A stretch of 64,000 bases of DNA from Aliiglaciecola sp. CAU 1673 (lineage in GTDB: Bacteria; Pseudomonadota; Gammaproteobacteria; Enterobacterales; Alteromonadaceae): positions 1 through 64,000 of the forward strand of contig NZ_JARHUG010000016.1 of the NCBI RefSeq assembly GCF_029223185.1, given 5' to 3'. Both the position numbers and the translations under genes were made by a program. Of this stretch, positions 1-64,000 are shown one piece after another (positions within the stretch are counted from its first letter, which is position 1; every line of letters starts with the position of its first letter). The notes below the pieces were generated by a model that worked only from the letters and a program-made list of their open reading frames with translations, was not told the origin of the DNA and searched no databases.

Positions 1-85
1 GGCGACCATTTCTAGTTCATATTGTTGGGGGGTTTTGTCTCTAAGCATGGTGAATCCATGTTGTTCACTATGCTCATTAGATCAA

Positions 86-113
86 AGGCCTGGATCTGCG
101 TCCAGGCCTTTTT
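86..113 (+). terminator. Rho-independent terminator of an upstream gene
   Basis: A 9-bp stem (AGGCCTGGA at 86-94 pairing with TCCAGGCCT at 101-109) with a 6-nt loop is followed by a T run at 109-113. It points rightward, so it should end a plus-strand transcript that starts before the window. Bases 1-85 show no recognisable gene. Confidence 0.7.
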
Positions 114-123
114 CAACAGTCTG

Positions 124-146
124 CGCCCCATCGGGGCGTTTTTTTT
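124..146 (+). terminator. Second Rho-independent terminator in tandem
   Basis: CGCCCC (124-129) pairs with GGGGCG (133-138) around a 3-nt loop and is followed by eight T residues. It stands 11 bp after the first hairpin, giving a double terminator that also separates the upstream plus-strand gene from the convergent fadR. Confidence 0.75.
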
Positions 147-157
147 GGCGATAATAA

Positions 158-868
158 TCAGTCCACCAAATCCTTGGGCATTTCGCCACGGATCTCATGC
201 CAGATTTTCCCGCTGGCGATGCCATATTTGCGGATCAGTGTGGGTACCTGCTCATGGGAGCCGTTCTGTGCCAACTGCAGCAGTTGGGCATAATAATCCT
301 TGGCCAGGTTACGGGATTTATCGTTGGCGAAGTAGTAGCCACCAATTCTGGCATACAAGCCACGAAAGCCATTCATCATCAACACATATACCGGATTACC
401 GGAGGCAAAAGCCAGATCATGATTGATGCGGTAATCCATTTCGGCAAAGGCTTGGCCATCTTCCGGGAAGTCAGCATGTTGTTTTAGCACTTCAGCTGCC
501 TTCTCAGGGGCATTTTTTATGGCGCCACGGATAAACACCGCACTGACACTGGTGCGGGCCGCCAACAACTGATCTACCAATTCGGGAATACCGTCTTGAT
601 CCAATCTGGCCAGGGTTTCCAGGATATTTAAGCCACAGGTTTCCCAAAAATTATTAACCTTGGTGGGTTTACCATGCTGTATGGTCAGCCAGCCATCCCG
701 GGCCAGGCGCTGCAATACTTCACGCAAGGTAGTACGGGTCACCCCAATCAGTTCTGACAGTTCGCGCTCGGCCGGCAAAATGGTCCCGGGTGGAAATCTG
801 CCACTCCAGATGGACTCCACAATATACTCTTCGGCAAACCCGGCGGGACTCTGAGCCTTGTAAATCAT
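158..868 (-). CDS. fadR: Fatty acid metabolism transcriptional regulator FadR
   Basis: A 236-aa GntR-family regulator that represses fatty-acid degradation genes and activates unsaturated fatty-acid synthesis, releasing DNA when it binds long-chain acyl-CoA (family knowledge). The N-terminal winged helix (about residues 10-75) contains the highly conserved run [20 protein letters not shown], and the C-terminal part is the all-helical acyl-CoA domain with the typical YFAN and ESG-like (ASGKIWHEI) segments. Length matches the enterobacterial protein (about 239 aa). It is divergent from nhaB, the same arrangement as in E. coli. A FadR-operator-like 17-mer lies in the shared upstream region, suggesting autoregulation. 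Confidence 0.97.
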
Positions 869-918
869 GCATTACTCACTTTGTGGTGAATTTTCTAAAG
901 TTATTCAGTTGTTAACGC

Positions 919-935
919 AACTGATTGTACCAGAT
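919..935 (-). promoter_or_regulatory. Putative FadR operator in the fadR-nhaB intergenic region
   Basis: Read on the minus strand the 17-mer is ATCTGGTACAATCAGTT, 14 of 17 identical to the E. coli fadB operator as I remember it (ATCTGGTACGACCAGAT). It sits directly after a TTGACA -35-like hexamer (complement of 935-940) that points toward fadR, so bound FadR would block the fadR promoter. The nhaB start is about 175 bp away on the other side. Function is inferred from similarity only. Confidence 0.55.
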
Positions 936-1109
936 GTCAAGGCCATTGGAACCTATTACTTAGGGTCTAGGAAAAACGCTAAAATGCCAAAGAAATGGGC
1001 AATTACAGCGTTCCTCTTTTAGGGCTAACCACCAGAATTGCCTTGCTTTTTTGCCTCTTCACCATTAAAACTTGAGTAGCTGAACCTATTCACCCAAGGA
1101 CCAACCAAT

Positions 1110-2687
1110 ATGCAAGAATCAATGGTCACGGCATTATTTAAGAACTTTATGGGGCATGCCCCGGATTGGTATAAAAAAACCATCATCGCCTTTCTGATAA
1201 TCAATCCGGTCCTCTTCGTTATTAATCCTTATTTTGCCGGCTGGATGCTGGTACTGGAATTTATCTTTACCCTGGCCTTAGCCTTAAAGTGCTATCCCTT
1301 GCAGCCTGGCGGCTTGCTGGCGCTAGAGGCGGTTGCCATCGGCATGACCAGCCCCGAACATGTAAAGCATGAAATCTTCGTCAACATTGAGGTGGTGCTG
1401 CTGCTGATTTTTATGGTGGCCGGTATCTACTTTATGAAAGATCTGCTGCTGCACCTTTTTACCAAAATGCTGATCAAGGTGCGTAGCAAAACACTACTGG
1501 CGCTGTCCTTTACCTTTGCCTCTGCATTTTTGTCCGCCTTTTTGGATGCTCTTACGGTGATCGCCGTGATTATCGCCGTAGCCACAGGTTTTTATTCTAT
1601 CTATCACAAAGTGGCCTCCGGTAAGGATTATCACCATGACCACGATCATACTCAGGATGAGAACATGCCTCATCCAACTCGTGACGATCTGGAAGGTTTT
1701 CGTGGCTTTTTACGTAATCTGATGATGCACGCTGCCATTGGTACTGCCCTGGGCGGCGTGACCACCATGGTCGGTGAACCGCAAAACCTGATCATTGCCG
1801 AAAAGGCTGGCTGGAGTTTTATTGAGTTTCTGCTGCGCATGTCACCCATCACCCTGCCTGTATTGATCTTTGGCTTACTGACCACCGTTGTCGTGGAGAA
1901 AATGAAACTGTTCAGCTACGGCGAAACCATGCCAGAGACAGTCAGAGCTATCCTCACCGAATATAGCCGCTATGTGGATGAGAAGCGCACTAAGCGCGAC
2001 AGCGCCAAACTGTTGGTGCAGGCCCTTATTGCAGTTTGGTTGGTGGTCGGTCTGGCGCTGCACTTAGCCGCCGTCGGCATGATCGGTTTATCAGTGATTG
2101 TGTTAGCCACTATCTTCAGCGGCATCACCGAGGAACATCAAATTGGTAAGGCTTTCGAAGAGGCCCTGCCCTTTACCGCCCTGCTCTGTGTTTTCTTCGC
2201 AGTGGTAGCGGTAATTATCGATCAGGGCCTGTTTATGCCTGTGATTGACTGGGTACTCACCTACGAAGGTAAGACACAGATGGTGTTGTTCTACCTGGCT
2301 AACGGTGCACTGTCGATGATCAGTGACAACGTGTTTGTGGGCTCGGTGTATATCACCGAAGTCACCACCGCCCTTAAGCAAGGCCATATCACCCGTGATC
2401 AATACGACATGCTGGCGGTTGCCATCAACACCGGTACCAATCTGCCAAGCATCGCCACGCCTAATGGTCAGGCTGCCTTCCTGTTCCTGCTGACATCTGC
2501 CCTGGCACCACTGCTGCGTCTGTCCTATGGCCGCATGGTATATATGGCGTTGCCTTACACCGTGGTACTGACTCTGGTTGGTCTAGCGGCAACCTACTTC
2601 AGCCTGTATGAGATGACGGAGTGGCTATATCAGATGAATCTGATAGGCCATCACAGCGGCGTCACAGAAGTGCCATCAGGCCATTAA
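1110..2687 (+). CDS. nhaB: Na+/H+ antiporter NhaB
   Basis: A 525-aa inner-membrane antiporter that exports Na+ in exchange for protons, supporting pH and salt homeostasis. The sequence has about a dozen hydrophobic segments and NhaB hallmarks such as [48 protein letters not shown] and [28 protein letters not shown]. An AAGGAC ribosome-binding site lies upstream of the ATG. Two details differ from the E. coli protein as I recall it: a His/Asp-rich loop ([11 protein letters not shown], near residue 175) between membrane segments and a short His-containing C-terminal tail. Followed by a strong terminator. Confidence 0.97.
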
Positions 2688-2693
2688 CTCGCT

Positions 2694-2720
2694 ACGGGGC
2701 GTGAGGCCCCGTTCTTTTTT
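2694..2720 (+). terminator. Rho-independent terminator after nhaB
   Basis: ACGGGGC (2694-2700) pairs with GCCCCGT (2706-2712), 5-nt loop, followed by TCTTTTTT. It starts 7 bp after the nhaB stop codon. Confidence 0.85.
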
Positions 2721-2750
2721 ACAAACCTTTTTTTGCGGTAAAAACATTCG

Positions 2751-3278
2751 ATGAATTTCTTCTCCCATATGGCCGATTGGCCGACTAAACGCTGGCCTTG
2801 GCTAATGTTGATGTTAAGTGCGCTGTTTCTGGAGATCTCTGCGCTGTACTTTCAGTACGGTATGAATCTGAAGCCATGCATTATGTGTATCTATCAGCGC
2901 AATGCAGTATTTGGCCTCTTGCTTGCCGGCCTAGTGGGCATGTTTCTTCATGCCTATGGAGTCGGCAGATTTATCGCTTTTAGCCTATGGGCAGTTTCTG
3001 CGGTTTGGGGTTTATTGATTGCCAATGAACATTTGGATATCCAAACGGCGGCCAACCCCTTCTTCACTGTCTGTGAAATTGTGCCCAATTTCCCCAGTTG
3101 GTTGCCATTGCACGAGTGGATCCCGGCAGTCTTTGCCGCCACCGGCGATTGTGGCGACATTGATTGGTCCTTTATGGATATGAGTATGCCGGCGTGGATG
3201 CAGGTGATCTTTGCCGTTTACAGCGCATTGTTGGCAGTGGTGTTGATTGCCAGATTAGCGCGCCATCGCTCAATTTAA
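2751..3278 (+). CDS. dsbB: Disulfide bond formation protein DsbB
   Basis: A 175-aa quinone-reducing inner-membrane protein that reoxidises periplasmic DsbA. Four hydrophobic segments are visible. The first periplasmic loop carries the CxxC pair C43-I-M-C46 and the second loop carries C108 and C134, the four redox cysteines required by the family. Length agrees with the usual 170-180 aa. The nhaB-dsbB order is also seen in enterobacteria. No good Shine-Dalgarno sequence is visible before the ATG, so the start is taken from homology (MNFFSHMADWPTKRW). Confidence 0.96.
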   Translation: MNFFSHMADWPTKRWPWLMLMLSALFLEISALYFQYGMNLKPCIMCIYQRNAVFGLLLAGLVGMFLHAYGVGRFIAFSLWAVSAVWGLLIANEHLDIQTAANPFFTVCEIVPNFPSWLPLHEWIPAVFAATGDCGDIDWSFMDMSMPAWMQVIFAVYSALLAVVLIARLARHRSI

Positions 3279-3310
3279 AAATATTGAATTGGGTCCTGCC
3301 GCTTGGTGTG

Positions 3311-3595
3311 TCAGATATACACATCTAAGTGGCCTGGACCGGCCTTATTTTCACCGTCGGCCACCGGCGTTTCGGCTTTTGTGGATCCGGCCTGCTTTTG
3401 CTTCTTCTGCTTTTCTTTGTCTTTTTTTTGCATTTCTTCGCGGGCTTCACGCTCTTGTGCACTTAAGCCTTCGTCTTCTTCGATCAAAGACCGGATTTTG
3501 GCCTCTTTTGCTACCTGCTCAACCTTAAATTCCTCTTCAAGCGGGCTGGTTTTACCCTCCTTGGGTAGGATAGGAAACATAAGATCGCTGGGCAT
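3311..3595 (-). CDS. Small charged coiled-coil-like protein, function unknown
   Basis: 94 aa, convergent with dsbB. The centre (about residues 45-70) is extremely rich in Lys, Glu and Gln (EEMQKKDKEKQKKQKQ), which suggests a long charged helix or coiled coil. The N-terminus (MPSDLMFPILP) is hydrophobic but too short for a clear signal peptide, and the tail ends GPGHLDVYI. The start has a good GGAG ribosome-binding site 7 nt upstream of the ATG, which supports it as a real gene. I do not recognise a named family. It is the last gene before the histidine operon and is transcribed away from it. Confidence 0.7.
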   Translation of the reverse strand: MPSDLMFPILPKEGKTSPLEEEFKVEQVAKEAKIRSLIEEDEGLSAQEREAREEMQKKDKEKQKKQKQAGSTKAETPVADGENKAGPGHLDVYI

Positions 3596-3778
3596 GGCAT
3601 CACTCCAAACAATGACTCAATCTAAGTATCGGAAATCTATGGGCTTACTTTAGATTAGGACAACTTACACAGCCTTTTTATCCGCAAAAAGGCATTGTTT
3701 ATTCCAATTGGTTTTAAGAAAAGGCCGGAGGGTGTTGGAATTGGCACTTGCACAGTCCCGCGCGGGTACGGTAAGTTA

Positions 3779-3856
3779 ATGACATATTTAACGGTTTCCC
3801 GAATTATGTTTAACCAGAACCTGAACGCTATCCACCACCATCATCATCTAGCATAA
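3779..3856 (+). CDS. hisL: His operon leader peptide HisL
   Basis: A very short ORF containing five consecutive histidine codons (CAC CAC CAT CAT CAT, 3833-3847) followed by Leu-Ala-stop. Two in-frame ATG codons are possible: 3779 (25 aa, starting MTYLTVSRI) or 3806 (16 aa, starting MFNQNLNAI); neither has a strong ribosome-binding site. Ribosome stalling at the histidine codons when charged tRNA-His is scarce would control the attenuator just downstream. Its position 125 bp before hisG and the codon run make the call firm even though the exact start is not. Confidence 0.85.
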   Translation: MTYLTVSRIMFNQNLNAIHHHHHLA

Positions 3857-3871
3857 CCTTTCAGGTTCGTG

Positions 3872-3955
3872 CTGGAAGGTTATTAACTAGCCTTCCAGTG
3901 GAATCTTAGCTGTTTAAAGACCCCCGGAAGGCAACTTCCGGGGGTTTTGTGTTTC
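3872..3955 (+). promoter_or_regulatory. His operon transcription attenuator
   Basis: Three mutually exclusive helices can be drawn. A:B is CTGGAAGG (3872-3879) with CCTTCCAG (3891-3898). B:C is GCCTTCC (3890-3896) with GGAAGGC (3926-3932), the antiterminator. C:D is CCCCCGGAAG (3921-3930) with CTTCCGGGGG (3935-3944) followed by TTTTGTGTTT, the terminator. Stalling of the ribosome in hisL should cover arm A and allow B:C, so transcription continues into hisG. This is the classic amino-acid attenuation architecture, read directly from the sequence. Confidence 0.85.
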
Positions 3956-3980
3956 AGGCTCAACAAAAAAGGCAAATAGC

Positions 3981-4880
3981 ATGACTGACAGCAACAGATT
4001 ACGTATTGCAGTGCAAAAGTCCGGGCGTTTGTGCGACGGCAGTATGGAGCTCTTAAAGGCCATTGGCGTTAAGTTCTCCTTGCGCGACAGACTGCTGATT
4101 GCTCACTCCACCAACCAGCCCATCGATCTGTTAAGAGTGCGTGATGACGATATACCAGGGCTGGTGATGGACGGAGTGGTCGATCTGGGCTTTATCGGTG
4201 AAAACGAGCTGGAGGAAAAAATGCTGGAGCGTAAAACCGCTGATAAGCCAGCCCAGTACGAGGTGTTGGAACGTCTGGATTTTGGCGGTTGTCGCTTGTC
4301 GATTGCGGTCCCTGCCGAGCTGAATTACCAAGGCATCGAGTCCCTGAATGGTAAGAAGATCGCCACCACCTATCCCTATCTGCTCGAGCGCTTTTTCCGC
4401 GAACAAGGTGTCAATGCTAAGGCATTAATGCTTAACGGCTCGGTGGAAGTAGCTCCCAGGGCGGGCTTAGCCGATGCCATCTGCGATCTGGTCAGCACCG
4501 GTGCCACCCTGGAAGCCAATGGCCTGGAAGAAAAAGAGGTGATATTCCGCTCCAAAGCCGTGCTGATTCAGCGCAGCGGCGAGATCAGCAGTGCCAAACA
4601 GCAACTGATCAGCAAGCTGTTAACCCGCATCAATGGTGTGATGCAAGCCAAAGAAAGTAAGTACATTATGCTGCATGCGCCCAAAGATAAGTTGGATGCT
4701 GTCAAAGCCCTGCTGCCCGGTGCTGAAAACCCCACGCTATTGCCCTTGGCCGGCAATGAAAGCCAGGTGGCGGTGCATGTAGTCAGCACCGAAACCCTGT
4801 TTTGGGAAACCATGGAAAAACTCAAAGCCCTGGGTTGCAGTAGCATTCTGGTCATGCCCATTGAAAAGATGCTGGGGTAA
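3981..4880 (+). CDS. hisG: ATP phosphoribosyltransferase HisG (long form)
   Basis: 299 aa. Catalyses the first step of histidine synthesis, joining ATP and PRPP to make phosphoribosyl-ATP, and is feedback-inhibited by histidine. The length shows the long form with the C-terminal ACT-like regulatory domain (about residues 225-299), so no HisZ partner is needed. Conserved segments include the N-terminal [12 protein letters not shown], the substrate region [12 protein letters not shown] and the PRPP-binding region [19 protein letters not shown]. It is the first structural gene after the attenuator and is followed 2 bp later by hisD. Confidence 0.98.
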
Positions 4881-4882
4881 GT

Positions 4883-6181
4883 ATGCAAATCTGGTCACAG
4901 CTCAACAACGAGGAACAGGCAGCCCTGTTGGCTCGCCCCGCCCTGGCGCAGGGAACCGAATTAAAAACTGCGGTAGAAAATATTTTAAAGGCCGTGCAAC
5001 AAAGCGGAGATGCGGCACTTCTTGAACTGACCGAGCGCTTCGACAAGGTAGCACTCGACGCACTGCGCTTACCCATAGCCGATATCGACAATGCCGAAGC
5101 AGAGCTAAGTCAGAGTGTAAAAGACGCCATCGGCCGCGCCTATGCCAATATCTGCACTTTTCATGAGGCGCAAAAACCCAATGACGTGCGCATCGAAACC
5201 ATGCCCGGCGTACTTTGCGAGCTTAAGCACAAGGCCCTGGATACCCTTGGCTTATATATCCCAGGAGGCAGTGCGCCCTTACCCTCTACCGTGTTAATGC
5301 TGGGCATTCCGGCACAGGTGGCCGGTTGTCGCCGCCCTATTTTATGCACCCCGCCGGGTAAAGACGGTCAAATTGCCGCTGAAATCCGCTATGCTGCCAA
5401 GCTTTGCGGTATTAAGGAAATTTACCTGGTAGGCGGCGCCCAGGCCATCGCCGCCATGGCTTTAGGTACCCAAAGTATTCCCAAGGTGGATAAGATCTTC
5501 GGTCCCGGCAATAGCTTTGTGACCCAGGCCAAACAGTTGGTCAGCCAGTTACCGGGCGGCCCGGCCATCGATATGCCGGCCGGTCCTTCGGAAGTGCTGG
5601 TAATTGCCGATTCCCTGGCGAATCCAGTCTTTGTGGCCGCCGATTTACTCTCCCAGGCCGAACATGGCGCCGATTCCCAGACTGTCCTGGTGACGGACAG
5701 CGCGGCACTTATCGAGGCTGTTAAAGCCCAGGTTGAGATCCAGCTCACTTCCCTTTCCAGAAAAGCGATTGCCGCCAAGGCCATGGCTAACAGCCGTTTT
5801 ATCCTGGTTAAGGATATGGATGAGGCAGTGCAGGTATCTAATGCTTACGGGCCGGAGCATCTGATAGTGCAAACCGCATTCCCAGAGTCACTGTTGGAGA
5901 CCCTGGATAATGCCGGCTCTATTTTTGTCGGTCCCTGGTCGCCCGAGTCTGCCGGCGATTATGCCAGCGGCACCAACCATGTACTGCCTACCTATGGCTA
6001 TGCACGCAATACCTCGAGCTTAGGTCTGTTGGATTTTATGCGCCGCTATACCTTGCAAACCATCAGTGAGGATGGATTGAAGGCCTTAGGCCCTGCCATT
6101 ATGCGTTTGGCAGAAGCCGAGGGACTAGATGCCCACCGCCAAGCCGTGGCCGTTCGATTGGAGCAACAAGATGTCTGCTAA
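4883..6181 (+). CDS. hisD: Histidinol dehydrogenase HisD
   Basis: 432 aa. A zinc enzyme that oxidises histidinol to histidine in two NAD-dependent steps, the last reactions of the pathway. Typical regions are seen: LGLYIPGGSAPLPSTVLMLGIPA, YLVGGAQAIAAMALGT, KIFGPGNSFVTQAK, DMPAGPSEVLVIAD, the zinc/active-site stretch SQAEHGADSQ, and YGPEHLIVQ and GPWSPESAGDYASGTNHVLPT near the C-terminus. The gene overlaps the start of hisC by 11 nt, implying translational coupling. Confidence 0.98.
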   Translation: MQIWSQLNNEEQAALLARPALAQGTELKTAVENILKAVQQSGDAALLELTERFDKVALDALRLPIADIDNAEAELSQSVKDAIGRAYANICTFHEAQKPNDVRIETMPGVLCELKHKALDTLGLYIPGGSAPLPSTVLMLGIPAQVAGCRRPILCTPPGKDGQIAAEIRYAAKLCGIKEIYLVGGAQAIAAMALGTQSIPKVDKIFGPGNSFVTQAKQLVSQLPGGPAIDMPAGPSEVLVIADSLANPVFVAADLLSQAEHGADSQTVLVTDSAALIEAVKAQVEIQLTSLSRKAIAAKAMANSRFILVKDMDEAVQVSNAYGPEHLIVQTAFPESLLETLDNAGSIFVGPWSPESAGDYASGTNHVLPTYGYARNTSSLGLLDFMRRYTLQTISEDGLKALGPAIMRLAEAEGLDAHRQAVAVRLEQQDVC

Positions 6182-7253
6182 CAAGCTAGTTAACAAGCTG
6201 CTTTGTGCACACCTGCAAAGCCTGGAACCCTACCAGTCGGCCAGGCGCTTGATTTCAGGTGGGCAGGATTGGCTCAATGCCAATGAATCACCCTATGCTA
6301 ATGACTTCGAGCTTGATTGTAGTCGCCTGAATCGCTATCCCGATTGCCAGCCAAAGACACTTATCAACGCCTATGCCCAGTATACCGGTGTGGACAGTGA
6401 CAAGGTGTTGGTCAGTCGCGGCGCCGATGAGGCCATTGAGCTTTTAATCCGGGCATTTTGCACGCCAGGGCAAGACAAGGTGCTGATTTGTCCCCCCACC
6501 TACGGGATGTATGCGATAAGCGCCAAGACCTTTAATGTGGGCGTGGTAGAAGCGCCACTGCTTTCGGATTTCAGCCTGGATCTGGATGCGGTACAAAGCG
6601 TTAAAGGTCAGGTCAATCTGGTCTTCCTGTGCTCACCTAATAACCCCACCGGCACAGTGCTGGCAAAGGCCCAGGTGCAAGCCGTGCTGGAGCATTTTGC
6701 CGACAGTGCCCTGGTGGTATTGGATGAAGCTTATATTGAATTTGCCGATGAAAATTATTGGGCCAGCCAGTTGGGGCGTTATCCCAATCTGGTGATCCTG
6801 CGTACGCTGTCAAAAGCCTTTGGATTGGCCGGTATCCGCTGCGGCTTTGCCCTGGCAAACACAGATATTATTCAAGCGCTTTTAAAGGTGATTGCCCCCT
6901 ATCCCCTCCCGCAGCCGGTAGCGCAAATTGCCGAGCAGGCGCTTTCCGCCGCCGGCCTTGAGCGCACCACAGAACAAGTCAGTACGCTGAAAAACCTGCG
7001 CAGCCAATTGGCGCAGGCCTTGGCTCACTATCCACAGCTTGTGCCCGTGGGCAGCGATAAAGGCAATTTTCTCTTGGTGCGTACCAATAAGCGCCAGGCA
7101 CTGATGACCTATCTGATAGCGCGCGGCATTTTAATTCGCGACCAATCCAAGCAGCGCAATCTTGAAGATTGCCTTCGCATTAGTATTGGCAATCAGGAAC
7201 AAAACCAGCGCCTTTTGGCCGCACTGGACAGTTTTTTTATGGAGCACGCATGA
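6171..7253 (+). CDS. hisC: Histidinol-phosphate aminotransferase HisC
   Basis: 360 aa. A PLP-dependent aminotransferase that converts imidazole-acetol phosphate to histidinol phosphate. The ATG at 6171 is chosen over an upstream in-frame ATG at 6129 because it has a GGAG ribosome-binding site 7 nt before it and limits the overlap with hisD. Fold-type I features are present: [16 protein letters not shown], the [10 protein letters not shown] loop, [10 protein letters not shown], and the PLP lysine in [14 protein letters not shown]. It overlaps hisB by 4 nt. Confidence 0.97.
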
Positions 7254-8320
7254 CACGACAAGCCATTCTATTTATCGATCGAGACGGTACTCTGGTGGAA
7301 GAGCCTGCCATCGATAAACAGCTCGACAGTCTGGAAAAACTGGTCTTCGAACCACAAGTGATTCCGGTGCTGCTGCGCCTGCAACAAGCCGGATTTCGCC
7401 TTGTAATGGTCAGTAATCAGGACGGTCTTGGTACCAGTAGCTTTCCACAAGCCGATTTCGATGCGCCCCACGATAAGATGATGGCGCTTTTTGCAAGTCA
7501 GGGCGTTCGCTTTGACGATGTGCTGATTTGCCCGCACTTTGACAAGGACAACTGCAGTTGCCGTAAGCCCAAGTTGGGGTTGGTTAAAGATTACCTGCAA
7601 CAAGGTAAGGTGGATTTTGAGCGCTCTTATGTGATTGGCGATCGGCAAACCGATCTACAGTTAGCCGAGAATATGGGAATTCGCGGCATTCAATACGATC
7701 GCACCACCAATCCCTGGACACAGATTGAACGCCAACTGTTAAGCCAGGGCCGCACGGCGAGTGTCAGGCGCACTACCTCGGAAACCGACATCGAGATTAA
7801 GGTCGATCTGGATAACCAAAGCAAAGGTAACATTGAGACCGGTATCGGCTTTTTCGATCATATGCTCGATCAAATCGCCACCCACGGCGCCTTCCAACTT
7901 GATGTCAAAGTCACCGGCGACTTACATATTGATGAACATCATTCGGTTGAAGACACCGCATTGGCTTTGGGCGATGCCCTAAAAAAAGCGCTGGGTAATA
8001 AACGTGGTATCGGTCGCTTTGGTTTTGCCTTACCCATGGATGAGTGCAGAGCAGAATGCGTGCTGGATATCAGTGCCCGCCCTTACCTTAAGTTCGACGC
8101 CAGCTTTACGCAGGAAAAGGTCGGCGGCATGTCGACACAAATGGTATCTCACTTCTTCCGCTCCCTTTCCGATGCCATGGGCATTTCCCTGCATCTTTCC
8201 ACCAGCGAGGGCAATGCCCATCACCAGGTAGAAAGCTTGTTTAAGGTATTTGGGCGAGCTCTGCGACAGGCCATTGCTAAACAAGGCGATGTGTTACCCA
8301 GCTCCAAAGGGGCGCTCTGA
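7250..8320 (+). CDS. hisB: Bifunctional histidinol-phosphatase / imidazoleglycerol-phosphate dehydratase HisB
   Basis: 356 aa with two fused enzymes. The N-terminal HAD phosphatase (about 1-165) shows the nucleophile motif FIDRDGTLV, the MVSNQDGLG segment, a zinc-binding loop [15 protein letters not shown] and [16 protein letters not shown]. The C-terminal dehydratase (about 168-356) has the manganese-binding motifs [22 protein letters not shown], and the repeated [11 protein letters not shown]. It acts at steps 6 and 8 of the pathway. It starts within the last codons of hisC (ATGA overlap) and its stop shares a base with hisH. Confidence 0.98.
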
Positions 8321-8910
8321 TGGAGCTGGTTATTATCAATACCGGCTGCGCCAATATCGCTTCGGTGGCCTTTGCCATCGAACGTTTGGGCATGAAAGTC
8401 AGGGTCTCGGATCAGCCAAATGAGATCGAATCTGCCGACAAGCTGTTTTTGCCCGGTGTGGGTGCCGCGGCCTCTGCCATGCAGTCCATCCGCGAGAAAG
8501 GCTTGGATACCCTGTTACCCGGCCTTACCCAGCCGGTGCTGGGCATTTGTCTGGGCATGCAACTCATGGGACGTCATTCCGAAGAAGGTAATGCCAATTG
8601 CCTGGGCATGATTGAAGCAGATACCAAGCGTATGCGTGCAGAGGGATTGCGCTTACCCCATATGGGCTGGAATACCGTGCAGTTTCCCCGGCAAAGCGCT
8701 CTATTCGAGGGCATCGACGCTGGTACCTACTTTTACTTTGTGCATGGCTTTGCCATGGCTTTAGGGGACTATACCCTGGCCAGTTGCGACTATGGTCAAC
8801 CTTTTAGCGCTGCCATTGGCAAAGATAACTTCTATGGGGTGCAATTCCACCCGGAGCGTTCAGGCGCGGCGGGAGCACGGCTGCTACACAACTTTATTCA
8901 TAATCTTTAA
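8320..8910 (+). CDS. hisH: Imidazole glycerol phosphate synthase, glutaminase subunit HisH
   Basis: 196 aa. A class I glutamine amidotransferase that supplies ammonia to HisF. The oxyanion segment GVGAAASAMQ, the nucleophile elbow PVLGICLGMQLMG (catalytic Cys) and the His-Glu pair of the triad in YGVQFHPERS are all visible. The start overlaps the hisB stop by one base and it lies 9 bp before hisA, consistent with cotranscription. Confidence 0.98.
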   Translation: MELVIINTGCANIASVAFAIERLGMKVRVSDQPNEIESADKLFLPGVGAAASAMQSIREKGLDTLLPGLTQPVLGICLGMQLMGRHSEEGNANCLGMIEADTKRMRAEGLRLPHMGWNTVQFPRQSALFEGIDAGTYFYFVHGFAMALGDYTLASCDYGQPFSAAIGKDNFYGVQFHPERSGAAGARLLHNFIHNL

Positions 8911-8919
8911 GGCACGGCC

Positions 8920-9669
8920 ATGACAGCAAGACAAATAATTCCTGCCATTGACCTGATTGACGGTCAGGTGGTGCGCCTGTATCAGGGTGACTACGCCAAA
9001 CAGACACAATATTCGTTATCGCCGCTGGATTTGGCAAAACGTTATGCACAAGCCGGTGCCGCCTGGCTGCATATTGTCGATCTCTCTGGGGCCAAGACCC
9101 CTGAAAAACGCCAGGTTGAGTTGATTGGTCAGATTGCCGCCCTCGGTGTTATCAACTGCCAGGCCGGTGGCGGTGTACGCAGCAAAGAAGATATCCAGGC
9201 GCTGTTGGATGCAGGCGTTAAGCGAGTGGTACTCGGCTCGGTGGCCGTCAAGCAGCCAGAGTTGGTGCGTGAGTGGCTTGAATACTTTGGCGCAGAGGCC
9301 ATTGTGCTGGCACTGGATGTAAACATCACTGCTGATGGTCGCAAGCTGGTTGCCACCCATGGCTGGCAACAAGACAGTGGCGTTGAAATAACTGCCCTTC
9401 TGGAAAGCTATGTAAGCGCCGGGGTGAAGCATGTACTTTGCACAGATATTGCCTGTGACGGCACCCTGGCCGGCCCCAATCAGAAGCTTTATGAAGAAAT
9501 GAAAGCCACCTTCCCCAGCATACAGTGGCAGGCCTCTGGCGGCATCGGCAACCTTGACCATATTCGCCATCTGGCCGCCTCTTCGGTGGACCATCTTATC
9601 CTTGGTCGTGCTCTGCTGGAGGGCAGATTTAGCCTGGAAGAGGCGAAAAACCTTTGGGAGGGTAACTGA
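8920..9669 (+). CDS. hisA: ProFAR isomerase HisA
   Basis: 249 aa beta/alpha-barrel enzyme that isomerises the aminoaldose ProFAR to the aminoketose PRFAR. The catalytic Asp is in the N-terminal [18 protein letters not shown], and the second catalytic Asp is in [15 protein letters not shown]. The phosphate-binding halves [19 protein letters not shown] and [12 protein letters not shown] are typical of the HisA/HisF family. The stop codon overlaps hisF by one base. Confidence 0.98.
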
Positions 9670-10442
9670 TGCTGGCCAGACGCATTATTCCCTGCCTGGA
9701 TGTTAAAGATGGCAAGGTGGTCAAAGGGGTGCAGTTTCGAAACCATGAAATTGTCGGTGATATCGTGCCCCTGGCTCAACATTACGCCGCCCAGGGCGCC
9801 GATGAGTTGGTGTTTTATGATATCACCGCCTCAAGCGATGCGCGGGTAGTAGACAAATCCTGGGTCAGTCGTATCGCCCAGGTGATCGATATTCCATTTT
9901 GTGTGGCCGGGGGAATCAAAAGCGTTGACGATGCCGCGCAAATCCTGGCCATGGGTGCGGACAAGATCTCCATCAACTCCCCCGCGTTGGCCGATCCCAG
10001 CCTTATCACCAAACTACATGATCGCTTTGGACAACAATGTGTGGTGGTTGGGATCGACAGCTATTTTGACGCAGACAGCGGCACCTATCAGGTGAAACAA
10101 TTTACCGGCGATGAGGCCCGTACCAAGCTTACCGACTGGCAAACCGGTGACTGGGTAGCAGAAGTGCAGCGCCTGGGCGCCGGCGAGATCGTGCTGAATT
10201 GCATGAATCAGGATGGCGTGCGCCAGGGCTATGATATCGAACAGTTGGCAAAGATCCGGGCACGCTGTCAGGTACCGCTGATTGCCTCCGGTGGTGCCGG
10301 AGAAATGCACCACTTTAAGGACGTATTCGAGCAGGCCGATGTGGACGGCGCCCTGGCGGCCTCGGTATTTCATAAGGGCCTGATCGCCATCCCTGAGTTA
10401 AAGGCCTATTTACGTTCACTGAATGTAGCGATAAGAGATTAA
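9669..10442 (+). CDS. hisF: Imidazole glycerol phosphate synthase, cyclase subunit HisF
   Basis: 257 aa barrel that joins ammonia from HisH to PRFAR, giving imidazole glycerol phosphate and AICAR. N-terminal catalytic Asp is in [20 protein letters not shown]; the second Asp region reads [14 protein letters not shown], and the phosphate-binding loops are [11 protein letters not shown] and [12 protein letters not shown]. The stop TAA (10440-10442) is at the same time the first three bases of a palindromic repeat, so the repeat begins exactly at the end of the gene. Confidence 0.97.
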
Positions 10443-10517
10443 CCACAGAGACACAGAGAACACGGAGTAATTGATTGCAGATATAAAACCTCTGTGCTCT
10501 CTGTGTCTCCGTGGTGA
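10440..10517. repeat. Palindromic repeat, copy 1 (hisF-hisI gap)
   Basis: A 78-nt element that begins TAACCACAGAGACACAGAG and ends with the inverse of that sequence (CTCTGTGTCTCCGTGGT, one mismatch to a perfect inverted repeat). It can fold into a long hairpin. Relative to copy 2 it carries a 9-nt internal duplication of a CTCTGTGCT-like segment. Similar ACCACAGAGACACAGAG palindromes are scattered in many bacterial genomes, to my knowledge without an agreed function. Confidence 0.85.
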
Positions 10518-10607
10518 TAAGAAAATTTTGGTATTTGCTGCAAAAAAGTATCGCAGCTGTCACTGACCAAATCCAAGATTGATGCAGTGGGAACAAGATA
10601 CAAAGAC

Positions 10608-10676
10608 TAACCACAGAGACACAGAGGACACGGAGTAATTGATAGCACATTTAAAATCTCTGTGTCTCTGTGGTGA
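10608..10676. repeat. Palindromic repeat, copy 2 (hisF-hisI gap)
   Basis: A 69-nt copy with perfect 17-nt inverted arms, ACCACAGAGACACAGAG (from 10610) and CTCTGTGTCTCTGTGGT (10658-10674). The internal CACGGAGTAATTGAT is shared with copy 1. The 90 bp between the copies (10518-10607) are not repeated and show no gene. Copy 2 ends just before the GGAG ribosome-binding site of hisI (10681-10684), so the element forms most of the hisI leader. Confidence 0.85.
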
Positions 10677-10691
10677 AAAAGGAGTCCTAAA

Positions 10692-11321
10692 ATGATTATC
10701 AACAAAGACAATATTGAACAGCTGGCCTGGGACAAGATGGACGGGTTGCTACCCGCTGTCGTACAGGATGCCTTTAGCGGCAAGGTGTTAATGCAAGGCT
10801 ATATGGACAAAGCCGCGGTCGATAAGTCCCTGCAAAGTGGCCTGGTAACCTTCTTCAGTCGTTCCAAGCAGCGCCTGTGGACCAAAGGGGAAAGCTCAGG
10901 TCATACCCTGCAACTGGTGGAGCTTTCTGCTGACTGCGACCAGGACTGCCTGCTGGCCCTGGCTTATCCCAAAGGCCCTACCTGCCATACCGGTGCTCCC
11001 ACCTGCTGGCACGAAGGCGGCTTGCCTTCCCTGACCTTTTTAGGCCAGTTGGAGAGTCTCTTGGCCGAGCGAAAAGCCGCCTCACCACAAAGCAGCTACA
11101 CCGCCAAGCTCTATGCCAGTGGGATTAAACGTATCGCTCAGAAGGTAGGAGAAGAAGGAGTGGAGACGGCCTTAGCCGCCACTGTGGGTGACAAGGAAGA
11201 GCTGAAAAACGAAGCAGCGGATTTGCTCTATCACTTGCTGGTGCTATTGCAAGCCAGTGATCTGAGCCTGGCGGATGTGCTGGGCATCTTACAGCAGCGC
11301 CACGGACAACCAACGACTTGA
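10692..11321 (+). CDS. hisI: Bifunctional phosphoribosyl-AMP cyclohydrolase / phosphoribosyl-ATP pyrophosphatase HisI
   Basis: 209 aa fusion carrying steps 2 and 3 of the pathway. The cyclohydrolase half (about 1-115) contains the metal-binding motifs AYMDK-like [42 protein letters not shown] and CHTGAPTCW. The pyrophosphatase half (about 120-209) has the MazG-like helices [18 protein letters not shown] and [16 protein letters not shown]. It is separated from hisF by 249 bp while the other genes nearly touch, and that gap is filled by two palindromic repeats. Confidence 0.98.
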
Positions 11322-11434
11322 TACTTCGATTTTTTCGAAGCATTACTGCGTAATTTCGTGATTTTAAATCGCTTCGTGAACCATTAGCATACGACTTTGA
11401 GATTTTCATAACAAAATCAAAGGTCTGTTCTTTT

Positions 11435-11992
11435 ATGCTTAAAAACACCACGGTTAGCTGGGGCCGGATCAGCCGAAGCCTGCATTGGCTATCAGCCGTT
11501 GTTGTGTTTGGGCTTTTTGCTCTCGGTTGGTGGATGGTGGATCTCAATTACTACAGTGACTGGTACAAGACCGCTCCCCACTGGCATAAAAGCATCGGCA
11601 TACTGCTAGCGCTTTTCACTCTGGCAAGAGTGCTTTGGCGCCTGGCGCAACCCACTCCGAAAGCACTGGGTAAGTCTTGGGAAATTGCCGCCGCTCATCT
11701 TATCCATTGCCTGCTCTACCTGCTGATGCTCGCCATTTTTTTCAGTGGCTATTTGATCTCAACAGCCGATGGTCGGGGTATAGAGATATTCGATTGGTTT
11801 ACTCTGCCGTCTATGGGTGAGTTGTTTCAAAACCAGGAAGACACTGCCGGCGATGTCCATCGCTGGCTGGCTTACTGCTTGATAGGCCTTGCAGTGCTGC
11901 ATGCAGTGGCAGCATTGAAGCACCATATTTTCGATAAGGACCAGACCCTGGTCAGAATGTTACGCAACACTAAAAGTAAGGATATTCAATGA
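11435..11992 (+). CDS. Cytochrome b561 family protein
   Basis: 185 aa with four hydrophobic segments (about 15-35, 48-68, 90-112, 145-165). Conserved histidines fall where b561 haem ligands are expected: [21 protein letters not shown] and VHRWLAYC with a later [10 protein letters not shown]. Proteins of this family move electrons between the quinone pool and partners at the periplasmic face. Its last codons overlap the start of yceI by 4 nt, and b561-yceI pairs are a common arrangement. The physiological partner is not known from the sequence. Confidence 0.92.
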
Positions 11993-12558
11993 AAAAGACG
12001 TTAATTGCTGCCAGTTTTCTGGCCCTAAGCACTGGTTTTGCACAAGCAGCCGACTATGTGATTGATACCAAAGGTGCCCACGCATCCATAAACTTCAAGA
12101 TCCAGCACTTGGGCTATTCCTGGCTGACCGGCCGCTTCAATCAGTTTGACGGCGAATTCAGCTACGATGCGGCCAATCCCACTTCGGCCAAAATCACTGT
12201 TAACATCGATCCGGCCAGTATCGACTCCAATCACGCCGAGCGCGACAAGCATCTGCGCAGCGATGACTTCTTGAATGTAGAAAAATTCAAAACCGCTAAG
12301 TTTGTCAGCACTAAGGTTGAAGATAAGGGCGACGGTAAACTGGCCGTGCATGGGGATCTGACCTTGCACGGTGTAACCAAGCCTGTCGTTATTGATGCCT
12401 ACAAGCTTGGTGAAGGCAAAGATCCTTGGGGTGGCTATCGCGCGGGCTTTGCCGGCACCACCACCATCGCACTTAAAGATTTCGGCATCGACTATGACCT
12501 GGGTCCAGCCTCAACACATGTTGAGCTGGATCTGCATGTAGAAGGCAAAAAGAAGTAG
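11989..12558 (+). CDS. YceI-like periplasmic lipid-binding protein
   Basis: 189 aa. A Sec signal peptide with cleavage expected after AQA ([20 protein letters not shown]) precedes a YceI domain. Typical motifs are [68 protein letters not shown] and [21 protein letters not shown]. Members form lipocalin-like barrels that bind isoprenoid quinones or similar lipids. Start overlaps the upstream cytochrome b561 gene (ATGA), so both are translated from one message. A GGCCCC hairpin at 12577-12594 follows. Confidence 0.93.
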
Positions 12559-12576
12559 TTTTATACACCAATATGC

Positions 12577-12597
12577 TGGCCCCTTTTCGGGGCCATT
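12577..12597 (+). terminator. Probable terminator after yceI
   Basis: TGGCCCC (12577-12583) pairs with GGGGCCA (12588-12594) around a 4-nt loop. Only three T residues follow, so it may be a weak terminator. Confidence 0.5.
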
Positions 12598-12687
12598 TCC
12601 TAAGTGTCCCTGAAAAATGGGTGACTTTCCCATCGCTTTCACGTAAAACGCGCTACCTTTTGCTTAACCGCACCGTTTTGAGCTCCC

Positions 12688-13323
12688 ATGCCGCTGTCTT
12701 TTCTGGATTTTGACAACTTGGCCGATGCTATTGCAGAGCAAGGTTATGCCCTGCTTCAGGACCCTCAAACCCTGGCCCTTGCCGATGGTCTGCTAAGTGA
12801 ACTGAATAGCTATAAAGAAGCTCATTTTCAACAAGCTGGCATTGGCCGGGAAAACTTACTGCAACAGAATAGTCAGGTACGTACTGATGCTATCCGCTGG
12901 CTGGATGGCCACACCAGTGCTCAGAAGCAATTCTTAAATGGTATGGCAACACTGAGAGTAGAGCTCAATCGTCGTCTGTTTATGGGACTGTTTGACTATG
13001 AATGTCATTTTGCCCATTACCGTCCCGGAGATTTCTACAAGCGCCATCTGGATGCCTTTAAAGGGCGCACCAATCGCGTGTTAAGCACTGTGCTCTATCT
13101 GAATCCTGACTGGCAACCTGCCGATGGCGGTGAGCTATTAATGTACGAGAAGAAACAAGAGAAACCTTTCTTACGCCTGGTACCCGAATTTGGAAAGTTG
13201 GTTATTTTCCTCAGCGAGCGCTTCCCGCATGAGGTGCTTCCCGCACAACGGGACAGGTACAGTATTGCCGGCTGGTTTCGCGTGAATGGCAGTATTGGTG
13301 GTGCTATCGATCCGGCAAGATAA
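12688..13323 (+). CDS. 2-oxoglutarate/Fe(II)-dependent dioxygenase, prolyl-4-hydroxylase-like
   Basis: 211 aa. The iron ligands are the His and Asp of FYKRHLDAFKG and the distal His of RFPHEVLPAQRDRYSIAGWFR; the Arg in the same segment would bind 2-oxoglutarate. The surrounding NRVLSTVLYLNPDWQPADGGELLMY fits the double-stranded beta-helix core of the SM-20/PKHD group. Such enzymes hydroxylate proteins or small molecules; the substrate here is unknown. It stands alone between yceI and gdhA. Confidence 0.88.
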   Translation: MPLSFLDFDNLADAIAEQGYALLQDPQTLALADGLLSELNSYKEAHFQQAGIGRENLLQQNSQVRTDAIRWLDGHTSAQKQFLNGMATLRVELNRRLFMGLFDYECHFAHYRPGDFYKRHLDAFKGRTNRVLSTVLYLNPDWQPADGGELLMYEKKQEKPFLRLVPEFGKLVIFLSERFPHEVLPAQRDRYSIAGWFRVNGSIGGAIDPAR

Positions 13324-13433
13324 GATCTTCTTCACCTTTCTATGAGCCAGAATCACGGTTCTAGTTGATCTTGGCGACTTCTTGGCAGGTACACTTAACT
13401 ATTGGTAACTGCTGTCAAAGTTTAGAGAGCCTC

Positions 13434-14774
13434 ATGAACGATACTGCAAGCCAGGAACAAGTAATTCAGACGCTCAAGGAGCGTTATCCTCATCAGCCTG
13501 AATTTTTGCAGGCGGTTGATGAAGTTTGCCGTCATGTGTCGCCTTTGCTCGAAGCACACCCAATATACAACAAGGCCAGAATTTTCGAGCGACTCACTGA
13601 GCCTGATCGCACTATCAGTTTCCGGGTTACCTGGCAGGATGATAACAACAATGTTCACATTAACAGAGGCTGGCGAGTCCAACATTCCAACTTAATCGGT
13701 CCCTACAAAGGCGGCCTTCGTTTTCATCCCAAGGTCAACGAGTCGGTACTGAAGTTCCTCGCCTTCGAACAGTGCTTTAAGAATGCCCTGACCGGCTTGC
13801 CCATCGGTGGCGGCAAAGGCGGTAGTGATTTCGATCCTAAGGGTCGCTCAGAGCATGAGATCATGCGTTTCTGCCAGGCTTTTATGAATGAACTGCAGCG
13901 TCATATTGGCCCCTGTACCGATGTGCCGGCCGGCGATATCAATGTCGGTAGCAGGGAAATTGGTTTCCTCTACGGTCAGTATCGCCGGCTGCACAACGAA
14001 TTTGGCGGCGTACTTACCGGCAAGGAATTGGAATTTGGAGGCTCCCACGTCAGACTCGAAGCCACAGGTTATGGTTTGGTGTATTTCCTGAAAGCCCTGC
14101 TAAAAGATGAAGATGAGAGTATCGATGGTAAGGTCGTTGCCATTTCCGGCGCTGGTAATGTGGCCTGTCATGCGGCCAAAAAAGCCATATCAGAGGGAGC
14201 TAAAGTAGTCAGTTTGTCAAACAGCAAAGGCACGCTGTATTGTGAAAATGGTTTTGAGATCGGCGTCATCAATGACCTGATCAATCATCGCCAAAACAAA
14301 GAAAATCCATTGCAGGAACTGGCTCAAAATGGTCACGGGAAGTGGCTGAAGGATGAGAAACCCTGGCGCATTGCATGTGATATTGCAGCTCCTTGCGCTA
14401 CAGAAAACGAATTGCTCGAGGAAGATGCCAAGAGGTTGGCAGAAAATAGCTGCAAGATCGTTATCGAGGGTGCCAATATGCCTTGCAGCAAGGATGCGCT
14501 GACGGTCTTTGAAAAAGCGGGTATTACCTTTGTACCGGGTAAAGCATCTAACGCCGGTGGCGTTGCCTTGTCGGGATTGGAAATGTCGCAAAATGCCAAC
14601 TTCCAATCTCACGAATTCGAAGACCTGGATGCTAACCTTCGACAAATCATGGGCAGTATTCACCAGCTATGCAAAACAGAAGGTGAGGAAAAAAACAGGA
14701 TAAACTACGCCAAGGGGGCTGATATTGCGGCCTTCAAACGGTTGGCAGATGCCATGTTAGCACAAGGGATTTAG
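13434..14774 (+). CDS. gdhA: Glutamate dehydrogenase, NADP-type
   Basis: 446 aa hexameric enzyme that reductively aminates 2-oxoglutarate to glutamate. The ATG at 13434 gives the normal family length; an upstream in-frame start would add 23 non-homologous residues. The substrate-binding region GPYKGGLRFHPKVNESVLKFLAFEQ, the catalytic-lysine loop LPIGGGKGGSDFDPKGRS, CTDVPAGDINVGSREIGF and the Rossmann segment VAISGAGNVACHAAKKA are all present. The pattern matches the assimilatory GdhA class of enterobacteria, which uses NADPH; cofactor choice is inferred from that class. Confidence 0.97.
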   Translation: MNDTASQEQVIQTLKERYPHQPEFLQAVDEVCRHVSPLLEAHPIYNKARIFERLTEPDRTISFRVTWQDDNNNVHINRGWRVQHSNLIGPYKGGLRFHPKVNESVLKFLAFEQCFKNALTGLPIGGGKGGSDFDPKGRSEHEIMRFCQAFMNELQRHIGPCTDVPAGDINVGSREIGFLYGQYRRLHNEFGGVLTGKELEFGGSHVRLEATGYGLVYFLKALLKDEDESIDGKVVAISGAGNVACHAAKKAISEGAKVVSLSNSKGTLYCENGFEIGVINDLINHRQNKENPLQELAQNGHGKWLKDEKPWRIACDIAAPCATENELLEEDAKRLAENSCKIVIEGANMPCSKDALTVFEKAGITFVPGKASNAGGVALSGLEMSQNANFQSHEFEDLDANLRQIMGSIHQLCKTEGEEKNRINYAKGADIAAFKRLADAMLAQGI

Positions 14775-14777
14775 TGG

Positions 14778-14993
14778 TTAACTCTTCAGCACTTGCACAA
14801 CGGGATAGCGGGCACAGGCCCATTCATGACAAAGGTCAGAGACGTAACCGACAATCTCATTTTCGGCCAACTCACCAGGGATAAAGATATCCTGTGCCAA
14901 GCGCTTTTTTCCTTCATTGCCCTTGTAAAAGGCTTTCCAGGCGCGCTCCCGGCGAACCACCTCGACTTCTCTACCAAATACGTTCAACAGCAT
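14778..14993 (-). CDS. Small conserved protein, DUF7661-like
   Basis: 71 aa, starting MLLNVFGREVEVVRRERAWKAFYKG. The ATG at 14993 has an AGAAGGA ribosome-binding site a few bases upstream, better than the longer frame that starts at 15035. The pattern of an N-terminal beta-strand (NVFGREVEVV), an acidic IPGELAENEIVGYVSDLCHEWA segment and a short length resembles the DUF7661 family of uncharacterised proteins; that assignment is from memory. It is convergent with gdhA with only 3 bp between stop codons. Confidence 0.75.
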   Translation of the reverse strand: MLLNVFGREVEVVRRERAWKAFYKGNEGKKRLAQDIFIPGELAENEIVGYVSDLCHEWACARYPVVQVLKS

Positions 14994-15056
14994 TAGGATC
15001 CTTCTGTGTGATATGGCGATCCAGCATAACATCAATAAACGGAAAAACGCCTGCCT

Positions 15057-15677
15057 TTATTGCCCGAAGCGCTTACCTCCACTTTCCAGGTAACGCAGTT
15101 CTGCTTCATTGCTGGCTCGCCCCAATACCGCATTACGATGGGGAAAGCGTCCAAACTGGGCAATAATATCCCGGTGCTCTTCGACAAATTTCAAAGCGCT
15201 TTCAGCGCTTTGCCTGCGCGGTTCGTCGGGAGCTTCTGCAGCTAACGCCTTGAACAACTCTACGGCTTGCTGCTGGCAACCGAGATCTTCAGCATGCTCC
15301 AGTGGATGATAAAAAAACAGCTTTTCTGTGTGTTGCAGCAGCTGGTCATGACCTAAGGACAGCCCTTCCTGACACAGCCTTAAGCCAAGATGATCGAATG
15401 CAAAAGCCTCAGCCTGGCCGCGATAGATATTGCGACTAAATTGATCAAACAACAAAATTAAGGCCAGCCGCCCCTGAGGTGATTGAGCCCAGTGCTGATA
15501 ATTCCCTTTCGCCACCGCCAGCAGGGTATCGCCGAAGCGTTCGCGGATGTCCGCGTCTACTTGTTCAGATGCGCCATACCATAGGCGTTGCTTTTGTTTA
15601 TTTGCCAAGCCGTCGGTTAGCTCACCAAACCAGAAGGTCAGGATTTCCTGTGCTTTTTCATCAAGTTTTTTATTCAT
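15057..15677 (-). CDS. DUF924 family protein
   Basis: 206 aa. The family signature is clear: AQEILTFWFGE at the N-terminus, LWYGASEQVDADIRERFG, WAQSPQGRLALILLFDQFSRNIYRG, AFAFDHLGLRLCQEGL, FFYHPLEHAEDLGCQQ and the C-terminal FGRFPHRNAVLGRAS. Structures of relatives are all-helical and TPR-like; the biochemical role is not established. The ATG at 15677 is preferred over a TTG three codons upstream. It is divergent from ibpA. Confidence 0.9.
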   Translation of the reverse strand: MNKKLDEKAQEILTFWFGELTDGLANKQKQRLWYGASEQVDADIRERFGDTLLAVAKGNYQHWAQSPQGRLALILLFDQFSRNIYRGQAEAFAFDHLGLRLCQEGLSLGHDQLLQHTEKLFFYHPLEHAEDLGCQQQAVELFKALAAEAPDEPRRQSAESALKFVEEHRDIIAQFGRFPHRNAVLGRASNEAELRYLESGGKRFGQ

Positions 15678-15725
15678 ATTAATCAATCAGTTAAAGGTTA
15701 TTTAAAAGATTTTTTATTCCCCAAC

Positions 15726-15754
15726 GTTGAAATCATCTTGCCTGACTACATATA
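15726..15754 (+). promoter_or_regulatory. Putative sigma-32 heat-shock promoter of ibpA
   Basis: GTTGAAA (15726-15732), a 13-nt spacer and CTACATAT (15746-15753) match the sigma-32 pattern CTTGAAA-N13-CCCCATNT at six of seven and five of seven informative positions. It would give a 5' leader of about 95 nt before ibpA. Confidence 0.55.
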
Positions 15755-15829
15755 GGAATTGTCGACGCCGAAAGGGTCGATTCCCAAGTAGGGACAAACA
15801 GCCGCCGCAAGTCGGGGCAACTAATCAAC

Positions 15830-15851
15830 ATATTGCTTATTTTGAGGATAT
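15830..15851 (+). promoter_or_regulatory. ROSE-like RNA thermometer hairpin at the ibpA ribosome-binding site
   Basis: The last leader hairpin pairs 15830-15834 and 15836-15838 with 15844-15851, leaving a single bulged G at 15835 inside the UUGCU motif; the 5-nt loop is 15839-15843. The paired strand contains the GAGG Shine-Dalgarno sequence. UUGCU with one bulged G opposite the Shine-Dalgarno is the hallmark of ROSE elements, which melt at heat-shock temperature and release translation. Further hairpins can be drawn upstream (for example around 15757-15783). Confidence 0.75.
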
Positions 15852-15855
15852 GACT

Positions 15856-16290
15856 ATGCGTAATCTAGATCTCTCTCCACTTTACCGTTCTTTTATTGGT
15901 TTTGACCATTTAGCGTCCATGATTGACGCAGCCTCCCGTAACGAAAAGCAACCGGGATACCCGCCATACAACATCGAACTGTTGGGCGAAGACAAATACC
16001 GCATTACCATGGCTGTAGCCGGTTTTGAGCAATCTGAGCTCGAAATCCATGTAGAGGAAAACACCCTACAGGTCACTGGCAACAAAATAGAGAAGGACGA
16101 GGAGCGAAAGTTCCTGCACAAGGGCATTTCCGAGCGTAATTTCGAACGTAAGTTCCAACTCGGCGATCATGTAAAAGTTCTCAGTGCTGACCTGAAAAAT
16201 GGCCTGCTGCATATCGAGCTTGAGCGTGTCATCCCTGAGGCCAAGAAGCCCAGAAAGATTGAAATCGGCAGTAACCTGCTGGAAGGCTAA
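15856..16290 (+). CDS. ibpA: Small heat shock protein IbpA
   Basis: 144 aa Hsp20-family holdase that binds aggregating proteins and hands them to DnaK/ClpB. The start at 15856 gives MRNLDLSPLYRSFIGFDHL, almost the same as E. coli IbpA, and places GAGG 8 nt upstream; the in-frame ATG at 15850 is too close to it. The alpha-crystallin domain (about 35-125) has PPYNIELLGEDKYRITMAVAGF, the ERNFERKFQLGD strand and NGLLHIELERVIPEAKKPRKIEI with the I-x-I type tail. Control is by a sigma-32-like promoter and a ROSE-like thermometer. Confidence 0.96.
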   Translation: MRNLDLSPLYRSFIGFDHLASMIDAASRNEKQPGYPPYNIELLGEDKYRITMAVAGFEQSELEIHVEENTLQVTGNKIEKDEERKFLHKGISERNFERKFQLGDHVKVLSADLKNGLLHIELERVIPEAKKPRKIEIGSNLLEG

Positions 16291-16317
16291 CAGCCTGACG
16301 TTCTCCCTGGATTAGAC

Positions 16318-16341
16318 AAGGCGGCCAATGGCCGCCTTTAT
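16318..16341. terminator. Bidirectional terminator between ibpA and the hydrolase gene
   Basis: AAGGCGGCC (16318-16326) pairs perfectly with GGCCGCCTT (16330-16338), 3-nt loop. It lies between two convergent genes and could end both transcripts. Confidence 0.7.
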
Positions 16342-17132
16342 TATTCTGGCGACTGCAGAAAACCAATAAGCGCTGAATTCACTAACTGAGCATGACTGAT
16401 GGGCGCCATATGCCCACCTTCCACTTCATGATACTGCCAGGAGGGCTGCACAGACAGCAGGCTTTGAGCTACGTTTTTTGCCGATTGACGAGTTTGACGG
16501 CCGCTTAACAGCTGTGTTGGCATAGGTAAGGTAGCATATTGCTCAAGGCCGTTAGGCTCATTAATCAAGGCCTGAAAATCCAACCCCACTTTGGCTACCT
16601 GAGAACAAAAGAGTTGTTGCATGGAGGATGGGCAGCGGGCGAAAAAGCCTTCGCCATTCCAATAGTCCACAAAACTTGCAGCGGCTTGCTCTTTTGACAG
16701 GCTGTCCATATTGGAGGCTAATGTCTCCACCTCTAAACGCGCGGGACAGCCTTTTTTCAATAGATGAAAAGCAACCGGCTCGAAGAGTTGCAGGCTGTTG
16801 ACCCGCGATGAATGGTCATAAGCCATTTTTAATGCCACGGCACCACCGTAGGAGTGGCCCAGTAAGGAAAACTCTGTCACGGCGAGTTCTTCCAATATCA
16901 ACTGAATGCGATCGGTTTCGTGCGAAAGGGAGAAGCCCTTACAGCCTGAGGCTTGCGGCGCATCGCCATAACCGAACAGGTCGATATTGATCAGCCGAAA
17001 GTGAGATGCCAGGGATGCGCATAAGGGACGCCATTGCCTGGCACTGCTCATGGAGCTATGCAGTAATACCAATGCTGGAGCTTGCTGGGTTCCGCTCAGA
17101 TGAACGCCTTTAAGTATGTCTGACAACTGCAT
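16341..17132 (-). CDS. Alpha/beta hydrolase
   Basis: 263 aa. The oxyanion-hole segment LVLLHSSMSSARQW, the nucleophile elbow SLLGHSYGGAVALKMAYDH (Ser in G-H-S-Y-G-G), a late acid region and the C-terminal His in VEGGHMAPISHA fit a Ser-Asp-His hydrolase. No signal peptide is seen, so it should be cytoplasmic. Substrate is not predictable. It follows the MAPEG gene by 6 bp on the same strand, so the two are probably one transcript. Confidence 0.88.
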   Translation of the reverse strand: MQLSDILKGVHLSGTQQAPALVLLHSSMSSARQWRPLCASLASHFRLINIDLFGYGDAPQASGCKGFSLSHETDRIQLILEELAVTEFSLLGHSYGGAVALKMAYDHSSRVNSLQLFEPVAFHLLKKGCPARLEVETLASNMDSLSKEQAAASFVDYWNGEGFFARCPSSMQQLFCSQVAKVGLDFQALINEPNGLEQYATLPMPTQLLSGRQTRQSAKNVAQSLLSVQPSWQYHEVEGGHMAPISHAQLVNSALIGFLQSPE

Positions 17133-17138
17133 TTTTAA

Positions 17139-17528
17139 CTATCGATAGACCAGATTAATATCCAGCCAAATCAGTCCAGCAATCACCAAAAAGGTTCCCA
17201 GGGTGCCATAGAAGCGCTGCCAGCTATAACCTGAATGGTGACGCACGCCGTACGCATGAATAAGCCGGGAGAACAGCAAGATAGTACCGGCCAGATGCAA
17301 CCACAATTCACGCACGCCGTTTAGCTCACCAATCAGCATCAGGATAAGGGCCATGGGTACATATTCGGTAAAATTTGCATGCGCCCGGGACAATTGCAGC
17401 AATGCCTTGTCTCTTGCGCTTCCCAGGCCGATTCCGGTCTTTTTGCGCATCATACTGACCAGAAACGCCAGATACAGCATGATCACCGCCAACAGGCCCG
17501 CATAGAATGCAGTAATAGGAGTTACCAT
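17139..17528 (-). CDS. MAPEG family membrane protein
   Basis: 129 aa with four hydrophobic segments. The start MVTPITAFYAGLLAVIMLYLAF is chosen because the longer frame would begin at a TTG inside the adk terminator hairpin. Family residues are visible in RDKALLQLSRAHANFTEYVPMALILMLIGELNG (the R-x-H-x-N-x-x-E-x-x-P pattern) and SRLIHAYGV. Relatives are glutathione-dependent or of unknown function; bacterial YecN-like members fit best. It sits downstream of adk but beyond a terminator. Confidence 0.88.
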   Translation of the reverse strand: MVTPITAFYAGLLAVIMLYLAFLVSMMRKKTGIGLGSARDKALLQLSRAHANFTEYVPMALILMLIGELNGVRELWLHLAGTILLFSRLIHAYGVRHHSGYSWQRFYGTLGTFLVIAGLIWLDINLVYR

Positions 17529-17559
17529 TTCATTTAGCTTCCCTGTGATGCCATTAAAA

Positions 17560-17584
17560 AAGCCCAATCAAGTTGGGCTTTTCG
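17560..17584 (-). terminator. Terminator after adk
   Basis: AAGCCCAA (17560-17567) pairs with TTGGGCTT (17573-17580). On the minus strand it is followed by a run of T (complement of 17556-17561), 12 bp after the adk stop codon. Confidence 0.75.
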
Positions 17585-17591
17585 GAGCGAT

Positions 17592-18263
<672 letters not shown>

Positions 18264-18380
18264 TCAGTGAAATAAAAACAGACCGAACTTTACACATTAA
18301 CCCTTGCGGATACAAGTTGATTACTGGCCTGAGGAGCGGCCCTACGACTATTGTTTATGCTTTTTCAGCCTGTTCAAAAT

Positions 18381-18406
18381 AAAAACGGGCACTAAGGCCC
18401 GTTTTT
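18381..18406 (-). terminator. Terminator after htpG
   Basis: The hairpin AAAACGGGC / GCCCGTTTT (18382-18390 with 18397-18405) lies 20 bp beyond the htpG stop codon and is flanked on the minus strand by T residues (complement of the A run before it). Confidence 0.75.
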
Positions 18407-18426
18407 ACTTGTTTGCTTTGCTTGAT

Positions 18427-20349
18427 TTATTTCACCAACTCCAGCAACAAACCATTGAGTTTCTGTACATAGGTCGCTGGATCTTTAAGGCTGCCCTGTT
18501 CAGTTAATGCGGCTTGATCGAACAGGATGTCACAAAGCTTGGCAAATCGTGCTTCATCCTGCAGCTTTGCTAACACTTTGATCAGGCCATGCTCCGGGTT
18601 AAGCTCGAAATGATAAGTCATCTCCGGCACTGGCTGACCGGCCGCTTGCATCAGCTTAACCATCTGCGTGCTCATGCCCATTTCATCGGCTACCACACAA
18701 GCCGGTGAGTCGGTCAGGCGGTGGCTGAGTTTCACTTCTTTGACCTTGTCTCCAAGGACCTTTTTAACCCGCTCCGTTAGTCCTTCGACTTGCTTTTCCG
18801 CTTCTTCCTGAGCTTTCTTGGTCTCTTCGTCATCCATGTCGCTTAAGTCCAATTCACCACGGGTAATGGACTGGAAGTGCTTCTCGTTGTATTCATTCAG
18901 ATGAGACATCAACCATTCGTCGATGCGATCGGACATCAACAGCACTTCGATGCCTTTCTTACGGAAGATCTCCAGATGTGGGCTGGTTTTCGCAGCCTGG
19001 TAACTGTCAGCAGTGATGTAGTAGATCTTGTCCTGACCTTCTTTCATGCGTCCGATATAGTCATCCAAAGAGACGTTTTGTGCGCTGCTGTCGTTATGGG
19101 TTGAGGCAAAGCGCAGCAAACCGGCAATTTTCTCACGGTTGGCATAATCTTCTGCAGGACCTTCTTTGAGCACATTACCAAATTCTTCCCAGAAGCTTTG
19201 GTATTTCTCGGCATCGTTGGAGGCCAGTTTTTCCAGCATCTGCAACACTTTCTTAGTGCAGCCCTGGCGCATAGCCTGGGTGATCTTATTGTCCTGCAGG
19301 ATTTCACGGGAAACGTTCAGTGGCAGGTCATTGGAGTCGAGCACCCCTTTAACAAAGCGCAGGTAAACCGGCATAAATTGCTCGGCATCATCCATGATAA
19401 AGACGCGCTGCACGTATAGCTTAAGACCATGCTTCTGCTCACGATTCCACAAGTCAAAGGGGGCCTTGGCAGGCACATAAAGCAGACTGGTGTACTCGGT
19501 CTTACCTTCTACTTTGTTGTGTGACCATAACAACGGCTCGCCAAAATCATGGGAGACATGTTTGTAAAACTCCTGATATTCCTCATCGGATACTTCTGAC
19601 TTGTCACGGGTCCACAGTGCAGTGGCTTTGTTGATGGTTTCCCACTTGGCTGGCTCGGCCGGGATCTTCTCGCCATCGGGACCGTCACGCTCAGGCACTT
19701 CAGCTTTATACATCTGCACCGCAACGCTGATATGGTCTGAATACTTACCGATAATGGAGCGAAGACGCCAGTCATCGAGGAATTCTTTCTCGTCTTCTTT
19801 AAGATGCAGGATGATATCGGTGCCCCGACCGCTCTTTTCGATATCGGCAACCGTAAACTCACCCTCTCCTTCGCTCTGCCACTCGACGCCACGATTTGGC
19901 TCTTCACCTGCGGCACGGGTGCGTACTGTGACCTTATCGGCAACGATAAAAGCGGAATAGAAGCCCACACCAAACTGACCAATCAGCTGCGAATCACGGG
20001 CCTGATCCCCAGACAGCTTGCTAAAAAATTCTGCGGTACCAGACTTGGCGATAGTGCCTAAGTTTTCCACCACTTCATCACGGGTCATACCGATACCGTT
20101 GTCGGAGATGGTCAGGGTACCGGCCTCTTTGTTCACCGACAGACGAACACGAAGCTCGCCATCATCTTCATACAGGCTGTCATTGGAAAGGGCTTTGAAA
20201 CGCAGCTTGTCTGCCGCATCGGCGGCATTGGACACCAGCTCCCGAAGGAAAATCTCCTTGTTGGAGTAAAGGGAGTGGATCATCAGCTTAAGAAGCTTTT
20301 TGACTTCGGTCTGGAAGCCGTGGGTTTCTACATGGGCTGCTTGCGCCAT
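18427..20349 (-). CDS. htpG: Chaperone HtpG (Hsp90)
   Basis: 640 aa cytosolic ATP-driven chaperone. The GHKL ATP-binding domain shows [45 protein letters not shown] and [20 protein letters not shown]; the middle domain contains the conserved [12 protein letters not shown]; the C-terminal dimerisation domain ends at [13 protein letters not shown]. Length is close to E. coli HtpG (624 aa). A sigma-32-like promoter lies 40-70 bp upstream of the ATG. Confidence 0.98.
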
Positions 20350-20388
20350 CTTCAGAAATCTCCTGGTTGATTCAAGGTTGCCTACAGG

Positions 20389-20416
20389 AGATAGGGGCGC
20401 TTAGGAGAATTTCAAG
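20389..20416 (-). promoter_or_regulatory. Putative sigma-32 promoter of htpG
   Basis: On the minus strand CTTGAAA (complement of 20410-20416), a 12-nt spacer and CCCCTATCT (complement of 20389-20397) resemble the heat-shock consensus CTTGAAA-N11-16-CCCCATNT. The -35 is a perfect match. Confidence 0.65.
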
Positions 20417-20460
20417 CCTGTTTGGATTTTGCTGCGCAGTTTATGTGCAATTATGGTGAT

Positions 20461-21060
20461 TTAAAGTTCACGCCGACCGCTGAAGGCATGGCTTAAGGTT
20501 GAGCCGTCAAGATATTCCAGCTCGCCCCCCACCGGAACGCCATGGGCAATTCGGCTGGCTTTAATCTGTCTGGCGCGGCACAGCTGACCGATATAATGGG
20601 CGGTCGCTTCACCTTCCACTGTGGGATTTGTAGCCAGGATCACTTCCTTAATCTCTTCACCGTCCAATATTTCCCCAAGCTTATCGAGGCCAATGTCACT
20701 AGGTCCGATGCCGTCAATGGGTGACAAATGCCCCATCAACACAAAATACAGTCCATTGAACTGACTGGTCTGCTCAATGGCCATCACATCTTGCGGTGAT
20801 TCCACCACACAGAGCATACCGCTGCTTTGCCGTGCCGGATTGGCGCAAATATCGCAAAGTTTGTCTTCGGTGAAGGTACGGCATTGTTGGCAATGCTGAA
20901 TATGCTCCATGGCATTACGCAGCGCAGTTGACAGCTCCAACGCGCCCCCACGATTTCGCTCAAGCAACTGAAACGCCATACGCTGTGCGGTCTTTTGCCC
21001 GACGCCAGGCAAATACTTCAGGGTTTTGATCAGATCGCTTAACAGTGGGCTGAACTTCAT
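20461..21060 (-). CDS. recR: Recombination protein RecR
   Basis: 199 aa. Acts with RecO (and RecF) to load RecA on SSB-coated gaps. The N-terminal helix-hairpin-helix reads [20 protein letters not shown], the C4 zinc motif is [16 protein letters not shown], and the Toprim domain (about 80-175) contains [16 protein letters not shown] and [16 protein letters not shown]. It follows ybaB by 53 bp and dnaX-ybaB-recR is a widely conserved order. Confidence 0.98.
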
Positions 21061-21113
21061 GGCTTGTATTCTTGGAAGAAAGATGAAGGTCCCCGAACAC
21101 GGGGACCGGAGTA

Positions 21114-21440
21114 TCAGAACGGCATTTTAAAACCAGGAGGTAAGGGCATACCACCGGTCACAGAGGCCATTTTCTCTTTACTGGTCTCCTGCACACGACG
21201 CACGGCATCGTTGATTGCTGCAGCCACCAGATCTTCAATCATGTCCTTGTCATCTTCCATCAGGCTTTCATCGATACTGACCCGACGCACGTTGTGGTTA
21301 CCGGTCATCGTCACTTTAACCATACCGGCGCCGGCTTCACCGGTCACTTCCATCTCGGCCAGCTCTTGCTGCATTTTCTGCATACGGTCCTGCATCTGCT
21401 GAGCCTGCTTCATGAGATTTCCCATGCCACCTTTAAACAT
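21114..21440 (-). CDS. ybaB: YbaB/EbfC nucleoid-associated protein
   Basis: 108 aa. The ATG at 21440 has an AGGTGG ribosome-binding site 5 nt upstream and is preferred over a GTG two codons before it. The sequence [57 protein letters not shown] is typical of the family, which forms dimers that bind DNA and affect expression and recombination. Methionine and glutamine are enriched in the N-terminal helix, as in relatives. It lies between dnaX and recR. Confidence 0.96.
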
Positions 21441-21477
21441 AACCACCTCGATATTTTTAATAAGTGCCGCAATGCGG

Positions 21478-23784
21478 CTACCTGGGTTTAATACTTTGCG
21501 TCATCACGGACGCAGCGAATGTGTCTTTTAACAACGCCAGACTCTCGTCGGTATCCACCACATGGTGCGCATACTTCTGACGTTCAGCCTTGATAGCCAT
21601 TGCCAGCGCATAGGGCGTATTTACCGGGTCGCCCAAAACCATTTCCAGGGTTAGCGCGCGATTCAAATGACGACCTAAGGCTGCTTGTAACTGTGCGACA
21701 GCCGAATCAGAGACCAAGTGCTCTTTACTGCGGTGTAAGGTCAATGTCGCCTTGTCATCGGCGATTTGACTGACTGAGTGCAAAGCCAGTTGCTTTACTA
21801 AACCGTTTATCCCCAACTGCTCAATCATCAGACTCCAATCGTCCAACTGTGCAGGTACCAATACCTTATCACCACTATCCAAAAATACCGGAATAGCCCA
21901 TTCTACTGCGAATACAGAAGGATCTTCTTCCTGATAGTGCGGCAACTCAAGTTCATCTTCAATGAATTCGTGCCCGTCCCCCACAGAAGATGAGGATGCT
22001 ATGTCAGGCTGCTCAAAGACCTGTGTGTCGTCATTGTCTGTCTCAGCCGTGAATTCACTCTCTGAGAGGAGCGCCCCAGGCTCCTCTTCGGCAGAGACCT
22101 CGGTAACAGATTCTATATGCAGTACCATGGTCTCTGTTTCAATCTGAAGCTTGTCATCCTCTACAAGTTCCTGATCGAACAAAACCTGAGCGCTTTGCAG
22201 ATCATCATCGTTCCAAGGCGGTATATCCTGCTCCGAGGTATCCTCAATCAGCGATGGGTAATTGGCTTTTGCTGGTGCTGCTTCGTCGGGCGACACTACA
22301 TCACTTTCAGCTTTTATCTCAGCCGGCTTCTCTTTGGACTCTGACTGAGCTCTCACCGGGGGAACAGGTTTTACCTCAGCACTTTTTTGGGTGGCTGACG
22401 AAGCCGCGCTGGCATTGGCAGCGGAACGTAACTTATTACGAAGGGCCAGCAGGGTTTCAGTCTGACTCAACACTGGGCTAGCTGGTGCCTCCGGCGTAGC
22501 CTCGATGTCTGGAACTTGTGGCAGAGTTTCGTTGGCATTTGGCTGCAGCGATGCTGCCTGTTGCCAAATCAGCGCTTGTTCATCCTGTAACCGTTGGGTG
22601 TGTATTTCGGACTGCTCTCCCTCTTCAACGGCCACGTCTTGCTCTTGGGTGGCAGCGCTTTGCAAAGACGGGGTCAGGAATTCAGGGCTTTTTTTTTGTG
22701 TTGCCGGTCTGAATGCCAGCATTCTTAGCAGTGTCATCTCAAGGCCAGAGCGACCATCTGGTGCATGGGGCAAATCTTTGCGGCCCTGAATAGCAATTTG
22801 ATAGAGCAACTGAATATGCTCAGGATCACTGGACTGTGCCAATTGATAAATGGCTTTGGCAGTAACCGTTTCTAACTTGCAGCTTTGTGGCACCAGTTGC
22901 GTTAAGGCCACTTGATGCAGCATGCTCAGTAATTCACTCAATAACTGACTGTAATCAGGTGCCTGGGCAGAAAGACTATCAACCTGCGACATCACGCCAT
23001 CGGCATCGCCCTTTAACAGCGAGCCAAGTAGCTTAAGCACCTGATTTTTATCCATCAGGCCAAGCATATTGACGACAACAGGGACAGTTACTTCGCCATT
23101 GCCCTGGGCGATGGCCTGATCGGTCAGGCTCAAGGCGTCACGCATACTGCCTTGGGCTGCCCGGGCTAGCTGTGTCAAAGCTTCGGGCTGGAAGTTGATC
23201 CCTTCCTGCGCAAGAATATGCCGAAGCTGACCACCGATTTGCTCACGAGAAAGCGCTTTGAGATTAAACTGCAAGCAGCGGGAAAGAATGGTTACCGGCA
23301 ATTTCTGCGGATCGGTGGTAGCCAGCAAAAACTTCACATGCGGGGGTGGCTCTTCCAGTGTTTTTAGCAGCGCGTTAAAACTGTGCTTGGAGAGCATGTG
23401 CACTTCGTCTATCAAATAGACTTTGTAACGTCCCCGGGTAGGTTTGTATTGGACGTTGTCCAATAATTCGCGGGTATCTTCTACCTTAGTACGGGAGGCT
23501 GCATCGATTTCCAGTAAATCAACATAGCTGCCTTTATCTATTTCAAGACAAGTACCGCATTGTCCGCAAGGGTTGGCACCCTGCCCCTGCTCGCAGTTCA
23601 GACTTTTGGAAAATATTCTGGCGATGGTGGTTTTGCCCACGCCGCGCGTACCGGTGAACAGATAGGCGTGATGCAATCTGTCGTTTTCCAGACCATTGGA
23701 AATGGCGGCCACCACATGCTCTTGCCCCACTAACTGAGCAAAATTGGCTGGTCGCCATTTACGAGCCAATACCTGGTAAGTCAT
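21478..23784 (-). CDS. dnaX: DNA polymerase III subunits tau (and gamma) DnaX
   Basis: Tau form of 768 aa, the clamp-loader ATPase. The ATG at 23784 gives [12 protein letters not shown], the usual start; a TTG four codons upstream is rejected. The AAA+ domain has Walker [17 protein letters not shown], a four-Cys zinc module ([16 protein letters not shown]), Walker [11 protein letters not shown] and sensor [21 protein letters not shown]. Domain III ends near residue 360 with [14 protein letters not shown] long acidic low-complexity linker (about 370-640) separates it from the tau-specific C-terminal domains. A run of nine A residues at codons 363-366 could produce a 367-aa gamma form. Confidence 0.97.
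22682..22698 (-). other. Slippery A9 tract in dnaX, probable tau/gamma switch
   Basis: On the minus strand the message reads CAA AAA AAA AGC CCT GAA (codons from 22698), with nine consecutive A residues. A -1 slip on A AAA AAA gives AAG CCC TGA, adding two residues and stopping at 22684-22682. The product would have 367 aa and end directly after domain III, as the gamma subunit should. The tract could act by ribosomal frameshifting as in E. coli or by RNA-polymerase slippage as described for Thermus dnaX. No obvious stimulatory Shine-Dalgarno or strong hairpin was seen. Confidence 0.65.
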
Positions 23785-23792
23785 CGGCGAAT

Positions 23793-24329
23793 TCAATCTC
23801 CCTCGAATTCACAGAGCGCGTGAGTAGTAATACCAGAGTTGGACAGTTTCACCGCACCGCCAAGGGAGGGCAGACTCACTACAAATCCGGCATGTTCAAC
23901 CACGCCCCCTAACTGCCTGACAAGAGATGCCGTGGCCAGGATGGTACCGCCAGTGGCCAAGAGATCATCCAGCAACAATACTCTTTCACCCGGATGAACG
24001 GCATCTTGATGCAGCTCCAATACATCCTGGCCGTATTCGAGCTCATAACTCTGTCGTATGACGGCTCTTGGCAACTTGTTGGATTTACGTACCGGAATAA
24101 AGCCCAATCCAAGCTCTTTTGCTAATGGCGCACCAAAAATGAAGCCTCTGGCCTCAGTGCCGGCTATCTTATCAAACCCCATGTGCTGATAATGTTCAGC
24201 CAACAGGTTGATACAAGCACTGAAGGCTTTCTTGTCTTGCATTAATGAGGTGACATCACGGAACTGTATCCCTGGCTTCGGATAGTCCGGGATGGTTGTG
24301 ATGGCGGATTTGATATAACTGATTGTCAC
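23793..24329 (-). CDS. apt: Adenine phosphoribosyltransferase
   Basis: 178 aa salvage enzyme making AMP from adenine and PRPP. The N-terminal [20 protein letters not shown], the flexible-loop/base region [31 protein letters not shown] and the PRPP-binding motif [18 protein letters not shown] are clear. The stop codon lies 8 bp before the dnaX ATG and the GGGAG ribosome-binding site of dnaX is inside the last apt codons, so apt-dnaX-ybaB-recR probably form one transcript. Confidence 0.97.
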
Positions 24330-24356
24330 GCTGCTTCCTACTTCCTGAGCGTTTCG

Positions 24357-24482
24357 TTAACCGAAATACTTCGTCCAAGCCAGCAGCACATGCAGTAAAG
24401 GCAATGCCACCATGGTCAATGCGCCAATCAAGAAATATGTACCGTTGAAAGGATCTTTAACTTGCTGATCGTCGTGATGCAT
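24357..24482 (-). CDS. Small single-membrane-segment protein (41 aa), unknown
   Basis: A short ORF beginning MHHDDQQVKDPFNGTYFLIG followed by a hydrophobic stretch ALTMVALPLLHVLLAW and ending TKYFG. The layout is a short charged N-terminus, one predicted membrane helix (about residues 16-36) and a tiny tail. No strong ribosome-binding site is visible. It lies between hvfC and apt on the same strand, 93 bp after hvfC. Its role is unknown; it could belong to the hvf locus or be independent. The well-formed hydrophobic profile argues for a real gene. Confidence 0.5.
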   Translation of the reverse strand: MHHDDQQVKDPFNGTYFLIGALTMVALPLLHVLLAWTKYFG

Positions 24483-24575
24483 GAACAGGATCTCACATTA
24501 AAATAAGCCGCAAATCTTAAAGCAAAGCCCATCTGATTCATAGCCTGGCGAATCAGATAATGGCTAACAGCACAA

Positions 24576-25313
24576 TTATTCCACTACCAGCACTTGTTTT
24601 CTAAGAAAGTTCTCTATGGCTTCCCTTGCCCCTTTTCTTACTTGGTCTTCGGGCAACTGGGGCAATTCTGAAACCAGACTCTGCAACAACACCTCTTCAT
24701 CAATTACACCATGCTGGTCGATGAGATTTAGTAGGTACGCATTGATTTGATTTATCTGTGTAAATTCGACCTTGTCCTCGTTATTGCGATGCACCACAAA
24801 AAAATAAGGGCCGGTTGGTTGTTCAGGTTTGAACGTGCTGGAGATCTGATGAACCGGATATTGATAACTCACTGCACAAGCCAACTGCGATACTGCCAGC
24901 TTTTGATAAGCTTGCCCCTGCCAAAACTGCTGCGGATCGGCTTCTTTGGCAATACTCACCGCCAGTTCAATCCACTCATAATGGGCCAGCTCTGCCATAA
25001 AAACAGGGTCATGGTCTTTAGGTCGGTACTCATTACTGAGGTACTCAACAAACTCTTTACTGATTTCGACAAAGTAAGGGGAGCGACAGGCATGCTCAGC
25101 GAAAAATTCCCGGCATAATGCTTCCCACTCTTCCTTGCTGTAAAGGGATTTGAGTACCGGAAATCCACTACTGATAAATCCCATGATATTGTTGAAGAAG
25201 AGCTCCCGATAAATGGCAAGTCGCCGATCTTCAATGTCTTTGGGTGCAGCATTGCGTAAAGGGTCACGCAAGTGCTCAACAAATACCAACTGAGTAGCAC
25301 GCAAATCCGACAT
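24576..25313 (-). CDS. hvfC: HvfC/BufC-type partner protein (DUF2063)
   Basis: 245 aa. The N-terminal DUF2063 domain (about 1-100) carries the family pattern RLAIYRELFFNNIMGFISSGFPVLKSL and WEALCREFFAEHACRSPYFVEISKEFVEYL; the C-terminal half contains HYEWIELAVSI and a second conserved region. Proteins of this family bind the RiPP precursor and present it to the DUF692 oxidase (established for Hvf/bufferin systems). The start ATG overlaps the hvfB stop (ATGA), indicating coupled translation. Confidence 0.9.
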   Translation of the reverse strand: MSDLRATQLVFVEHLRDPLRNAAPKDIEDRRLAIYRELFFNNIMGFISSGFPVLKSLYSKEEWEALCREFFAEHACRSPYFVEISKEFVEYLSNEYRPKDHDPVFMAELAHYEWIELAVSIAKEADPQQFWQGQAYQKLAVSQLACAVSYQYPVHQISSTFKPEQPTGPYFFVVHRNNEDKVEFTQINQINAYLLNLIDQHGVIDEEVLLQSLVSELPQLPEDQVRKGAREAIENFLRKQVLVVE

Positions 25314-26155
25314 CAAGCCCTCCGACCTTGGAGTAGCTGGTGCCGTTGTTGAATGTCATGGATTTTTTCAACTTCTTTTATCAACTCATTCAAAGGCGGA
25401 ATATTGAAATCCCGTTCCAGCAGCGTTGGAAAAATACCATGAGCTTGATAGGCAGCTTCGAGCAGAGCCCACACTTTGTCAATGACGTCACTGCCATGGG
25501 TATCAACAATCAAATCATCGGCTTCATTATAGTGTCCGGCAATATGCCCATAGGCAATTCGCTTCGTTGGCATGGCCTGAATGAAAGCAATGGGGTCATA
25601 GCCATGGTTGATGGAATTGACATAAACATTGTTCACATCGAGCAGCAACTCACAGTCAGATTCTTCAAGGATGGCAAGCGTAAATTCCTGTTCGCTCAAT
25701 TTCTGACCGGGCGCTGCATAATAGGAAACATTTTCTAAAATAAGCGGACGTTCAAGGATGTCTTGTACTTGCCTAACCCTGCCACTTACATAGGCAATAG
25801 CTTCTTCGGTAAAAGGGATCGGCATCAAATCGTACATATGACCGTTGCCTGAGCAATAACTAAGATGTTCGCTGTACTGTTCTATATGATGCATATTCAT
25901 AAAGGCTTTCACGCCCTTGATGAACTCCACATCCAGCGGATCCGGACTACCGATGGATAGAGAAAGACCATGTAGCTTAAAGGGATAGCGGGCAGTCATT
26001 TCCCGAAATTGTTTTTCGTACTTACCACCAAGCGTCATCCAGTTTTCCGGGGCGACTTCCCAAAACTGGACAGTCGAATATTCCCGGTTTAAAACCTCCG
26101 GAAACATGTCTCTGCGTAAACCGAGACCGACATCACCACCACTGCCTTTTACCAA
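25313..26155 (-). CDS. hvfB: HvfB/BufB-type multinuclear non-haem iron oxidase (DUF692, MNIO)
   Basis: 280 aa TIM-barrel enzyme of the MNIO family. Metal-ligand motifs are visible: LHGLSLSIGSPDP, YSEHLSYCSGNGH, LILENVSYYAAPG, LLLDVNNVYVNSINHG, AYGHIAGHYNEADDLIVDTHGSDVIDKVW and a late Glu in LLERDFNIPP. It should oxidise cysteine residues of the adjacent precursor. The start is a TTG at 26155 with a very strong GGAGG site 7 nt upstream; the next ATG would cut off the first conserved strand (VGLGLRRDMF). Precursor hvfA lies 57 bp upstream. Confidence 0.92.
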   Translation of the reverse strand: MVKGSGGDVGLGLRRDMFPEVLNREYSTVQFWEVAPENWMTLGGKYEKQFREMTARYPFKLHGLSLSIGSPDPLDVEFIKGVKAFMNMHHIEQYSEHLSYCSGNGHMYDLMPIPFTEEAIAYVSGRVRQVQDILERPLILENVSYYAAPGQKLSEQEFTLAILEESDCELLLDVNNVYVNSINHGYDPIAFIQAMPTKRIAYGHIAGHYNEADDLIVDTHGSDVIDKVWALLEAAYQAHGIFPTLLERDFNIPPLNELIKEVEKIHDIQQRHQLLQGRRA

Positions 26156-26212
26156 CGTCTTCCCTCCAAAAAGTAGGGCCGGACTAGGCCGGCCCGCGAT
26201 GACGAGAAAATC

Positions 26213-26611
26213 TTAGTGGGCGCCGCCGCACTTGCCTTCTTTGTCGGCCTTGCCTTCACCACATTTACCTTCGCCACATTTACCTTCTTTCTCGGCTTTT
26301 TTCCCTTCGCCGCATTTACCTTCGCCACATTTACCTTCTTTTTCGGCTTTTTTCCCTTCGCCGCACTTACCTTCGCCACACTTACCTTCTTTCTCGGCTT
26401 TTTTCCCTTCGCCGCATTTACCTTCGCCACACTTGCCTTCTTTTCCCTTTTCAGCACCACAGCTACCTTCCGCGGCTTGCTGCATATAACCTGAATCAAG
26501 TGTTTGCATAGTGAATGGATTGCTGTCTGCTGCGACTGCTACACCAGACAATGAACCGATGACAACGGCGCCTAGGGCTGAAGCGATAGTGGTTTTCTTA
26601 ATCTGTTTCAT
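26213..26611 (-). CDS. hvfA: HvfA/BufA-like RiPP precursor with nine EGKCG motifs
   Basis: 132 aa. A Sec-type signal sequence (MKQIKKTTIASALGAVVIGS, likely cut after AVA near residue 27) is followed by a short spacer and a Lys/Glu/Gly/Cys-only tail. The tail contains one EGSCG and nine EGKCG motifs arranged as four near-perfect repeats of a 17-residue unit, EGKCGEGKCGEGKKAEK, then a terminal EGKCGGAH; ten Cys in all. EGKCG cysteines are the sites that HvfB/HvfC enzymes convert to oxazolone-thioamide groups binding copper in described systems. The start at 26611 has an AGGAAAG site; a longer frame to 26713 is not supported. Confidence 0.9.
   Translation of the reverse strand: MKQIKKTTIASALGAVVIGSLSGVAVAADSNPFTMQTLDSGYMQQAAEGSCGAEKGKEGKCGEGKCGEGKKAEKEGKCGEGKCGEGKKAEKEGKCGEGKCGEGKKAEKEGKCGEGKCGEGKADKEGKCGGAH
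26225..26440. repeat. 51-bp tandem repeat coding the hvfA core motifs
   Basis: The DNA of the hvfA tail repeats with a 51-bp period (about four units), each unit coding two EGKCG motifs plus EGKKAEK. The copies are nearly identical at the DNA level with mostly third-base changes, which points to recent expansion or repeat-mediated copy-number change. It also creates long open frames on the opposite strand that are not genes. Confidence 0.85.
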
Positions 26612-26764
26612 TTTAACTTTCCTGATTGATAGTCCAACACTCTTTAGTAGGCCAGATAGGCACTTACAACAGGATAGACCATGAAAAGGGATGAAATATT
26701 TCAGCAGTGGCAAAAAACCTTCAGACGGCTAATTTTTTGCGACTAACACCAAGTTGGACCCAAT

Positions 26765-26788
26765 AAAAAAGCCCCCGAGGGGGCTTTT
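26765..26788. terminator. Strong terminator between the TonB2 operon and hvfA
   Basis: The stem GCCCCC / GGGGGC (26771-26776 with 26779-26784) is flanked by AAAAAA on the left and TTTT on the right. On the minus strand it starts a few bases after the stop codon of the TPR gene, so it ends the TonB2 operon before hvfA. Confidence 0.85.
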
Positions 26789-26790
26789 CG

Positions 26791-28059
26791 TTATATCTTG
26801 ACGCCACGGTTCTTGGCTTTTTCCTTGATATAGGGTTCCCAGCTCTTAGCGCTGCGCGCTGTGCTACTGTCGTTCATAGCAAGCTTAACATGCTCGTAAG
26901 CTTCTCTGAACTTACCCTGATAGAAGTTGGCTTCCATAATCGCCATGTGCAAGCGACCTTTATCTTTGTTGGTCAATGACAGGGCCTTCTCCAACGCTTT
27001 CAACGCATTGTTGTAGTCCTCTGCCGCCAACAATAAGGTGCCTTGACGACGATAATGATCAGCATCGTTACTCAGGTCTGCCGCTTCACCGTAGTAAGCG
27101 GCAGCCTTTTTAATGCCTTTAGCCTGATGCCAGGTATTAGCCAAGCTGGCGAGAGACTTCTCATCACGCTCGATCAAACCTGACTTCAAGTACTTCTCTT
27201 GAAGAAGGGCAGATTTATAGGGCATGTCTTGAGTTGCATACAACTGAGCCAGTGCCTTTATTTCCGACGCTTTCTTCAGGAATCCTTGGTTATAAGCCAA
27301 TTCGAAGGTAGAAAGGGCTTTTGGATAATTTTCTACCACCATGTAAAAGAAGCCTAACTGTGTCCACCATTGACCATTGTCAGGGAACAGGCGAACCAGC
27401 TCCTCTGCAACCTTAATGGTTTCTGGGTACATTTTACGCTCGAAGAATGATGTCATCTTCAATACATAAGGGTTCTTGTTCGGCTTTTCATACAAGGCAA
27501 TGGCTTTATCTGCAGGTGCTACGATTTTGTCCAATTGCTTGGTTTCGTAATATGCCTGGGCCATACGCACATAAATGTCTGGGTCACCTTTACAAGTGAA
27601 GTCCAGCCACTTCTGGTACCAAGTCAAGGCCGTTTTGAAGTCCTGCTCCTGCATGTTCAGGTCGCCGACCAACTTCAAAGTACTGGCTTGTTCGGTATCG
27701 TTCAACTGCTTGGCATTGGCAGCACGCGTCAGATAGTCAATGGCCTTTTTGGCTTGGCCTTCTTTGGCTGCCAATAAGTTACCAATAAACCTGTCGGTAT
27801 AGGCACGATCAAACTTGTCGCTCGTGTCTATGTCATAGAGGATACTTAATGCCTCATTGACCTGCTCATTACTGTATGCTTCGAAGGCCTTTTGGATCTT
27901 CTTACCTACCCGCTCACTGGGAATGCTGGAGGGACCTGGCTGGTACCCCGGACAAACTACTGGAGCAGTAGACTGCGCCATCACAGTAGAGGAATAGCTG
28001 CACACAACCAATGATGTAACAGCCAGCAACTTCTGGATTGGATTCTTCGTTATCTTCAT
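26791..28059 (-). CDS. TPR-repeat protein of the TonB2 system
   Basis: 422 aa with a signal peptide (MKITKNPIQKLLAVTSLVVC, cut near VMA-QS) and at least eight tetratricopeptide-like helices through the mature part (for example ALTWYQKWLDFTCKGDPDIYVRMAQAYYE and DYNNALKALEKALSLTNKDKGRLHMAIMEANFYQGKFREAYEHVKLA). It is the last gene of the TonB2 operon and overlaps tonB2 by 4 nt. Homologous TPR proteins accompany TtpC-ExbB-ExbD-TonB2 clusters in Vibrio and Alteromonadales; it probably acts in the periplasm as an accessory of the complex. Confidence 0.88.
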   Translation of the reverse strand: MKITKNPIQKLLAVTSLVVCSYSSTVMAQSTAPVVCPGYQPGPSSIPSERVGKKIQKAFEAYSNEQVNEALSILYDIDTSDKFDRAYTDRFIGNLLAAKEGQAKKAIDYLTRAANAKQLNDTEQASTLKLVGDLNMQEQDFKTALTWYQKWLDFTCKGDPDIYVRMAQAYYETKQLDKIVAPADKAIALYEKPNKNPYVLKMTSFFERKMYPETIKVAEELVRLFPDNGQWWTQLGFFYMVVENYPKALSTFELAYNQGFLKKASEIKALAQLYATQDMPYKSALLQEKYLKSGLIERDEKSLASLANTWHQAKGIKKAAAYYGEAADLSNDADHYRRQGTLLLAAEDYNNALKALEKALSLTNKDKGRLHMAIMEANFYQGKFREAYEHVKLAMNDSSTARSAKSWEPYIKEKAKNRGVKI

Positions 28060-28673
28060 GACGATTGCTCCAATTTAAAGTCTAACTGCACCTTCATGTT
28101 GAACTGCTTAACCGGCTTACCATCAACCACCTTCGGCTTATACTTCCAGCGGCTGAGTGCACGGCGGGCTTCACGATCGAAAATACGTTTAGGATCGGCA
28201 TCGATTACTTCGATGTCGTCTACGCCACCTACCTCGTTAATGGTGAATGATAATCTCACCCAACCTTCTTTACCGTCACGAGCAGCCTCGATGGGGTACT
28301 TAGGTTCGATTCGAACGATAGGTGTAGCTTCACCGTCTCGCATCATGGCACCGGGGGCCCCGATATCCACCGAAGCACCACCAACATCAACTGATGGTAA
28401 ATTGAAGTTGATACCATCTGCATTGGCGTCAGCAGTATCCGGCTCCTGTGGCTCCAGCTTTGGCGGCTGTTGCGGTGGAGGCGGTGGTGGTGGAGGCACC
28501 CTGGAGCGTGTTTGCGTAGAGGAATCCGGCTCATTCATCACGATGTCAATCACCGGTGATGGGCGCGCCTCATCGGCGGGCCGGGCCGAATTGCTGATGA
28601 GCTTAGCCATCAACACAAACAACGCAAAGGTAATGGCCGCACCTATTAGTACTGATACTATTAGACGAAGCAT
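28056..28673 (-). CDS. tonB2: TonB2-type energy transducer
   Basis: 205 aa. An N-terminal membrane anchor (LIVSVLIGAAITFALFVLMAKLI) is followed by a proline-rich spacer (RVPPPPPPPPQQPPKLEPQEP) and a TonB C-terminal domain (about 115-205: PKYPIEAARDGKEGWVRLSFTINEVGGVDDIEV, then ARRALSRWKYKP). The spacer is short, typical of TonB2. It transmits proton-motive energy from ExbB/ExbD to outer-membrane receptors such as the one at 32507-35320. It lies 1 bp after exbD and overlaps the TPR gene. Confidence 0.95.
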   Translation of the reverse strand: MLRLIVSVLIGAAITFALFVLMAKLISNSARPADEARPSPVIDIVMNEPDSSTQTRSRVPPPPPPPPQQPPKLEPQEPDTADANADGINFNLPSVDVGGASVDIGAPGAMMRDGEATPIVRIEPKYPIEAARDGKEGWVRLSFTINEVGGVDDIEVIDADPKRIFDREARRALSRWKYKPKVVDGKPVKQFNMKVQLDFKLEQSS

Positions 28674-28674
28674 A

Positions 28675-29076
28675 TTAATTATCCTTTGCTGCTACCGATA
28701 TCTTATCAATGCCTGCAGCTTTGATTTGATCCATTACTTCAACCACGACGCCGTGTTTCGCTTCTACATCAGCCTGAACGATGACCACATCTGTGGGCTG
28801 TTCAGCAAGTAGACGCTCAATGTTGGCACGGACACGCTCGACGTCAACCTGGCGCTTATCCATCCAAATATCACCGTTCTCATTGATGGCGATAAAGATG
28901 TTGGCAGACTTCTGCTTAGTCGCTTGTTCTGCTTTGGGCTTGTTGACCTCTATCCCCGCTTCTTTCACGAAGGACGTAGTCACAATAAAGAAGATCAACA
29001 TGATGAATACGATGTCGAGCATCGGCGTCATGTCAATTGTTGCTTCTTCTTCTTCTGCACGATGTTTACGAGCCAT
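28675..29076 (-). CDS. exbD: Biopolymer transport protein ExbD
   Basis: 133 aa. One membrane helix (MLDIVFIMLIFFIVTTSFV) with the essential Asp in DMTPMLDIVF, followed by a periplasmic domain (ANIFIAINENGDIWMDKRQVDVERVRANIERLL). Together with ExbB it forms the proton channel that drives TonB. It is preceded by exbB with a 12-bp gap and followed by tonB2. Confidence 0.96.
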   Translation of the reverse strand: MARKHRAEEEEATIDMTPMLDIVFIMLIFFIVTTSFVKEAGIEVNKPKAEQATKQKSANIFIAINENGDIWMDKRQVDVERVRANIERLLAEQPTDVVIVQADVEAKHGVVVEVMDQIKAAGIDKISVAAKDN

Positions 29077-29088
29077 ATAATTCTCTCT

Positions 29089-29613
29089 TTAATGATGAGG
29101 CAAGCTGTCAACGAGTTTCTCTTTCGAGATCTTGACCTTGGCTTCCAGACGTGAGCTAAAAAACACGCCTGACAGTGCCGCAACCATCCCCGCCATGGTG
29201 GGAATAGTGGCCATAGAGATCCCGCCCGCCATTAGACGAGGGTTACCAGTTCCCTGTACCGCCATGATTTCAAATACTGCAATCATGCCCGTTACAGTGC
29301 CTAGCAGACCGATTAACGGACACATGGCAACCAAGGTTTTTATTAACAGCAATCTCTCACTGAGTTTGTCTGATGCTTGCGAAATCCATGCGTCACGGAT
29401 TCTATGCGCGTACCAAGAGGTAGTGTCCTTGCGGGCATCCCAGTCGGTGATGATTTTATTCATCACCTTAGGAAAGACCGAAGTCAGGTACCAATAGCGC
29501 TCAATCATCAATATCCACATGAGGAAGAGCGCGGCAGCAACGACATAAAGCACGTCGCCACCGGTAGCGATAAAATCCCTGACAGATTCCCAAAGTTCTA
29601 TCAGGTATAGCAT
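29089..29613 (-). CDS. exbB: MotA/TolQ/ExbB proton channel protein ExbB2
   Basis: 174 aa with three hydrophobic segments: YVVAAALFLMWILMIERYWYL near the N-terminus, LLLIKTLVAMCPLIGLLGTVTGMIAVFEIMAVQG and IPTMAGMVAALSGVFFSSRLE. The LGTVTGM and GISMATIPTMAGM motifs are family hallmarks. It is the small ExbB2 form and pairs with exbD downstream; ttpC lies 1 bp upstream. Confidence 0.95.
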   Translation of the reverse strand: MLYLIELWESVRDFIATGGDVLYVVAAALFLMWILMIERYWYLTSVFPKVMNKIITDWDARKDTTSWYAHRIRDAWISQASDKLSERLLLIKTLVAMCPLIGLLGTVTGMIAVFEIMAVQGTGNPRLMAGGISMATIPTMAGMVAALSGVFFSSRLEAKVKISKEKLVDSLPHH

Positions 29614-29614
29614 G

Positions 29615-30967
29615 TTAGGCTTTCTCCACCTCGGCGTGAGCCGCTACGATGCCAGCTGCTTGCTCATCCAGGATATGGACGATCGACTTACTGCGACCTG
29701 CCACGATGCTGTGCAGAAGAATCAGAGGCAGTGCGGCAATAATACCCTGAGCAGTAGTTACCAGGGCCATAGAGATACTTCCCGCCATCATCTTAGGATC
29801 GCCGGTACCGAACAACGTGATGGTTTGGAAGGTGGCAATCATACCGATAACGGTACCCAGCAGACCCAGCAAAGGTGCAATAGCGGCGATAATCTTGATG
29901 ATGTTTACGCCACTCTCAATGCTTGGCAGTTCGCGCAGGATGGCTTCATCCAATTTCAACTCAAGATTTTCAGCATCAGAAGATTTATTTTCGTGATACA
30001 CCTTCAGGATACGGCCCAGAGGGTTAGACGTGTTGGGGTTGGCAGTATTAGCCAACTGAGCACGAATTTTACCGTTCATGGCAGTCAGGGTGATGATCTT
30101 GTACAGAGCAATTAGTACACCCAAGAAGAACAAACCGGTAATGACATAACCAGGCAAACCACCAGCATGGTAACGTTCCATCATGGTTGCTTTTGCAGTC
30201 AACAGACTCAGAATGGCACCCTGAGAAGGATCCACGTAGAAAGCAGCAACGCCAGACTTGGTGTCCTGGAAAGATGCCGCCGCATCAGTCATGTAAGAAT
30301 CAGGCTGACGACCCAGGGGTTGTACCTGCTTGTTTTCAGCGTTGTATAACAGGTAACCCTGCTCACCGATCAGGTTGAAAGTACCCACACGCACAACTTC
30401 CTGACGGCTGCTACCGCCATCCAAGCTGATTACGTCGGTCTCAAAACGGGCAACTTTACCAGACTCCGTCATCTCTGTTTGCAGAGCAAACCACAGTTCT
30501 TCCAATTCCTGAATGTTAGGCAGACCTTTAGATTCAGAGGCCATACCTTCCAGGAAGTCAGCGCGACCAGGATACTGGGCACTTACGATAGAGGCAGAGA
30601 TTCGGCCGTAGGCTTCACCAGAGGCCTGACGAACCACACCGAACATCTCACCCAAAGTACCGGTAGCATTTTTCAGTTCTTGCTCTTTTTCAGCCAACCT
30701 AACTTCGTTGTCAGAGTATGCTTTTGACAGACGGTCACCGCGGTCCTGCTCGGCTTTCAGTTCTGCCTGAGCTTTACGCAGAAGCGCTTGCTTGTCAGCA
30801 CGAGCAGAGTTGAATTCGGCTTCACGCTGAGCATTGATACGCGCTTCAGATACGCGGTTCTTTTTAACTTCTTCCAGCAGCTGATCCAGCGAAGTGGCAG
30901 CCATTGCTGGTGCAACGCTCACAGCCATGGCTGCTGTCAGCAGTACAGATTTGAATATTGCTTTCAT
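29615..30967 (-). CDS. ttpC: TtpC-like MotA/TolQ/ExbB family protein
   Basis: 450 aa. A cleavable signal peptide (MKAIFKSVLLTAAMAVSVAP, ending AMA) precedes a periplasmic, partly coiled-coil region (about 25-110, rich in Arg/Glu/Ala) and a second domain; the C-terminal third (about 270-450) is an ExbB-like three-helix channel with LAEV-like IIAAIAPLLGLLGTVIGMIATFQTITLFGTGDPKMMAGSISMALVTTAQGIIAALPLILLH. In Vibrio, TtpC is required by the TonB2 system. It lies 5 bp after the DUF3450 gene. Confidence 0.93.
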   Translation of the reverse strand: MKAIFKSVLLTAAMAVSVAPAMAATSLDQLLEEVKKNRVSEARINAQREAEFNSARADKQALLRKAQAELKAEQDRGDRLSKAYSDNEVRLAEKEQELKNATGTLGEMFGVVRQASGEAYGRISASIVSAQYPGRADFLEGMASESKGLPNIQELEELWFALQTEMTESGKVARFETDVISLDGGSSRQEVVRVGTFNLIGEQGYLLYNAENKQVQPLGRQPDSYMTDAAASFQDTKSGVAAFYVDPSQGAILSLLTAKATMMERYHAGGLPGYVITGLFFLGVLIALYKIITLTAMNGKIRAQLANTANPNTSNPLGRILKVYHENKSSDAENLELKLDEAILRELPSIESGVNIIKIIAAIAPLLGLLGTVIGMIATFQTITLFGTGDPKMMAGSISMALVTTAQGIIAALPLILLHSIVAGRSKSIVHILDEQAAGIVAAHAEVEKA

Positions 30968-30972
30968 TCTGA

Positions 30973-31746
30973 TTACTCCGCAGCTTTGATTGGCAGTTTG
31001 ATAAGATCAACAGGAACCAGCTTACGTGCCATACGCACAGCGGTTGTCACAGAGCTGATATACTCATCACCCAGTTGTTCCCAAGCGCGGGTATCGTTGT
31101 TCCATACCCAGGCGTTCTTCTGATCCAGTGACAATGCCAACAGGGCAGTACGGCCCAGGTTGAAGAAGTCAGCAGAAATCGTTTGACCACCAAAATCCAA
31201 CTGTCCCTGATAGGCACGGATACGTGAGCCATATTCCAGTTCTACCTGGTAAGCTTCCAGCACCTGACGGAACTGTTCAGAGGTGGTCACATTAGAGCGA
31301 CTCATCAGGTCACGCAGGTGAGCTACACGCGCTTTACGCTCGTCATAGTTAATCGGCACATCCAGTTCAATGAACTGATCCAACGATTCAATCATGCGAT
31401 ACATCAAAGGTACTACGCCACGCTTAACGCCTTCGATACCGTCGATCTGGCGCTGTAGTGAGGCAATGCCTGCTTCCTGGTCGGCGACCAGACGAGCAAC
31501 GTGGTCGTTGTATACCTTGAGGTTTTCAGTTTCATCGATGACTTGACGATACTCAGCCAATAATTCCTGAGTCTGTTCATAGATGCTGTTAATTTTCTTC
31601 TGGGATTGCGCTGCAGCCGCATGAATCTTTGCTTCTTCGTTGTGCAAATCATTCAAAAGGTCTGCAGAGACAGCTTGGCTGCCGGCCAGCGCGAGGGCGC
31701 CGACGACAACTGAAGCAATTTGATTTCTCTTGCTCATCTTGGACAT
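30973..31746 (-). CDS. DUF3450 periplasmic coiled-coil protein, first gene of the TonB2 operon
   Basis: 257 aa. The ATG at 31746 follows a GGGAAC site and gives a signal peptide (IASVVVGALALAGSQAVSA). The mature part starts with a long coiled coil (about 35-120, EAKIHAAAAQSQKKINSIYEQTQELLAEYRQV) and has the DUF3450 segments GVVPLMYRMIESLDQFIELDVPINYDERKARV and GRTALLALSLDQKNAWVWN. A longer frame to 31917 would add residues with no signal function. DUF3450 proteins are regularly encoded upstream of ttpC; the molecular role is not known. Confidence 0.9.
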   Translation of the reverse strand: MSKMSKRNQIASVVVGALALAGSQAVSADLLNDLHNEEAKIHAAAAQSQKKINSIYEQTQELLAEYRQVIDETENLKVYNDHVARLVADQEAGIASLQRQIDGIEGVKRGVVPLMYRMIESLDQFIELDVPINYDERKARVAHLRDLMSRSNVTTSEQFRQVLEAYQVELEYGSRIRAYQGQLDFGGQTISADFFNLGRTALLALSLDQKNAWVWNNDTRAWEQLGDEYISSVTTAVRMARKLVPVDLIKLPIKAAE

Positions 31747-31774
31747 AGTTCCCAACCAATTTTTTGTCTTAAAT

Positions 31775-31807
31775 CCGCGTAAACGGCCTGGTTTTGCCTT
31801 TACGCGG
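31775..31807 (-). promoter_or_regulatory. Inverted repeat in the leader of the TonB2 operon
   Basis: CCGCGTAAA (31775-31783) and TTTACGCGG (31799-31807) are perfect complements, with an additional inner GGC/GCC pair, giving a roughly 12-bp stem around a small loop. It lies 29 bp upstream of the first start codon. It could be an operator or a structured 5' leader; it is not followed by a T run. Confidence 0.55.
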
Positions 31808-31917
31808 GGCTCTCTAAAAACGGTTCTGTTAACATAATGAAACAATTCTGACACAAGCCAGAACGTTCGAACGCCGAATAATCCCATGGAATCTTGAAAA
31901 AAGTCAAGGTTAGCCAT

Positions 31918-32421
31918 CGGTTACTAGGATTAGTCGGCTCAGAAAACATACTCATGATCCAACCAAAAAACTAATTTAGCACGATATATCGACCATGAAA
32001 GTTATGGCCATGGGGAATCGACATTTGGCAATGCACTTCGAAGAGTTAGCATTTTGAGTGCATTTGATGGCATGTACTGAATAAACTGAAAGTGTGATTT
32101 TTGCTTCATCAGATTGACAATCAACTTGGAAAGTTTCAACTGCTCTTACCTGTATCAAGCAATACATTGTGCTAACAATGTTGTTTATTCGTGGCACTTT
32201 GATCAAGTACTAACCGCCGAAATCTCACCCAATCTTGCAGTATCAATTTTAAGGAATAATAAATAACGCTTATCTGAATTTTATTTGACGTTGTTCGAGA
32301 GCATATCAAGCAAAGGAAGCAAGCTAACTGCAGCGGCCGTTGCTTAACGCATGCATCTTTTTCATAAAATGAAACAGTTGATGCCGGTAATGGCGTTGCT
32401 CTAACCGACGTACTTCCGCCC
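31918..32421. other. Intergenic stretch without a recognised gene
   Basis: About 500 bp between the leader of the TonB2 operon and the terminator of the TonB-dependent receptor. It is AT-rich. A weak minus-strand frame at 31976-32206 has no ribosome-binding site and no family resemblance. It should hold the TonB2 operon promoter; I saw no clear Fur box. Confidence 0.5.
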
Positions 32422-32422
32422 T

Positions 32423-32450
32423 AAAAAAAACCCCACCTTAAGGTGGGGTT
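32423..32450 (-). terminator. Terminator of the TonB-dependent receptor gene
   Basis: CCCCACCTTAAGGTGGGG (32431-32448) is a perfect palindrome. On the minus strand it is followed by a run of eight T residues (complement of 32423-32430). It stands about 57 bp after the stop codon. Confidence 0.88.
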
Positions 32451-32506
32451 TAGATCAGGTAAGAGTACCGAACTCAGTTCAAGTTAACTCTAAAGTAGAC
32501 ACACTA

Positions 32507-35320
32507 TTAGAAAGTGTAATCTGCTGACAAGTAGAAGGTACGGCCGTAGGAATCAAAGTACCTGGGGTCGAAACCTTCTTGGTGTCCACCGTTCTCACCG
32601 AAAGCCAGAGGCGGAGTGGCGTCGAGCAGGTTGTTGATACCGAAGCTAACCTTCAGGCTCTTGTCATAGTGATACTGAGTTAAGTAATCAACTGTGGTAT
32701 ATGACGGGATAGACAACTGAACACCGCCATCGTACAACCTACCTAGGTCATCAGCATAACGAATACTGAAGTCGTTGGCAGGGAAGTATTCGTCAACATA
32801 ACCACCTTGGTAGTTGATGTTCAGCGCATGACTGAAATCACCATGGGTTAAGGTGTTTGCTATACGTACTCTGTTGCGGAAGACGACGTTATCATCAGGT
32901 CCTTTACGACCAAGGCTGGTATCGTACACGTCTGTTGTACCTGTACGCAGGCTCTCGCTTTCAATGATATATGTACCAGAGAGACGAGTCTTCAACGTAG
33001 CAAAGCCAAGCTCGTTGGTCAGATCAAGTGACCAGTCGATACCTTCATTATTAGACTCACCAACGTTAACAGGACCTTGGATAATTGCCAGTACCTGCTC
33101 ACCAGTACCTAGGTCGGTACGGGTAGTGAACAACTCACGGAAAGTAACGGGATCACCAAAGATATTACCTTCAGTTGGGCGCTCTACTTCATCAGTCAGG
33201 TTAACTTGCCACCAATCCAACGTGAAGCTGAACTCGTTGTTGGGAGAGAAAACAACGCCAAGGGACTTCTGTTTAGACTGTTCTGGAGACAGGTTAGCGT
33301 TACCCTCACGGAATACGTCATACTGCGAGTTAGGAACGCGGCAGAACTGGGTCAGAGGATCGCCAGCCCCAAATGGACAGTTATAAACGTTACCGGTCAC
33401 ACCGAAGTTGATACGGGGCTCAGCAATTTGACGCATGGTAGGCGCTTTAAAACCGGTACCAGTAGACGCCCTGAACAACCAGTTGTCATTAGGCCTGTAA
33501 GCTAAGCTAATCTTGTAAGTAGTGTCGTCCATATCAACACCAATCTTACTCTCAACACCGGTATCCACATCAACGTTATCAATTCCGGAAATCTCGTCAT
33601 AACGAACAGAGCCCGTTACTTCCAAACCTTCGATTACAGGTACGATGGTTTCTAAGAACGCACCATAGCTGTTTCTTGACAAGTCAAACTGAGGATTTGG
33701 ATCGGAGAACAGAATAATGGCTTCTTGGTTGGCTTCGGAACCAAGTATTTCATAGCTGCTTTCACGGTAGTCGAAACCACCACCCAAATAGACTTCACCC
33801 GCTGGCAATTCAAATACTGGGGCAGAGAAGTTGGCACCAACGCTGAACAGGTCTGTGGTTGTCACAGTGTCCAAGCCGCTGTACATAGTATCTTTAACCA
33901 ACTGTCTTTCTTGATCAGACAGGTCATCAGGATGAGCAAACACGTTCACTTGTCCAGATGCCACCAAAGGCAGGAACAAGTCAGTGATAGGATAACCCGT
34001 CAGGATAGTATCTTCGCGCTCACCTTTAGAATAACCCACGTTGAAATCGTAAGAGATTTCATTAAATTCACCACGGACACCAAAATCTAGGAACAAACTA
34101 TCTGTGGCGAATTCATTAGTACGGTTACCACCAGGCAATACTCGCCATGCTGCTGCGACATCACGAATTTTTGCAACTTGGTCAGCTGTCAGGTGAGGTA
34201 TAACCTCACTTTGAACCAATGCAGAGTTGGTAGGAAGAATAAAGTTACCAGTTGGGTACGGTGCAATACGAGCAATTTGTTCAAAGATGCTGTATGAAGC
34301 GGTACCATACAATTCAGCATCATCGCTCAACTCAAGAACACCACCAAGTAGGAAGTTATCTCGAGTATACTCAGGAATAATTTCCAAAGTAGAGGTAAAG
34401 TCAAAGCGACAGATTCGCTGTGTTACTACAGCACCAGTGGCGTCGCTAGGTACGTTGTTTGCTGCACATGAACCGTTAGATTCTCTGTATGGGTTTATCA
34501 GCAACTGTGTACCATCTGTGAAGCGCACACGAGCGTTTCCAGGGATAGCGTTAGACGAATCCGCTACAAACATTAGGTCATTACCGTTGTAGTTAAACGG
34601 AATAAAACCTGTCTTAGAGAAATCGCGGTCCACACTCCTCAGGATTTCCTGAGTTTCACGGCTGAATGATGCAAAAACGTTGAAACCATCTTTAGACAAA
34701 TCACCAAAACCAGAAGTGATGCTAAAGCTGTAGTTATCGCCACCGGACTCTTGTGGAGCATCGTAACGAGCACTTACGGTAGTTTCCTGAACGTCTTTTT
34801 TCAGAATAAAGTTGATAACACCGGCAATGGCGTCTGAACCGTACAGAGAAGATGCACCGTCATTCAGAATTTCAACGCGCTCAATGGCGGCAATTGGAAT
34901 AGAGTTTACGTCTACCGCACTGCCTGAACCTGATGCAGCCAAACGGCGACCGTTCAGCAATACCAGAGTGTATTCGCCACCGATACCACGCAGAGAAGCT
35001 TCAGAGATACCTGCGCCACCGCCGCCCACACTTTGGGATGCAGCAATAAAGCCTTGCATGCTGGGAAGTTGAGAAATCAATTCAGGCACAGAGGTAACGC
35101 CTGAACGAACGATATCCTCACTAGTAATGTTGGTGATAGGTAAGGACCCTTCAACATCTGTGCGCTTGATACTAGAACCAGTTACCGAGATACGCTCGAA
35201 AACTTTTTCTTCTTGTTGTGGAGTAGCGTCCTGAGCGAAAGCTGTTGATGCCAACGCTGATGAAACACCTAGAGCAAGTGCCAAACGCACTGCTCCAGAA
35301 AGTCTGGATTGTGTATACAT
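32507..35320 (-). CDS. TonB-dependent outer-membrane receptor
   Basis: 937 aa. A signal peptide (VRLALALGVSSALASTAFAQ, cut after AFA) is followed by a TonB-box-like FERISVTGSSIKR, a plug domain (about 50-170, with SLRGIGGEYTLVLLNGRRL and ILNDGASSLYGSDAIAGVINFIL) and a large beta-barrel ending in an aromatic strand (RTFYLSADYTF). The plug motifs place it in the large Alteromonadales receptor group that handles peptides, glycans or other organic substrates as often as siderophores; the substrate cannot be read from the sequence. It sits directly upstream (transcriptionally separate) of the TonB2 operon. Confidence 0.95.
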   Translation of the reverse strand: MYTQSRLSGAVRLALALGVSSALASTAFAQDATPQQEEKVFERISVTGSSIKRTDVEGSLPITNITSEDIVRSGVTSVPELISQLPSMQGFIAASQSVGGGGAGISEASLRGIGGEYTLVLLNGRRLAASGSGSAVDVNSIPIAAIERVEILNDGASSLYGSDAIAGVINFILKKDVQETTVSARYDAPQESGGDNYSFSITSGFGDLSKDGFNVFASFSRETQEILRSVDRDFSKTGFIPFNYNGNDLMFVADSSNAIPGNARVRFTDGTQLLINPYRESNGSCAANNVPSDATGAVVTQRICRFDFTSTLEIIPEYTRDNFLLGGVLELSDDAELYGTASYSIFEQIARIAPYPTGNFILPTNSALVQSEVIPHLTADQVAKIRDVAAAWRVLPGGNRTNEFATDSLFLDFGVRGEFNEISYDFNVGYSKGEREDTILTGYPITDLFLPLVASGQVNVFAHPDDLSDQERQLVKDTMYSGLDTVTTTDLFSVGANFSAPVFELPAGEVYLGGGFDYRESSYEILGSEANQEAIILFSDPNPQFDLSRNSYGAFLETIVPVIEGLEVTGSVRYDEISGIDNVDVDTGVESKIGVDMDDTTYKISLAYRPNDNWLFRASTGTGFKAPTMRQIAEPRINFGVTGNVYNCPFGAGDPLTQFCRVPNSQYDVFREGNANLSPEQSKQKSLGVVFSPNNEFSFTLDWWQVNLTDEVERPTEGNIFGDPVTFRELFTTRTDLGTGEQVLAIIQGPVNVGESNNEGIDWSLDLTNELGFATLKTRLSGTYIIESESLRTGTTDVYDTSLGRKGPDDNVVFRNRVRIANTLTHGDFSHALNINYQGGYVDEYFPANDFSIRYADDLGRLYDGGVQLSIPSYTTVDYLTQYHYDKSLKVSFGINNLLDATPPLAFGENGGHQEGFDPRYFDSYGRTFYLSADYTF

Positions 35321-35413
35321 GTATTGTCTCCCTGGACCACTAAATGTTTTTAGTGATTATTGTTTACCGCTTAAGCGGCTTTTTCTTGAGAGGTAGTGAA
35401 CCTCTGCACCGAT

Positions 35414-35441
35414 AATATACACAGGCTTACGTTCGGGTCAA
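35414..35441 (-). promoter_or_regulatory. Sigma-70-type promoter of the receptor gene
   Basis: On the minus strand TTGACC (complement of 35436-35441), a 16-nt spacer and TATATT (complement of 35414-35419) form a good -35/-10 pair, about 95 bp upstream of the receptor ATG. A 12-bp palindrome CCGCTTAAGCGG (35367-35378) lies in the predicted leader. Confidence 0.55.
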
Positions 35442-35813
35442 CCAGGTTTCCGATCCCATTTCTGCCATCCATCGCTTTTACGGGACAGAGCTCGCGCCAT
35501 TTTTTTGGGAAAATAGAAGTAGTTTCTTCCTTTATACCCCTTCGGGTTATTTCTTCGAAAAAGTGATGAATAACTCCTCACTATATATGTAGTAATTGGG
35601 TGGCCAGCATCCGTGCAATGCCCCATGCCATCTTAGGAGCAGCGAGGAAAATGTACAAAGGAGTATATGTGCTCACGGCAATGGGACAATCTACAGGCCA
35701 TTTTGTAAACTAATTGTGACAATCCAAATTCGTTTTTCTTTATTTCGAAAAAGGGCAACCGGGTTCATGTCTGTAAGCGCGACCTTACGATACGCGCTTA
35801 TCAATCAGTTTCG
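35442..35813. other. Intergenic stretch upstream of the receptor, no gene seen
   Basis: About 370 bp. It contains an inverted repeat TAAGCGCG / CGCGCTTA (35774-35781 and 35793-35800) just beyond the stop of the tryptophan dioxygenase gene, possibly a weak terminator for it because no T run follows. A minus-strand frame at 35438-35626 has no start signal and is not called. Confidence 0.45.
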
Positions 35814-36905
35814 CTACAACGTTAAATAAAAGCCCAGTTGGCGCCGCACTGCTTCAGGCAGATCAGGCAAGGCAGTCTTTGGCAGTAAAAAGGTTGCCAT
35901 GCTGAAGAAGTCCTTGAAGATACGATTGGACTCGGTGGTGCGCTTTAAGTAGTCATGGCCGGAGGAGCCACCGGTACCAATTTTGCTGCCGAGCATACGC
36001 TGCACCATCATAGCGTGCCGATAGCGCCAGATAGTCAGCTTTTCATCGATTTCAGTCAGGCAAGTGATGAACTGATAAGGCAAGTTGAACAGTGGCTCTT
36101 CCCTGTATTGGTGAATGAACAGCGCTGAAAGCAACGCCTTCTGTGACAAACGGAATTGTCCCTGCTCCTGCCATTTCAGATATTCTTTTTCATCCAACAA
36201 TGCCGCGAATAGCTGCCGGGTGGCGCTAAGCTCTTTTAGCTCCAACTCCTTGTCCTTTTCCGTCAGAGTGGGATTGTCGCTGATAATCTGCGCGTCATTA
36301 TCCAGCATCTTATTGGTAGCAGCCTCGTAGACTGACCAGAACTTAAAGTCACCGAATTCCAACAGCGGCATACGTGCCAGCCATTTATCCACCAGTTCAA
36401 ACAGGCTGGGTTTGTTTTCCAGATCCTGCAAGAAGTTACGGTCCGCTTCATTCAGGCGCATATAGAAAGACTGCTTATCAAAGTCGATGCGGAATTGGTG
36501 CTTCAGGCCCAGTCCAATCTCCAGCATTTTAAACTGAATGCTTTGAAAGCCTGATGCCGGCACCAGATAGTCGCGAAAGGCCAGAAAATCCTGCGGTGTC
36601 ATGGTTTCCATCACCGCTATCTGGTCATTTAACAATTCCTGAATACTGATCACCCGCTTTAGCCGGTGAACCACCGTGGTCAGTTGCTGATCTTTTACCT
36701 GCTCCTCGGCAAACACTGAAAGCACCGTGGATAGCTCATGCAGAATCTGTTTAAACCACAGTTCATAAACCTGGTGCACAATAATAAACAGGGTTTCGTC
36801 GTGGGCGGTTTCGCCATACTTGGTGCTGTGGGGCGCTTGGGCGCTGAGCAACTTATCCAATTGCAGGTATTCGCCGTAGTAGACAGGTTCAATATTCTTC
36901 TTCAT
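35814..36905 (-). CDS. kynA: Tryptophan 2,3-dioxygenase
   Basis: 363 aa haem enzyme that opens the indole ring of tryptophan to N-formylkynurenine. Conserved parts: VYYGEYLQLDKLLSAQ, HDETLFIIVHQVYELWFKQILHEL (with the distal-pocket His in IIVHQ), FRDYLVPASGFQSIQFK, and the proximal haem-ligand region IWRYRHAMMVQRMLGSKIGTGGSSGHDYLKRT. The start at 36905 (MKKNIEPVYYGEY) removes 14 residues of an over-long frame. No kynB or kynU lies in the window, so later steps must be encoded elsewhere. Confidence 0.96.
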   Translation of the reverse strand: MKKNIEPVYYGEYLQLDKLLSAQAPHSTKYGETAHDETLFIIVHQVYELWFKQILHELSTVLSVFAEEQVKDQQLTTVVHRLKRVISIQELLNDQIAVMETMTPQDFLAFRDYLVPASGFQSIQFKMLEIGLGLKHQFRIDFDKQSFYMRLNEADRNFLQDLENKPSLFELVDKWLARMPLLEFGDFKFWSVYEAATNKMLDNDAQIISDNPTLTEKDKELELKELSATRQLFAALLDEKEYLKWQEQGQFRLSQKALLSALFIHQYREEPLFNLPYQFITCLTEIDEKLTIWRYRHAMMVQRMLGSKIGTGGSSGHDYLKRTTESNRIFKDFFSMATFLLPKTALPDLPEAVRRQLGFYLTL

Positions 36906-37035
36906 TGTTTGATACCAAAATCGTAGATGCGGAAATTCTACCACCACTCTTTGGCAGGACCAGTGCAGAGGTGATTTTGCCAGCCGTGAAACTGTAGACT
37001 AGTCTTCACAGACATCTGAAAAATAAGGGGAAAGC

Positions 37036-37311
37036 ATGAAACTGGATGATGATATTCATAACTACTACGAGCATCTGGTGCTGGAGCGTATTGAAAAACT
37101 CAAGCTCGCAGAAGTAAAGGATTCAGATTATCTGGCAGACCTTTGCTGCCTGACTTTAAACCAGGTGCCGCCAAGATATATTCGCCACGAAGTGGATATG
37201 GCTTTTTACATTTCACAGAATGAGCGCGATCAGATGAGCATGAATGTCAGCAATGCGATGGACAAAGCGCTGAAGTTTTTAGATGAGAGAGGTCCCAGAG
37301 AAAGGGATTAG
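37036..37311 (+). CDS. ComFB family protein
   Basis: 91 aa. The pattern IHNYYEHLVLERIEKL ... DYLADLCCLTLNQVPPRYIRHEVDMAFYIS matches late competence protein ComFB, including the Cys-x-x-x-LN-x-x-PPRY motif. An AAGGGG ribosome-binding site precedes the ATG. In other bacteria ComFB-like domains bind cyclic-di-nucleotides or have unknown roles; a link to competence here is not shown. It converges on the SRP RNA gene, whose 3' end is about 3 bp from the stop codon. Confidence 0.85.
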   Translation: MKLDDDIHNYYEHLVLERIEKLKLAEVKDSDYLADLCCLTLNQVPPRYIRHEVDMAFYISQNERDQMSMNVSNAMDKALKFLDERGPRERD

Positions 37312-37313
37312 AG

Positions 37314-37426
37314 GGTGGTAGTCCTACCAGCCACATCCCGGCACATGAATCCTCCGCTACGGCTGCTCCCTTCCGGGCCTGACCGGGTTCACAGAGTATC
37401 ATTGCGGGAGGACCGGCAGGACCACC
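37314..37426 (-). ncRNA. ffs: 4.5S RNA of the signal recognition particle
   Basis: Transcribed on the minus strand, about 113 nt. The ends GGTGGTCCTGCC and GGACTACCACC are complementary and close the long hairpin. The conserved apical region contains CAGGCCCGGAAGGGAGCAGCC with the GGAA tetraloop and the symmetric/asymmetric internal loops that bind Ffh, all as in E. coli 4.5S RNA. It lies between comFB and the leucine-dehydrogenase-type gene. Confidence 0.95.
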
Positions 37427-37522
37427 ATTGAAACTCACTCTCAATGCTTTGCCAAAAGAAAGGCGCCGCTGTTGAGGCGGCGCATTATCCATTAACAGAC
37501 AGGTGGTTGCAAGGCGCTACGC

Positions 37523-38575
37523 CTAGTTCTTGCGAAAACGCTGTTCAGCAATATTGTTGGCTTCAATATTAGTGGGCAGATCCTGCTCATTGGCCTTGCG
37601 GTATATTTCCAGCAGGGTGTCGCCAATTCCCTCAATATGCTTGCGCATAGCATCAGCGGAGCTGTCCATTCGCTGATGGAAGATATCAATGACACCGCCA
37701 GCATTGATCACGTAATCCGGTGCATAGAGTACGCCTTTATCTTTGAGCATTTGGCCATGGCGCTCTTCGGCCAGCTGATTATTGGCCGCGCCGGCAATCA
37801 CTTTAGCGCGCAATGATTCAATACTGTGATCATTGAGAATGGCACCCATGGCACAAGGGGCGAATACGTCTACATCCAGGCCATAGATGTCTTGCGGCGC
37901 AACTACGGTGGCGCCGAATAGCTCGGCAGCTTTATCCAGATTGTCGGGATAGATGTCAGCAACATAAAGCTTGGCACCTTCTTTATGCAGATGCTCTGCC
38001 AAACGCCAGCCAACATGGCCAAGCCCCTGAATGGCAACTCTCATGCCTTTCAGATCACTACCCAATGCATGTTTTACCGATCTGCGCAGGCCTACAAAAA
38101 CACCGTAAGCAGTTGAGGGCGCGGGGTTACCGTCTGCCTCACCACCGTCATAGCGGAATTTAGCCTGGGTACCGGCAATAAAATCACATCCTTCTTCCAT
38201 CAGTTTCAGGTCACGCACGGCAATGCCGGAGTCTTCAGCAGTGATGTAACAACCGCCCATGCTTTGCACGAAGTCGCCCATGGCGCGCATCATGTCGTCG
38301 GTTTTTTGCTTGCGCGGATCGCCGATAATGACTGATTTACCGCCACCCAATTTCAGGTTGGCCATGGCCGATTTATAAGACATGCCGCGGGACAAACGCA
38401 GTACATCAGTCAGCGCTTCTTCACTGCTGGCGTAGGGCCACATGCGGCAGCCGCCAAGCGCAGGCCCCAGATTGGTATTGTGAACGGCAATAATCGCTTT
38501 TAAACCACTTTTTGCATCATGGTAAAAGGCGACACGCTCATGTTGATCGTAGGCCTTGTGATCGAAAACGGACAT
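37523..38575 (-). CDS. Leucine dehydrogenase-family amino-acid dehydrogenase
   Basis: 350 aa NAD-dependent enzyme of the Glu/Leu/Phe/Val dehydrogenase superfamily. The catalytic region GPALGGCRMWPYASSEEALTDVLRLSRGMSYKSAMANLKLGGGKSVIIGD contains the two essential lysines, and the NAD fold reads VAIQGLGHVGWRLAEHL. The size and motifs match leucine/valine (branched-chain) dehydrogenases rather than GDH. It is divergent from a Lrp/AsnC-type regulator, with an inverted repeat in between, suggesting local control by branched-chain amino acids. Confidence 0.93.
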   Translation of the reverse strand: MSVFDHKAYDQHERVAFYHDAKSGLKAIIAVHNTNLGPALGGCRMWPYASSEEALTDVLRLSRGMSYKSAMANLKLGGGKSVIIGDPRKQKTDDMMRAMGDFVQSMGGCYITAEDSGIAVRDLKLMEEGCDFIAGTQAKFRYDGGEADGNPAPSTAYGVFVGLRRSVKHALGSDLKGMRVAIQGLGHVGWRLAEHLHKEGAKLYVADIYPDNLDKAAELFGATVVAPQDIYGLDVDVFAPCAMGAILNDHSIESLRAKVIAGAANNQLAEERHGQMLKDKGVLYAPDYVINAGGVIDIFHQRMDSSADAMRKHIEGIGDTLLEIYRKANEQDLPTNIEANNIAEQRFRKN

Positions 38576-38702
38576 AGAAAACGCTTCCTGATGTTAGTAA
38601 ATTGTTGCACATGGTAGCGCATGCCCCAGAGGACATGCCTTGCGAAGTTTGCCGGTGGAAAATTGCCGCAGGAAAAAGTTTTTCATCATCATTCATATAT
38701 CG

Positions 38703-38718
38703 TAGGATATACGTCCTA
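38703..38718. promoter_or_regulatory. Inverted repeat between the dehydrogenase and Lrp-type genes
   Basis: TAGGATATACGTCCTA has 5-bp complementary arms (TAGGA and TCCTA) separated by 6 bp, in the 211-bp region shared by two divergent starts. Lrp/AsnC proteins bind such short imperfect palindromes in AT-rich DNA, so it is a candidate operator for the neighbouring regulator. Confidence 0.45.
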
Positions 38719-38786
38719 AAAAATTCCGTTGAAAAAAACAGATTTTTTCCGCATCCTTGGGCCAACTTATTAACGCTTCATTAACC

Positions 38787-39254
38787 ATGAAATTAGACAA
38801 ATTCGATCGTGAGATCCTGCGGGTACTGCAAAAAGACGCCACCGTATCCATGGCGGAACTGAGTCAACGGGTCGGCCTTTCACACACGCCCTGCTGGCGT
38901 CGGGTTAAACGCCTTGAAAGTGACGGCATCATTAAGCGCAAAGTCACCCTGCTGGACGGTAAAAAACTGAACCTGGGCGTCAGTGTCTTCATTTACGTGA
39001 CCTTGAAAAATCACGACGAAGAATCTCTCAACAAATTTGAAGCCGCCGTGCAGCATATTGTTGAAATTGTGGAATGCCATACCACCAGCGGCGAAAAGGA
39101 CTACTTATTGAAAGTCGTGGTGGAAAGCATAGAAGAGTATGAGCATTTATTGAAAAGTAAGCTCACTCACCTGCCCTGTGTCGATCATTTAAGTTCAACC
39201 TTTGCCTTGAAACAGGTCAAAAACACCACTGAACTGCCGATCAAGAGCCAATAG
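38787..39254 (+). CDS. Lrp/AsnC family transcriptional regulator
   Basis: 155 aa. The N-terminal helix-turn-helix (about 4-60: DKFDREILRVLQKDATVSMAELSQRVGLSHTPCWRRVKRLESDGIIKRK) and the C-terminal RAM effector domain (about 70-145: LNLGVSVFIYVTLKNHDEESL, CHTTSGEKDYLLKVVVESIEEYEHLL, VDHLSSTFALKQVK) are intact. The start at 38787 matches the family; an earlier ATG at 38757 is unsupported. Divergence from the leucine-dehydrogenase-type gene suggests it is the specific activator, like BkdR of Pseudomonas (inference). Confidence 0.93.
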   Translation: MKLDKFDREILRVLQKDATVSMAELSQRVGLSHTPCWRRVKRLESDGIIKRKVTLLDGKKLNLGVSVFIYVTLKNHDEESLNKFEAAVQHIVEIVECHTTSGEKDYLLKVVVESIEEYEHLLKSKLTHLPCVDHLSSTFALKQVKNTTELPIKSQ

Positions 39255-39264
39255 CACTGGTCAT

Positions 39265-39297
39265 ATAAAAAAGCCCCGAATGTTCGGGGCTTTTTTG
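39265..39297 (+). terminator. Terminator after the Lrp-type gene
   Basis: AAAAAGCCCCGAA / TTCGGGGCTTTTTT forms a GC-rich stem with a T run, 10 bp after the stop codon. The MITE-like element begins right after it. Confidence 0.88.
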
Positions 39298-39300
39298 TTA

Positions 39301-39565
39301 TACCAAGTCTATTAATGATCTGGTCAACTCAGAGCAGGTCAGAAGGGCTTAGGTCAAGGCGCTGCTTTGCAGGCATAGTGGAGTCTATGTCAAAAAGCGG
39401 GAACGCAGAGATAAGCCCTTCTGGCCGCTCCCCGCGGGCGAGGTCAAAATGCCCCCTGGCGGTGTTAGGGACCTTTGATTTAGCCCCACCAAACCTGCAG
39501 GCCCCTGTCTTGCCACGGAGCATTTTGCTCCTCGCTGAGTGATCACATCATTAATGGACTTGGTA
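39301..39565. mobile_element. MITE-like element with 19-bp terminal inverted repeats
   Basis: A 265-bp segment bounded by TACCAAGTCTATTAATGAT (39301-39319) and, inverted, TACCAAGTCCATTAATGAT (39547-39565); 18 of 19 positions agree. It is flanked on both sides by TTA (39298-39300 and 39566-39568), a likely 3-bp target duplication. The interior codes for nothing convincing. It lies between the Lrp terminator and maiA, whose stop codon is the right-hand TTA (read as TAA on the minus strand). Confidence 0.8.
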
Positions 39566-40219
39566 TTATTCAGCGTCCGGCTGGTTTTCCGGTTGTGCCT
39601 GAATAAAGGCCTCCAGCTTATTGCAGTTATCTGCAATGCGGGAAATCAGCGGATAGGCCTCCATATCTACATTAAAGCGTTTGGCATTATATACCTGTGG
39701 CACTAAGCAAACGTCTGCCAGCGATACATCGAAGCCAAAACAATACTGACCTGCAGTATTCTGTATGCGTTTTTCAATAGCGCCAAAACCTTTCTCTATC
39801 CAATGTCTGGCCCAGGCCGCCTTGGTTTGTGCATCGGCACCAAAGTTAGCTTCAAGGTATTGCAACACCCTTAGGTTTCCCAAGGGCTGTATATCAGCGG
39901 CCAAATCATAGGCAACCGCCCTGACTCTGGCACGCTGCAACTTATGCTCTGGCAGCAACTGAATGCCTGTATCGAAACGCTCGTCCAAATATTCGATGAT
40001 GGCCAGAGATTGAGTGAGGATTATATCCTCATCTTCATCCACCAATGTTGGCAGCAATTCGGCAGGATTGAGGCTTCGGTATGCCTCCATATGCTGCTCA
40101 CCGCCATTTTTCACCAAATGAACCGGCACATATTCATAATCAACTTGTTTCAGATTGAGGGCAATCCTGGCGCGATAGCTGGCAGACGAGCGCCAATAAC
40201 CATATAACTTGATACTCAT
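39566..40219 (-). CDS. maiA: Maleylacetoacetate isomerase (zeta-class GST)
   Basis: 217 aa. The N-terminal thioredoxin-like domain starts MSIKLYGYWRSSASYRARIALNLK, containing the S-S-x-S-x-R-x-R active-site pattern of zeta GSTs, and NPAELLPTLVDEDEDIILTQSLAIIEYLDER is typical too. The C-terminal helical domain ends with KLEAFIQAQPENQPDAE. It isomerises maleylacetoacetate to fumarylacetoacetate in tyrosine degradation, with glutathione as cofactor. It overlaps the fumarylacetoacetase gene by 4 nt. Confidence 0.95.
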   Translation of the reverse strand: MSIKLYGYWRSSASYRARIALNLKQVDYEYVPVHLVKNGGEQHMEAYRSLNPAELLPTLVDEDEDIILTQSLAIIEYLDERFDTGIQLLPEHKLQRARVRAVAYDLAADIQPLGNLRVLQYLEANFGADAQTKAAWARHWIEKGFGAIEKRIQNTAGQYCFGFDVSLADVCLVPQVYNAKRFNVDMEAYPLISRIADNCNKLEAFIQAQPENQPDAE

Positions 40220-41232
40220 GGGCGATACTCAACAACATTTTGATCGATGGCGCCAAACAGGCTTTCGCCTCTCTCATCCAGCATTTCGATACGGATATGA
40301 TCACCAAATTTCATAAAAGAGGTATTGGGTTTGCCATCGCGAATGGTTTCAATCATGCGTACCTCGGCAATACAGGAATAGCCCACGCCCCCGTCTTCAA
40401 TCGAGGTACCATGATCAGTACCTTGCTTGTTAGAAACTGTACCGGAGCCGATAATAGCACCCGCCTTCAGGTTACGGGTCTTGGCGGCATGGGCAATCAG
40501 TTGACCAAAATTAAAGGTCATATCCACACCTGCGTCCGGTTTACCAAAAGGCTTACCGTTAAGTGCCGAAAGCAAAGGAAGGTGAACTTTAAAATCCTGC
40601 CAGGCGCCCCCCAGCTCATCCGGGGTGATGGCTACAGGAGAGAAAGACGAAGCAGGTTTGGACTGGAAGAAGCCAAAACCTTTGGCAAGCTCATCTGGGA
40701 TCAATCCACGCAGAGACACATCATTAACCAGTATCAACAAGCGCACATGATTACCGGCCTCTTCGGCGCTGACGCCCATGGCGACATCACCAGTGACCAC
40801 GGCCACTTCGGCTTCGAAATCGATGCCCCAATCCTCACAGGCCACGGGAATATCATCCATGGGGCCGATAAAATCATCAGAGCCGCCCTGATACATCAAT
40901 GGATCGGTCCAAAAGCTTTCAGGCATCTGTGCGCCCCTGGCCTTACGAACAAGCTCCACGTGATTCACGTAAGCACTGCCATCTGCCCATTGATAAGCCC
41001 TTGGCAGAGGGGCTTCACAGGCTTTGGGATTGAAGCTGAGCACATCGTCCAACTGGCCGATATTCAACGCATGATAAGTGGCCTGCAAATGCATGGATAC
41101 GGTATCCCAATTATCCATCGCCGCTTGCATGGTCGGCGCAATATGAGTGACCGCCACGGCCTTTTTCAAATCTCGACTAACCACAACCAACTGGCCGTCT
41201 CGGGTGCCATTTTTTAACGTTGCTAATTTCAT
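40216..41232 (-). CDS. fahA: Fumarylacetoacetate hydrolase
   Basis: 338 aa. Splits fumarylacetoacetate into fumarate and acetoacetate, ending tyrosine catabolism. Metal-binding residues are in DIPVACEDWGIDFEAEVAVVTGDV and the later GAGTIGSGTVSNKQGTDHGTSIEDGG. It is the first gene of a two-gene fahA-maiA unit. Homogentisate dioxygenase and HPPD, the preceding enzymes, are not in the window. Confidence 0.95.
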   Translation of the reverse strand: MKLATLKNGTRDGQLVVVSRDLKKAVAVTHIAPTMQAAMDNWDTVSMHLQATYHALNIGQLDDVLSFNPKACEAPLPRAYQWADGSAYVNHVELVRKARGAQMPESFWTDPLMYQGGSDDFIGPMDDIPVACEDWGIDFEAEVAVVTGDVAMGVSAEEAGNHVRLLILVNDVSLRGLIPDELAKGFGFFQSKPASSFSPVAITPDELGGAWQDFKVHLPLLSALNGKPFGKPDAGVDMTFNFGQLIAHAAKTRNLKAGAIIGSGTVSNKQGTDHGTSIEDGGVGYSCIAEVRMIETIRDGKPNTSFMKFGDHIRIEMLDERGESLFGAIDQNVVEYRP

Positions 41233-41377
41233 TGGTGGTCTAGTTCCTTTTCTTATTGTTACCGCACCTGAGCGTTAAAACATAAAGAAGTGCTTCAGCG
41301 AACAGATAAACATGACTAGGTATCAGAATATCCTACGGACCGCCCTCGGTCTTGCCGAAGCAGCATTGGGCCTGTCA

Positions 41378-42934
41378 CTAAATTTTTACGGTTTTCTTAT
41401 TGATCCCATACTCGCGCAGTTTATTGGCAATGGCCGTATGACTAAGCCCCAATTTGCGTGCCAACTGCCGGGTACTGGGATAGGCCGGGTAGAGTCTGCG
41501 TAACAATTCCCGCTCAAAGCGTTTGACTTCCTGATCCAGGGTACCCTTTATCTCGGCGGGGAAATAACCTACCGCACCATCATTGCTGGGCAGGTTGATA
41601 TCTTCCTTACTCAGCTCTTCTTTTTCCAGCAGGCTCAATGCACGATACAGGCAATTCTCTAATTGGCGCACATTACCTGGCCAGGGATAATGCTGCAAAA
41701 ACTCCACACAGGATTTATTCAACTTTGGCGGACGGCGTCCCAGTTTGGCACTTTGTGTTTTCAGAAAATGCTCAGCCAGGGTGATAATGTCGGCCTTTCG
41801 TTCGCGAAGGGGCGGGATAACCAAACTTAAGACATTGAGGCGGTAATATAAATCCTCTCTGAAACTCCCTTCTTGCACCATCAACCCCAGGTCTTTTTGA
41901 GTGGTGCCGATGATCCTGGCCTGTAATTTCTGCTCGGTGCTATCTCCGACCCGCCGAAAGGTACCGTCCTGCAATACCCGCAGCAGTTTCGCCTGCAAAG
42001 TGGCAGACATATCTCCCACTTCATCCAGCAACAAGGTGCCCTGTTGCACCTGCTCCAGCAATCCGGCTTTGCCCTTCTCCAGACCATAAGCACCATCGGC
42101 ATAGCCGAATAGCTCCTGCTCGGCCATATCATCCGGAATGGCGGCGCAATTCAGCACTACAAAAGGTTGTGTTGCGCGCCGACCGGCCTCATGACAGGCT
42201 CGGGCCATCAGTTCTTTACCGACGCCGGTTTCACCGAAAAACAGAATAGGCGCTTCCAGTTCGGCCATCTTCTTGGCCTCTTTGATAAGCTGACGCATTT
42301 GCGTGCTTTGGCAGTGAATTTGGCCAAAACTGTCGGCCGAACTTTGATGGAACACATTTAATTGTTGTCCCAGTCGTAACTCGGATTTAAGCAATACCAC
42401 GGCACCGGCCAGGATGGATTCGTTGTCTGTTTCCGGCACCATCACCGGCAAAATATCGGCCAGAAAATCCTGCTCGATAAATTTGACCTTGTGGGTCTGT
42501 GCCAGCACCTGCTTGCCTTCCAGCCAGCGATGAAAATTAAAGCCTTTGACCCATTCCGAGATGTCCTTGCCAACAATATCGGCATAATCCATCTCAAGAG
42601 TCGATGCCACGGCTTCATTGACTAGCAGGATCTGCCCTTTGGTATCCAGGGAAAACACCGGGTCGGGTAAGGTGCGTAACAGGGCGCGAAGTTGATTCTG
42701 CTCGCGCTCGATAGGCATAAAGGGCGTGGTTTTGACGTCCTCGATACCTTCAATACGACGGATCTTGGGCATCAGGTGCTGGAATTCGGCAAATTCGATA
42801 TTGGGAAAAAGCAGGAAGATTTTGCCGACTTTGTCTATTTCGATGCCTCTGAGATCAATCTCATAGTCCACCAGGATATCCAGCACATCCTGGGTAATGC
42901 CCAATCTGTCCTTACAACTGATCTCCAAACGCAT
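41378..42934 (-). CDS. tyrR: TyrR/PhhR-type regulator of aromatic amino acid genes
   Basis: 518 aa with an N-terminal ACT-like domain (1-75, MRLEISCKDRLGITQDVLDILVDYEIDLRGIEI), a PAS domain (about 80-190), an AAA+ domain with Walker A FFGETGVGKELMARACHEAGRR, and a C-terminal Fis-like helix-turn-helix (TRQLARKLGLSHTAIANKLREYGI). The sigma-54-contact motif GAFTGA is absent (the matching place reads GYADGAYGLEKGKAG), as in TyrR proteins that work with sigma-70. A TyrR-box-like site lies 25 bp upstream, suggesting autoregulation, and phhB/phhA are its neighbours. Confidence 0.96.
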   Translation of the reverse strand: MRLEISCKDRLGITQDVLDILVDYEIDLRGIEIDKVGKIFLLFPNIEFAEFQHLMPKIRRIEGIEDVKTTPFMPIEREQNQLRALLRTLPDPVFSLDTKGQILLVNEAVASTLEMDYADIVGKDISEWVKGFNFHRWLEGKQVLAQTHKVKFIEQDFLADILPVMVPETDNESILAGAVVLLKSELRLGQQLNVFHQSSADSFGQIHCQSTQMRQLIKEAKKMAELEAPILFFGETGVGKELMARACHEAGRRATQPFVVLNCAAIPDDMAEQELFGYADGAYGLEKGKAGLLEQVQQGTLLLDEVGDMSATLQAKLLRVLQDGTFRRVGDSTEQKLQARIIGTTQKDLGLMVQEGSFREDLYYRLNVLSLVIPPLRERKADIITLAEHFLKTQSAKLGRRPPKLNKSCVEFLQHYPWPGNVRQLENCLYRALSLLEKEELSKEDINLPSNDGAVGYFPAEIKGTLDQEVKRFERELLRRLYPAYPSTRQLARKLGLSHTAIANKLREYGINKKTVKI

Positions 42935-42958
42935 AGAACGACTCTAGCCAAACAGGAA

Positions 42959-42976
42959 TGTAAACATATTATTACA
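42959..42976. promoter_or_regulatory. TyrR-box-like palindrome upstream of tyrR
   Basis: TGTAAACATATTATTACA matches the TyrR box TGTAAAN6TTTACA at 11 of 12 fixed positions. It is 25 bp upstream of the tyrR start codon. Confidence 0.7.
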
Positions 42977-43039
42977 TGTCAGGATGCAAGAACAGAAGAA
43001 TGAATCGGGAGAGAGAGGACGGTGGGCGCCGTCCCCGAA

Positions 43040-43381
43040 TTAGTCTGCCAACAGCGCGTCGGTTTTAGCTGCGCAGATAAAGTCGTTACGGTGTAGACCG
43101 TTTATGGCATGGGTCCACCAGGTCACAGTGACCTTTCCCCACTCAAGCAGAATAGAAGGATGATGGAACTCAGCTTCGGCCATCTCACCCACCTTGATGG
43201 CGAAGGCCATGGCTTGTTTGAAGTTTTTAAACTTGTATTCCCGCTCCAGTTGCATCACACCGTCACGCACTTGTGGAACCCAATCCGGGATCTCGCGGAT
43301 CAGCGTTTTCAGTTCATCATCTGAGACCTTCGGAGCATCGGCGCGGCAAGCTTCACATTTTTGTTGGGTTAAATCCGTCAT
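43040..43381 (-). CDS. phhB: Pterin-4a-carbinolamine dehydratase PhhB
   Basis: 113 aa. It dehydrates the 4a-hydroxy-tetrahydropterin produced by phenylalanine hydroxylase, so the cofactor can be recycled. The signature [36 protein letters not shown] includes the catalytic His pair (HH) and the later His. The ATG at 43381 is chosen over an upstream TTG. It lies 47 bp after phhA. Confidence 0.96.
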
Positions 43382-43428
43382 AGACAATCTTTACCTTTTT
43401 ATTTCATGTTATCTGTGCAAGTTAGCAA

Positions 43429-44232
43429 TTAACTCGCCATTTTCTGTGGCTTAGGCGGAAACTTGGGGGCATGCAAACCCAATTCCTTGGCTTTCTCTAC
43501 CAAGGCCATCATATCCAACTTAGTCAAATCGAATAACCCGTCTAAACCATTAAGGATAAAATACACCGGCTGCATGATATCAATCCGGTACGGTGTTCTA
43601 AGCACTTCCAGAGGATCCAGCTCATGGCGCTCTGGCTTGTCACTTTCCATCGCGTACAAAGTTTCCCCCGGAGAGGAGAGAATGCCCCCACCATAGATAC
43701 GCAAGTCATCGCCCTGGCGCAGCAAGCCGAATTCTACGGTGAACCAGTACAATCGGGCTAAAAATACCCTGTCCTGTTTACTCGCTGCGTAACCCAGTTT
43801 GCCATAGGTATGGGTAAAGTGGGCGAAGGCGGGATTGGTCAGGAGCGGGCAATGGCCGAAAATCTCATGGAAAATATCCGGCTCCTGCAGATAGTCGAAT
43901 TCTTCGCGGGTACGAATAAAAGTAGCCACAGGGAATTGTTTATTGGCAAGCAGACGGAAAAACTCATCAAAATTGATCAGAGCCGGTACTTGCGCCACTT
44001 GCCAGCCCGTTGTTTTGGCCAGCACTTCGTTCACTTCGTGCAATTGCGGAATTCTGTCGTTGGGCAAGTTTAACAGGTCCAGCCCATGCATAAATTCATC
44101 GCAGGCCCGACCGCGGATGATATCCATCTGCCTGGCGACCAAATCATGCCATACGGCGTTCTCTTCAGCGCTCCAATGAATAATCCCCTGTTCATCGGGC
44201 TGACGAGACATATATTGGGTCGATTTGCTCAT
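43429..44232 (-). CDS. phhA: Phenylalanine 4-hydroxylase
   Basis: 267 aa monomeric bacterial form. A non-haem iron, pterin-dependent enzyme that turns phenylalanine into tyrosine. The iron ligands are the two His of EPDIFHEIFGHCPLLTNPAFAHF and the later Glu of FWFTVEFGLLRQGDDLRIYGGGILSSPGE. It begins a phhA-phhB unit and has a TyrR-box-like site about 125 bp upstream of the ATG. Confidence 0.97.
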   Translation of the reverse strand: MSKSTQYMSRQPDEQGIIHWSAEENAVWHDLVARQMDIIRGRACDEFMHGLDLLNLPNDRIPQLHEVNEVLAKTTGWQVAQVPALINFDEFFRLLANKQFPVATFIRTREEFDYLQEPDIFHEIFGHCPLLTNPAFAHFTHTYGKLGYAASKQDRVFLARLYWFTVEFGLLRQGDDLRIYGGGILSSPGETLYAMESDKPERHELDPLEVLRTPYRIDIMQPVYFILNGLDGLFDLTKLDMMALVEKAKELGLHAPKFPPKPQKMAS

Positions 44233-44357
44233 AATTCTTCAACACTCGTTAATCATTTCAAAGACATCGGTCATGCCGCTGCCCTTTATTTTGCCGGTGA
44301 GTCTACTGATTTAGTGCCAAAGAAAAAGCATCTGGTTCGTAAGCCGGATGCGCAAAG

Positions 44358-44375
44358 CGTAACATTAATTTTACA
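44358..44375. promoter_or_regulatory. TyrR-box-like palindrome upstream of phhA
   Basis: Read on the minus strand it is TGTAAAATTAATGTTACG, 10 of 12 matches to TGTAAAN6TTTACA. It sits about 125 bp upstream of phhA; TyrR/PhhR encoded two genes away is the expected binder. Confidence 0.6.
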
Positions 44376-44410
44376 ACGCTTCTTGTGATAGAGAAGTTAG
44401 TTGGGGGCAG

Positions 44411-45436
44411 TTATTTCTTTTCTTCGACCGCCTGCAGGCGGGTGCCAATTTCACTGGCAAGCTTACCCAGCGTAGGTTTTGGATTGGCTAAAAACGGCAT
44501 CGGACGGCACAAACTCATGGCCTGCAATCCGAGCCTTGCGGTCAACACGCCGGCACCCAGCCCCTGAGCCAGTTGGCCGGAAAATTTGCTGGTCAGGCTG
44601 TTGCCGAGCAGCCAACCGGTACCATCCGCCATAAGCTCCGTGGCCCCGGCATAGAGCATAATGCGGCACATGCGTTTAAGCAGTACCACCCGAGACCAGT
44701 AGCCCATGGAAAGGCCATAGCATTGGCTGATTTTTCGAATAAGCCGCAAGTTTCGCCACATCACCAAGGCCATATCCACCAACACAAAGGGACTGACAGC
44801 AATCATCATGGCGCAGGCGCCGGACTCCTTGCGGATCTCCTTTAGCGCCTCTTTATCGATAGCCGACAGCACCTGCTGTTCAAAAAGCACCAGCACTTCC
44901 TTATCGCTATGGTGTTCCTGAAGGGCTAGCGACCAGTTTACAGGTAGTGCCTTTTTCGGCAGTTGGTCAGCCACTTGCTGACAAAAGGCCCGTCCTTCTC
45001 CAATCGCCGGACTCTGCGACAGGCCAAGGGCAGTCTGACGAAACACTTCCGCCCTGTCCAGGGACGCAACCAACCGCCATTCCCTGTACAGGCCTACACC
45101 GCACAAAACAAGTACAACGCACAGTAGCGCCAACCACGCTAATGCCAGCAAATCCATCTGTTGCCAGGCCTCATACCAGGATAAGCCAACCTCAATGCCA
45201 CCGAGCACAAACAGCGACACACCCAACCAAAAGCCCCAGACCCAGCCTTTTCCTCGTTGAATCAGTTGTTGTTCTGCAGAGGGTTCAGTTGATTGATTTT
45301 CAGCCGTTTCAACAAATTCTGCTTCCGTAAGCACAGCCCTAGGCTTTAACTTCTTGGGCTGTGGTGATTTTTCCGGCTCAACGCTTTCTAACTTGATGGC
45401 TCTTCTGAGCGCCCTGTTGTCACCCGTTTCGCTCAT
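44411..45436 (-). CDS. ycjF: YcjF-like membrane protein (TIGR01620/DUF697)
   Basis: 341 aa. A long charged N-terminal region (1-95, rich in Glu/Pro/Lys) precedes two adjacent membrane helices (GWVWGFWLGVSLFVLGGIEVGLSW and LLALAWLALLCVVLVLCGVGLYREW) and a C-terminal DUF697-type domain (ACAMMIAVSPFVLVDMALVMWRNLRLIRKISQCYG). The ATG at 45436 overlaps the ycjX stop, so ycjX-ycjF are co-translated. In E. coli these genes belong to the phage-shock regulon; that is probably their context here too. Confidence 0.93.
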   Translation of the reverse strand: MSETGDNRALRRAIKLESVEPEKSPQPKKLKPRAVLTEAEFVETAENQSTEPSAEQQLIQRGKGWVWGFWLGVSLFVLGGIEVGLSWYEAWQQMDLLALAWLALLCVVLVLCGVGLYREWRLVASLDRAEVFRQTALGLSQSPAIGEGRAFCQQVADQLPKKALPVNWSLALQEHHSDKEVLVLFEQQVLSAIDKEALKEIRKESGACAMMIAVSPFVLVDMALVMWRNLRLIRKISQCYGLSMGYWSRVVLLKRMCRIMLYAGATELMADGTGWLLGNSLTSKFSGQLAQGLGAGVLTARLGLQAMSLCRPMPFLANPKPTLGKLASEIGTRLQAVEEKK

Positions 45437-46851
45437 AGCATCTTGTCTCCCAGCAAAAACTCCAACATCTGATCCATACGGATATGCGGCAAGGCCGACA
45501 GTGGTGAGCGTATGGGGGGCGCAAAGCGTGGAAATTCGAATCCCTGCTGTTGCCAAAAACGGCTTGGCGGTTTACTGGCGGGGACATCGCCAGGATAAAG
45601 GGTCAATGGTTGGCCGTCCTCTCCCCTGCCTTTAAGGACATTCAATGCTTCACCATCATGCTGGACGCTCCCCGGCACAGAGGCACGAATGGCCGCCATA
45701 GCAGTAGTCTGAATCTGGATCCCCTGATAACTGATTTCCTGACGTGCCTGGTGCACCATCGATTCCAGTAATCGCACCAGATTATGATGCTGATCGGGAG
45801 TAATATGGTCGGCCTTACTGGCGGCAAATACCAATTTGTCGATTTTCGGTGAAAACAACCGGTGCAATATGCTGTTACTACCATAATCAAAGCTTTTCAG
45901 CAGCCAGTTGATGGCTTGTTGTAACTCCTCCAGGCTTTGCTGACCGCTGTTAAGGGCAGACAAGCAATCCACCAGCACCACCTGACGATCTACATCTTTG
46001 AAGTAGGCTTTGTAGAATGGCTTGACCACCTGTTCCAGGTATTGCTGATAGCGGTGTTTCACTATCGCCAGGTTCGAGCCCTCGGGCACTGTGTCCCAGT
46101 CCATGTCCTCTGGCATCTCAGGCATGGGAATAAACTGTAAAATCGGCGCGCCTTGCAGTTCTCCAGGCAATAAAAAACGTCCGGGCTGAACCAACTCCAA
46201 TCCCTTGGCCTTGCAGGCATGCAGATACTCACTGAATTGCTCGGCCAGGGCTTTGAGCGCCATTTCATCGCCCTGGGCCAACCAGTCGAGCTTGCCGAGC
46301 TCTGATAAAAAAGGCGCAGCCAACTCTTGGCGCTCGCCCGATAGCCACTGGCTGGCTACAAATTGGCTCCATTGACCAAAGTCCATATTGAGCATGGGAA
46401 GGTCCAGCAGCCATTCCCCCGGATAATCCACAATGTCCAGTACCAGGACGCCTTGCTCGGTGATCAGCCGTCGAATAGGATGGCGATGTTCATATTTAAT
46501 TTTCAGGCGGATCTGGCTGATCCCATTGGTGGGTTTGGGCCAAGTGGGTGGATCAGCATCCAGTCTTGTCATGCCTTGCTCATATTCAAAACGGGCAAGA
46601 CGTAAGTCCGGTTGCACTTCGCGCTTGGCACCAACAAAACGATTATCACGACACAGGCTAAAAAAGGGTAAATGGGCGCTGTTATTGGCCTCCAGTAATT
46701 GATTGACCAATGAGGTGATAAAAGCGGTTTTACCTGCGCCACTTAAACCGGTGACGGCCAGGCGAATATGCTGGTCGGTAACCCTGGCCGCGGCCAGCTG
46801 GGCTTTGCTCTGGATATTTAAGAGGTGCTTTTGCAATGAAGAGGAAGACAT
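45433..46851 (-). CDS. ycjX: YcjX-like P-loop GTPase/ATPase
   Basis: 472 aa. The Walker A motif is AVTGLSGAGKTAFITSLVNQLL near the N-terminus, followed by the DIVDYPGEWLLDLPML segment (switch II-like D-x-x-G region) and FVAASKADHITPDQHHNLVRLLE, a guanine-specificity-like motif. Relatives of the DUF463 family bind GTP in structures. Position between pspC and ycjF is conserved in E. coli. Confidence 0.95.
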   Translation of the reverse strand: MSSSSLQKHLLNIQSKAQLAAARVTDQHIRLAVTGLSGAGKTAFITSLVNQLLEANNSAHLPFFSLCRDNRFVGAKREVQPDLRLARFEYEQGMTRLDADPPTWPKPTNGISQIRLKIKYEHRHPIRRLITEQGVLVLDIVDYPGEWLLDLPMLNMDFGQWSQFVASQWLSGERQELAAPFLSELGKLDWLAQGDEMALKALAEQFSEYLHACKAKGLELVQPGRFLLPGELQGAPILQFIPMPEMPEDMDWDTVPEGSNLAIVKHRYQQYLEQVVKPFYKAYFKDVDRQVVLVDCLSALNSGQQSLEELQQAINWLLKSFDYGSNSILHRLFSPKIDKLVFAASKADHITPDQHHNLVRLLESMVHQARQEISYQGIQIQTTAMAAIRASVPGSVQHDGEALNVLKGRGEDGQPLTLYPGDVPASKPPSRFWQQQGFEFPRFAPPIRSPLSALPHIRMDQMLEFLLGDKML

Positions 46852-46948
46852 CTTGCCCCTTTTCCGTCAGTGAACCGGACATTGAATGTGAACAGCGAGC
46901 CCCTTCGTTATGGGACCCGCTGCCTCCACGCTAATGGAATTAGTTTGC

Positions 46949-47386
46949 CTACAGGCGACTGATTTCGCGATTCAGTTGATATTCCGGAGAGGTTACATAA
47001 GTTTCCATGCGGCGTAACCTGCCTTCTAAATGTTCAAACCGTCTTTTAATATCGTGGAAAGCCTGCTTTGGTGGCTCTCCGGCCTGCCATACCTTGGCTT
47101 TTACTTCCACGGTTTTGTCGTCCTCATCGGCGCCTTCTTGCCAGTTCTTACTTTTAAAGTTGAAGTACTGATGACGATGGTCCACGGCATTGGGTTTCTT
47201 GTCCAGGATAAACCAGGCGGCGATATAGGCGACCACAAAGAAGGGGCCTCCCGCCAGCAGCACCGCTGACACAAACAGGATCCTGACTAACCAGACTTCC
47301 CAGCCAAAGTAGTCCGCAATTCCGGCGCAGACCCCGGCAATCTTGCCTTTTTGGGTGTCACGATAGAGTTCACGCTTGGTTTTCAT
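46949..47386 (-). CDS. pspC: Phage shock protein C
   Basis: 145 aa. The PspC domain (about 4-62: RELYRDTQKGKIAGVCAGIADYFGWEVWLVRILFVSAVLLAGGPFFVVAYIAAWFIL) carries the membrane helix; a long C-terminal part ends in a coiled-coil-like segment (AFHDIKRRFEHLEGRLRRMETYV). The ATG at 47386 overlaps the pspB stop (ATGA) and has GGAGG upstream. It senses envelope stress with PspB and binds PspA. Confidence 0.95.
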   Translation of the reverse strand: MKTKRELYRDTQKGKIAGVCAGIADYFGWEVWLVRILFVSAVLLAGGPFFVVAYIAAWFILDKKPNAVDHRHQYFNFKSKNWQEGADEDDKTVEVKAKVWQAGEPPKQAFHDIKRRFEHLEGRLRRMETYVTSPEYQLNREISRL

Positions 47387-47619
47387 GCCCGGTTCCTCCA
47401 TTGAGGGGCCTCCGCGTCCAGAATGGCTTCCAATGTCTGGATACGCTCGGCCATGACTTCAGCCTTATTGGCTAACTCGGTCAGCGACGCAAACTCTTCC
47501 TGAGACAAGCCTTGGCTAACCTGTTTCTTACTGCGGTAATGCAGTATCAGCCAGATGGGCGCCACAAAAATCATGAACAGAATAATGGGCGCAACCAAAA
47601 TGCCTATGACGTCTTCCAC
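47383..47619 (-). CDS. pspB: Phage shock protein B
   Basis: 78 aa. One membrane helix (VIGILVAPIILFMIFVAPIWLILHY) is followed by a cytoplasmic helix with regular leucines (LTELANKAEVMAERIQTLEAILDAE), the typical PspB layout. It acts with PspC to release PspF from PspA. It lies 18 bp after pspA and overlaps pspC. Confidence 0.94.
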   Translation of the reverse strand: MEDVIGILVAPIILFMIFVAPIWLILHYRSKKQVSQGLSQEEFASLTELANKAEVMAERIQTLEAILDAEAPQWRNRA

Positions 47620-47637
47620 GGTCTTCTCCTCGTGCTA

Positions 47638-48327
47638 TTACTGCTTGCCGGCCTTGCTGCTTTTGCTCTCTTTACCCTTGAGCTTAGATTTCAATGCAGC
47701 CAACTCGTCATCAACTTTATCACCGGCTTCCAGGGCGGCAAATTCGTCGGCAAGACTGTGTTTACCTAAATCATAAGCTTCGATCTGACTTTCCAAATCG
47801 TCAATCTTGCGCTCATATTGCTCGAAGCGATTCATTGCATCGTCAACTTTACTGCTGTCGAGGCTACGCTTCACTTCCAAACGAGAACTTGCTGTTTTCT
47901 GGCGCAACAAAATGGTTTTCTGTCTGGCTTTGGCATCGGCCAGCTTTTCCTGCAATTGAGCCACTTCACTTTGCAACTTGGCGATTTGATCTTCCACCAA
48001 GCCCAGTTCACGCTTGAGGATCTCAGCGTGATCTTGCGCCTTTTTCTTTTCTACCAAGGCTGCGCGGGCCAGATCTTCACGATCCTTACTGAGCGCCAAC
48101 TCGGCTTTGGCTTCCCAATCACTGGATTGCAATTCCAACTTATTGATTTGCGAAGCAATTTCTTTCTTATTAGCCAAAGTCTTGGCCGATGTGGAGCGCA
48201 CTTCCACCAAAGTGTCTTCCATTTCCTGGATGATCAGTCTGACCATCTTTTCTGGATCTTCCGCCTTGTCGAGCAAAGCATTGATATTGGAATTCACTAT
48301 GTCTGAAAAACGGGAGAAGATACCCAT
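47638..48327 (-). CDS. pspA: Phage shock protein A
   Basis: 229 aa peripheral-membrane protein of the ESCRT-III-like PspA/Vipp1 family. MGIFSRFSDIVNSNINALLDKAEDPEKMVRLIIQEMEDTLVEVRS is the N-terminal amphipathic helix and first coiled coil; the rest is continuous coiled coil rich in Lys/Glu/Ala/Gln. The ATG at 48327 gives the conserved start. It stabilises damaged membrane and inhibits PspF. A sigma-54-like promoter lies upstream. Confidence 0.97.
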   Translation of the reverse strand: MGIFSRFSDIVNSNINALLDKAEDPEKMVRLIIQEMEDTLVEVRSTSAKTLANKKEIASQINKLELQSSDWEAKAELALSKDREDLARAALVEKKKAQDHAEILKRELGLVEDQIAKLQSEVAQLQEKLADAKARQKTILLRQKTASSRLEVKRSLDSSKVDDAMNRFEQYERKIDDLESQIEAYDLGKHSLADEFAALEAGDKVDDELAALKSKLKGKESKSSKAGKQ

Positions 48328-48390
48328 AATCTCACCTCTTGTTAACACACTTGCGTCATCACCCGTTGTGATGGCGGACTACTGTGTATA

Positions 48391-48407
48391 TTCAAATACC
48401 AGGCCAA
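48391..48407 (-). promoter_or_regulatory. Sigma-54-like promoter of pspABC
   Basis: On the minus strand the order TGGCCT, 5 nt, TTGAA (complement of 48391-48406) resembles the -24/-12 consensus TGGCAC-N5-TTGCA, with the -12 C replaced by A. It lies 64 bp upstream of pspA, and the remaining 100 bp toward pspF could hold PspF sites. Confidence 0.6.
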
Positions 48408-48531
48408 CTCAGTATCATCCCTATCTCTTTGTTTTAAAAAGGGTATTTATTTACTACCTTTTTAGGGCTGACTAGAATATTATTGTTCTACACCATTTAT
48501 TAGCCTATTAGACCACTTTTTAAGGATCACT

Positions 48532-49623
48532 GTGAGTCGCTTTCGCCAACAAGACAATCTCCTGGGTCAATCCAATAGTTTCCTGGAGGTTTTGGAACAG
48601 ATATCCCAAATCGCCCCGCTTAACAAGCCGGTACTGATAATCGGTGAACGCGGCACGGGCAAGGAGTTGGTCGCGGCGAGATTGCACTACCTGTCCAGTC
48701 GCTGGGATCAAGCCTACCACAAGCTTAATTGTGCTGCGCTAAGTGAAAGCCTGCTGGAAAGTGAGTTGTTCGGTCATGAAGCAGGCTCCTTCACCGGCGC
48801 TTCAAAGCGCCATGAAGGCCGTTTTGAAGCGGCTAACAACGGCACTCTGTTTTTGGATGAATTGGCAAATACCTCGGGCCTTATCCAGGAAAAACTGCTG
48901 CGGGTGATTGAATATGGTGAATTCGAACGGGTCGGTGGCTCCAAGAGCATCAAAGTAGATGTGCGCTTAGTTGCGGCCACCAACGAAGACTTACCCGCCC
49001 TGGCCGACTCTGGCGAGTTTCGAGCCGATTTATTAGACCGTTTGGCCTTTGATGTTATCACCCTGCCGCCACTGCGTGAGCGTCGTGAAGATATTCTGCT
49101 GTTGGCAGAGCATTTCGCCATTAATATGGCCCGCGAACTGGAGATGGAGCTGTTTAGTGGCTTTACCGAGAAAGCCAAGCGCATCTTGTTGGAATATGAC
49201 TGGCCGGGCAATGTGCGTGAGCTGAAAAACGTAGTGGAACGAGCGGTCTATCGCTGCAACAACCCACATCTGCCGGTACACCATATTGTAATGGATCCTT
49301 TTGAGTCCCCCTACCGCCCCACAAGACGCAGTAAAACCCGGGATCGTATTGTAGCTCCTGCCCACACGACCTTAGCGCCAGCAACCAAAGAAGAAAACAG
49401 TTCCGTAACAACACAGCCTGAACCGATACGAGCTCAATCCATCACCTTTCCAGTGGATCTGAAAGAACTGTCCCAGGACTTTGAGATTGACCTTATCAAG
49501 CGGGCCTTGGCTGACAGTCAGTTTAATCAGAAAAAAACAGCAGAAAAGCTGGGCCTCACATACCACCAACTGCGCGGCTATCTGAAAAAGTATAATCTGC
49601 TTGAATCAGAGGCACAGGACTAA
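48532..49623 (+). CDS. pspF: Psp operon activator PspF
   Basis: 363 aa sigma-54-dependent activator. The AAA+ domain starts almost at the N-terminus, with no receiver domain: Walker A IIGERGTGKELVAARLHYLS, the GSFTGASKRHEGRF loop that contacts sigma-54, and Walker B LFLDELANTSGLIQEKLLRVIE. The C-terminal Fis-like helix-turn-helix is FNQKKTAEKLGLTYHQLRGYLKKY. The start is GTG at 48532 with AAGGA 5 nt before it. It is divergent from pspA. Confidence 0.96.
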   Translation: MSRFRQQDNLLGQSNSFLEVLEQISQIAPLNKPVLIIGERGTGKELVAARLHYLSSRWDQAYHKLNCAALSESLLESELFGHEAGSFTGASKRHEGRFEAANNGTLFLDELANTSGLIQEKLLRVIEYGEFERVGGSKSIKVDVRLVAATNEDLPALADSGEFRADLLDRLAFDVITLPPLRERREDILLLAEHFAINMARELEMELFSGFTEKAKRILLEYDWPGNVRELKNVVERAVYRCNNPHLPVHHIVMDPFESPYRPTRRSKTRDRIVAPAHTTLAPATKEENSSVTTQPEPIRAQSITFPVDLKELSQDFEIDLIKRALADSQFNQKKTAEKLGLTYHQLRGYLKKYNLLESEAQD

Positions 49624-49627
49624 CAAG

Positions 49628-51250
49628 GTGAAAAAAAATATTGCTCTCCTGCTGGGCGTCCTGCCAATGGTCTTCGCGTTGGGAGCATGTCAGGACAACA
49701 GGACGCGGGAGCTGGCAGAGCAGGGATTGATCTATTGCTCTGAAGGCAATCCTCTGTCTTTTAACCCGCAGCTAGACATCTCGGGCACGACGGTGGATGC
49801 CACCTCACACCAAGTCTATAACCGGTTGCTGGATTTCGACTCTGAAACCGGCAAAGTGGTGCCAAACCTCGCTACCAGTTGGTTGGTCAGCGAAGATGGC
49901 CTGACCTATACCTTTCAACTTCGAAAAGATGTGGCCTTTCACAGCACTGCTTTTTTTAAACCAAGCAGGCCATTTAATGCCGATGACGTGCTATTTAGCA
50001 TCAACCGCTGGCGACTCAAGGATCACCCTTTCCATCATGTTTCAGGTGGAAGCTACCCTTACTTTGACAGCCTGGGTCTGAACAAAGTGGTTGTGGAGGT
50101 GAATAAAATCAATGGTTACCGTGTCGAAATAAAGCTCAGCCGTCCCGACAGCTCTTTTCTGGCCACACTCGCCACAGATTTCTCCGTTATTCTGTCTCAG
50201 GAGTATGCGGAACAATTGCTGGCAGCGGGCACACCTGAGTTATTAGATACACAACCTGTTGGCACAGGTCCTTTTCAGTTTGTCAGTTTCCGCGAAGATA
50301 ACCATGTTCGCTATCACCGAAACCCTGATTATTGGGGTGAGCAGCAGACTCAGCAGCAGCTGATTTACGATATAACCCCCTCAAGCTCCATGCGCTTGGC
50401 TAAATTGATCACCGGTGAATGTGATGTGATTGCCTTTCCGGCGCAAACGGAACTGCGTATTGTGGAAGAGCGTGGCGATCTGATCCTCGATGAAAAGCCG
50501 GGACTGAATATCGGATTTTGGGCCTTTAACACTGCAAAACCTCCTTTCAATGATGCCAGAGTGAGAAAGGCGCTGACCATGGCAGTGGATAAACGGACCT
50601 TGATCGATGCCGTGTATTTTGACAGTGCTATTGCCGCAAAGGGGTTACTGCCCCCCACTTCCTGGGCCTTCGACGATACCCGCAAGGAAACCCACTACAA
50701 CCCGGTGATGGCCAGACAGCTATTGGACGAAGCGGGTATCGGAACCGGTTTTACCATGGACATCTGGGCCATGCCGGTGGAACGTGCATACAACCCCAAT
50801 GCCACCAAAATGGCAGAAATCATGCAAAACTATCTGCAACAGGTTGGCGTGAAGGCGCGCATCGTCAGCTATGAATGGGGCACTTTCCGACGGCTTCTGG
50901 CGCAAGGACAACATGACTCCGTGCTCATCGGCTGGACCGCAGACAGTGGTGATCCAGATAACTTTTACCGCCCTTTACTGAGTTGCTCGGCCATTGCTTC
51001 TGGCACCAACAGGGCCAACTGGTGCTCTGAAGAATATGACGATCTGATTGACCAGGCGCTTGCCCACACCGACGAAAACATGCGCTTGACTATTTATCGC
51101 CAAGCTAATGATATCTTGGAAGAGCAAATGCCATTGTTCCCCATCGCCCATGCATATCGCTTTCAGGCTTATCGAAAGGAGATTAAAGGCCTGACTATTA
51201 ATCCTTTTGGCGGCATTCAATTTGCCGGTGTTGTTAAGGAGAGCCGCTAA
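49628..51250 (+). CDS. sapA: SapA-like peptide-transport substrate-binding lipoprotein
   Basis: 540 aa, family 5 solute-binding protein. A GTG at 49628, with AGGA 8 nt upstream and only 4 bp after the pspF stop, is the best start. The N-terminus (KKNIALLLGVLPMVFALGAC) ends in a lipobox-like LGAC, so it is likely a lipoprotein rather than a free periplasmic protein. Conserved segments: YCSEGNPLSFNPQLDISGTTVDATSHQVYNRLLDFD, HVSGGSYPYFDSLG, QPVGTGPFQF, LLSCSAIASGTNRANWC. In enterobacteria SapA binds antimicrobial peptides or haem; substrate here is not known. Confidence 0.93.
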   Translation: MKKNIALLLGVLPMVFALGACQDNRTRELAEQGLIYCSEGNPLSFNPQLDISGTTVDATSHQVYNRLLDFDSETGKVVPNLATSWLVSEDGLTYTFQLRKDVAFHSTAFFKPSRPFNADDVLFSINRWRLKDHPFHHVSGGSYPYFDSLGLNKVVVEVNKINGYRVEIKLSRPDSSFLATLATDFSVILSQEYAEQLLAAGTPELLDTQPVGTGPFQFVSFREDNHVRYHRNPDYWGEQQTQQQLIYDITPSSSMRLAKLITGECDVIAFPAQTELRIVEERGDLILDEKPGLNIGFWAFNTAKPPFNDARVRKALTMAVDKRTLIDAVYFDSAIAAKGLLPPTSWAFDDTRKETHYNPVMARQLLDEAGIGTGFTMDIWAMPVERAYNPNATKMAEIMQNYLQQVGVKARIVSYEWGTFRRLLAQGQHDSVLIGWTADSGDPDNFYRPLLSCSAIASGTNRANWCSEEYDDLIDQALAHTDENMRLTIYRQANDILEEQMPLFPIAHAYRFQAYRKEIKGLTINPFGGIQFAGVVKESR

Positions 51251-51251
51251 T

Positions 51252-52283
51252 ATGCTGGTGTATCTGGGTCGGCGCCTTAACCTGTTAGTGATTACCTTGT
51301 TTATCCTGTGTGCAGGCTCATTTGCGCTGGCATTTTTGTTCCCTGGGGATCCGCTGACTAATCTTTCTGGTCTGGCTAATCCAGATGAGCAGTTACGCCA
51401 GCAGCTAATGCATAAATACGCCTTGGACCAAGGCTTTTTCGCCAGTTTGTGGCAATACTTCCAACTGATCTTTGCTGGCGACTGGGGCATCAGTATGCGC
51501 TCCGGCTCTTCAGTGTTTGAGGAAGTAACACGCACTCTGCCAGCCAGTATTGAGCTCAGTGTCTATGCCATGGTGCTTTCACTCTTTATCGGTCTGCCAC
51601 TGGGTATCTTTTCGGGGCTTTCGCACCGTAAAGCCTTAGATCGGGGAATTCTGTCATTTAGCCTGATTGGCTACTCGGTACCGGTATTTTGGCTGGCACT
51701 TCTGATGATCTTGGTATTTGCGCTGAAGTTGGGTGTATTGCCCATGTCTGATCGGGTCAGCCTGCTTTATGATGTGCCGCTTAACACCGGATTTGTGCTA
51801 TTGGATATTCTGCAATCGGATATGGAGCATAGGGAGGCAGCGTTACAAAATGCCTTTGCACACCTTATTTTACCCACTCTGTCTTTGACCGTGTTCACCT
51901 GCTCCTTGATCGTCCGTCTGACCCGTCGCTCGGTGATCAACGTGATGGACAGTGACTATATCAAAGCAGCGTACGCCAAGGGTATGAGCCGTTCTGAAGT
52001 AGTCTGGCAACACGGCCTTAAAAATGCACTTATCCCCATCATGCCACAGTTGGTGATGCAGTTTACGCTGCTGATGACAAACGCCATGATAGTAGAGGTC
52101 ATCTTCTCCTGGCCGGGCATTGGTGAATGGATGATCCAGGCTATTTATCAACGTGATTTCCCTTCGATTCGAGGAGGGATGCTGGCAGTGTCGGTGGTGG
52201 TGGTCAGCTTTACCATCTCCATGGATGTGCTGCTCAAGTTGCTCTATCCCTTAAGTAAGAGGCAATTACATGCCCAAGTCTAG
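51252..52283 (+). CDS. sapB: SapB-like ABC transporter permease
   Basis: 343 aa integral membrane protein with about six membrane segments. The ATG at 51252, 1 bp after the sapA stop, gives MLVYLGRRLNLLVITLFILCAGSF, the DppB-type N-terminus. The C-terminal EAA-type loop reads SDYIKAAYAKGMSRSEVVWQHGLKNALIPIMPQL. It overlaps sapC by 14 nt. Confidence 0.94.
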   Translation: MLVYLGRRLNLLVITLFILCAGSFALAFLFPGDPLTNLSGLANPDEQLRQQLMHKYALDQGFFASLWQYFQLIFAGDWGISMRSGSSVFEEVTRTLPASIELSVYAMVLSLFIGLPLGIFSGLSHRKALDRGILSFSLIGYSVPVFWLALLMILVFALKLGVLPMSDRVSLLYDVPLNTGFVLLDILQSDMEHREAALQNAFAHLILPTLSLTVFTCSLIVRLTRRSVINVMDSDYIKAAYAKGMSRSEVVWQHGLKNALIPIMPQLVMQFTLLMTNAMIVEVIFSWPGIGEWMIQAIYQRDFPSIRGGMLAVSVVVVSFTISMDVLLKLLYPLSKRQLHAQV

Positions 52284-53163
52284 TTTTTACGAAGAAGAGC
52301 CGTTCCCCTCCCCGGTAAGACAGACTTGGAACGAATTCAGGCGCAACCATATTGCGCTGCTGGGTTTGTGGTGTTTGGCGTTTTTTGTATTACTGTCGAT
52401 TTTCGGGCCCATACTCTCGCCTTACAGTGCTCTTGAACAGAACACCGATGCCATATTGCTGCCCCCCGCCTGGGAGCCTAATGGCAGTACGCCATTCCTT
52501 TTTGGTACAGACAGCTTGGGACGCGATTTGTTGACACGGGTGGTCAACGGCTGCCGGATCACCTTTGGCGCCAGCCTGATATTGGTATTGGTTGCCATGT
52601 TGATTGGCTGTGCCATTGGCGCCTTTGCTGGCATGAGCCGCGGCATTCGCGCCAGTGTGATCAATCACCTGTTAGATGCCATCATGGCAATCCCTACCCT
52701 GCTGCTGGCTATTATCGTGGTCGCCATTTTAGGAACCGGTCTGGTTAACAGTATGTGGGCTATTGCACTGGCCTTAGTGCCGCAATTTGTGCATCAGACC
52801 CGGGATGTCACACGCCGGGAATTTCAAAAAGAATATGTGACGGCGGTGCGCCTCGACGGTGCCGGCAATACGCGGATTTTCTTCTTCAGCATTTTGCCTA
52901 ACATGATTGAAATGCTGGTCGTGCAAGCTACCATGGCATTGTCTATCGCCATATTGGATATCACCGCCTTGGGCTTTTTGAACTTAGGCGCCCAATCGCC
53001 CTCTCCGGAGCTAGGCGCCATGCTGTCGGACGCATTAGAAACCGCCTACATTGCTCCATGGAGTATTGCACTACCCGGGGCCGCGATTTTTCTGATGGTG
53101 TTGTCTATCAACCTGGTCGGTGATGGACTTCGTACCGCCCTTCGCAACAGGTTGACGCAATAA
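52270..53163 (+). CDS. sapC: SapC-like ABC transporter permease
   Basis: 297 aa second permease subunit with the DppC-type layout: one N-terminal helix (HIALLGLWCLAFFVLLSIFGPILSPYSALEQ), the FGTDSLGRDLLTRVVNGCRITFG motif, then five helices and an EAA-like KEYVTAVRLDGAGNTRIFFFSILPNM. The last base of the stop codon is the first base of sapD. Confidence 0.95.
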   Translation: MPKSSFYEEEPFPSPVRQTWNEFRRNHIALLGLWCLAFFVLLSIFGPILSPYSALEQNTDAILLPPAWEPNGSTPFLFGTDSLGRDLLTRVVNGCRITFGASLILVLVAMLIGCAIGAFAGMSRGIRASVINHLLDAIMAIPTLLLAIIVVAILGTGLVNSMWAIALALVPQFVHQTRDVTRREFQKEYVTAVRLDGAGNTRIFFFSILPNMIEMLVVQATMALSIAILDITALGFLNLGAQSPSPELGAMLSDALETAYIAPWSIALPGAAIFLMVLSINLVGDGLRTALRNRLTQ

Positions 53164-54158
53164 TGCCACTTTTGGATATCAAAAACCTGACCCTGGAAAT
53201 CGATACTTCGTTTGGCTGGGTAAAAGCCCTGGATAAGGTCAATCTCAGCGTCGATACAAAGGAAGTCAGGGCACTGGTGGGTGAGTCTGGCTCGGGTAAA
53301 AGCCTGATTGTGAAATCCATCATCGGCGCCTTGCCAGAACGCTGGAAAGTTACCGCCGACAGGATGAACTGGAAAGGCAAAGATCTGCTGTCCATGTCAG
53401 ACAATCAGCGCCGCGCCATTACTCGCAGCGAGATGTCGGTGGTATTCCAGAATCCGCTATCTGCCCTAGACCCTTCTGCGACACTGGAAGAGCAGATTGC
53501 TGAGACCATTCCTGACAACCTGTTGGACAAAGGCTGGTTCTGGCAACGACGGGCACAGCGTCACAGCATTGCCGTGGCTCAGCTGCATAAGGTAGGGATC
53601 CGGGACCACGAATTGTGCTTAAAAAGCTATCCCCATCAGCTACCAGAGGACGTGTGCCAGAAATTTACTATCGCCATGGCATTGGCTTCAAACCCGAGGT
53701 TACTTATCGCCGATAATCCTACCATGGGCATGGAGATCACCACGAAAATCCAAATCCTGAGACTGTTGTCGAAGCTGAACAAAACCCGCGAACTGAGTAT
53801 TCTTTTTGTTAGCCATGACCTGCTCGCTATTTCAGCCATGGCTGACAGCATGACCGTCTTGTACTGCGGCCAGTCGGTGGAAAGTGGCAAAATGACGCAG
53901 ATCCGTAAGCGCCCGTTGCACCCCTACACCAAAGCCCTGCTCGACAGTGCACCAAGCTTTCGCCGAGATCTTCCGCCCAAGGCCGCTTTACATTGTCTGG
54001 AAGGCACCATCCCTACGTTACAGCATTTACCTATTGGCTGCCGGCTGGGGCCGCGCTGTCCCAGGGCGCAAAAGGAATGCGTGAAGATGCCAGATGTCAG
54101 GCGGATTCATGACCATCACTATGCCTGCCACTTCCCGCTGCACAGGGACAAAGCATGA
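53163..54158 (+). CDS. sapD: SapD-like ABC transporter ATPase with degenerate Walker B
   Basis: 331 aa, DppD/OppD-type ATPase. Walker A is intact (GESGSGKS, residues 40-47). The signature segment is altered to SYPHQLPEDVCQKFTIAMALA instead of LSGGQ-type, and Walker B reads LLIADNPTMGMEITTK, with Asn185 where the catalytic Glu of DEP should be. The C-terminal OppD/OppF zinc-like region CRLGPRCPRAQKECVKMPDVRRIHDHHYACHF is present. It overlaps sapF by 4 nt. ATP hydrolysis would then rest mainly on SapF. Confidence 0.93.
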   Translation: MPLLDIKNLTLEIDTSFGWVKALDKVNLSVDTKEVRALVGESGSGKSLIVKSIIGALPERWKVTADRMNWKGKDLLSMSDNQRRAITRSEMSVVFQNPLSALDPSATLEEQIAETIPDNLLDKGWFWQRRAQRHSIAVAQLHKVGIRDHELCLKSYPHQLPEDVCQKFTIAMALASNPRLLIADNPTMGMEITTKIQILRLLSKLNKTRELSILFVSHDLLAISAMADSMTVLYCGQSVESGKMTQIRKRPLHPYTKALLDSAPSFRRDLPPKAALHCLEGTIPTLQHLPIGCRLGPRCPRAQKECVKMPDVRRIHDHHYACHFPLHRDKA

Positions 54159-54931
54159 CACCACTTTTGTCTGTCAATAATCTGACCTACTGTAAAAAAC
54201 ACAAACCCTGGTTTGGTAAGAAAGAGATTTTCCGCCTGGCCCCGGTCAGTTTTGAGCTGCGCTCGGGAGAGACCATGGCCATTATTGGCGAAAACGGCTC
54301 AGGTAAATCACTACTGGCGAAATTGCTGGTTGGTGTAGAAAGACCTACCTCTGGCAGCATGCAGCTGAATGGTGAGCCGTTGGAGAGCCGCCAGCGCAAA
54401 CAACGTTATCGCGCCATAAGAATGATTTTTCAGCACAGTAAAGAATCTCTCAATCCTGCCCGTCCACTGGGCAGTATTTTGGATGAAACCCTGCAACTGA
54501 ACACCACACTCAGCGAGAGCGAGCGCAAGCAGAAAATTGCCCAAACCCTGGTTCAGGTAGGTATGTTGCCAGAGCATCAGTACTTCTATCGCCATATGCT
54601 CTCAGAAGGACAACGTCAGCGTGCCACCGTTGCCCGCGCCCTGATCCTCAATCCCCAGGTGTTGGTTGCTGATGAGCCTTTTGCAGCCCTGGATCCTTCA
54701 GTACGATCGCAAACTGTTAATCTGCTGATGGGACTACAACGGGATTTGGGATTAGGCTTTATCTTTATTTCCCATAATCTGGGGATAGTGCGTCATATCA
54801 GCGATCGCATTCTGGTATTGGCCGACGGCAATGTGGTGGAATCGGGAAAAACCGATGTTATTTTCAACTGGCCAAAATCTGAATACACACAGCGTTTAGT
54901 CTATGCCCATCAGGCTCTGGTATCCCGTTAA
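54155..54931 (+). CDS. sapF: SapF-like ABC transporter ATPase
   Basis: 258 aa. All motifs are intact: Walker A IIGENGSGKSLLAKLLVG, signature YRHMLSEGQRQRATVARALI, Walker B QVLVADEPFAALDPSVRSQ and the switch His in FIFISHNLGIV. It pairs with SapD to power SapB/SapC. It is the last gene of the sapABCDF operon and is followed by a terminator. Confidence 0.95.
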   Translation: MTPLLSVNNLTYCKKHKPWFGKKEIFRLAPVSFELRSGETMAIIGENGSGKSLLAKLLVGVERPTSGSMQLNGEPLESRQRKQRYRAIRMIFQHSKESLNPARPLGSILDETLQLNTTLSESERKQKIAQTLVQVGMLPEHQYFYRHMLSEGQRQRATVARALILNPQVLVADEPFAALDPSVRSQTVNLLMGLQRDLGLGFIFISHNLGIVRHISDRILVLADGNVVESGKTDVIFNWPKSEYTQRLVYAHQALVSR

Positions 54932-54960
54932 AGCCAAGGCCTCTTTGAATAAATGGCATA

Positions 54961-54990
54961 AAAAAAGCACTGCGATTGCAGTGCTTTTCT
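54961..54990. terminator. Bidirectional terminator between sapF and ppiD
   Basis: AGCACTGC (54966-54973) pairs with GCAGTGCT (54978-54985); A residues precede it and T residues follow. It serves two convergent genes. Confidence 0.85.
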
Positions 54991-55004
54991 TCAGAACGGA
55001 ATCC

Positions 55005-56903
55005 TTATTCAGGCGCTTTCATCGCCAGGATCTTCACATCAGCCTGTGCTTTCAGGCTTTCAATAAAGTCCATATATAGCTGCTGTCCGCGACCTGATGC
55101 GAGGCGCTGCTGCATACCATCCAGCATGGCAGGCTCTGCTGCAGGGGCGTCATGAATGGCCGTTACCTGTACCAGAGAGACATTACCGTCTGCGGTCTCT
55201 ACCACAGCCAGATTGTTATCCTCAGCGGAAAGCTGGAAGGCTTTCTCGGTAACGGAAGGCATTAATGCACCACCAAAACGCTTCACTCCCTCTGACGTTG
55301 TCCAGCTTAGTGACTTTTCTGCCAACAAGGCTTCAATATCTTCTCCGGCTTGTTGCTTGGCAACCAGGTCTGACGCCCAGGCTTTCGCGGCTTGCTGGGC
55401 TTTCTCAGCAACCAACAGGTCTTCGATTCCTTGCTTAACCTCATCCAGTGACTTGGTGCGCTGAGGCTCATGCTCGGCCACACGGATCACCACGATATGG
55501 TCAGGTGACACTTCCAGCACTTCACTGTTAACGCCCTGCTCAACAAGTTCAGGGGAGAATGCAGTATTCAGGATACGGGTGCTGGAGAACAGCTCAGGTG
55601 CATCGCTACGGCTGAACAATTCAGTATGTTCGATAGACTTGCTGGCGCGAGCAGCCACTTCCTCGAGGTTGTCTGGCATCTCAAAGGCCACCTCAGCAAT
55701 TTGCTGTTGCAGTTCGTAGAATGCCGCTTGGGCCTTCTCACCTTTAACTTCTTCGAGGATCTGATCACGCACATCGGCCAGAGATTGGACTTGTTCTGGA
55801 CGCACATCGGTCAGTTTGATGATGTGCAAGCCAAACTCACTTTCCACTACGTCACTAAGATCACCGATATTTTGCAACGCAAATGATGCCTCCTCAAAGG
55901 CAGGATCCATCACATCACGACCGAACCAATCCAGGTCACCACCGCTCTCAGCACTAAAGGTATCGGCAGAATAGGTCTTGGCCAATTCGACAAAGTCTTC
56001 ACCTGCCTTCAAACGAGCCAATACTTGCTCTGCCTGTTCACGGGCGGCATTGGCATCATCGCCAGTTTCAAACAGGATGTGTGATACACGACGTTGTGCT
56101 TCAGTGCGATACTTATCGGCATTACGCTCGTAAAAGGTTTGTATATCCTCGTCTGACACCTGAATGTCATTAAGCAAATCTTCTACTTTTAGCTCTACAT
56201 AGTTTAACGCTACGCGCTCTTGAGTATCGAACTGATCAATGTTGGCCTGGTAGTGAGCTTGCACTTCCTGCTCACTGACTTCTATCTGATCACGGAAAGT
56301 CGATGCATTAATGCTCAGGTGTTTGATATCACGGCTTTGCTGTTGCAGGCCAAAAGCATACTGCGCTTCGTTATCCAAACTGAACTCAGAGCCCATTACA
56401 GCGCGAACCACCTGTTGACGAGTCATGTCGCGACGCATCAGATCACGAAAATCGGCTGGCTGAAAGCCGGCTTGTCTAAGTACGGCCAGATAACGCTCAT
56501 TGTTAAAGGTACCTGCAATCTGGAACTCAGGCATCGACACGATGGCATCACGAATTTGCTGGTCACTGACTCGCAGCCCCATATCTTTGGCAGTCTGCTC
56601 GATCAACTTCTCGGCAATCAGTCTATCCACCAAGCCACTGCGGAAACTTTTCATATACTCGCTGTCGGCCATCAGGTCGGCAAAAGCCTCGCCATACTGA
56701 GACTCCATTCTCGCCCGTTCATTTTGATAGGCACGCTCAAGACTGGATTGCGGAATGTCTTCGCCGTTGACTGTGGCTACAGGGTTGTCGCTTTTGGCGT
56801 TCAAATAGCTGCCAACACCGGCCAGGGCGAAGGTCAGGATCACCAAGCCCAAAATAGCCTTTGCCCAAAACCCTTGGGCGCCTTCTCTAATTCTCTCTAA
56901 CAT
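55005..56903 (-). CDS. ppiD: Periplasmic folding chaperone PpiD
   Basis: 632 aa, anchored by one N-terminal helix (MLERIREGAQGFWAKAILGLVILTFALAGVGSYL) with the rest in the periplasm. A SurA_N-like chaperone domain (about 40-220) is followed by a parvulin domain (about 255-360: RRVSHILFETGDDANAAREQAEQVLARLKAGEDFVELAKTYSADTFSAESGGDLDWFGRDVMDPAFEEASFAL) and another chaperone region. It works beside the SecYEG translocon. The start at 56903 drops 16 unconserved residues. Confidence 0.96.
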   Translation of the reverse strand: MLERIREGAQGFWAKAILGLVILTFALAGVGSYLNAKSDNPVATVNGEDIPQSSLERAYQNERARMESQYGEAFADLMADSEYMKSFRSGLVDRLIAEKLIEQTAKDMGLRVSDQQIRDAIVSMPEFQIAGTFNNERYLAVLRQAGFQPADFRDLMRRDMTRQQVVRAVMGSEFSLDNEAQYAFGLQQQSRDIKHLSINASTFRDQIEVSEQEVQAHYQANIDQFDTQERVALNYVELKVEDLLNDIQVSDEDIQTFYERNADKYRTEAQRRVSHILFETGDDANAAREQAEQVLARLKAGEDFVELAKTYSADTFSAESGGDLDWFGRDVMDPAFEEASFALQNIGDLSDVVESEFGLHIIKLTDVRPEQVQSLADVRDQILEEVKGEKAQAAFYELQQQIAEVAFEMPDNLEEVAARASKSIEHTELFSRSDAPELFSSTRILNTAFSPELVEQGVNSEVLEVSPDHIVVIRVAEHEPQRTKSLDEVKQGIEDLLVAEKAQQAAKAWASDLVAKQQAGEDIEALLAEKSLSWTTSEGVKRFGGALMPSVTEKAFQLSAEDNNLAVVETADGNVSLVQVTAIHDAPAAEPAMLDGMQQRLASGRGQQLYMDFIESLKAQADVKILAMKAPE

Positions 56904-57050
56904 CTTGGATTCACAACTCCGGTTGAGTTTTAGGCCACTTTTTGCGACCACGGGATTTCCCTGAAACGGCGGGATTATAGCCTATTTAGGAAGGAAAAAA
57001 ATCCGCCTCCGGCGATTCGCAGACCAACGGGAAATGCCGTTGCAGAAACA

Positions 57051-57074
57051 AAAAAAGCGATGATACCTCATCGC
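57051..57074 (-). terminator. Terminator after hupB
   Basis: GCGATGA (57057-57063) pairs with TCATCGC (57068-57074) around a 4-nt loop. On the minus strand a T run (complement of 57050-57056) follows. Confidence 0.85.
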
Positions 57075-57097
57075 CTTTTTGAGACAAAGCAATCGAA

Positions 57098-57370
57098 TTA
57101 GTTGCAGGCGTCTTTCAGGGCTTTACCAGCTTTGAAAGCAGGAACCTTAGCTGCAGCGATTTGGATAGTTGCGCCAGTTTGTGGGTTACGGCCGCTACGA
57201 GCAGAACGCTCACGAACAGCGAAAGTACCGAAACCTACCAGAGCAACCTGATCACCACCTTTGAGCGCCTCAGTCACTGCATCGGTGAAAGCATCCAGTG
57301 CGCGACCTGCAGAAGCTTTAGAAATATCAGCACCAGCAGCGATCTTATCGATTAGTTGAGACTTATTCAC
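57098..57370 (-). CDS. hupB: DNA-binding protein HU-beta
   Basis: 90 aa nucleoid protein. The start is a GTG at 57370 with GGGGA 8 nt upstream, giving [28 protein letters not shown]; the remainder matches HU with the beta-arm segment [43 protein letters not shown]. It bends and wraps DNA and forms the usual lon-hupB-ppiD order. Confidence 0.97.
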
Positions 57371-57593
57371 AATGTCATCCCCTTCAATTGTTATTATATT
57401 GTCTGATCCGCAAACATTTGTTGCGAAATTGTTATAACAAGCTTGTGTACGAACTTCAAGCCAAATAACGTCCACGACCGAACCTTGGCGAATCGCCGCG
57501 ATCCCTTTAGGGACAAGGCCTGAGGCGATTTCCGACTAAGGCTACCACAACTTTGGGGACAGGAAAGCCCCGAAACGGCAAAAAAAACAAAAA

Positions 57594-57618
57594 AATAGGC
57601 CTAAAGGCCTATTTTTTC
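57594..57618 (-). terminator. Terminator overlapping the lon stop codon
   Basis: AATAGGCC (57594-57601) pairs with GGCCTATT (57606-57613), and the lon stop TAG (complement of 57609-57611) is inside the stem. The minus strand continues with T residues from the A-rich stretch at 57581-57595. Confidence 0.75.
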
Positions 57619-59987
57619 TGCTCTGCCACCTCGTCAACCCACTCGACCACCTCAAATCCTTCCGGATTATTCTCCAGGGCCAGGGTTAATACATCATCAA
57701 TCCACTGTACCGGGTGAATTTCCAAATCCTTTTTGACGTTGTCCGGGATCTCTTTCAGGTCACGCTCATTCTCTTTAGGAATAATGACCCTTTTGATGCC
57801 ACCACGATGCGCTGCCAGTAATTTTTCTTTCAGTCCACCAATAGCCAGCACTTCACCACGCAGGGTAATTTCACCGGTCATGGCCACGTCACAACGCACC
57901 GGATTGCCGGTCAGGGTGGAGACCAATGCCGTGCACATGGCAATACCGGCACTGGGGCCGTCCTTAGGTGTGGCACCTTCCGGCACATGCACGTGGATAT
58001 CGCGCTTTTCGTAAAAGTTGCTGTTAATACCCAGTTTCTTGGCGCGACTACGCACGACGGTCATGGCCGTTTGGATGGACTCCTGCATCACATCACCAAG
58101 GGAACCGGTGAAAGTGGTCTTGCCTTTGCCGACCACAGCGGCCGTCTCAATGGTCAGCAAGTCGCCGCCTACCTGAGTCCAGGCCAGGCCGGTAACCTGA
58201 CCAATCTGGTTATTCTTATCCGCTTTACCGTAGTCATGGCGCTGTACACCGAGGTAGTCGGCCAGATTATCCTGGGTCACCACCACTTTCTTGATGGATT
58301 TATCCAGTAACACATTCTTCACTGCTTTGCGGCAAATCTTGGAGATCTCCCGCTCCAGGCTGCGCACCCCTGCTTCACGGGTGTAGTAACGAATTACGCC
58401 GATAATGGCCGATTCTTCGATAACCAATTCACCTTTTTTAAGACCGTTACGGCTCATCTGCTTATCGATCAGATGGCGCTTGGCAATGTTAAGCTTTTCA
58501 TCTTCGGTGTAACCAGACAGACGAATCACTTCCATCCTGTCCAGCAACGGACCGGGAATGTTCATGCTGTTGGAGGTGGCCACAAACATCACATCGGAGA
58601 GGTCGTAATCCACTTCTAGGTAATGGTCGCTGAAGGTGCTGTTTTGCTCAGGATCTAATACCTCCAGTAACGCTGAAGCAGGATCACCGCGCATATCAGA
58701 GGACATCTTGTCGATTTCATCGAGCAGGAAAAGCGGGTTCTTTACGCCGACTTTGGCCATTTTCTGGATCAACTTGCCCGGCAATGAGCCAATGTAGGTT
58801 CGCCTGTGACCACGAATTTCAGCTTCATCACGTACGCCACCTAATGCCATACGCACATACTCGCGCCCAGTGGCTTTAGCAATAGATTGGCCAAGTGACG
58901 TTTTACCCACACCTGGTGGGCCCACAAGGCACAGAATGGGGCCTTTTAGCTTACGTACCCGCTGTTGTACCGCCAAATATTCTAAAATGCGTTCTTTGAC
59001 GCGTTCCAGACCATAGTGATCGGCATCCAATACACGCTCGGCGGCGGCTAAATCTTTCTTCACTTTGCTGCGCTTGTACCACGGCACTGACACCAGCCAA
59101 TCTATATAGCTGCGCACCACTGTCGCTTCTGCAGACATGGGAGACATCATCTTCAGCTTTTGCAGCTCTGCCATCGCCTTTTGCTTGGCGTCTGCTGTCA
59201 TCTTGGCGGCTTCAATCTTTTTGCTTAGCGCTTCAAACTCATCCGGTGTTTCATCCAATTCACCAAGCTCTTTCTGAATTGCCTTCATCTGTTCGTTGAG
59301 ATAATACTCACGCTGGCTCTTCTCCATCTGCTTTTTAACGCGGGTGCGGATCTTCTTTTCCACCTGCAGCAGGTCAATTTCACCTTCCATCAACGCCATC
59401 AGATATTCCAGGCGTTCATTGACCTGGGACATTTCCAGCACCTTCTGCTTTTCTGCCAGCTTCAGTGGCATATGGGCGGCCATGGTGTCGGCAAGACGTG
59501 CCGCATCTTCGATACCGCTTAAAGATGTCAGTACTTCTGGAGGGATCTTCTTATTGAGTTTGACATAGCCTTCAAACTGAGAAATAGCTGAGCGAATCAA
59601 TACTTCCTGCTCGGCATCGGCAACAGGTGGATCCTGGCGACGTAACACCTCAGCGACAAAGTATTCTTCGGTCTGCAGATAAGTCTGAATTTCGCCGCGG
59701 ATATTCCCTTCCACAAGCACTTTGACGGTGCCATCAGGCAATTTCAAAAGCTGCAAAATAGTGGCAATAGTGCCGACCTTATAAATGTCATCGGTGTTGG
59801 GCTCATCGATCCCCGCATCCTTCTGTGCGACCAGAAAGATTTGCTTGTCGTTGTTCATGGCCGCTTCAAGGCACTGGATAGACTTTTCCCGTCCGACAAA
59901 AAGGGGAATCACCATATGTGGGTAAACCACCACGTCACGTAGCGCCAGTACCGGCATTTCGACGCGATCGGCTGTTTCACTTGCCAT
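57609..59987 (-). CDS. lon: ATP-dependent protease Lon
   Basis: 792 aa homohexameric AAA+ serine protease that degrades misfolded and regulatory proteins. The N-terminal LON domain begins [29 protein letters not shown]; the ATPase domain has Walker [19 protein letters not shown] and Walker [10 protein letters not shown]; the protease domain shows the catalytic Ser in [17 protein letters not shown] and the Lys in [17 protein letters not shown] sigma-32-like promoter lies just upstream. Confidence 0.98.
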
Positions 59988-60019
59988 ACTGTTTCTTTCC
60001 TAAAACCAAAGTCGTTTAT

Positions 60020-60047
60020 ATATGGGGATACAAATTGAAAGATCAAT
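60020..60047 (-). promoter_or_regulatory. Putative sigma-32 promoter of lon
   Basis: On the minus strand a TTGA-containing -35 (ATTGATC, complement of 60041-60047), a 13-nt spacer and a perfect CCCCATAT -10 (complement of 60020-60027) fit the heat-shock pattern. It lies about 35-60 bp upstream of the lon ATG. Confidence 0.65.
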
Positions 60048-60189
60048 CGGCCACTGTATCCCGGGGACTGCTTCTATCCTAGCAGGATAAAAATGCTTGC
60101 GGCGAGAGTAAAAGCTTATCAGCTATGAGATTTTTTGCCCTTTTGTGGTTAATTGCAGAGTTTTTAATCAGTTTATTTTTGGGGACAAT

Positions 60190-60214
60190 AAAAAAGGCCC
60201 CGAAGGGCCTTTAT
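60190..60214 (-). terminator. Terminator after clpX
   Basis: AAAGGCCC (60193-60200) pairs with GGGCCTTT (60205-60212), loop CGAA, 17 bp beyond the clpX stop; the minus strand continues with T residues (complement of the A run at 60189-60195). Confidence 0.85.
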
Positions 60215-60228
60215 CAAGCAAAAGAGCA

Positions 60229-61500
60229 CTACTCAGACGCAGCCTTCTTTTCCTTGGCATATATTACGATGGGTTTGGATTCACCTTTGATCACTGACTC
60301 GTCCACCACTACTTTGCCGACGCCACTCATGGCCGGCAAGTCATACATGGTATCCAGCAACACACCTTCTACGATAGAGCGAAGACCACGCGCACCGGTT
60401 TTTCGCTCCATAGCCTTTTTGGCAATGGCATGTAAGGCGTCATCGCGAAACTCCAGTTCCACATTTTCCATCGCAAAAAGTGCGCCGTATTGCTTGGTCA
60501 GCGCATTTTTGGGCTCTCTCAGGATTTGAATCAGGGCTTCCTCATTCAATTCTTCCAGTGTGGCTACAACCGGTAAACGACCAATAAACTCGGGGATAAG
60601 ACCATATTTGATCAAATCTTCCGGCTCTACGCGCTGGAATAGCTTACTGAGCGTCAACTTGTCCTTGCTGGCCCGCACCTCTGCACCAAAGCCAATACCG
60701 GTGCCGGTATGTGAACGCTGTTCAATCACCTTATCCAATCCGGCAAACGCGCCGCCGCAGATAAACAGGATCTTGGAGGTGTCTACCTGCAGGAACTCCT
60801 GCTGAGGATGCTTACGTCCGCCCTGTGGTGGAACGGAAGCAATGGTACCTTCGATAAGTTTCAGTAAGGCCTGCTGCACCCCTTCACCGGACACATCGCG
60901 AGTGATAGATGGGTTATCTGACTTGCGTGAAATCTTGTCGATTTCGTCGATGTAAACAATGCCGCGCTGGGCTTTCTCTACATCATAATCGCATTTCTGC
61001 AGCAGTTTCTGGATGATGTTTTCCACATCCTCGCCCACATAACCGGCTTCGGTTAAGGTGGTGGCATCAGCCATAGTAAAGGGCACATCCAGGAAGCGCG
61101 CCAAGGTTTCGGCCAGCAAAGTCTTACCGCTACCCGTAGGACCAATCAACAGGATATTACTCTTACCCAGTTCAACCCCTTCATGCACGTCACCGTTACG
61201 CAGACGCTTATAGTGGTTGTACACGGCCACTGCCAAGACTTTCTTGGCATGCTCCTGACCGATCACATAGTCATCAAGATGACGGTGGATCTCGTTGGGC
61301 TTGGGCAAGGCACTCTGCTTTTTCTTCGGCGCGATCTCTTTGATCTCTTCGCGAATAATATCGTTGCAGAGCTCTACGCACTCGTCGCAGATAAACACTG
61401 AGGGACCGGCGATCAACTTACGCACTTCGTGCTGGCTTTTACCGCAGAAAGAGCAGTACAACAGTTTGTTATCGCCTTCCCCGCTATGATTATTGCTCAT
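60229..61500 (-). CDS. clpX: ATP-dependent Clp protease ATPase subunit ClpX
   Basis: 423 aa unfoldase that feeds substrates into ClpP. The N-terminal C4 zinc domain is [33 protein letters not shown]; Walker A is [21 protein letters not shown], Walker [11 protein letters not shown], and the C-terminal IGF-type loop contacting ClpP reads [12 protein letters not shown] nearby with [10 protein letters not shown]. Gap to clpP is 79 bp. Confidence 0.98.
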
Positions 61501-61579
61501 TTACACTTTACCTCTGTCTGACCGGGCGCAGCGCTAATCACTTCTACAAGTATTAACTGCTATCGGCCAAATGCTCAAT

Positions 61580-62212
<633 letters not shown>

Positions 62213-62235
62213 AAGAAGATTCTGTTCCCAAAATA

Positions 62236-62261
62236 AAAATGCTCGGCAGATACCGAGCATT
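62236..62261 (-). terminator. Terminator between tig and clpP
   Basis: AATGCTCGG (62238-62246) pairs with CCGAGCATT (62253-62261). On the minus strand it is followed by T residues, 42 bp after the tig stop and 24 bp before the clpP start. Read-through would place it in the clpP leader. Confidence 0.7.
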
Positions 62262-62303
62262 TAATCAGTTGACGACGGAACAAGTCAACGAAACAGAGCC
62301 AAA

Positions 62304-63605
62304 TTAGGCCTGTCTGTTCATGATTTCGTCGAAGGCTTTCTTAACTTCTTTTACCTTGGCATTAGACAGCAGCCAATCAACCGCCTGATCTTCCAGGGCA
62401 ACATTCTGCATCTGGCTCATCAGTTCCTTGTTGCCTTTGTAGTAGGCGACCACTTCAGCAGGGTCTTCATAGGCAGATGCAGTGGTTTCGATCAGAGCAT
62501 CTACTTTCGCTTGATCAGGCTTCAGCTCGTTCTGCTTGATCACTTCACCCAGCAGCAAACCAACGCTTACACGGCGACGGGCATTTTCTTCAAACAGCTC
62601 GCCTGGCAGCTGAGGCATTTGACCTTTCTGCTGGCCACCGAAACGTTGCAGAGCTTGCTGACGCAGCGCCTCGATTTCCTGATCAACCAACGCTTTAGGC
62701 AGGTCGATAGGGTTGCTGTCCAGCAAACCTTTAATAACCTGCTCTTTTACTTGGTTTTTCAGAGCCTGGTCCAGCTCACGTTGCATGTTCTTACGTACTT
62801 CTGCACGCAGAGCGTCAACGCTGCCATCTTCAATACCAAAAAGCTTCACGAATTCTTCGTTTACTTCAGGCAACTCCAGCTCTTCAACCTTATTGATTTT
62901 AACGGCGAACTGAGCGGCTTTACCCTTCAATTTTTCAGCGTGATAATCTTCTGGGAAGGTAACATCCACAACCACTTCTTCACCGGTTTTCTTGCCTACG
63001 ATAGGCTCTTCAAAACCTGGAATCATGCGGCCTTTGCCCATCTCCAGCTGGAAGTTCTCGGCTTTGCCGCCTTCAAATTCTTCACCGTCGATTGTGCCCA
63101 CGAAGTCGATAGTTACGCGATCGTTTTTCTTGGCCTTGCGCTTCACTTCCTTCCAAGAGGCGTGCTGCTTGCGCAAGGTTTCCATCATGTTGTCCAAGTC
63201 TTTGTCGGAGATTTCCACAACAGGCTTGTCAATAGCGATCTTGTCCAGGCTCTTCAGTTCAACTTCTGGATATACTTCGAAAGAAGCAACAAACTGCAGA
63301 TCTTCACCATCAACATCCTTCTTCATTTCAAAAGAAGGCATACCGGCTGGGTTCAGCTTTTCTTTGATGATGGCTTCATAAAAATTACGCTGCATCACTT
63401 CGCCAGCGATTTCTTGACGTACGGCCTGGCCGTAACGCTTCTGGATTACAGCCACTGGCACTTTGCCAGGACGGAAACCGTTGATCCTCTGGGTTTTGGC
63501 CAATTGCTGAAGACGTGACTTAACAGCGGTGTCTACCTTCTCAGCAGGCACGGTGATAGTCAGACGGCGTTCTAAACCCTGAGTCGTCTCAACTGAAACT
63601 TGCAT
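62304..63605 (-). CDS. tig: Trigger factor
   Basis: 433 aa ribosome-bound chaperone and prolyl isomerase. The N-terminal ribosome-binding domain contains the signature [17 protein letters not shown]; the FKBP-type domain (about 155-245) has [50 protein letters not shown]; the C-terminal helical arms complete the protein. It starts the tig-clpP-clpX-lon order. Confidence 0.98.
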
Positions 63606-63859
63606 TCTTCTACCTCAACTTTGCGCACTAGGCTCTTGAAAAAGCTACCTCTATCCCTCTGTTTTATTGACCTCTTTACGGGCCTCACAGGACAGAGCAG
63701 GAAATAGGGTAGACTGTGACCTGATAAAATGACGCGGCATTATATCGGCAGCACCTTGTCAATACCAGCGTAAAAACGCAAAAATGCCCGGGTTTGCGGA
63801 CAAACACATGGACATAGTCGACTAAGTGCAAGAAAGATAAAAATTATTTAGAAAGGAAG

Positions 63860-63936
63860 TGGGGTGGACGATGGGACTCGAACCCACGACAACCGGAATC
63901 ACAATCCGGGGCTCTACCAACTGAGCTACGCCCACC
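63860..63936 (-). tRNA. tRNA-His (anticodon GTG)
   Basis: A 77-nt cloverleaf on the minus strand. The anticodon loop reads GATTGTGATT with anticodon GTG; the acceptor stem GTGGGCG pairs with CGTCCAC; an extra 5' G (position -1, at 63936) opposite C73 is the identity element of tRNA-His; the T-loop reads GTTCGAGTC and CCA is encoded. Confidence 0.97.
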
Positions 63937-64000
63937 ACTGGAGATTGTATTTTAGTGCCTACCGGCGTTACTGCTTTGAACCCTTTCGGTTATCATCCGG

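Follow-up and report, generated by a model that had tools for sequence, protein, structure and literature searches.

Precursor peptides with EGKCG motifs, modified by a multinuclear iron oxidase (MNIO) and a partner protein, have been described from several bacteria. Antoine 2025 (PMC12452194) reports type-1 precursors built from 17-residue (51-nt) repeats with two EGKCG motifs each, and precursor lengths from 31 to 506 residues with a maximum of 58 cysteines. For fontiphorin, seven 5-thiooxazoles (5TO) were assigned, and a fusion binds up to four Cu (Gadgil 2026, PMC13097082). H. influenzae HvfA has six modifiable cysteines according to a 2026 preprint (PMC13419390), in which the full-length precursor, including its signal, is the preferred form. 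In the Microbulbifer system (PMC12538549) the thiooxazole was assigned tentatively, and MmrA-C were not detected in the cell, with or without copper, so that copper induction cannot be assumed for such loci.

The chemistry of these products has changed in print. Oxazolone-thioamide groups, which an initial annotation of the DNA studied here had named as the product, go back to the original 2024 assignment for H. influenzae, as cited in later papers, and the NCBIfam names still carry that chemistry. However, the oxazolin structure of H. influenzae was revised to 5-thiooxazole on the strength of alkylation-assisted HMBC, and the same approach assigned 5-thiooxazole to the Fontimonas and N. gonorrhoeae products (PMC13097082). 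The 2026 preprint, which calls the earlier work its own, takes over the revision (PMC13419390). Since the class is now assigned 5-thiooxazole in relatives, this part of the annotation is superseded and we give an oxazolone-thioamide product hardly any credence. By analogy with the relatives, the product of our locus would carry 5-thiooxazoles on its EGKCG cysteines, bind copper and reside in the periplasm.

We analysed a 64,000-nucleotide stretch of DNA from Aliiglaciecola sp. CAU 1673 (hereafter the window). Its minus strand carries a three-gene cluster, hvfA-hvfB-hvfC, at 24576-26611 (Table 1), filed in the initial annotation as an hvfABC-type RiPP locus. Profile searches bear this out. HvfB passed the curated cut-off of NCBIfam NF003818 (437.2 bits, cut-off 360), HvfC that of NF050145 (290.2 bits, cut-off 142) and HvfA that of the KCGExKCG-repeat domain NF050137 (106 bits, cut-off 19.5). 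Against the HvfA equivalog NF050188, the precursor scored 43.3 bits, below the cut-off of 95; judged by these profiles, it is a member of the HvfA family and not a strict HvfA equivalog. The DUF692/MNIO and DUF2063 genes of the annotation are thus real. Its locus start, 24357, however, belongs to a different ORF of 41 aa, whose stop codon it marks. The TTG start of hvfB has GGAGGG ahead of it. Among 15 aligned HvfBs, H62, H97, E141, D173, H184, H204/H208, D218, H220 and E247 are invariant, and we take these positions to be candidate iron ligands. HvfB aligned to PDB 3bww (E=2.9e-74) and HvfC to PDB 3dee (E=4.3e-9), two structures tied to captophorin-type biosynthesis by their gene neighbourhoods (PMC13097082). 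The genome, 4.26 Mb in 36 contigs, contains a single MNIO and a single EGKCG locus. The locus is an intact, ordinary member of a known family and adds one more species to it.

Table 1. Features of the hvf locus and its surroundings in the window.
Feature	Position	Strand	Basis or remark
hvfA, 132-aa precursor with signal peptide, leader, repeat array and ten Cys	26213-26611	-	Translation and NCBIfam
hvfB, MNIO (DUF692) oxidase, TTG start	25313-26155	-	NCBIfam, PDB match
hvfC, DUF2063/NGO1945_C partner protein	24576-25316	-	NCBIfam, PDB match; overlaps hvfB stop
Leader box LDSGYM, HvfA residues 38-43, proposed docking element for HvfBC	26483-26500	-	Leader comparison
Repeat array, nine EGKCG, residues 58-129, 51-nt unit	26225-26440	-	Tandem Repeats Finder, translation
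Promoter-like element TGAAAT-N17-GGTCTA, ECF-sigma-like shape	26675-26703	-	92 nt before hvfA ATG
Terminator-like hairpin GGGCCGG-N6-CCGGCCC, then T-rich stretch	26176-26195	-	Between hvfA and hvfB
Terminator-like stem, 12 pairs, directly after hvfC; possible operon end (weak)	24529-24560	-	No excess over shuffles
41-aa single-span membrane ORF before apt, outside the hvf cluster	24357-24482	-	Also before apt without HvfB over cut-off

The translated precursor consists of a Sec-like signal, judged present by eye as the annotation had it, a leader (NPF...LDSGYM), one EGSCG, which holds the first cysteine, and nine EGKCG motifs. Both the motif count and the total of ten cysteines agree with the annotation, as does the 51-bp repeat: Tandem Repeats Finder gave a 51-nt unit in 4.4 copies with 90% matches (26224-26443). 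Eight of the nine EGKCG motifs form four pairs within the 17-residue unit, and Lys-rich spacers separate these di-Cys cassettes. All three complete units translate to EGKCGEGKCGEGKKAEK; the pairwise comparisons show 3, 2 and 3 synonymous changes and not one non-synonymous change. Since the units vary only synonymously, the repeat is more than chance and the array behaves like selected coding sequence. The nine EGKCG pentamers show 62 synonymous and no other pairwise differences, a count that is circular because the pentamers were picked as EGKCG; the whole-unit count is less so. An AlphaFold2 model of HvfA (20-row alignment) had a mean pLDDT of 41.4 and no secondary structure, which makes it unusable; at this very low confidence it did not reproduce the beta-helix published for a mid-size relative.

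Each of the four other genomes of the genus has the locus, with 11, 14, 16 and 16 [E/D]GKCG motifs (11, 14, 10 and 16 when only EGKCG is counted), so the nine of the window are the fewest among the five. The precursors of three of these four are identical, at corresponding places on the contigs, to those of Bowmanella dokdonensis, Bowmanella denitrificans and Bowmanella yangjiangensis, which makes the window's organism probably a Bowmanella or a near relative. The annotation had called the array an amplified, high-capacity sponge; repeats are the published norm for the first type of this family, and nine is the low end of the genus.

The gene order hvfA-hvfB-hvfC-small ORF-apt-dnaX recurs across many Alteromonadales genera. 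The small ORF, 41 aa long, follows hvfC in most apt-linked loci and was considered as a fourth member of the cluster or as a substitute for DoxX. We rejected this candidate because the ORF also stands before apt in six loci of genomes that have no HvfB over the cut-off (L094, L095, L098, L102, L104 and L105); by this distribution, it goes with apt and not with hvf. As annotated, a DoxX-type HvfD is missing from the locus: there is no DoxX gene there (contig C8), and the three DoxX matches of the genome lie on contigs C24 and C7. Across 81 neighbourhoods, with flanks of about 4 kb that were often truncated by contig ends, 15 had DoxX relatives, their cluster identity confirmed with Pfam. None of these 15 was among the 46 apt-linked neighbourhoods, so absence is the rule for such loci.

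Of 63 distinct hvfA-hvfB intergenic regions (the double entry of the window removed), 36 had a G+C hairpin and 16 of these a T-rich tail, counted without a shuffle control. Terminator-like sites were not in excess in the region of the window (3 versus 2.4 expected). The hvfA-hvfB hairpin may lower the expression of the enzymes relative to that of the precursor.

Upstream of hvfA, we found a conserved two-block element. Among 66 readable upstream regions, 41 belong to enzyme-linked Alteromonadales loci, and 37 of these carry TGAAAN-N16/17-GGTC (N17 in 31, N16 in 6). Four lack it and other groups have it in 1 of 18, which makes the element lineage-limited. As it was first spotted by eye, the count on the same data is descriptive; a Markov control gave a mean of 0.3 and a maximum of 2 out of 41 in 200 rounds. 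The element was absent before apt (0/46), hvfC (0/81), hvfB (0/79), TPR (0/8) and tonB (0/8), where the hvfB and hvfC sets took in all groups. GGTCTA is unlike the -10 box of sigma-70 promoters, and a pair of blocks this far apart resembles an ECF promoter. We therefore regard the element as probably a promoter for an alternative (ECF-type) sigma factor. Such control of hvf would fit H. influenzae, where an operon that encodes DUF proteins and a DoxX-like protein is under the control of RpoE2, an ECF factor (PMC7907618).

Genome-wide, TGAAA-N18-GGTCTW was not enriched, with 28 matches in five genomes where the reversed control had 57; any regulon is therefore small. When the matches were read by hand, hvfA was the only target common to all five genus genomes. 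An AhpC/TSA redoxin gene before recG was matched in two of the five (L170 and L171, the window's genome and G002). One genome had a match at a catalase-family gene (L172). No sigma gene could be tied to the element among 119 Sigma70_r4_2 matches in five genomes, of which 20 neighbourhoods in two genomes were read; best element scores of 9-10 of 12 in nearly all 20 look like chance. One ECF-DUF3379 pair (L177, L190) shows a 10-of-12 match whose place is the same in the two species; as the match abuts the probable start codon, the pair is only a lead. An open-access literature search found no paper on DUF3379 or on ECF promoters of peroxiredoxins in Alteromonadales, and the main text of Antoine 2025 (PMC12452194) does not use the word 'promoter' or discuss the element. 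The conserved element offers a handle on which stress turns on these peptides in Alteromonadales.

We then compared 247 genomes of the order. The HvfA domain was present in 70, HvfB over the cut-off in 70, and both in 63. Enzymes kept without the Cys motifs, a combination that the annotation had named as counter-evidence, were looked for in the seven HvfB-only genomes: in all five that were read (G068 and G102 were left out), a Cys-bearing hvfA-like gene, mostly of the single-motif type, stands beside hvfB. The converse case, a Cys-rich HvfA without HvfB, does occur, in seven genomes from six genera of the window's family (G010, G076, G138, G151, G164, G198 and G238). All seven are rated 100% complete, and G076 and G138 are single contigs. 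PF05114 matched nothing at E <= 1 in G076, G164 and G198 and had a best match of only E = 0.09 in G151, so that four of the seven lack an MNIO match at E <= 0.05. The remaining three (G010, G138 and G238) encode different MNIOs at other places in the genome, beside which partner genes were recognized by eye (L195-L198; DUF2063 confirmed for L195 and L197) and, in L195, also by eye, a Cys-rich precursor of another type. In an Apt+DnaX tree (38 sequences, FastTree, rooted on L052) the seven genomes form one clade (support 1.0) nested among enzyme-bearing lineages, for which a single loss is the simplest account.

The enzyme-less precursors retain NPF (7/7), 9-14 cysteines and, in 5/7, the promoter element. 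What all seven lack is the GY leader box. Of the 63 enzyme-linked precursor rows, 62 have it and one has GF instead; L060 and L142, both among the rows, are the same locus, and 25 of the 88 linked loci gave no precursor owing to contig ends or the filter. Fisher's test gives p 7e-9 for this contrast, a value that ignores kinship and is not to be taken at face value. We propose the GY box as the docking site for HvfBC. When a short FonA substrate was scanned with single alanines, every change before the core was tolerated (PMC13097082). Core units of the enzyme-less precursors, matched without requiring Cys, had pS values of 0.45-0.79 and pN values of 0.000-0.082; purifying selection thus maintains the cysteines without HvfB. 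The five enzyme-less HvfAs scanned all fell below the NF050188 cut-off (28.1-72.7 bits), and four of them scored above the window's precursor. MNIO-less cases are already known in number, with 67 of 2583 Buf_EGKCG genomes in Antoine 2025 (PMC12452194), whose accessible text holds no clade, leader or promoter analysis of them. As a caution, NCBIfam gives the name 'oxazolone/thioamide-modified' to proteins even where the search of their genome found no MNIO.

A tentative account, which we hold to be possible but would not call probable, is that HvfBC and the GY box were lost once and that the EGKCG array lived on as a bare, unmodified thiol scaffold, mostly under the same stress-type promoter. 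If so, the persistence of the array after enzyme loss would mean that it serves an independent function, one that can be separated from thiooxazole chemistry, and the GY box would mark the precursors that are truly modified. The enzyme-less clade serves as a natural knockout in which scaffold and chemistry come apart, and it predicts a docking box.

The same clade bears on how the window's own array should be read. It might work mainly as a thiol protein whose unmodified cysteines bind Cu(I) or buffer redox, with HvfBC only improving it. In favour of this are the EGKCG-type arrays that the clade maintains without HvfB over the cut-off, under low pN relative to pS and largely behind the same promoter element, and the four genomes without an MNIO match. 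But the clade has also lost the GY box and so looks derived, while the window's species has its enzymes intact and syntenic. Moreover, the MNIO genes with partners elsewhere in three of the seven genomes weaken the case, the search for modifying enzymes across the seven whole genomes covered MNIO only, and one loss event is one data point. We consider a mainly unmodified array in the window unlikely. The repeats might alternatively be cut by a protease at the KKAEK spacers to release a small secreted metallophore, a scavenger instead of a periplasmic buffer. The Lys-rich stretches between the di-Cys cassettes would suit such processing, and Gadgil 2026 (PMC13097082) leaves both mature forms possible, one polypeptide or smaller digested peptides. 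However, the three genes of the cluster include no protease, exporter or receptor. The TPR and TonB genes that neighbour hvfA lie past a terminator-like site at 26767-26788; they were seen adjoining hvfA in 8 loci for which the flank reached TonB. A cleaved metallophore is therefore improbable as well.

Very probably, the window carries an HvfABC-type (oxazolin/captophorin, Buf_EGKCG) operon that makes a stress-induced periplasmic Cu(I) buffer via 5-thiooxazoles. Of this reading, our analysis shows the gene identities, the selection on the repeats, the conserved element and the synteny. HvfC would dock the HvfA leader, and HvfB, as an iron oxidase, would act on one EGKCG motif after another and make 5-thiooxazoles of their cysteines ahead of Sec export. 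Once in the periplasm, the mature repeat protein would bind several Cu(I) ions and act as a buffer induced by stress. Transcription would probably start from TGAAAT-N17-GGTCTA under the alternative sigma factor, and the hvfA-hvfB hairpin may hold the precursor above the enzymes.

Relative to the literature found, the locus type is known, while the promoter element, the hvfA-hvfB hairpin and the enzyme-less clade are new; a partial review of the open-access literature did not turn up these or the GY box. The locus is not of the methanobactin kind, since HvfB is no MbnB-type MNIO (33.9 bits against TIGR04159, cut-off 325). The bufferins Buf1 and Buf2 use a related type of MNIO and partner, but HvfB scores 269.8 bits against BufB, short of the cut-off of 310, and the DUF2282 precursor of Buf1 has no match in the window's genome. 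The hvf operon of H. influenzae has a DoxX-like fourth gene (HvfX, PMC13419390), unlike the window's locus. The Microbulbifer mmrABC (bulbicupramide) locus is also a three-gene cluster, with five to eight cysteines in EGKCG units; the available text of that paper does not mention DoxX, and the lineage differs from that of the window (PMC12538549). From type 1 of Antoine 2025 (Buf_EGKCG/oxazolin, MNIO with PME-type 1; PMC12452194) the locus departs in the absence of DoxX, as do all 46 apt-linked loci. With the captophorins (fontiphorin FonABC, gonophorin and oxazolin HvfABC; PMC13097082) it has in common the EGKCG motif, the pair of MNIO and PME1 and the homologues of 3BWW and 3DEE, and where FonA has seven modified sites, HvfA of the window has nine EGKCG motifs, known from its sequence.

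Seven genomes encode an HvfA-type EGKCG protein while lacking any HvfB (the MNIO oxidase) over the cut-off, and these genomes form a single clade. The Cys arrays are retained in their HvfA proteins; a leader GY box, the proposed docking element for HvfBC, was found in none of the seven. When five of these proteins were scanned (L097, L137, L138, L139 and L141), all exceeded the cut-off of NCBIfam model NF050137, which names them 'oxazolone/thioamide-modified RiPP metallophore'. Since four of the five corresponding genomes contained no MNIO at E <= 0.05, this name may be an over-annotation.

Mostly single EGKCGG(D/H/N)KAxK units, not di-Cys units, make up HvfA at four further loci (L042, L046, L047 and L060, the last also listed as L142), and HvfBC is present at each.

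Features and their locations
Feature	Location	Strand	Remark
HvfA-type EGKCG gene	L096/L141 (G076)
HvfA-type EGKCG gene	L097 (G164)
HvfA-type EGKCG gene	L136 (G010)
HvfA-type EGKCG gene	L137 (G138)
HvfA-type EGKCG gene	L138 (G151)
HvfA-type EGKCG gene	L139 (G198)
HvfA-type EGKCG gene	L140 (G238)
AhpC/TSA redoxin gene before recG	L171, about 1500-1562		TGAAAG-N17-GGTCTT
AhpC/TSA redoxin gene before recG	L170, about 1500-1562		TGAAAG-N17-GGTCTT
41-aa single-span membrane ORF	window 24357-24482	-	conserved across Alteromonadales, upstream of apt

The 41-aa ORF matches no Pfam family. Sequences resembling the promoter-like element of the window hvfA occur elsewhere: in two species, one lies 32 nt 5' of the ATG of the redoxin gene. 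CGAAAG-N17-GGTCT accompanies an ECF sigma gene paired with a DUF3379 gene (L177, G000:C12, on which the Pfam check was made, and L190, G002:C2), and in both species it occupies an identical position, adjoining the probable start codon of the sigma gene.
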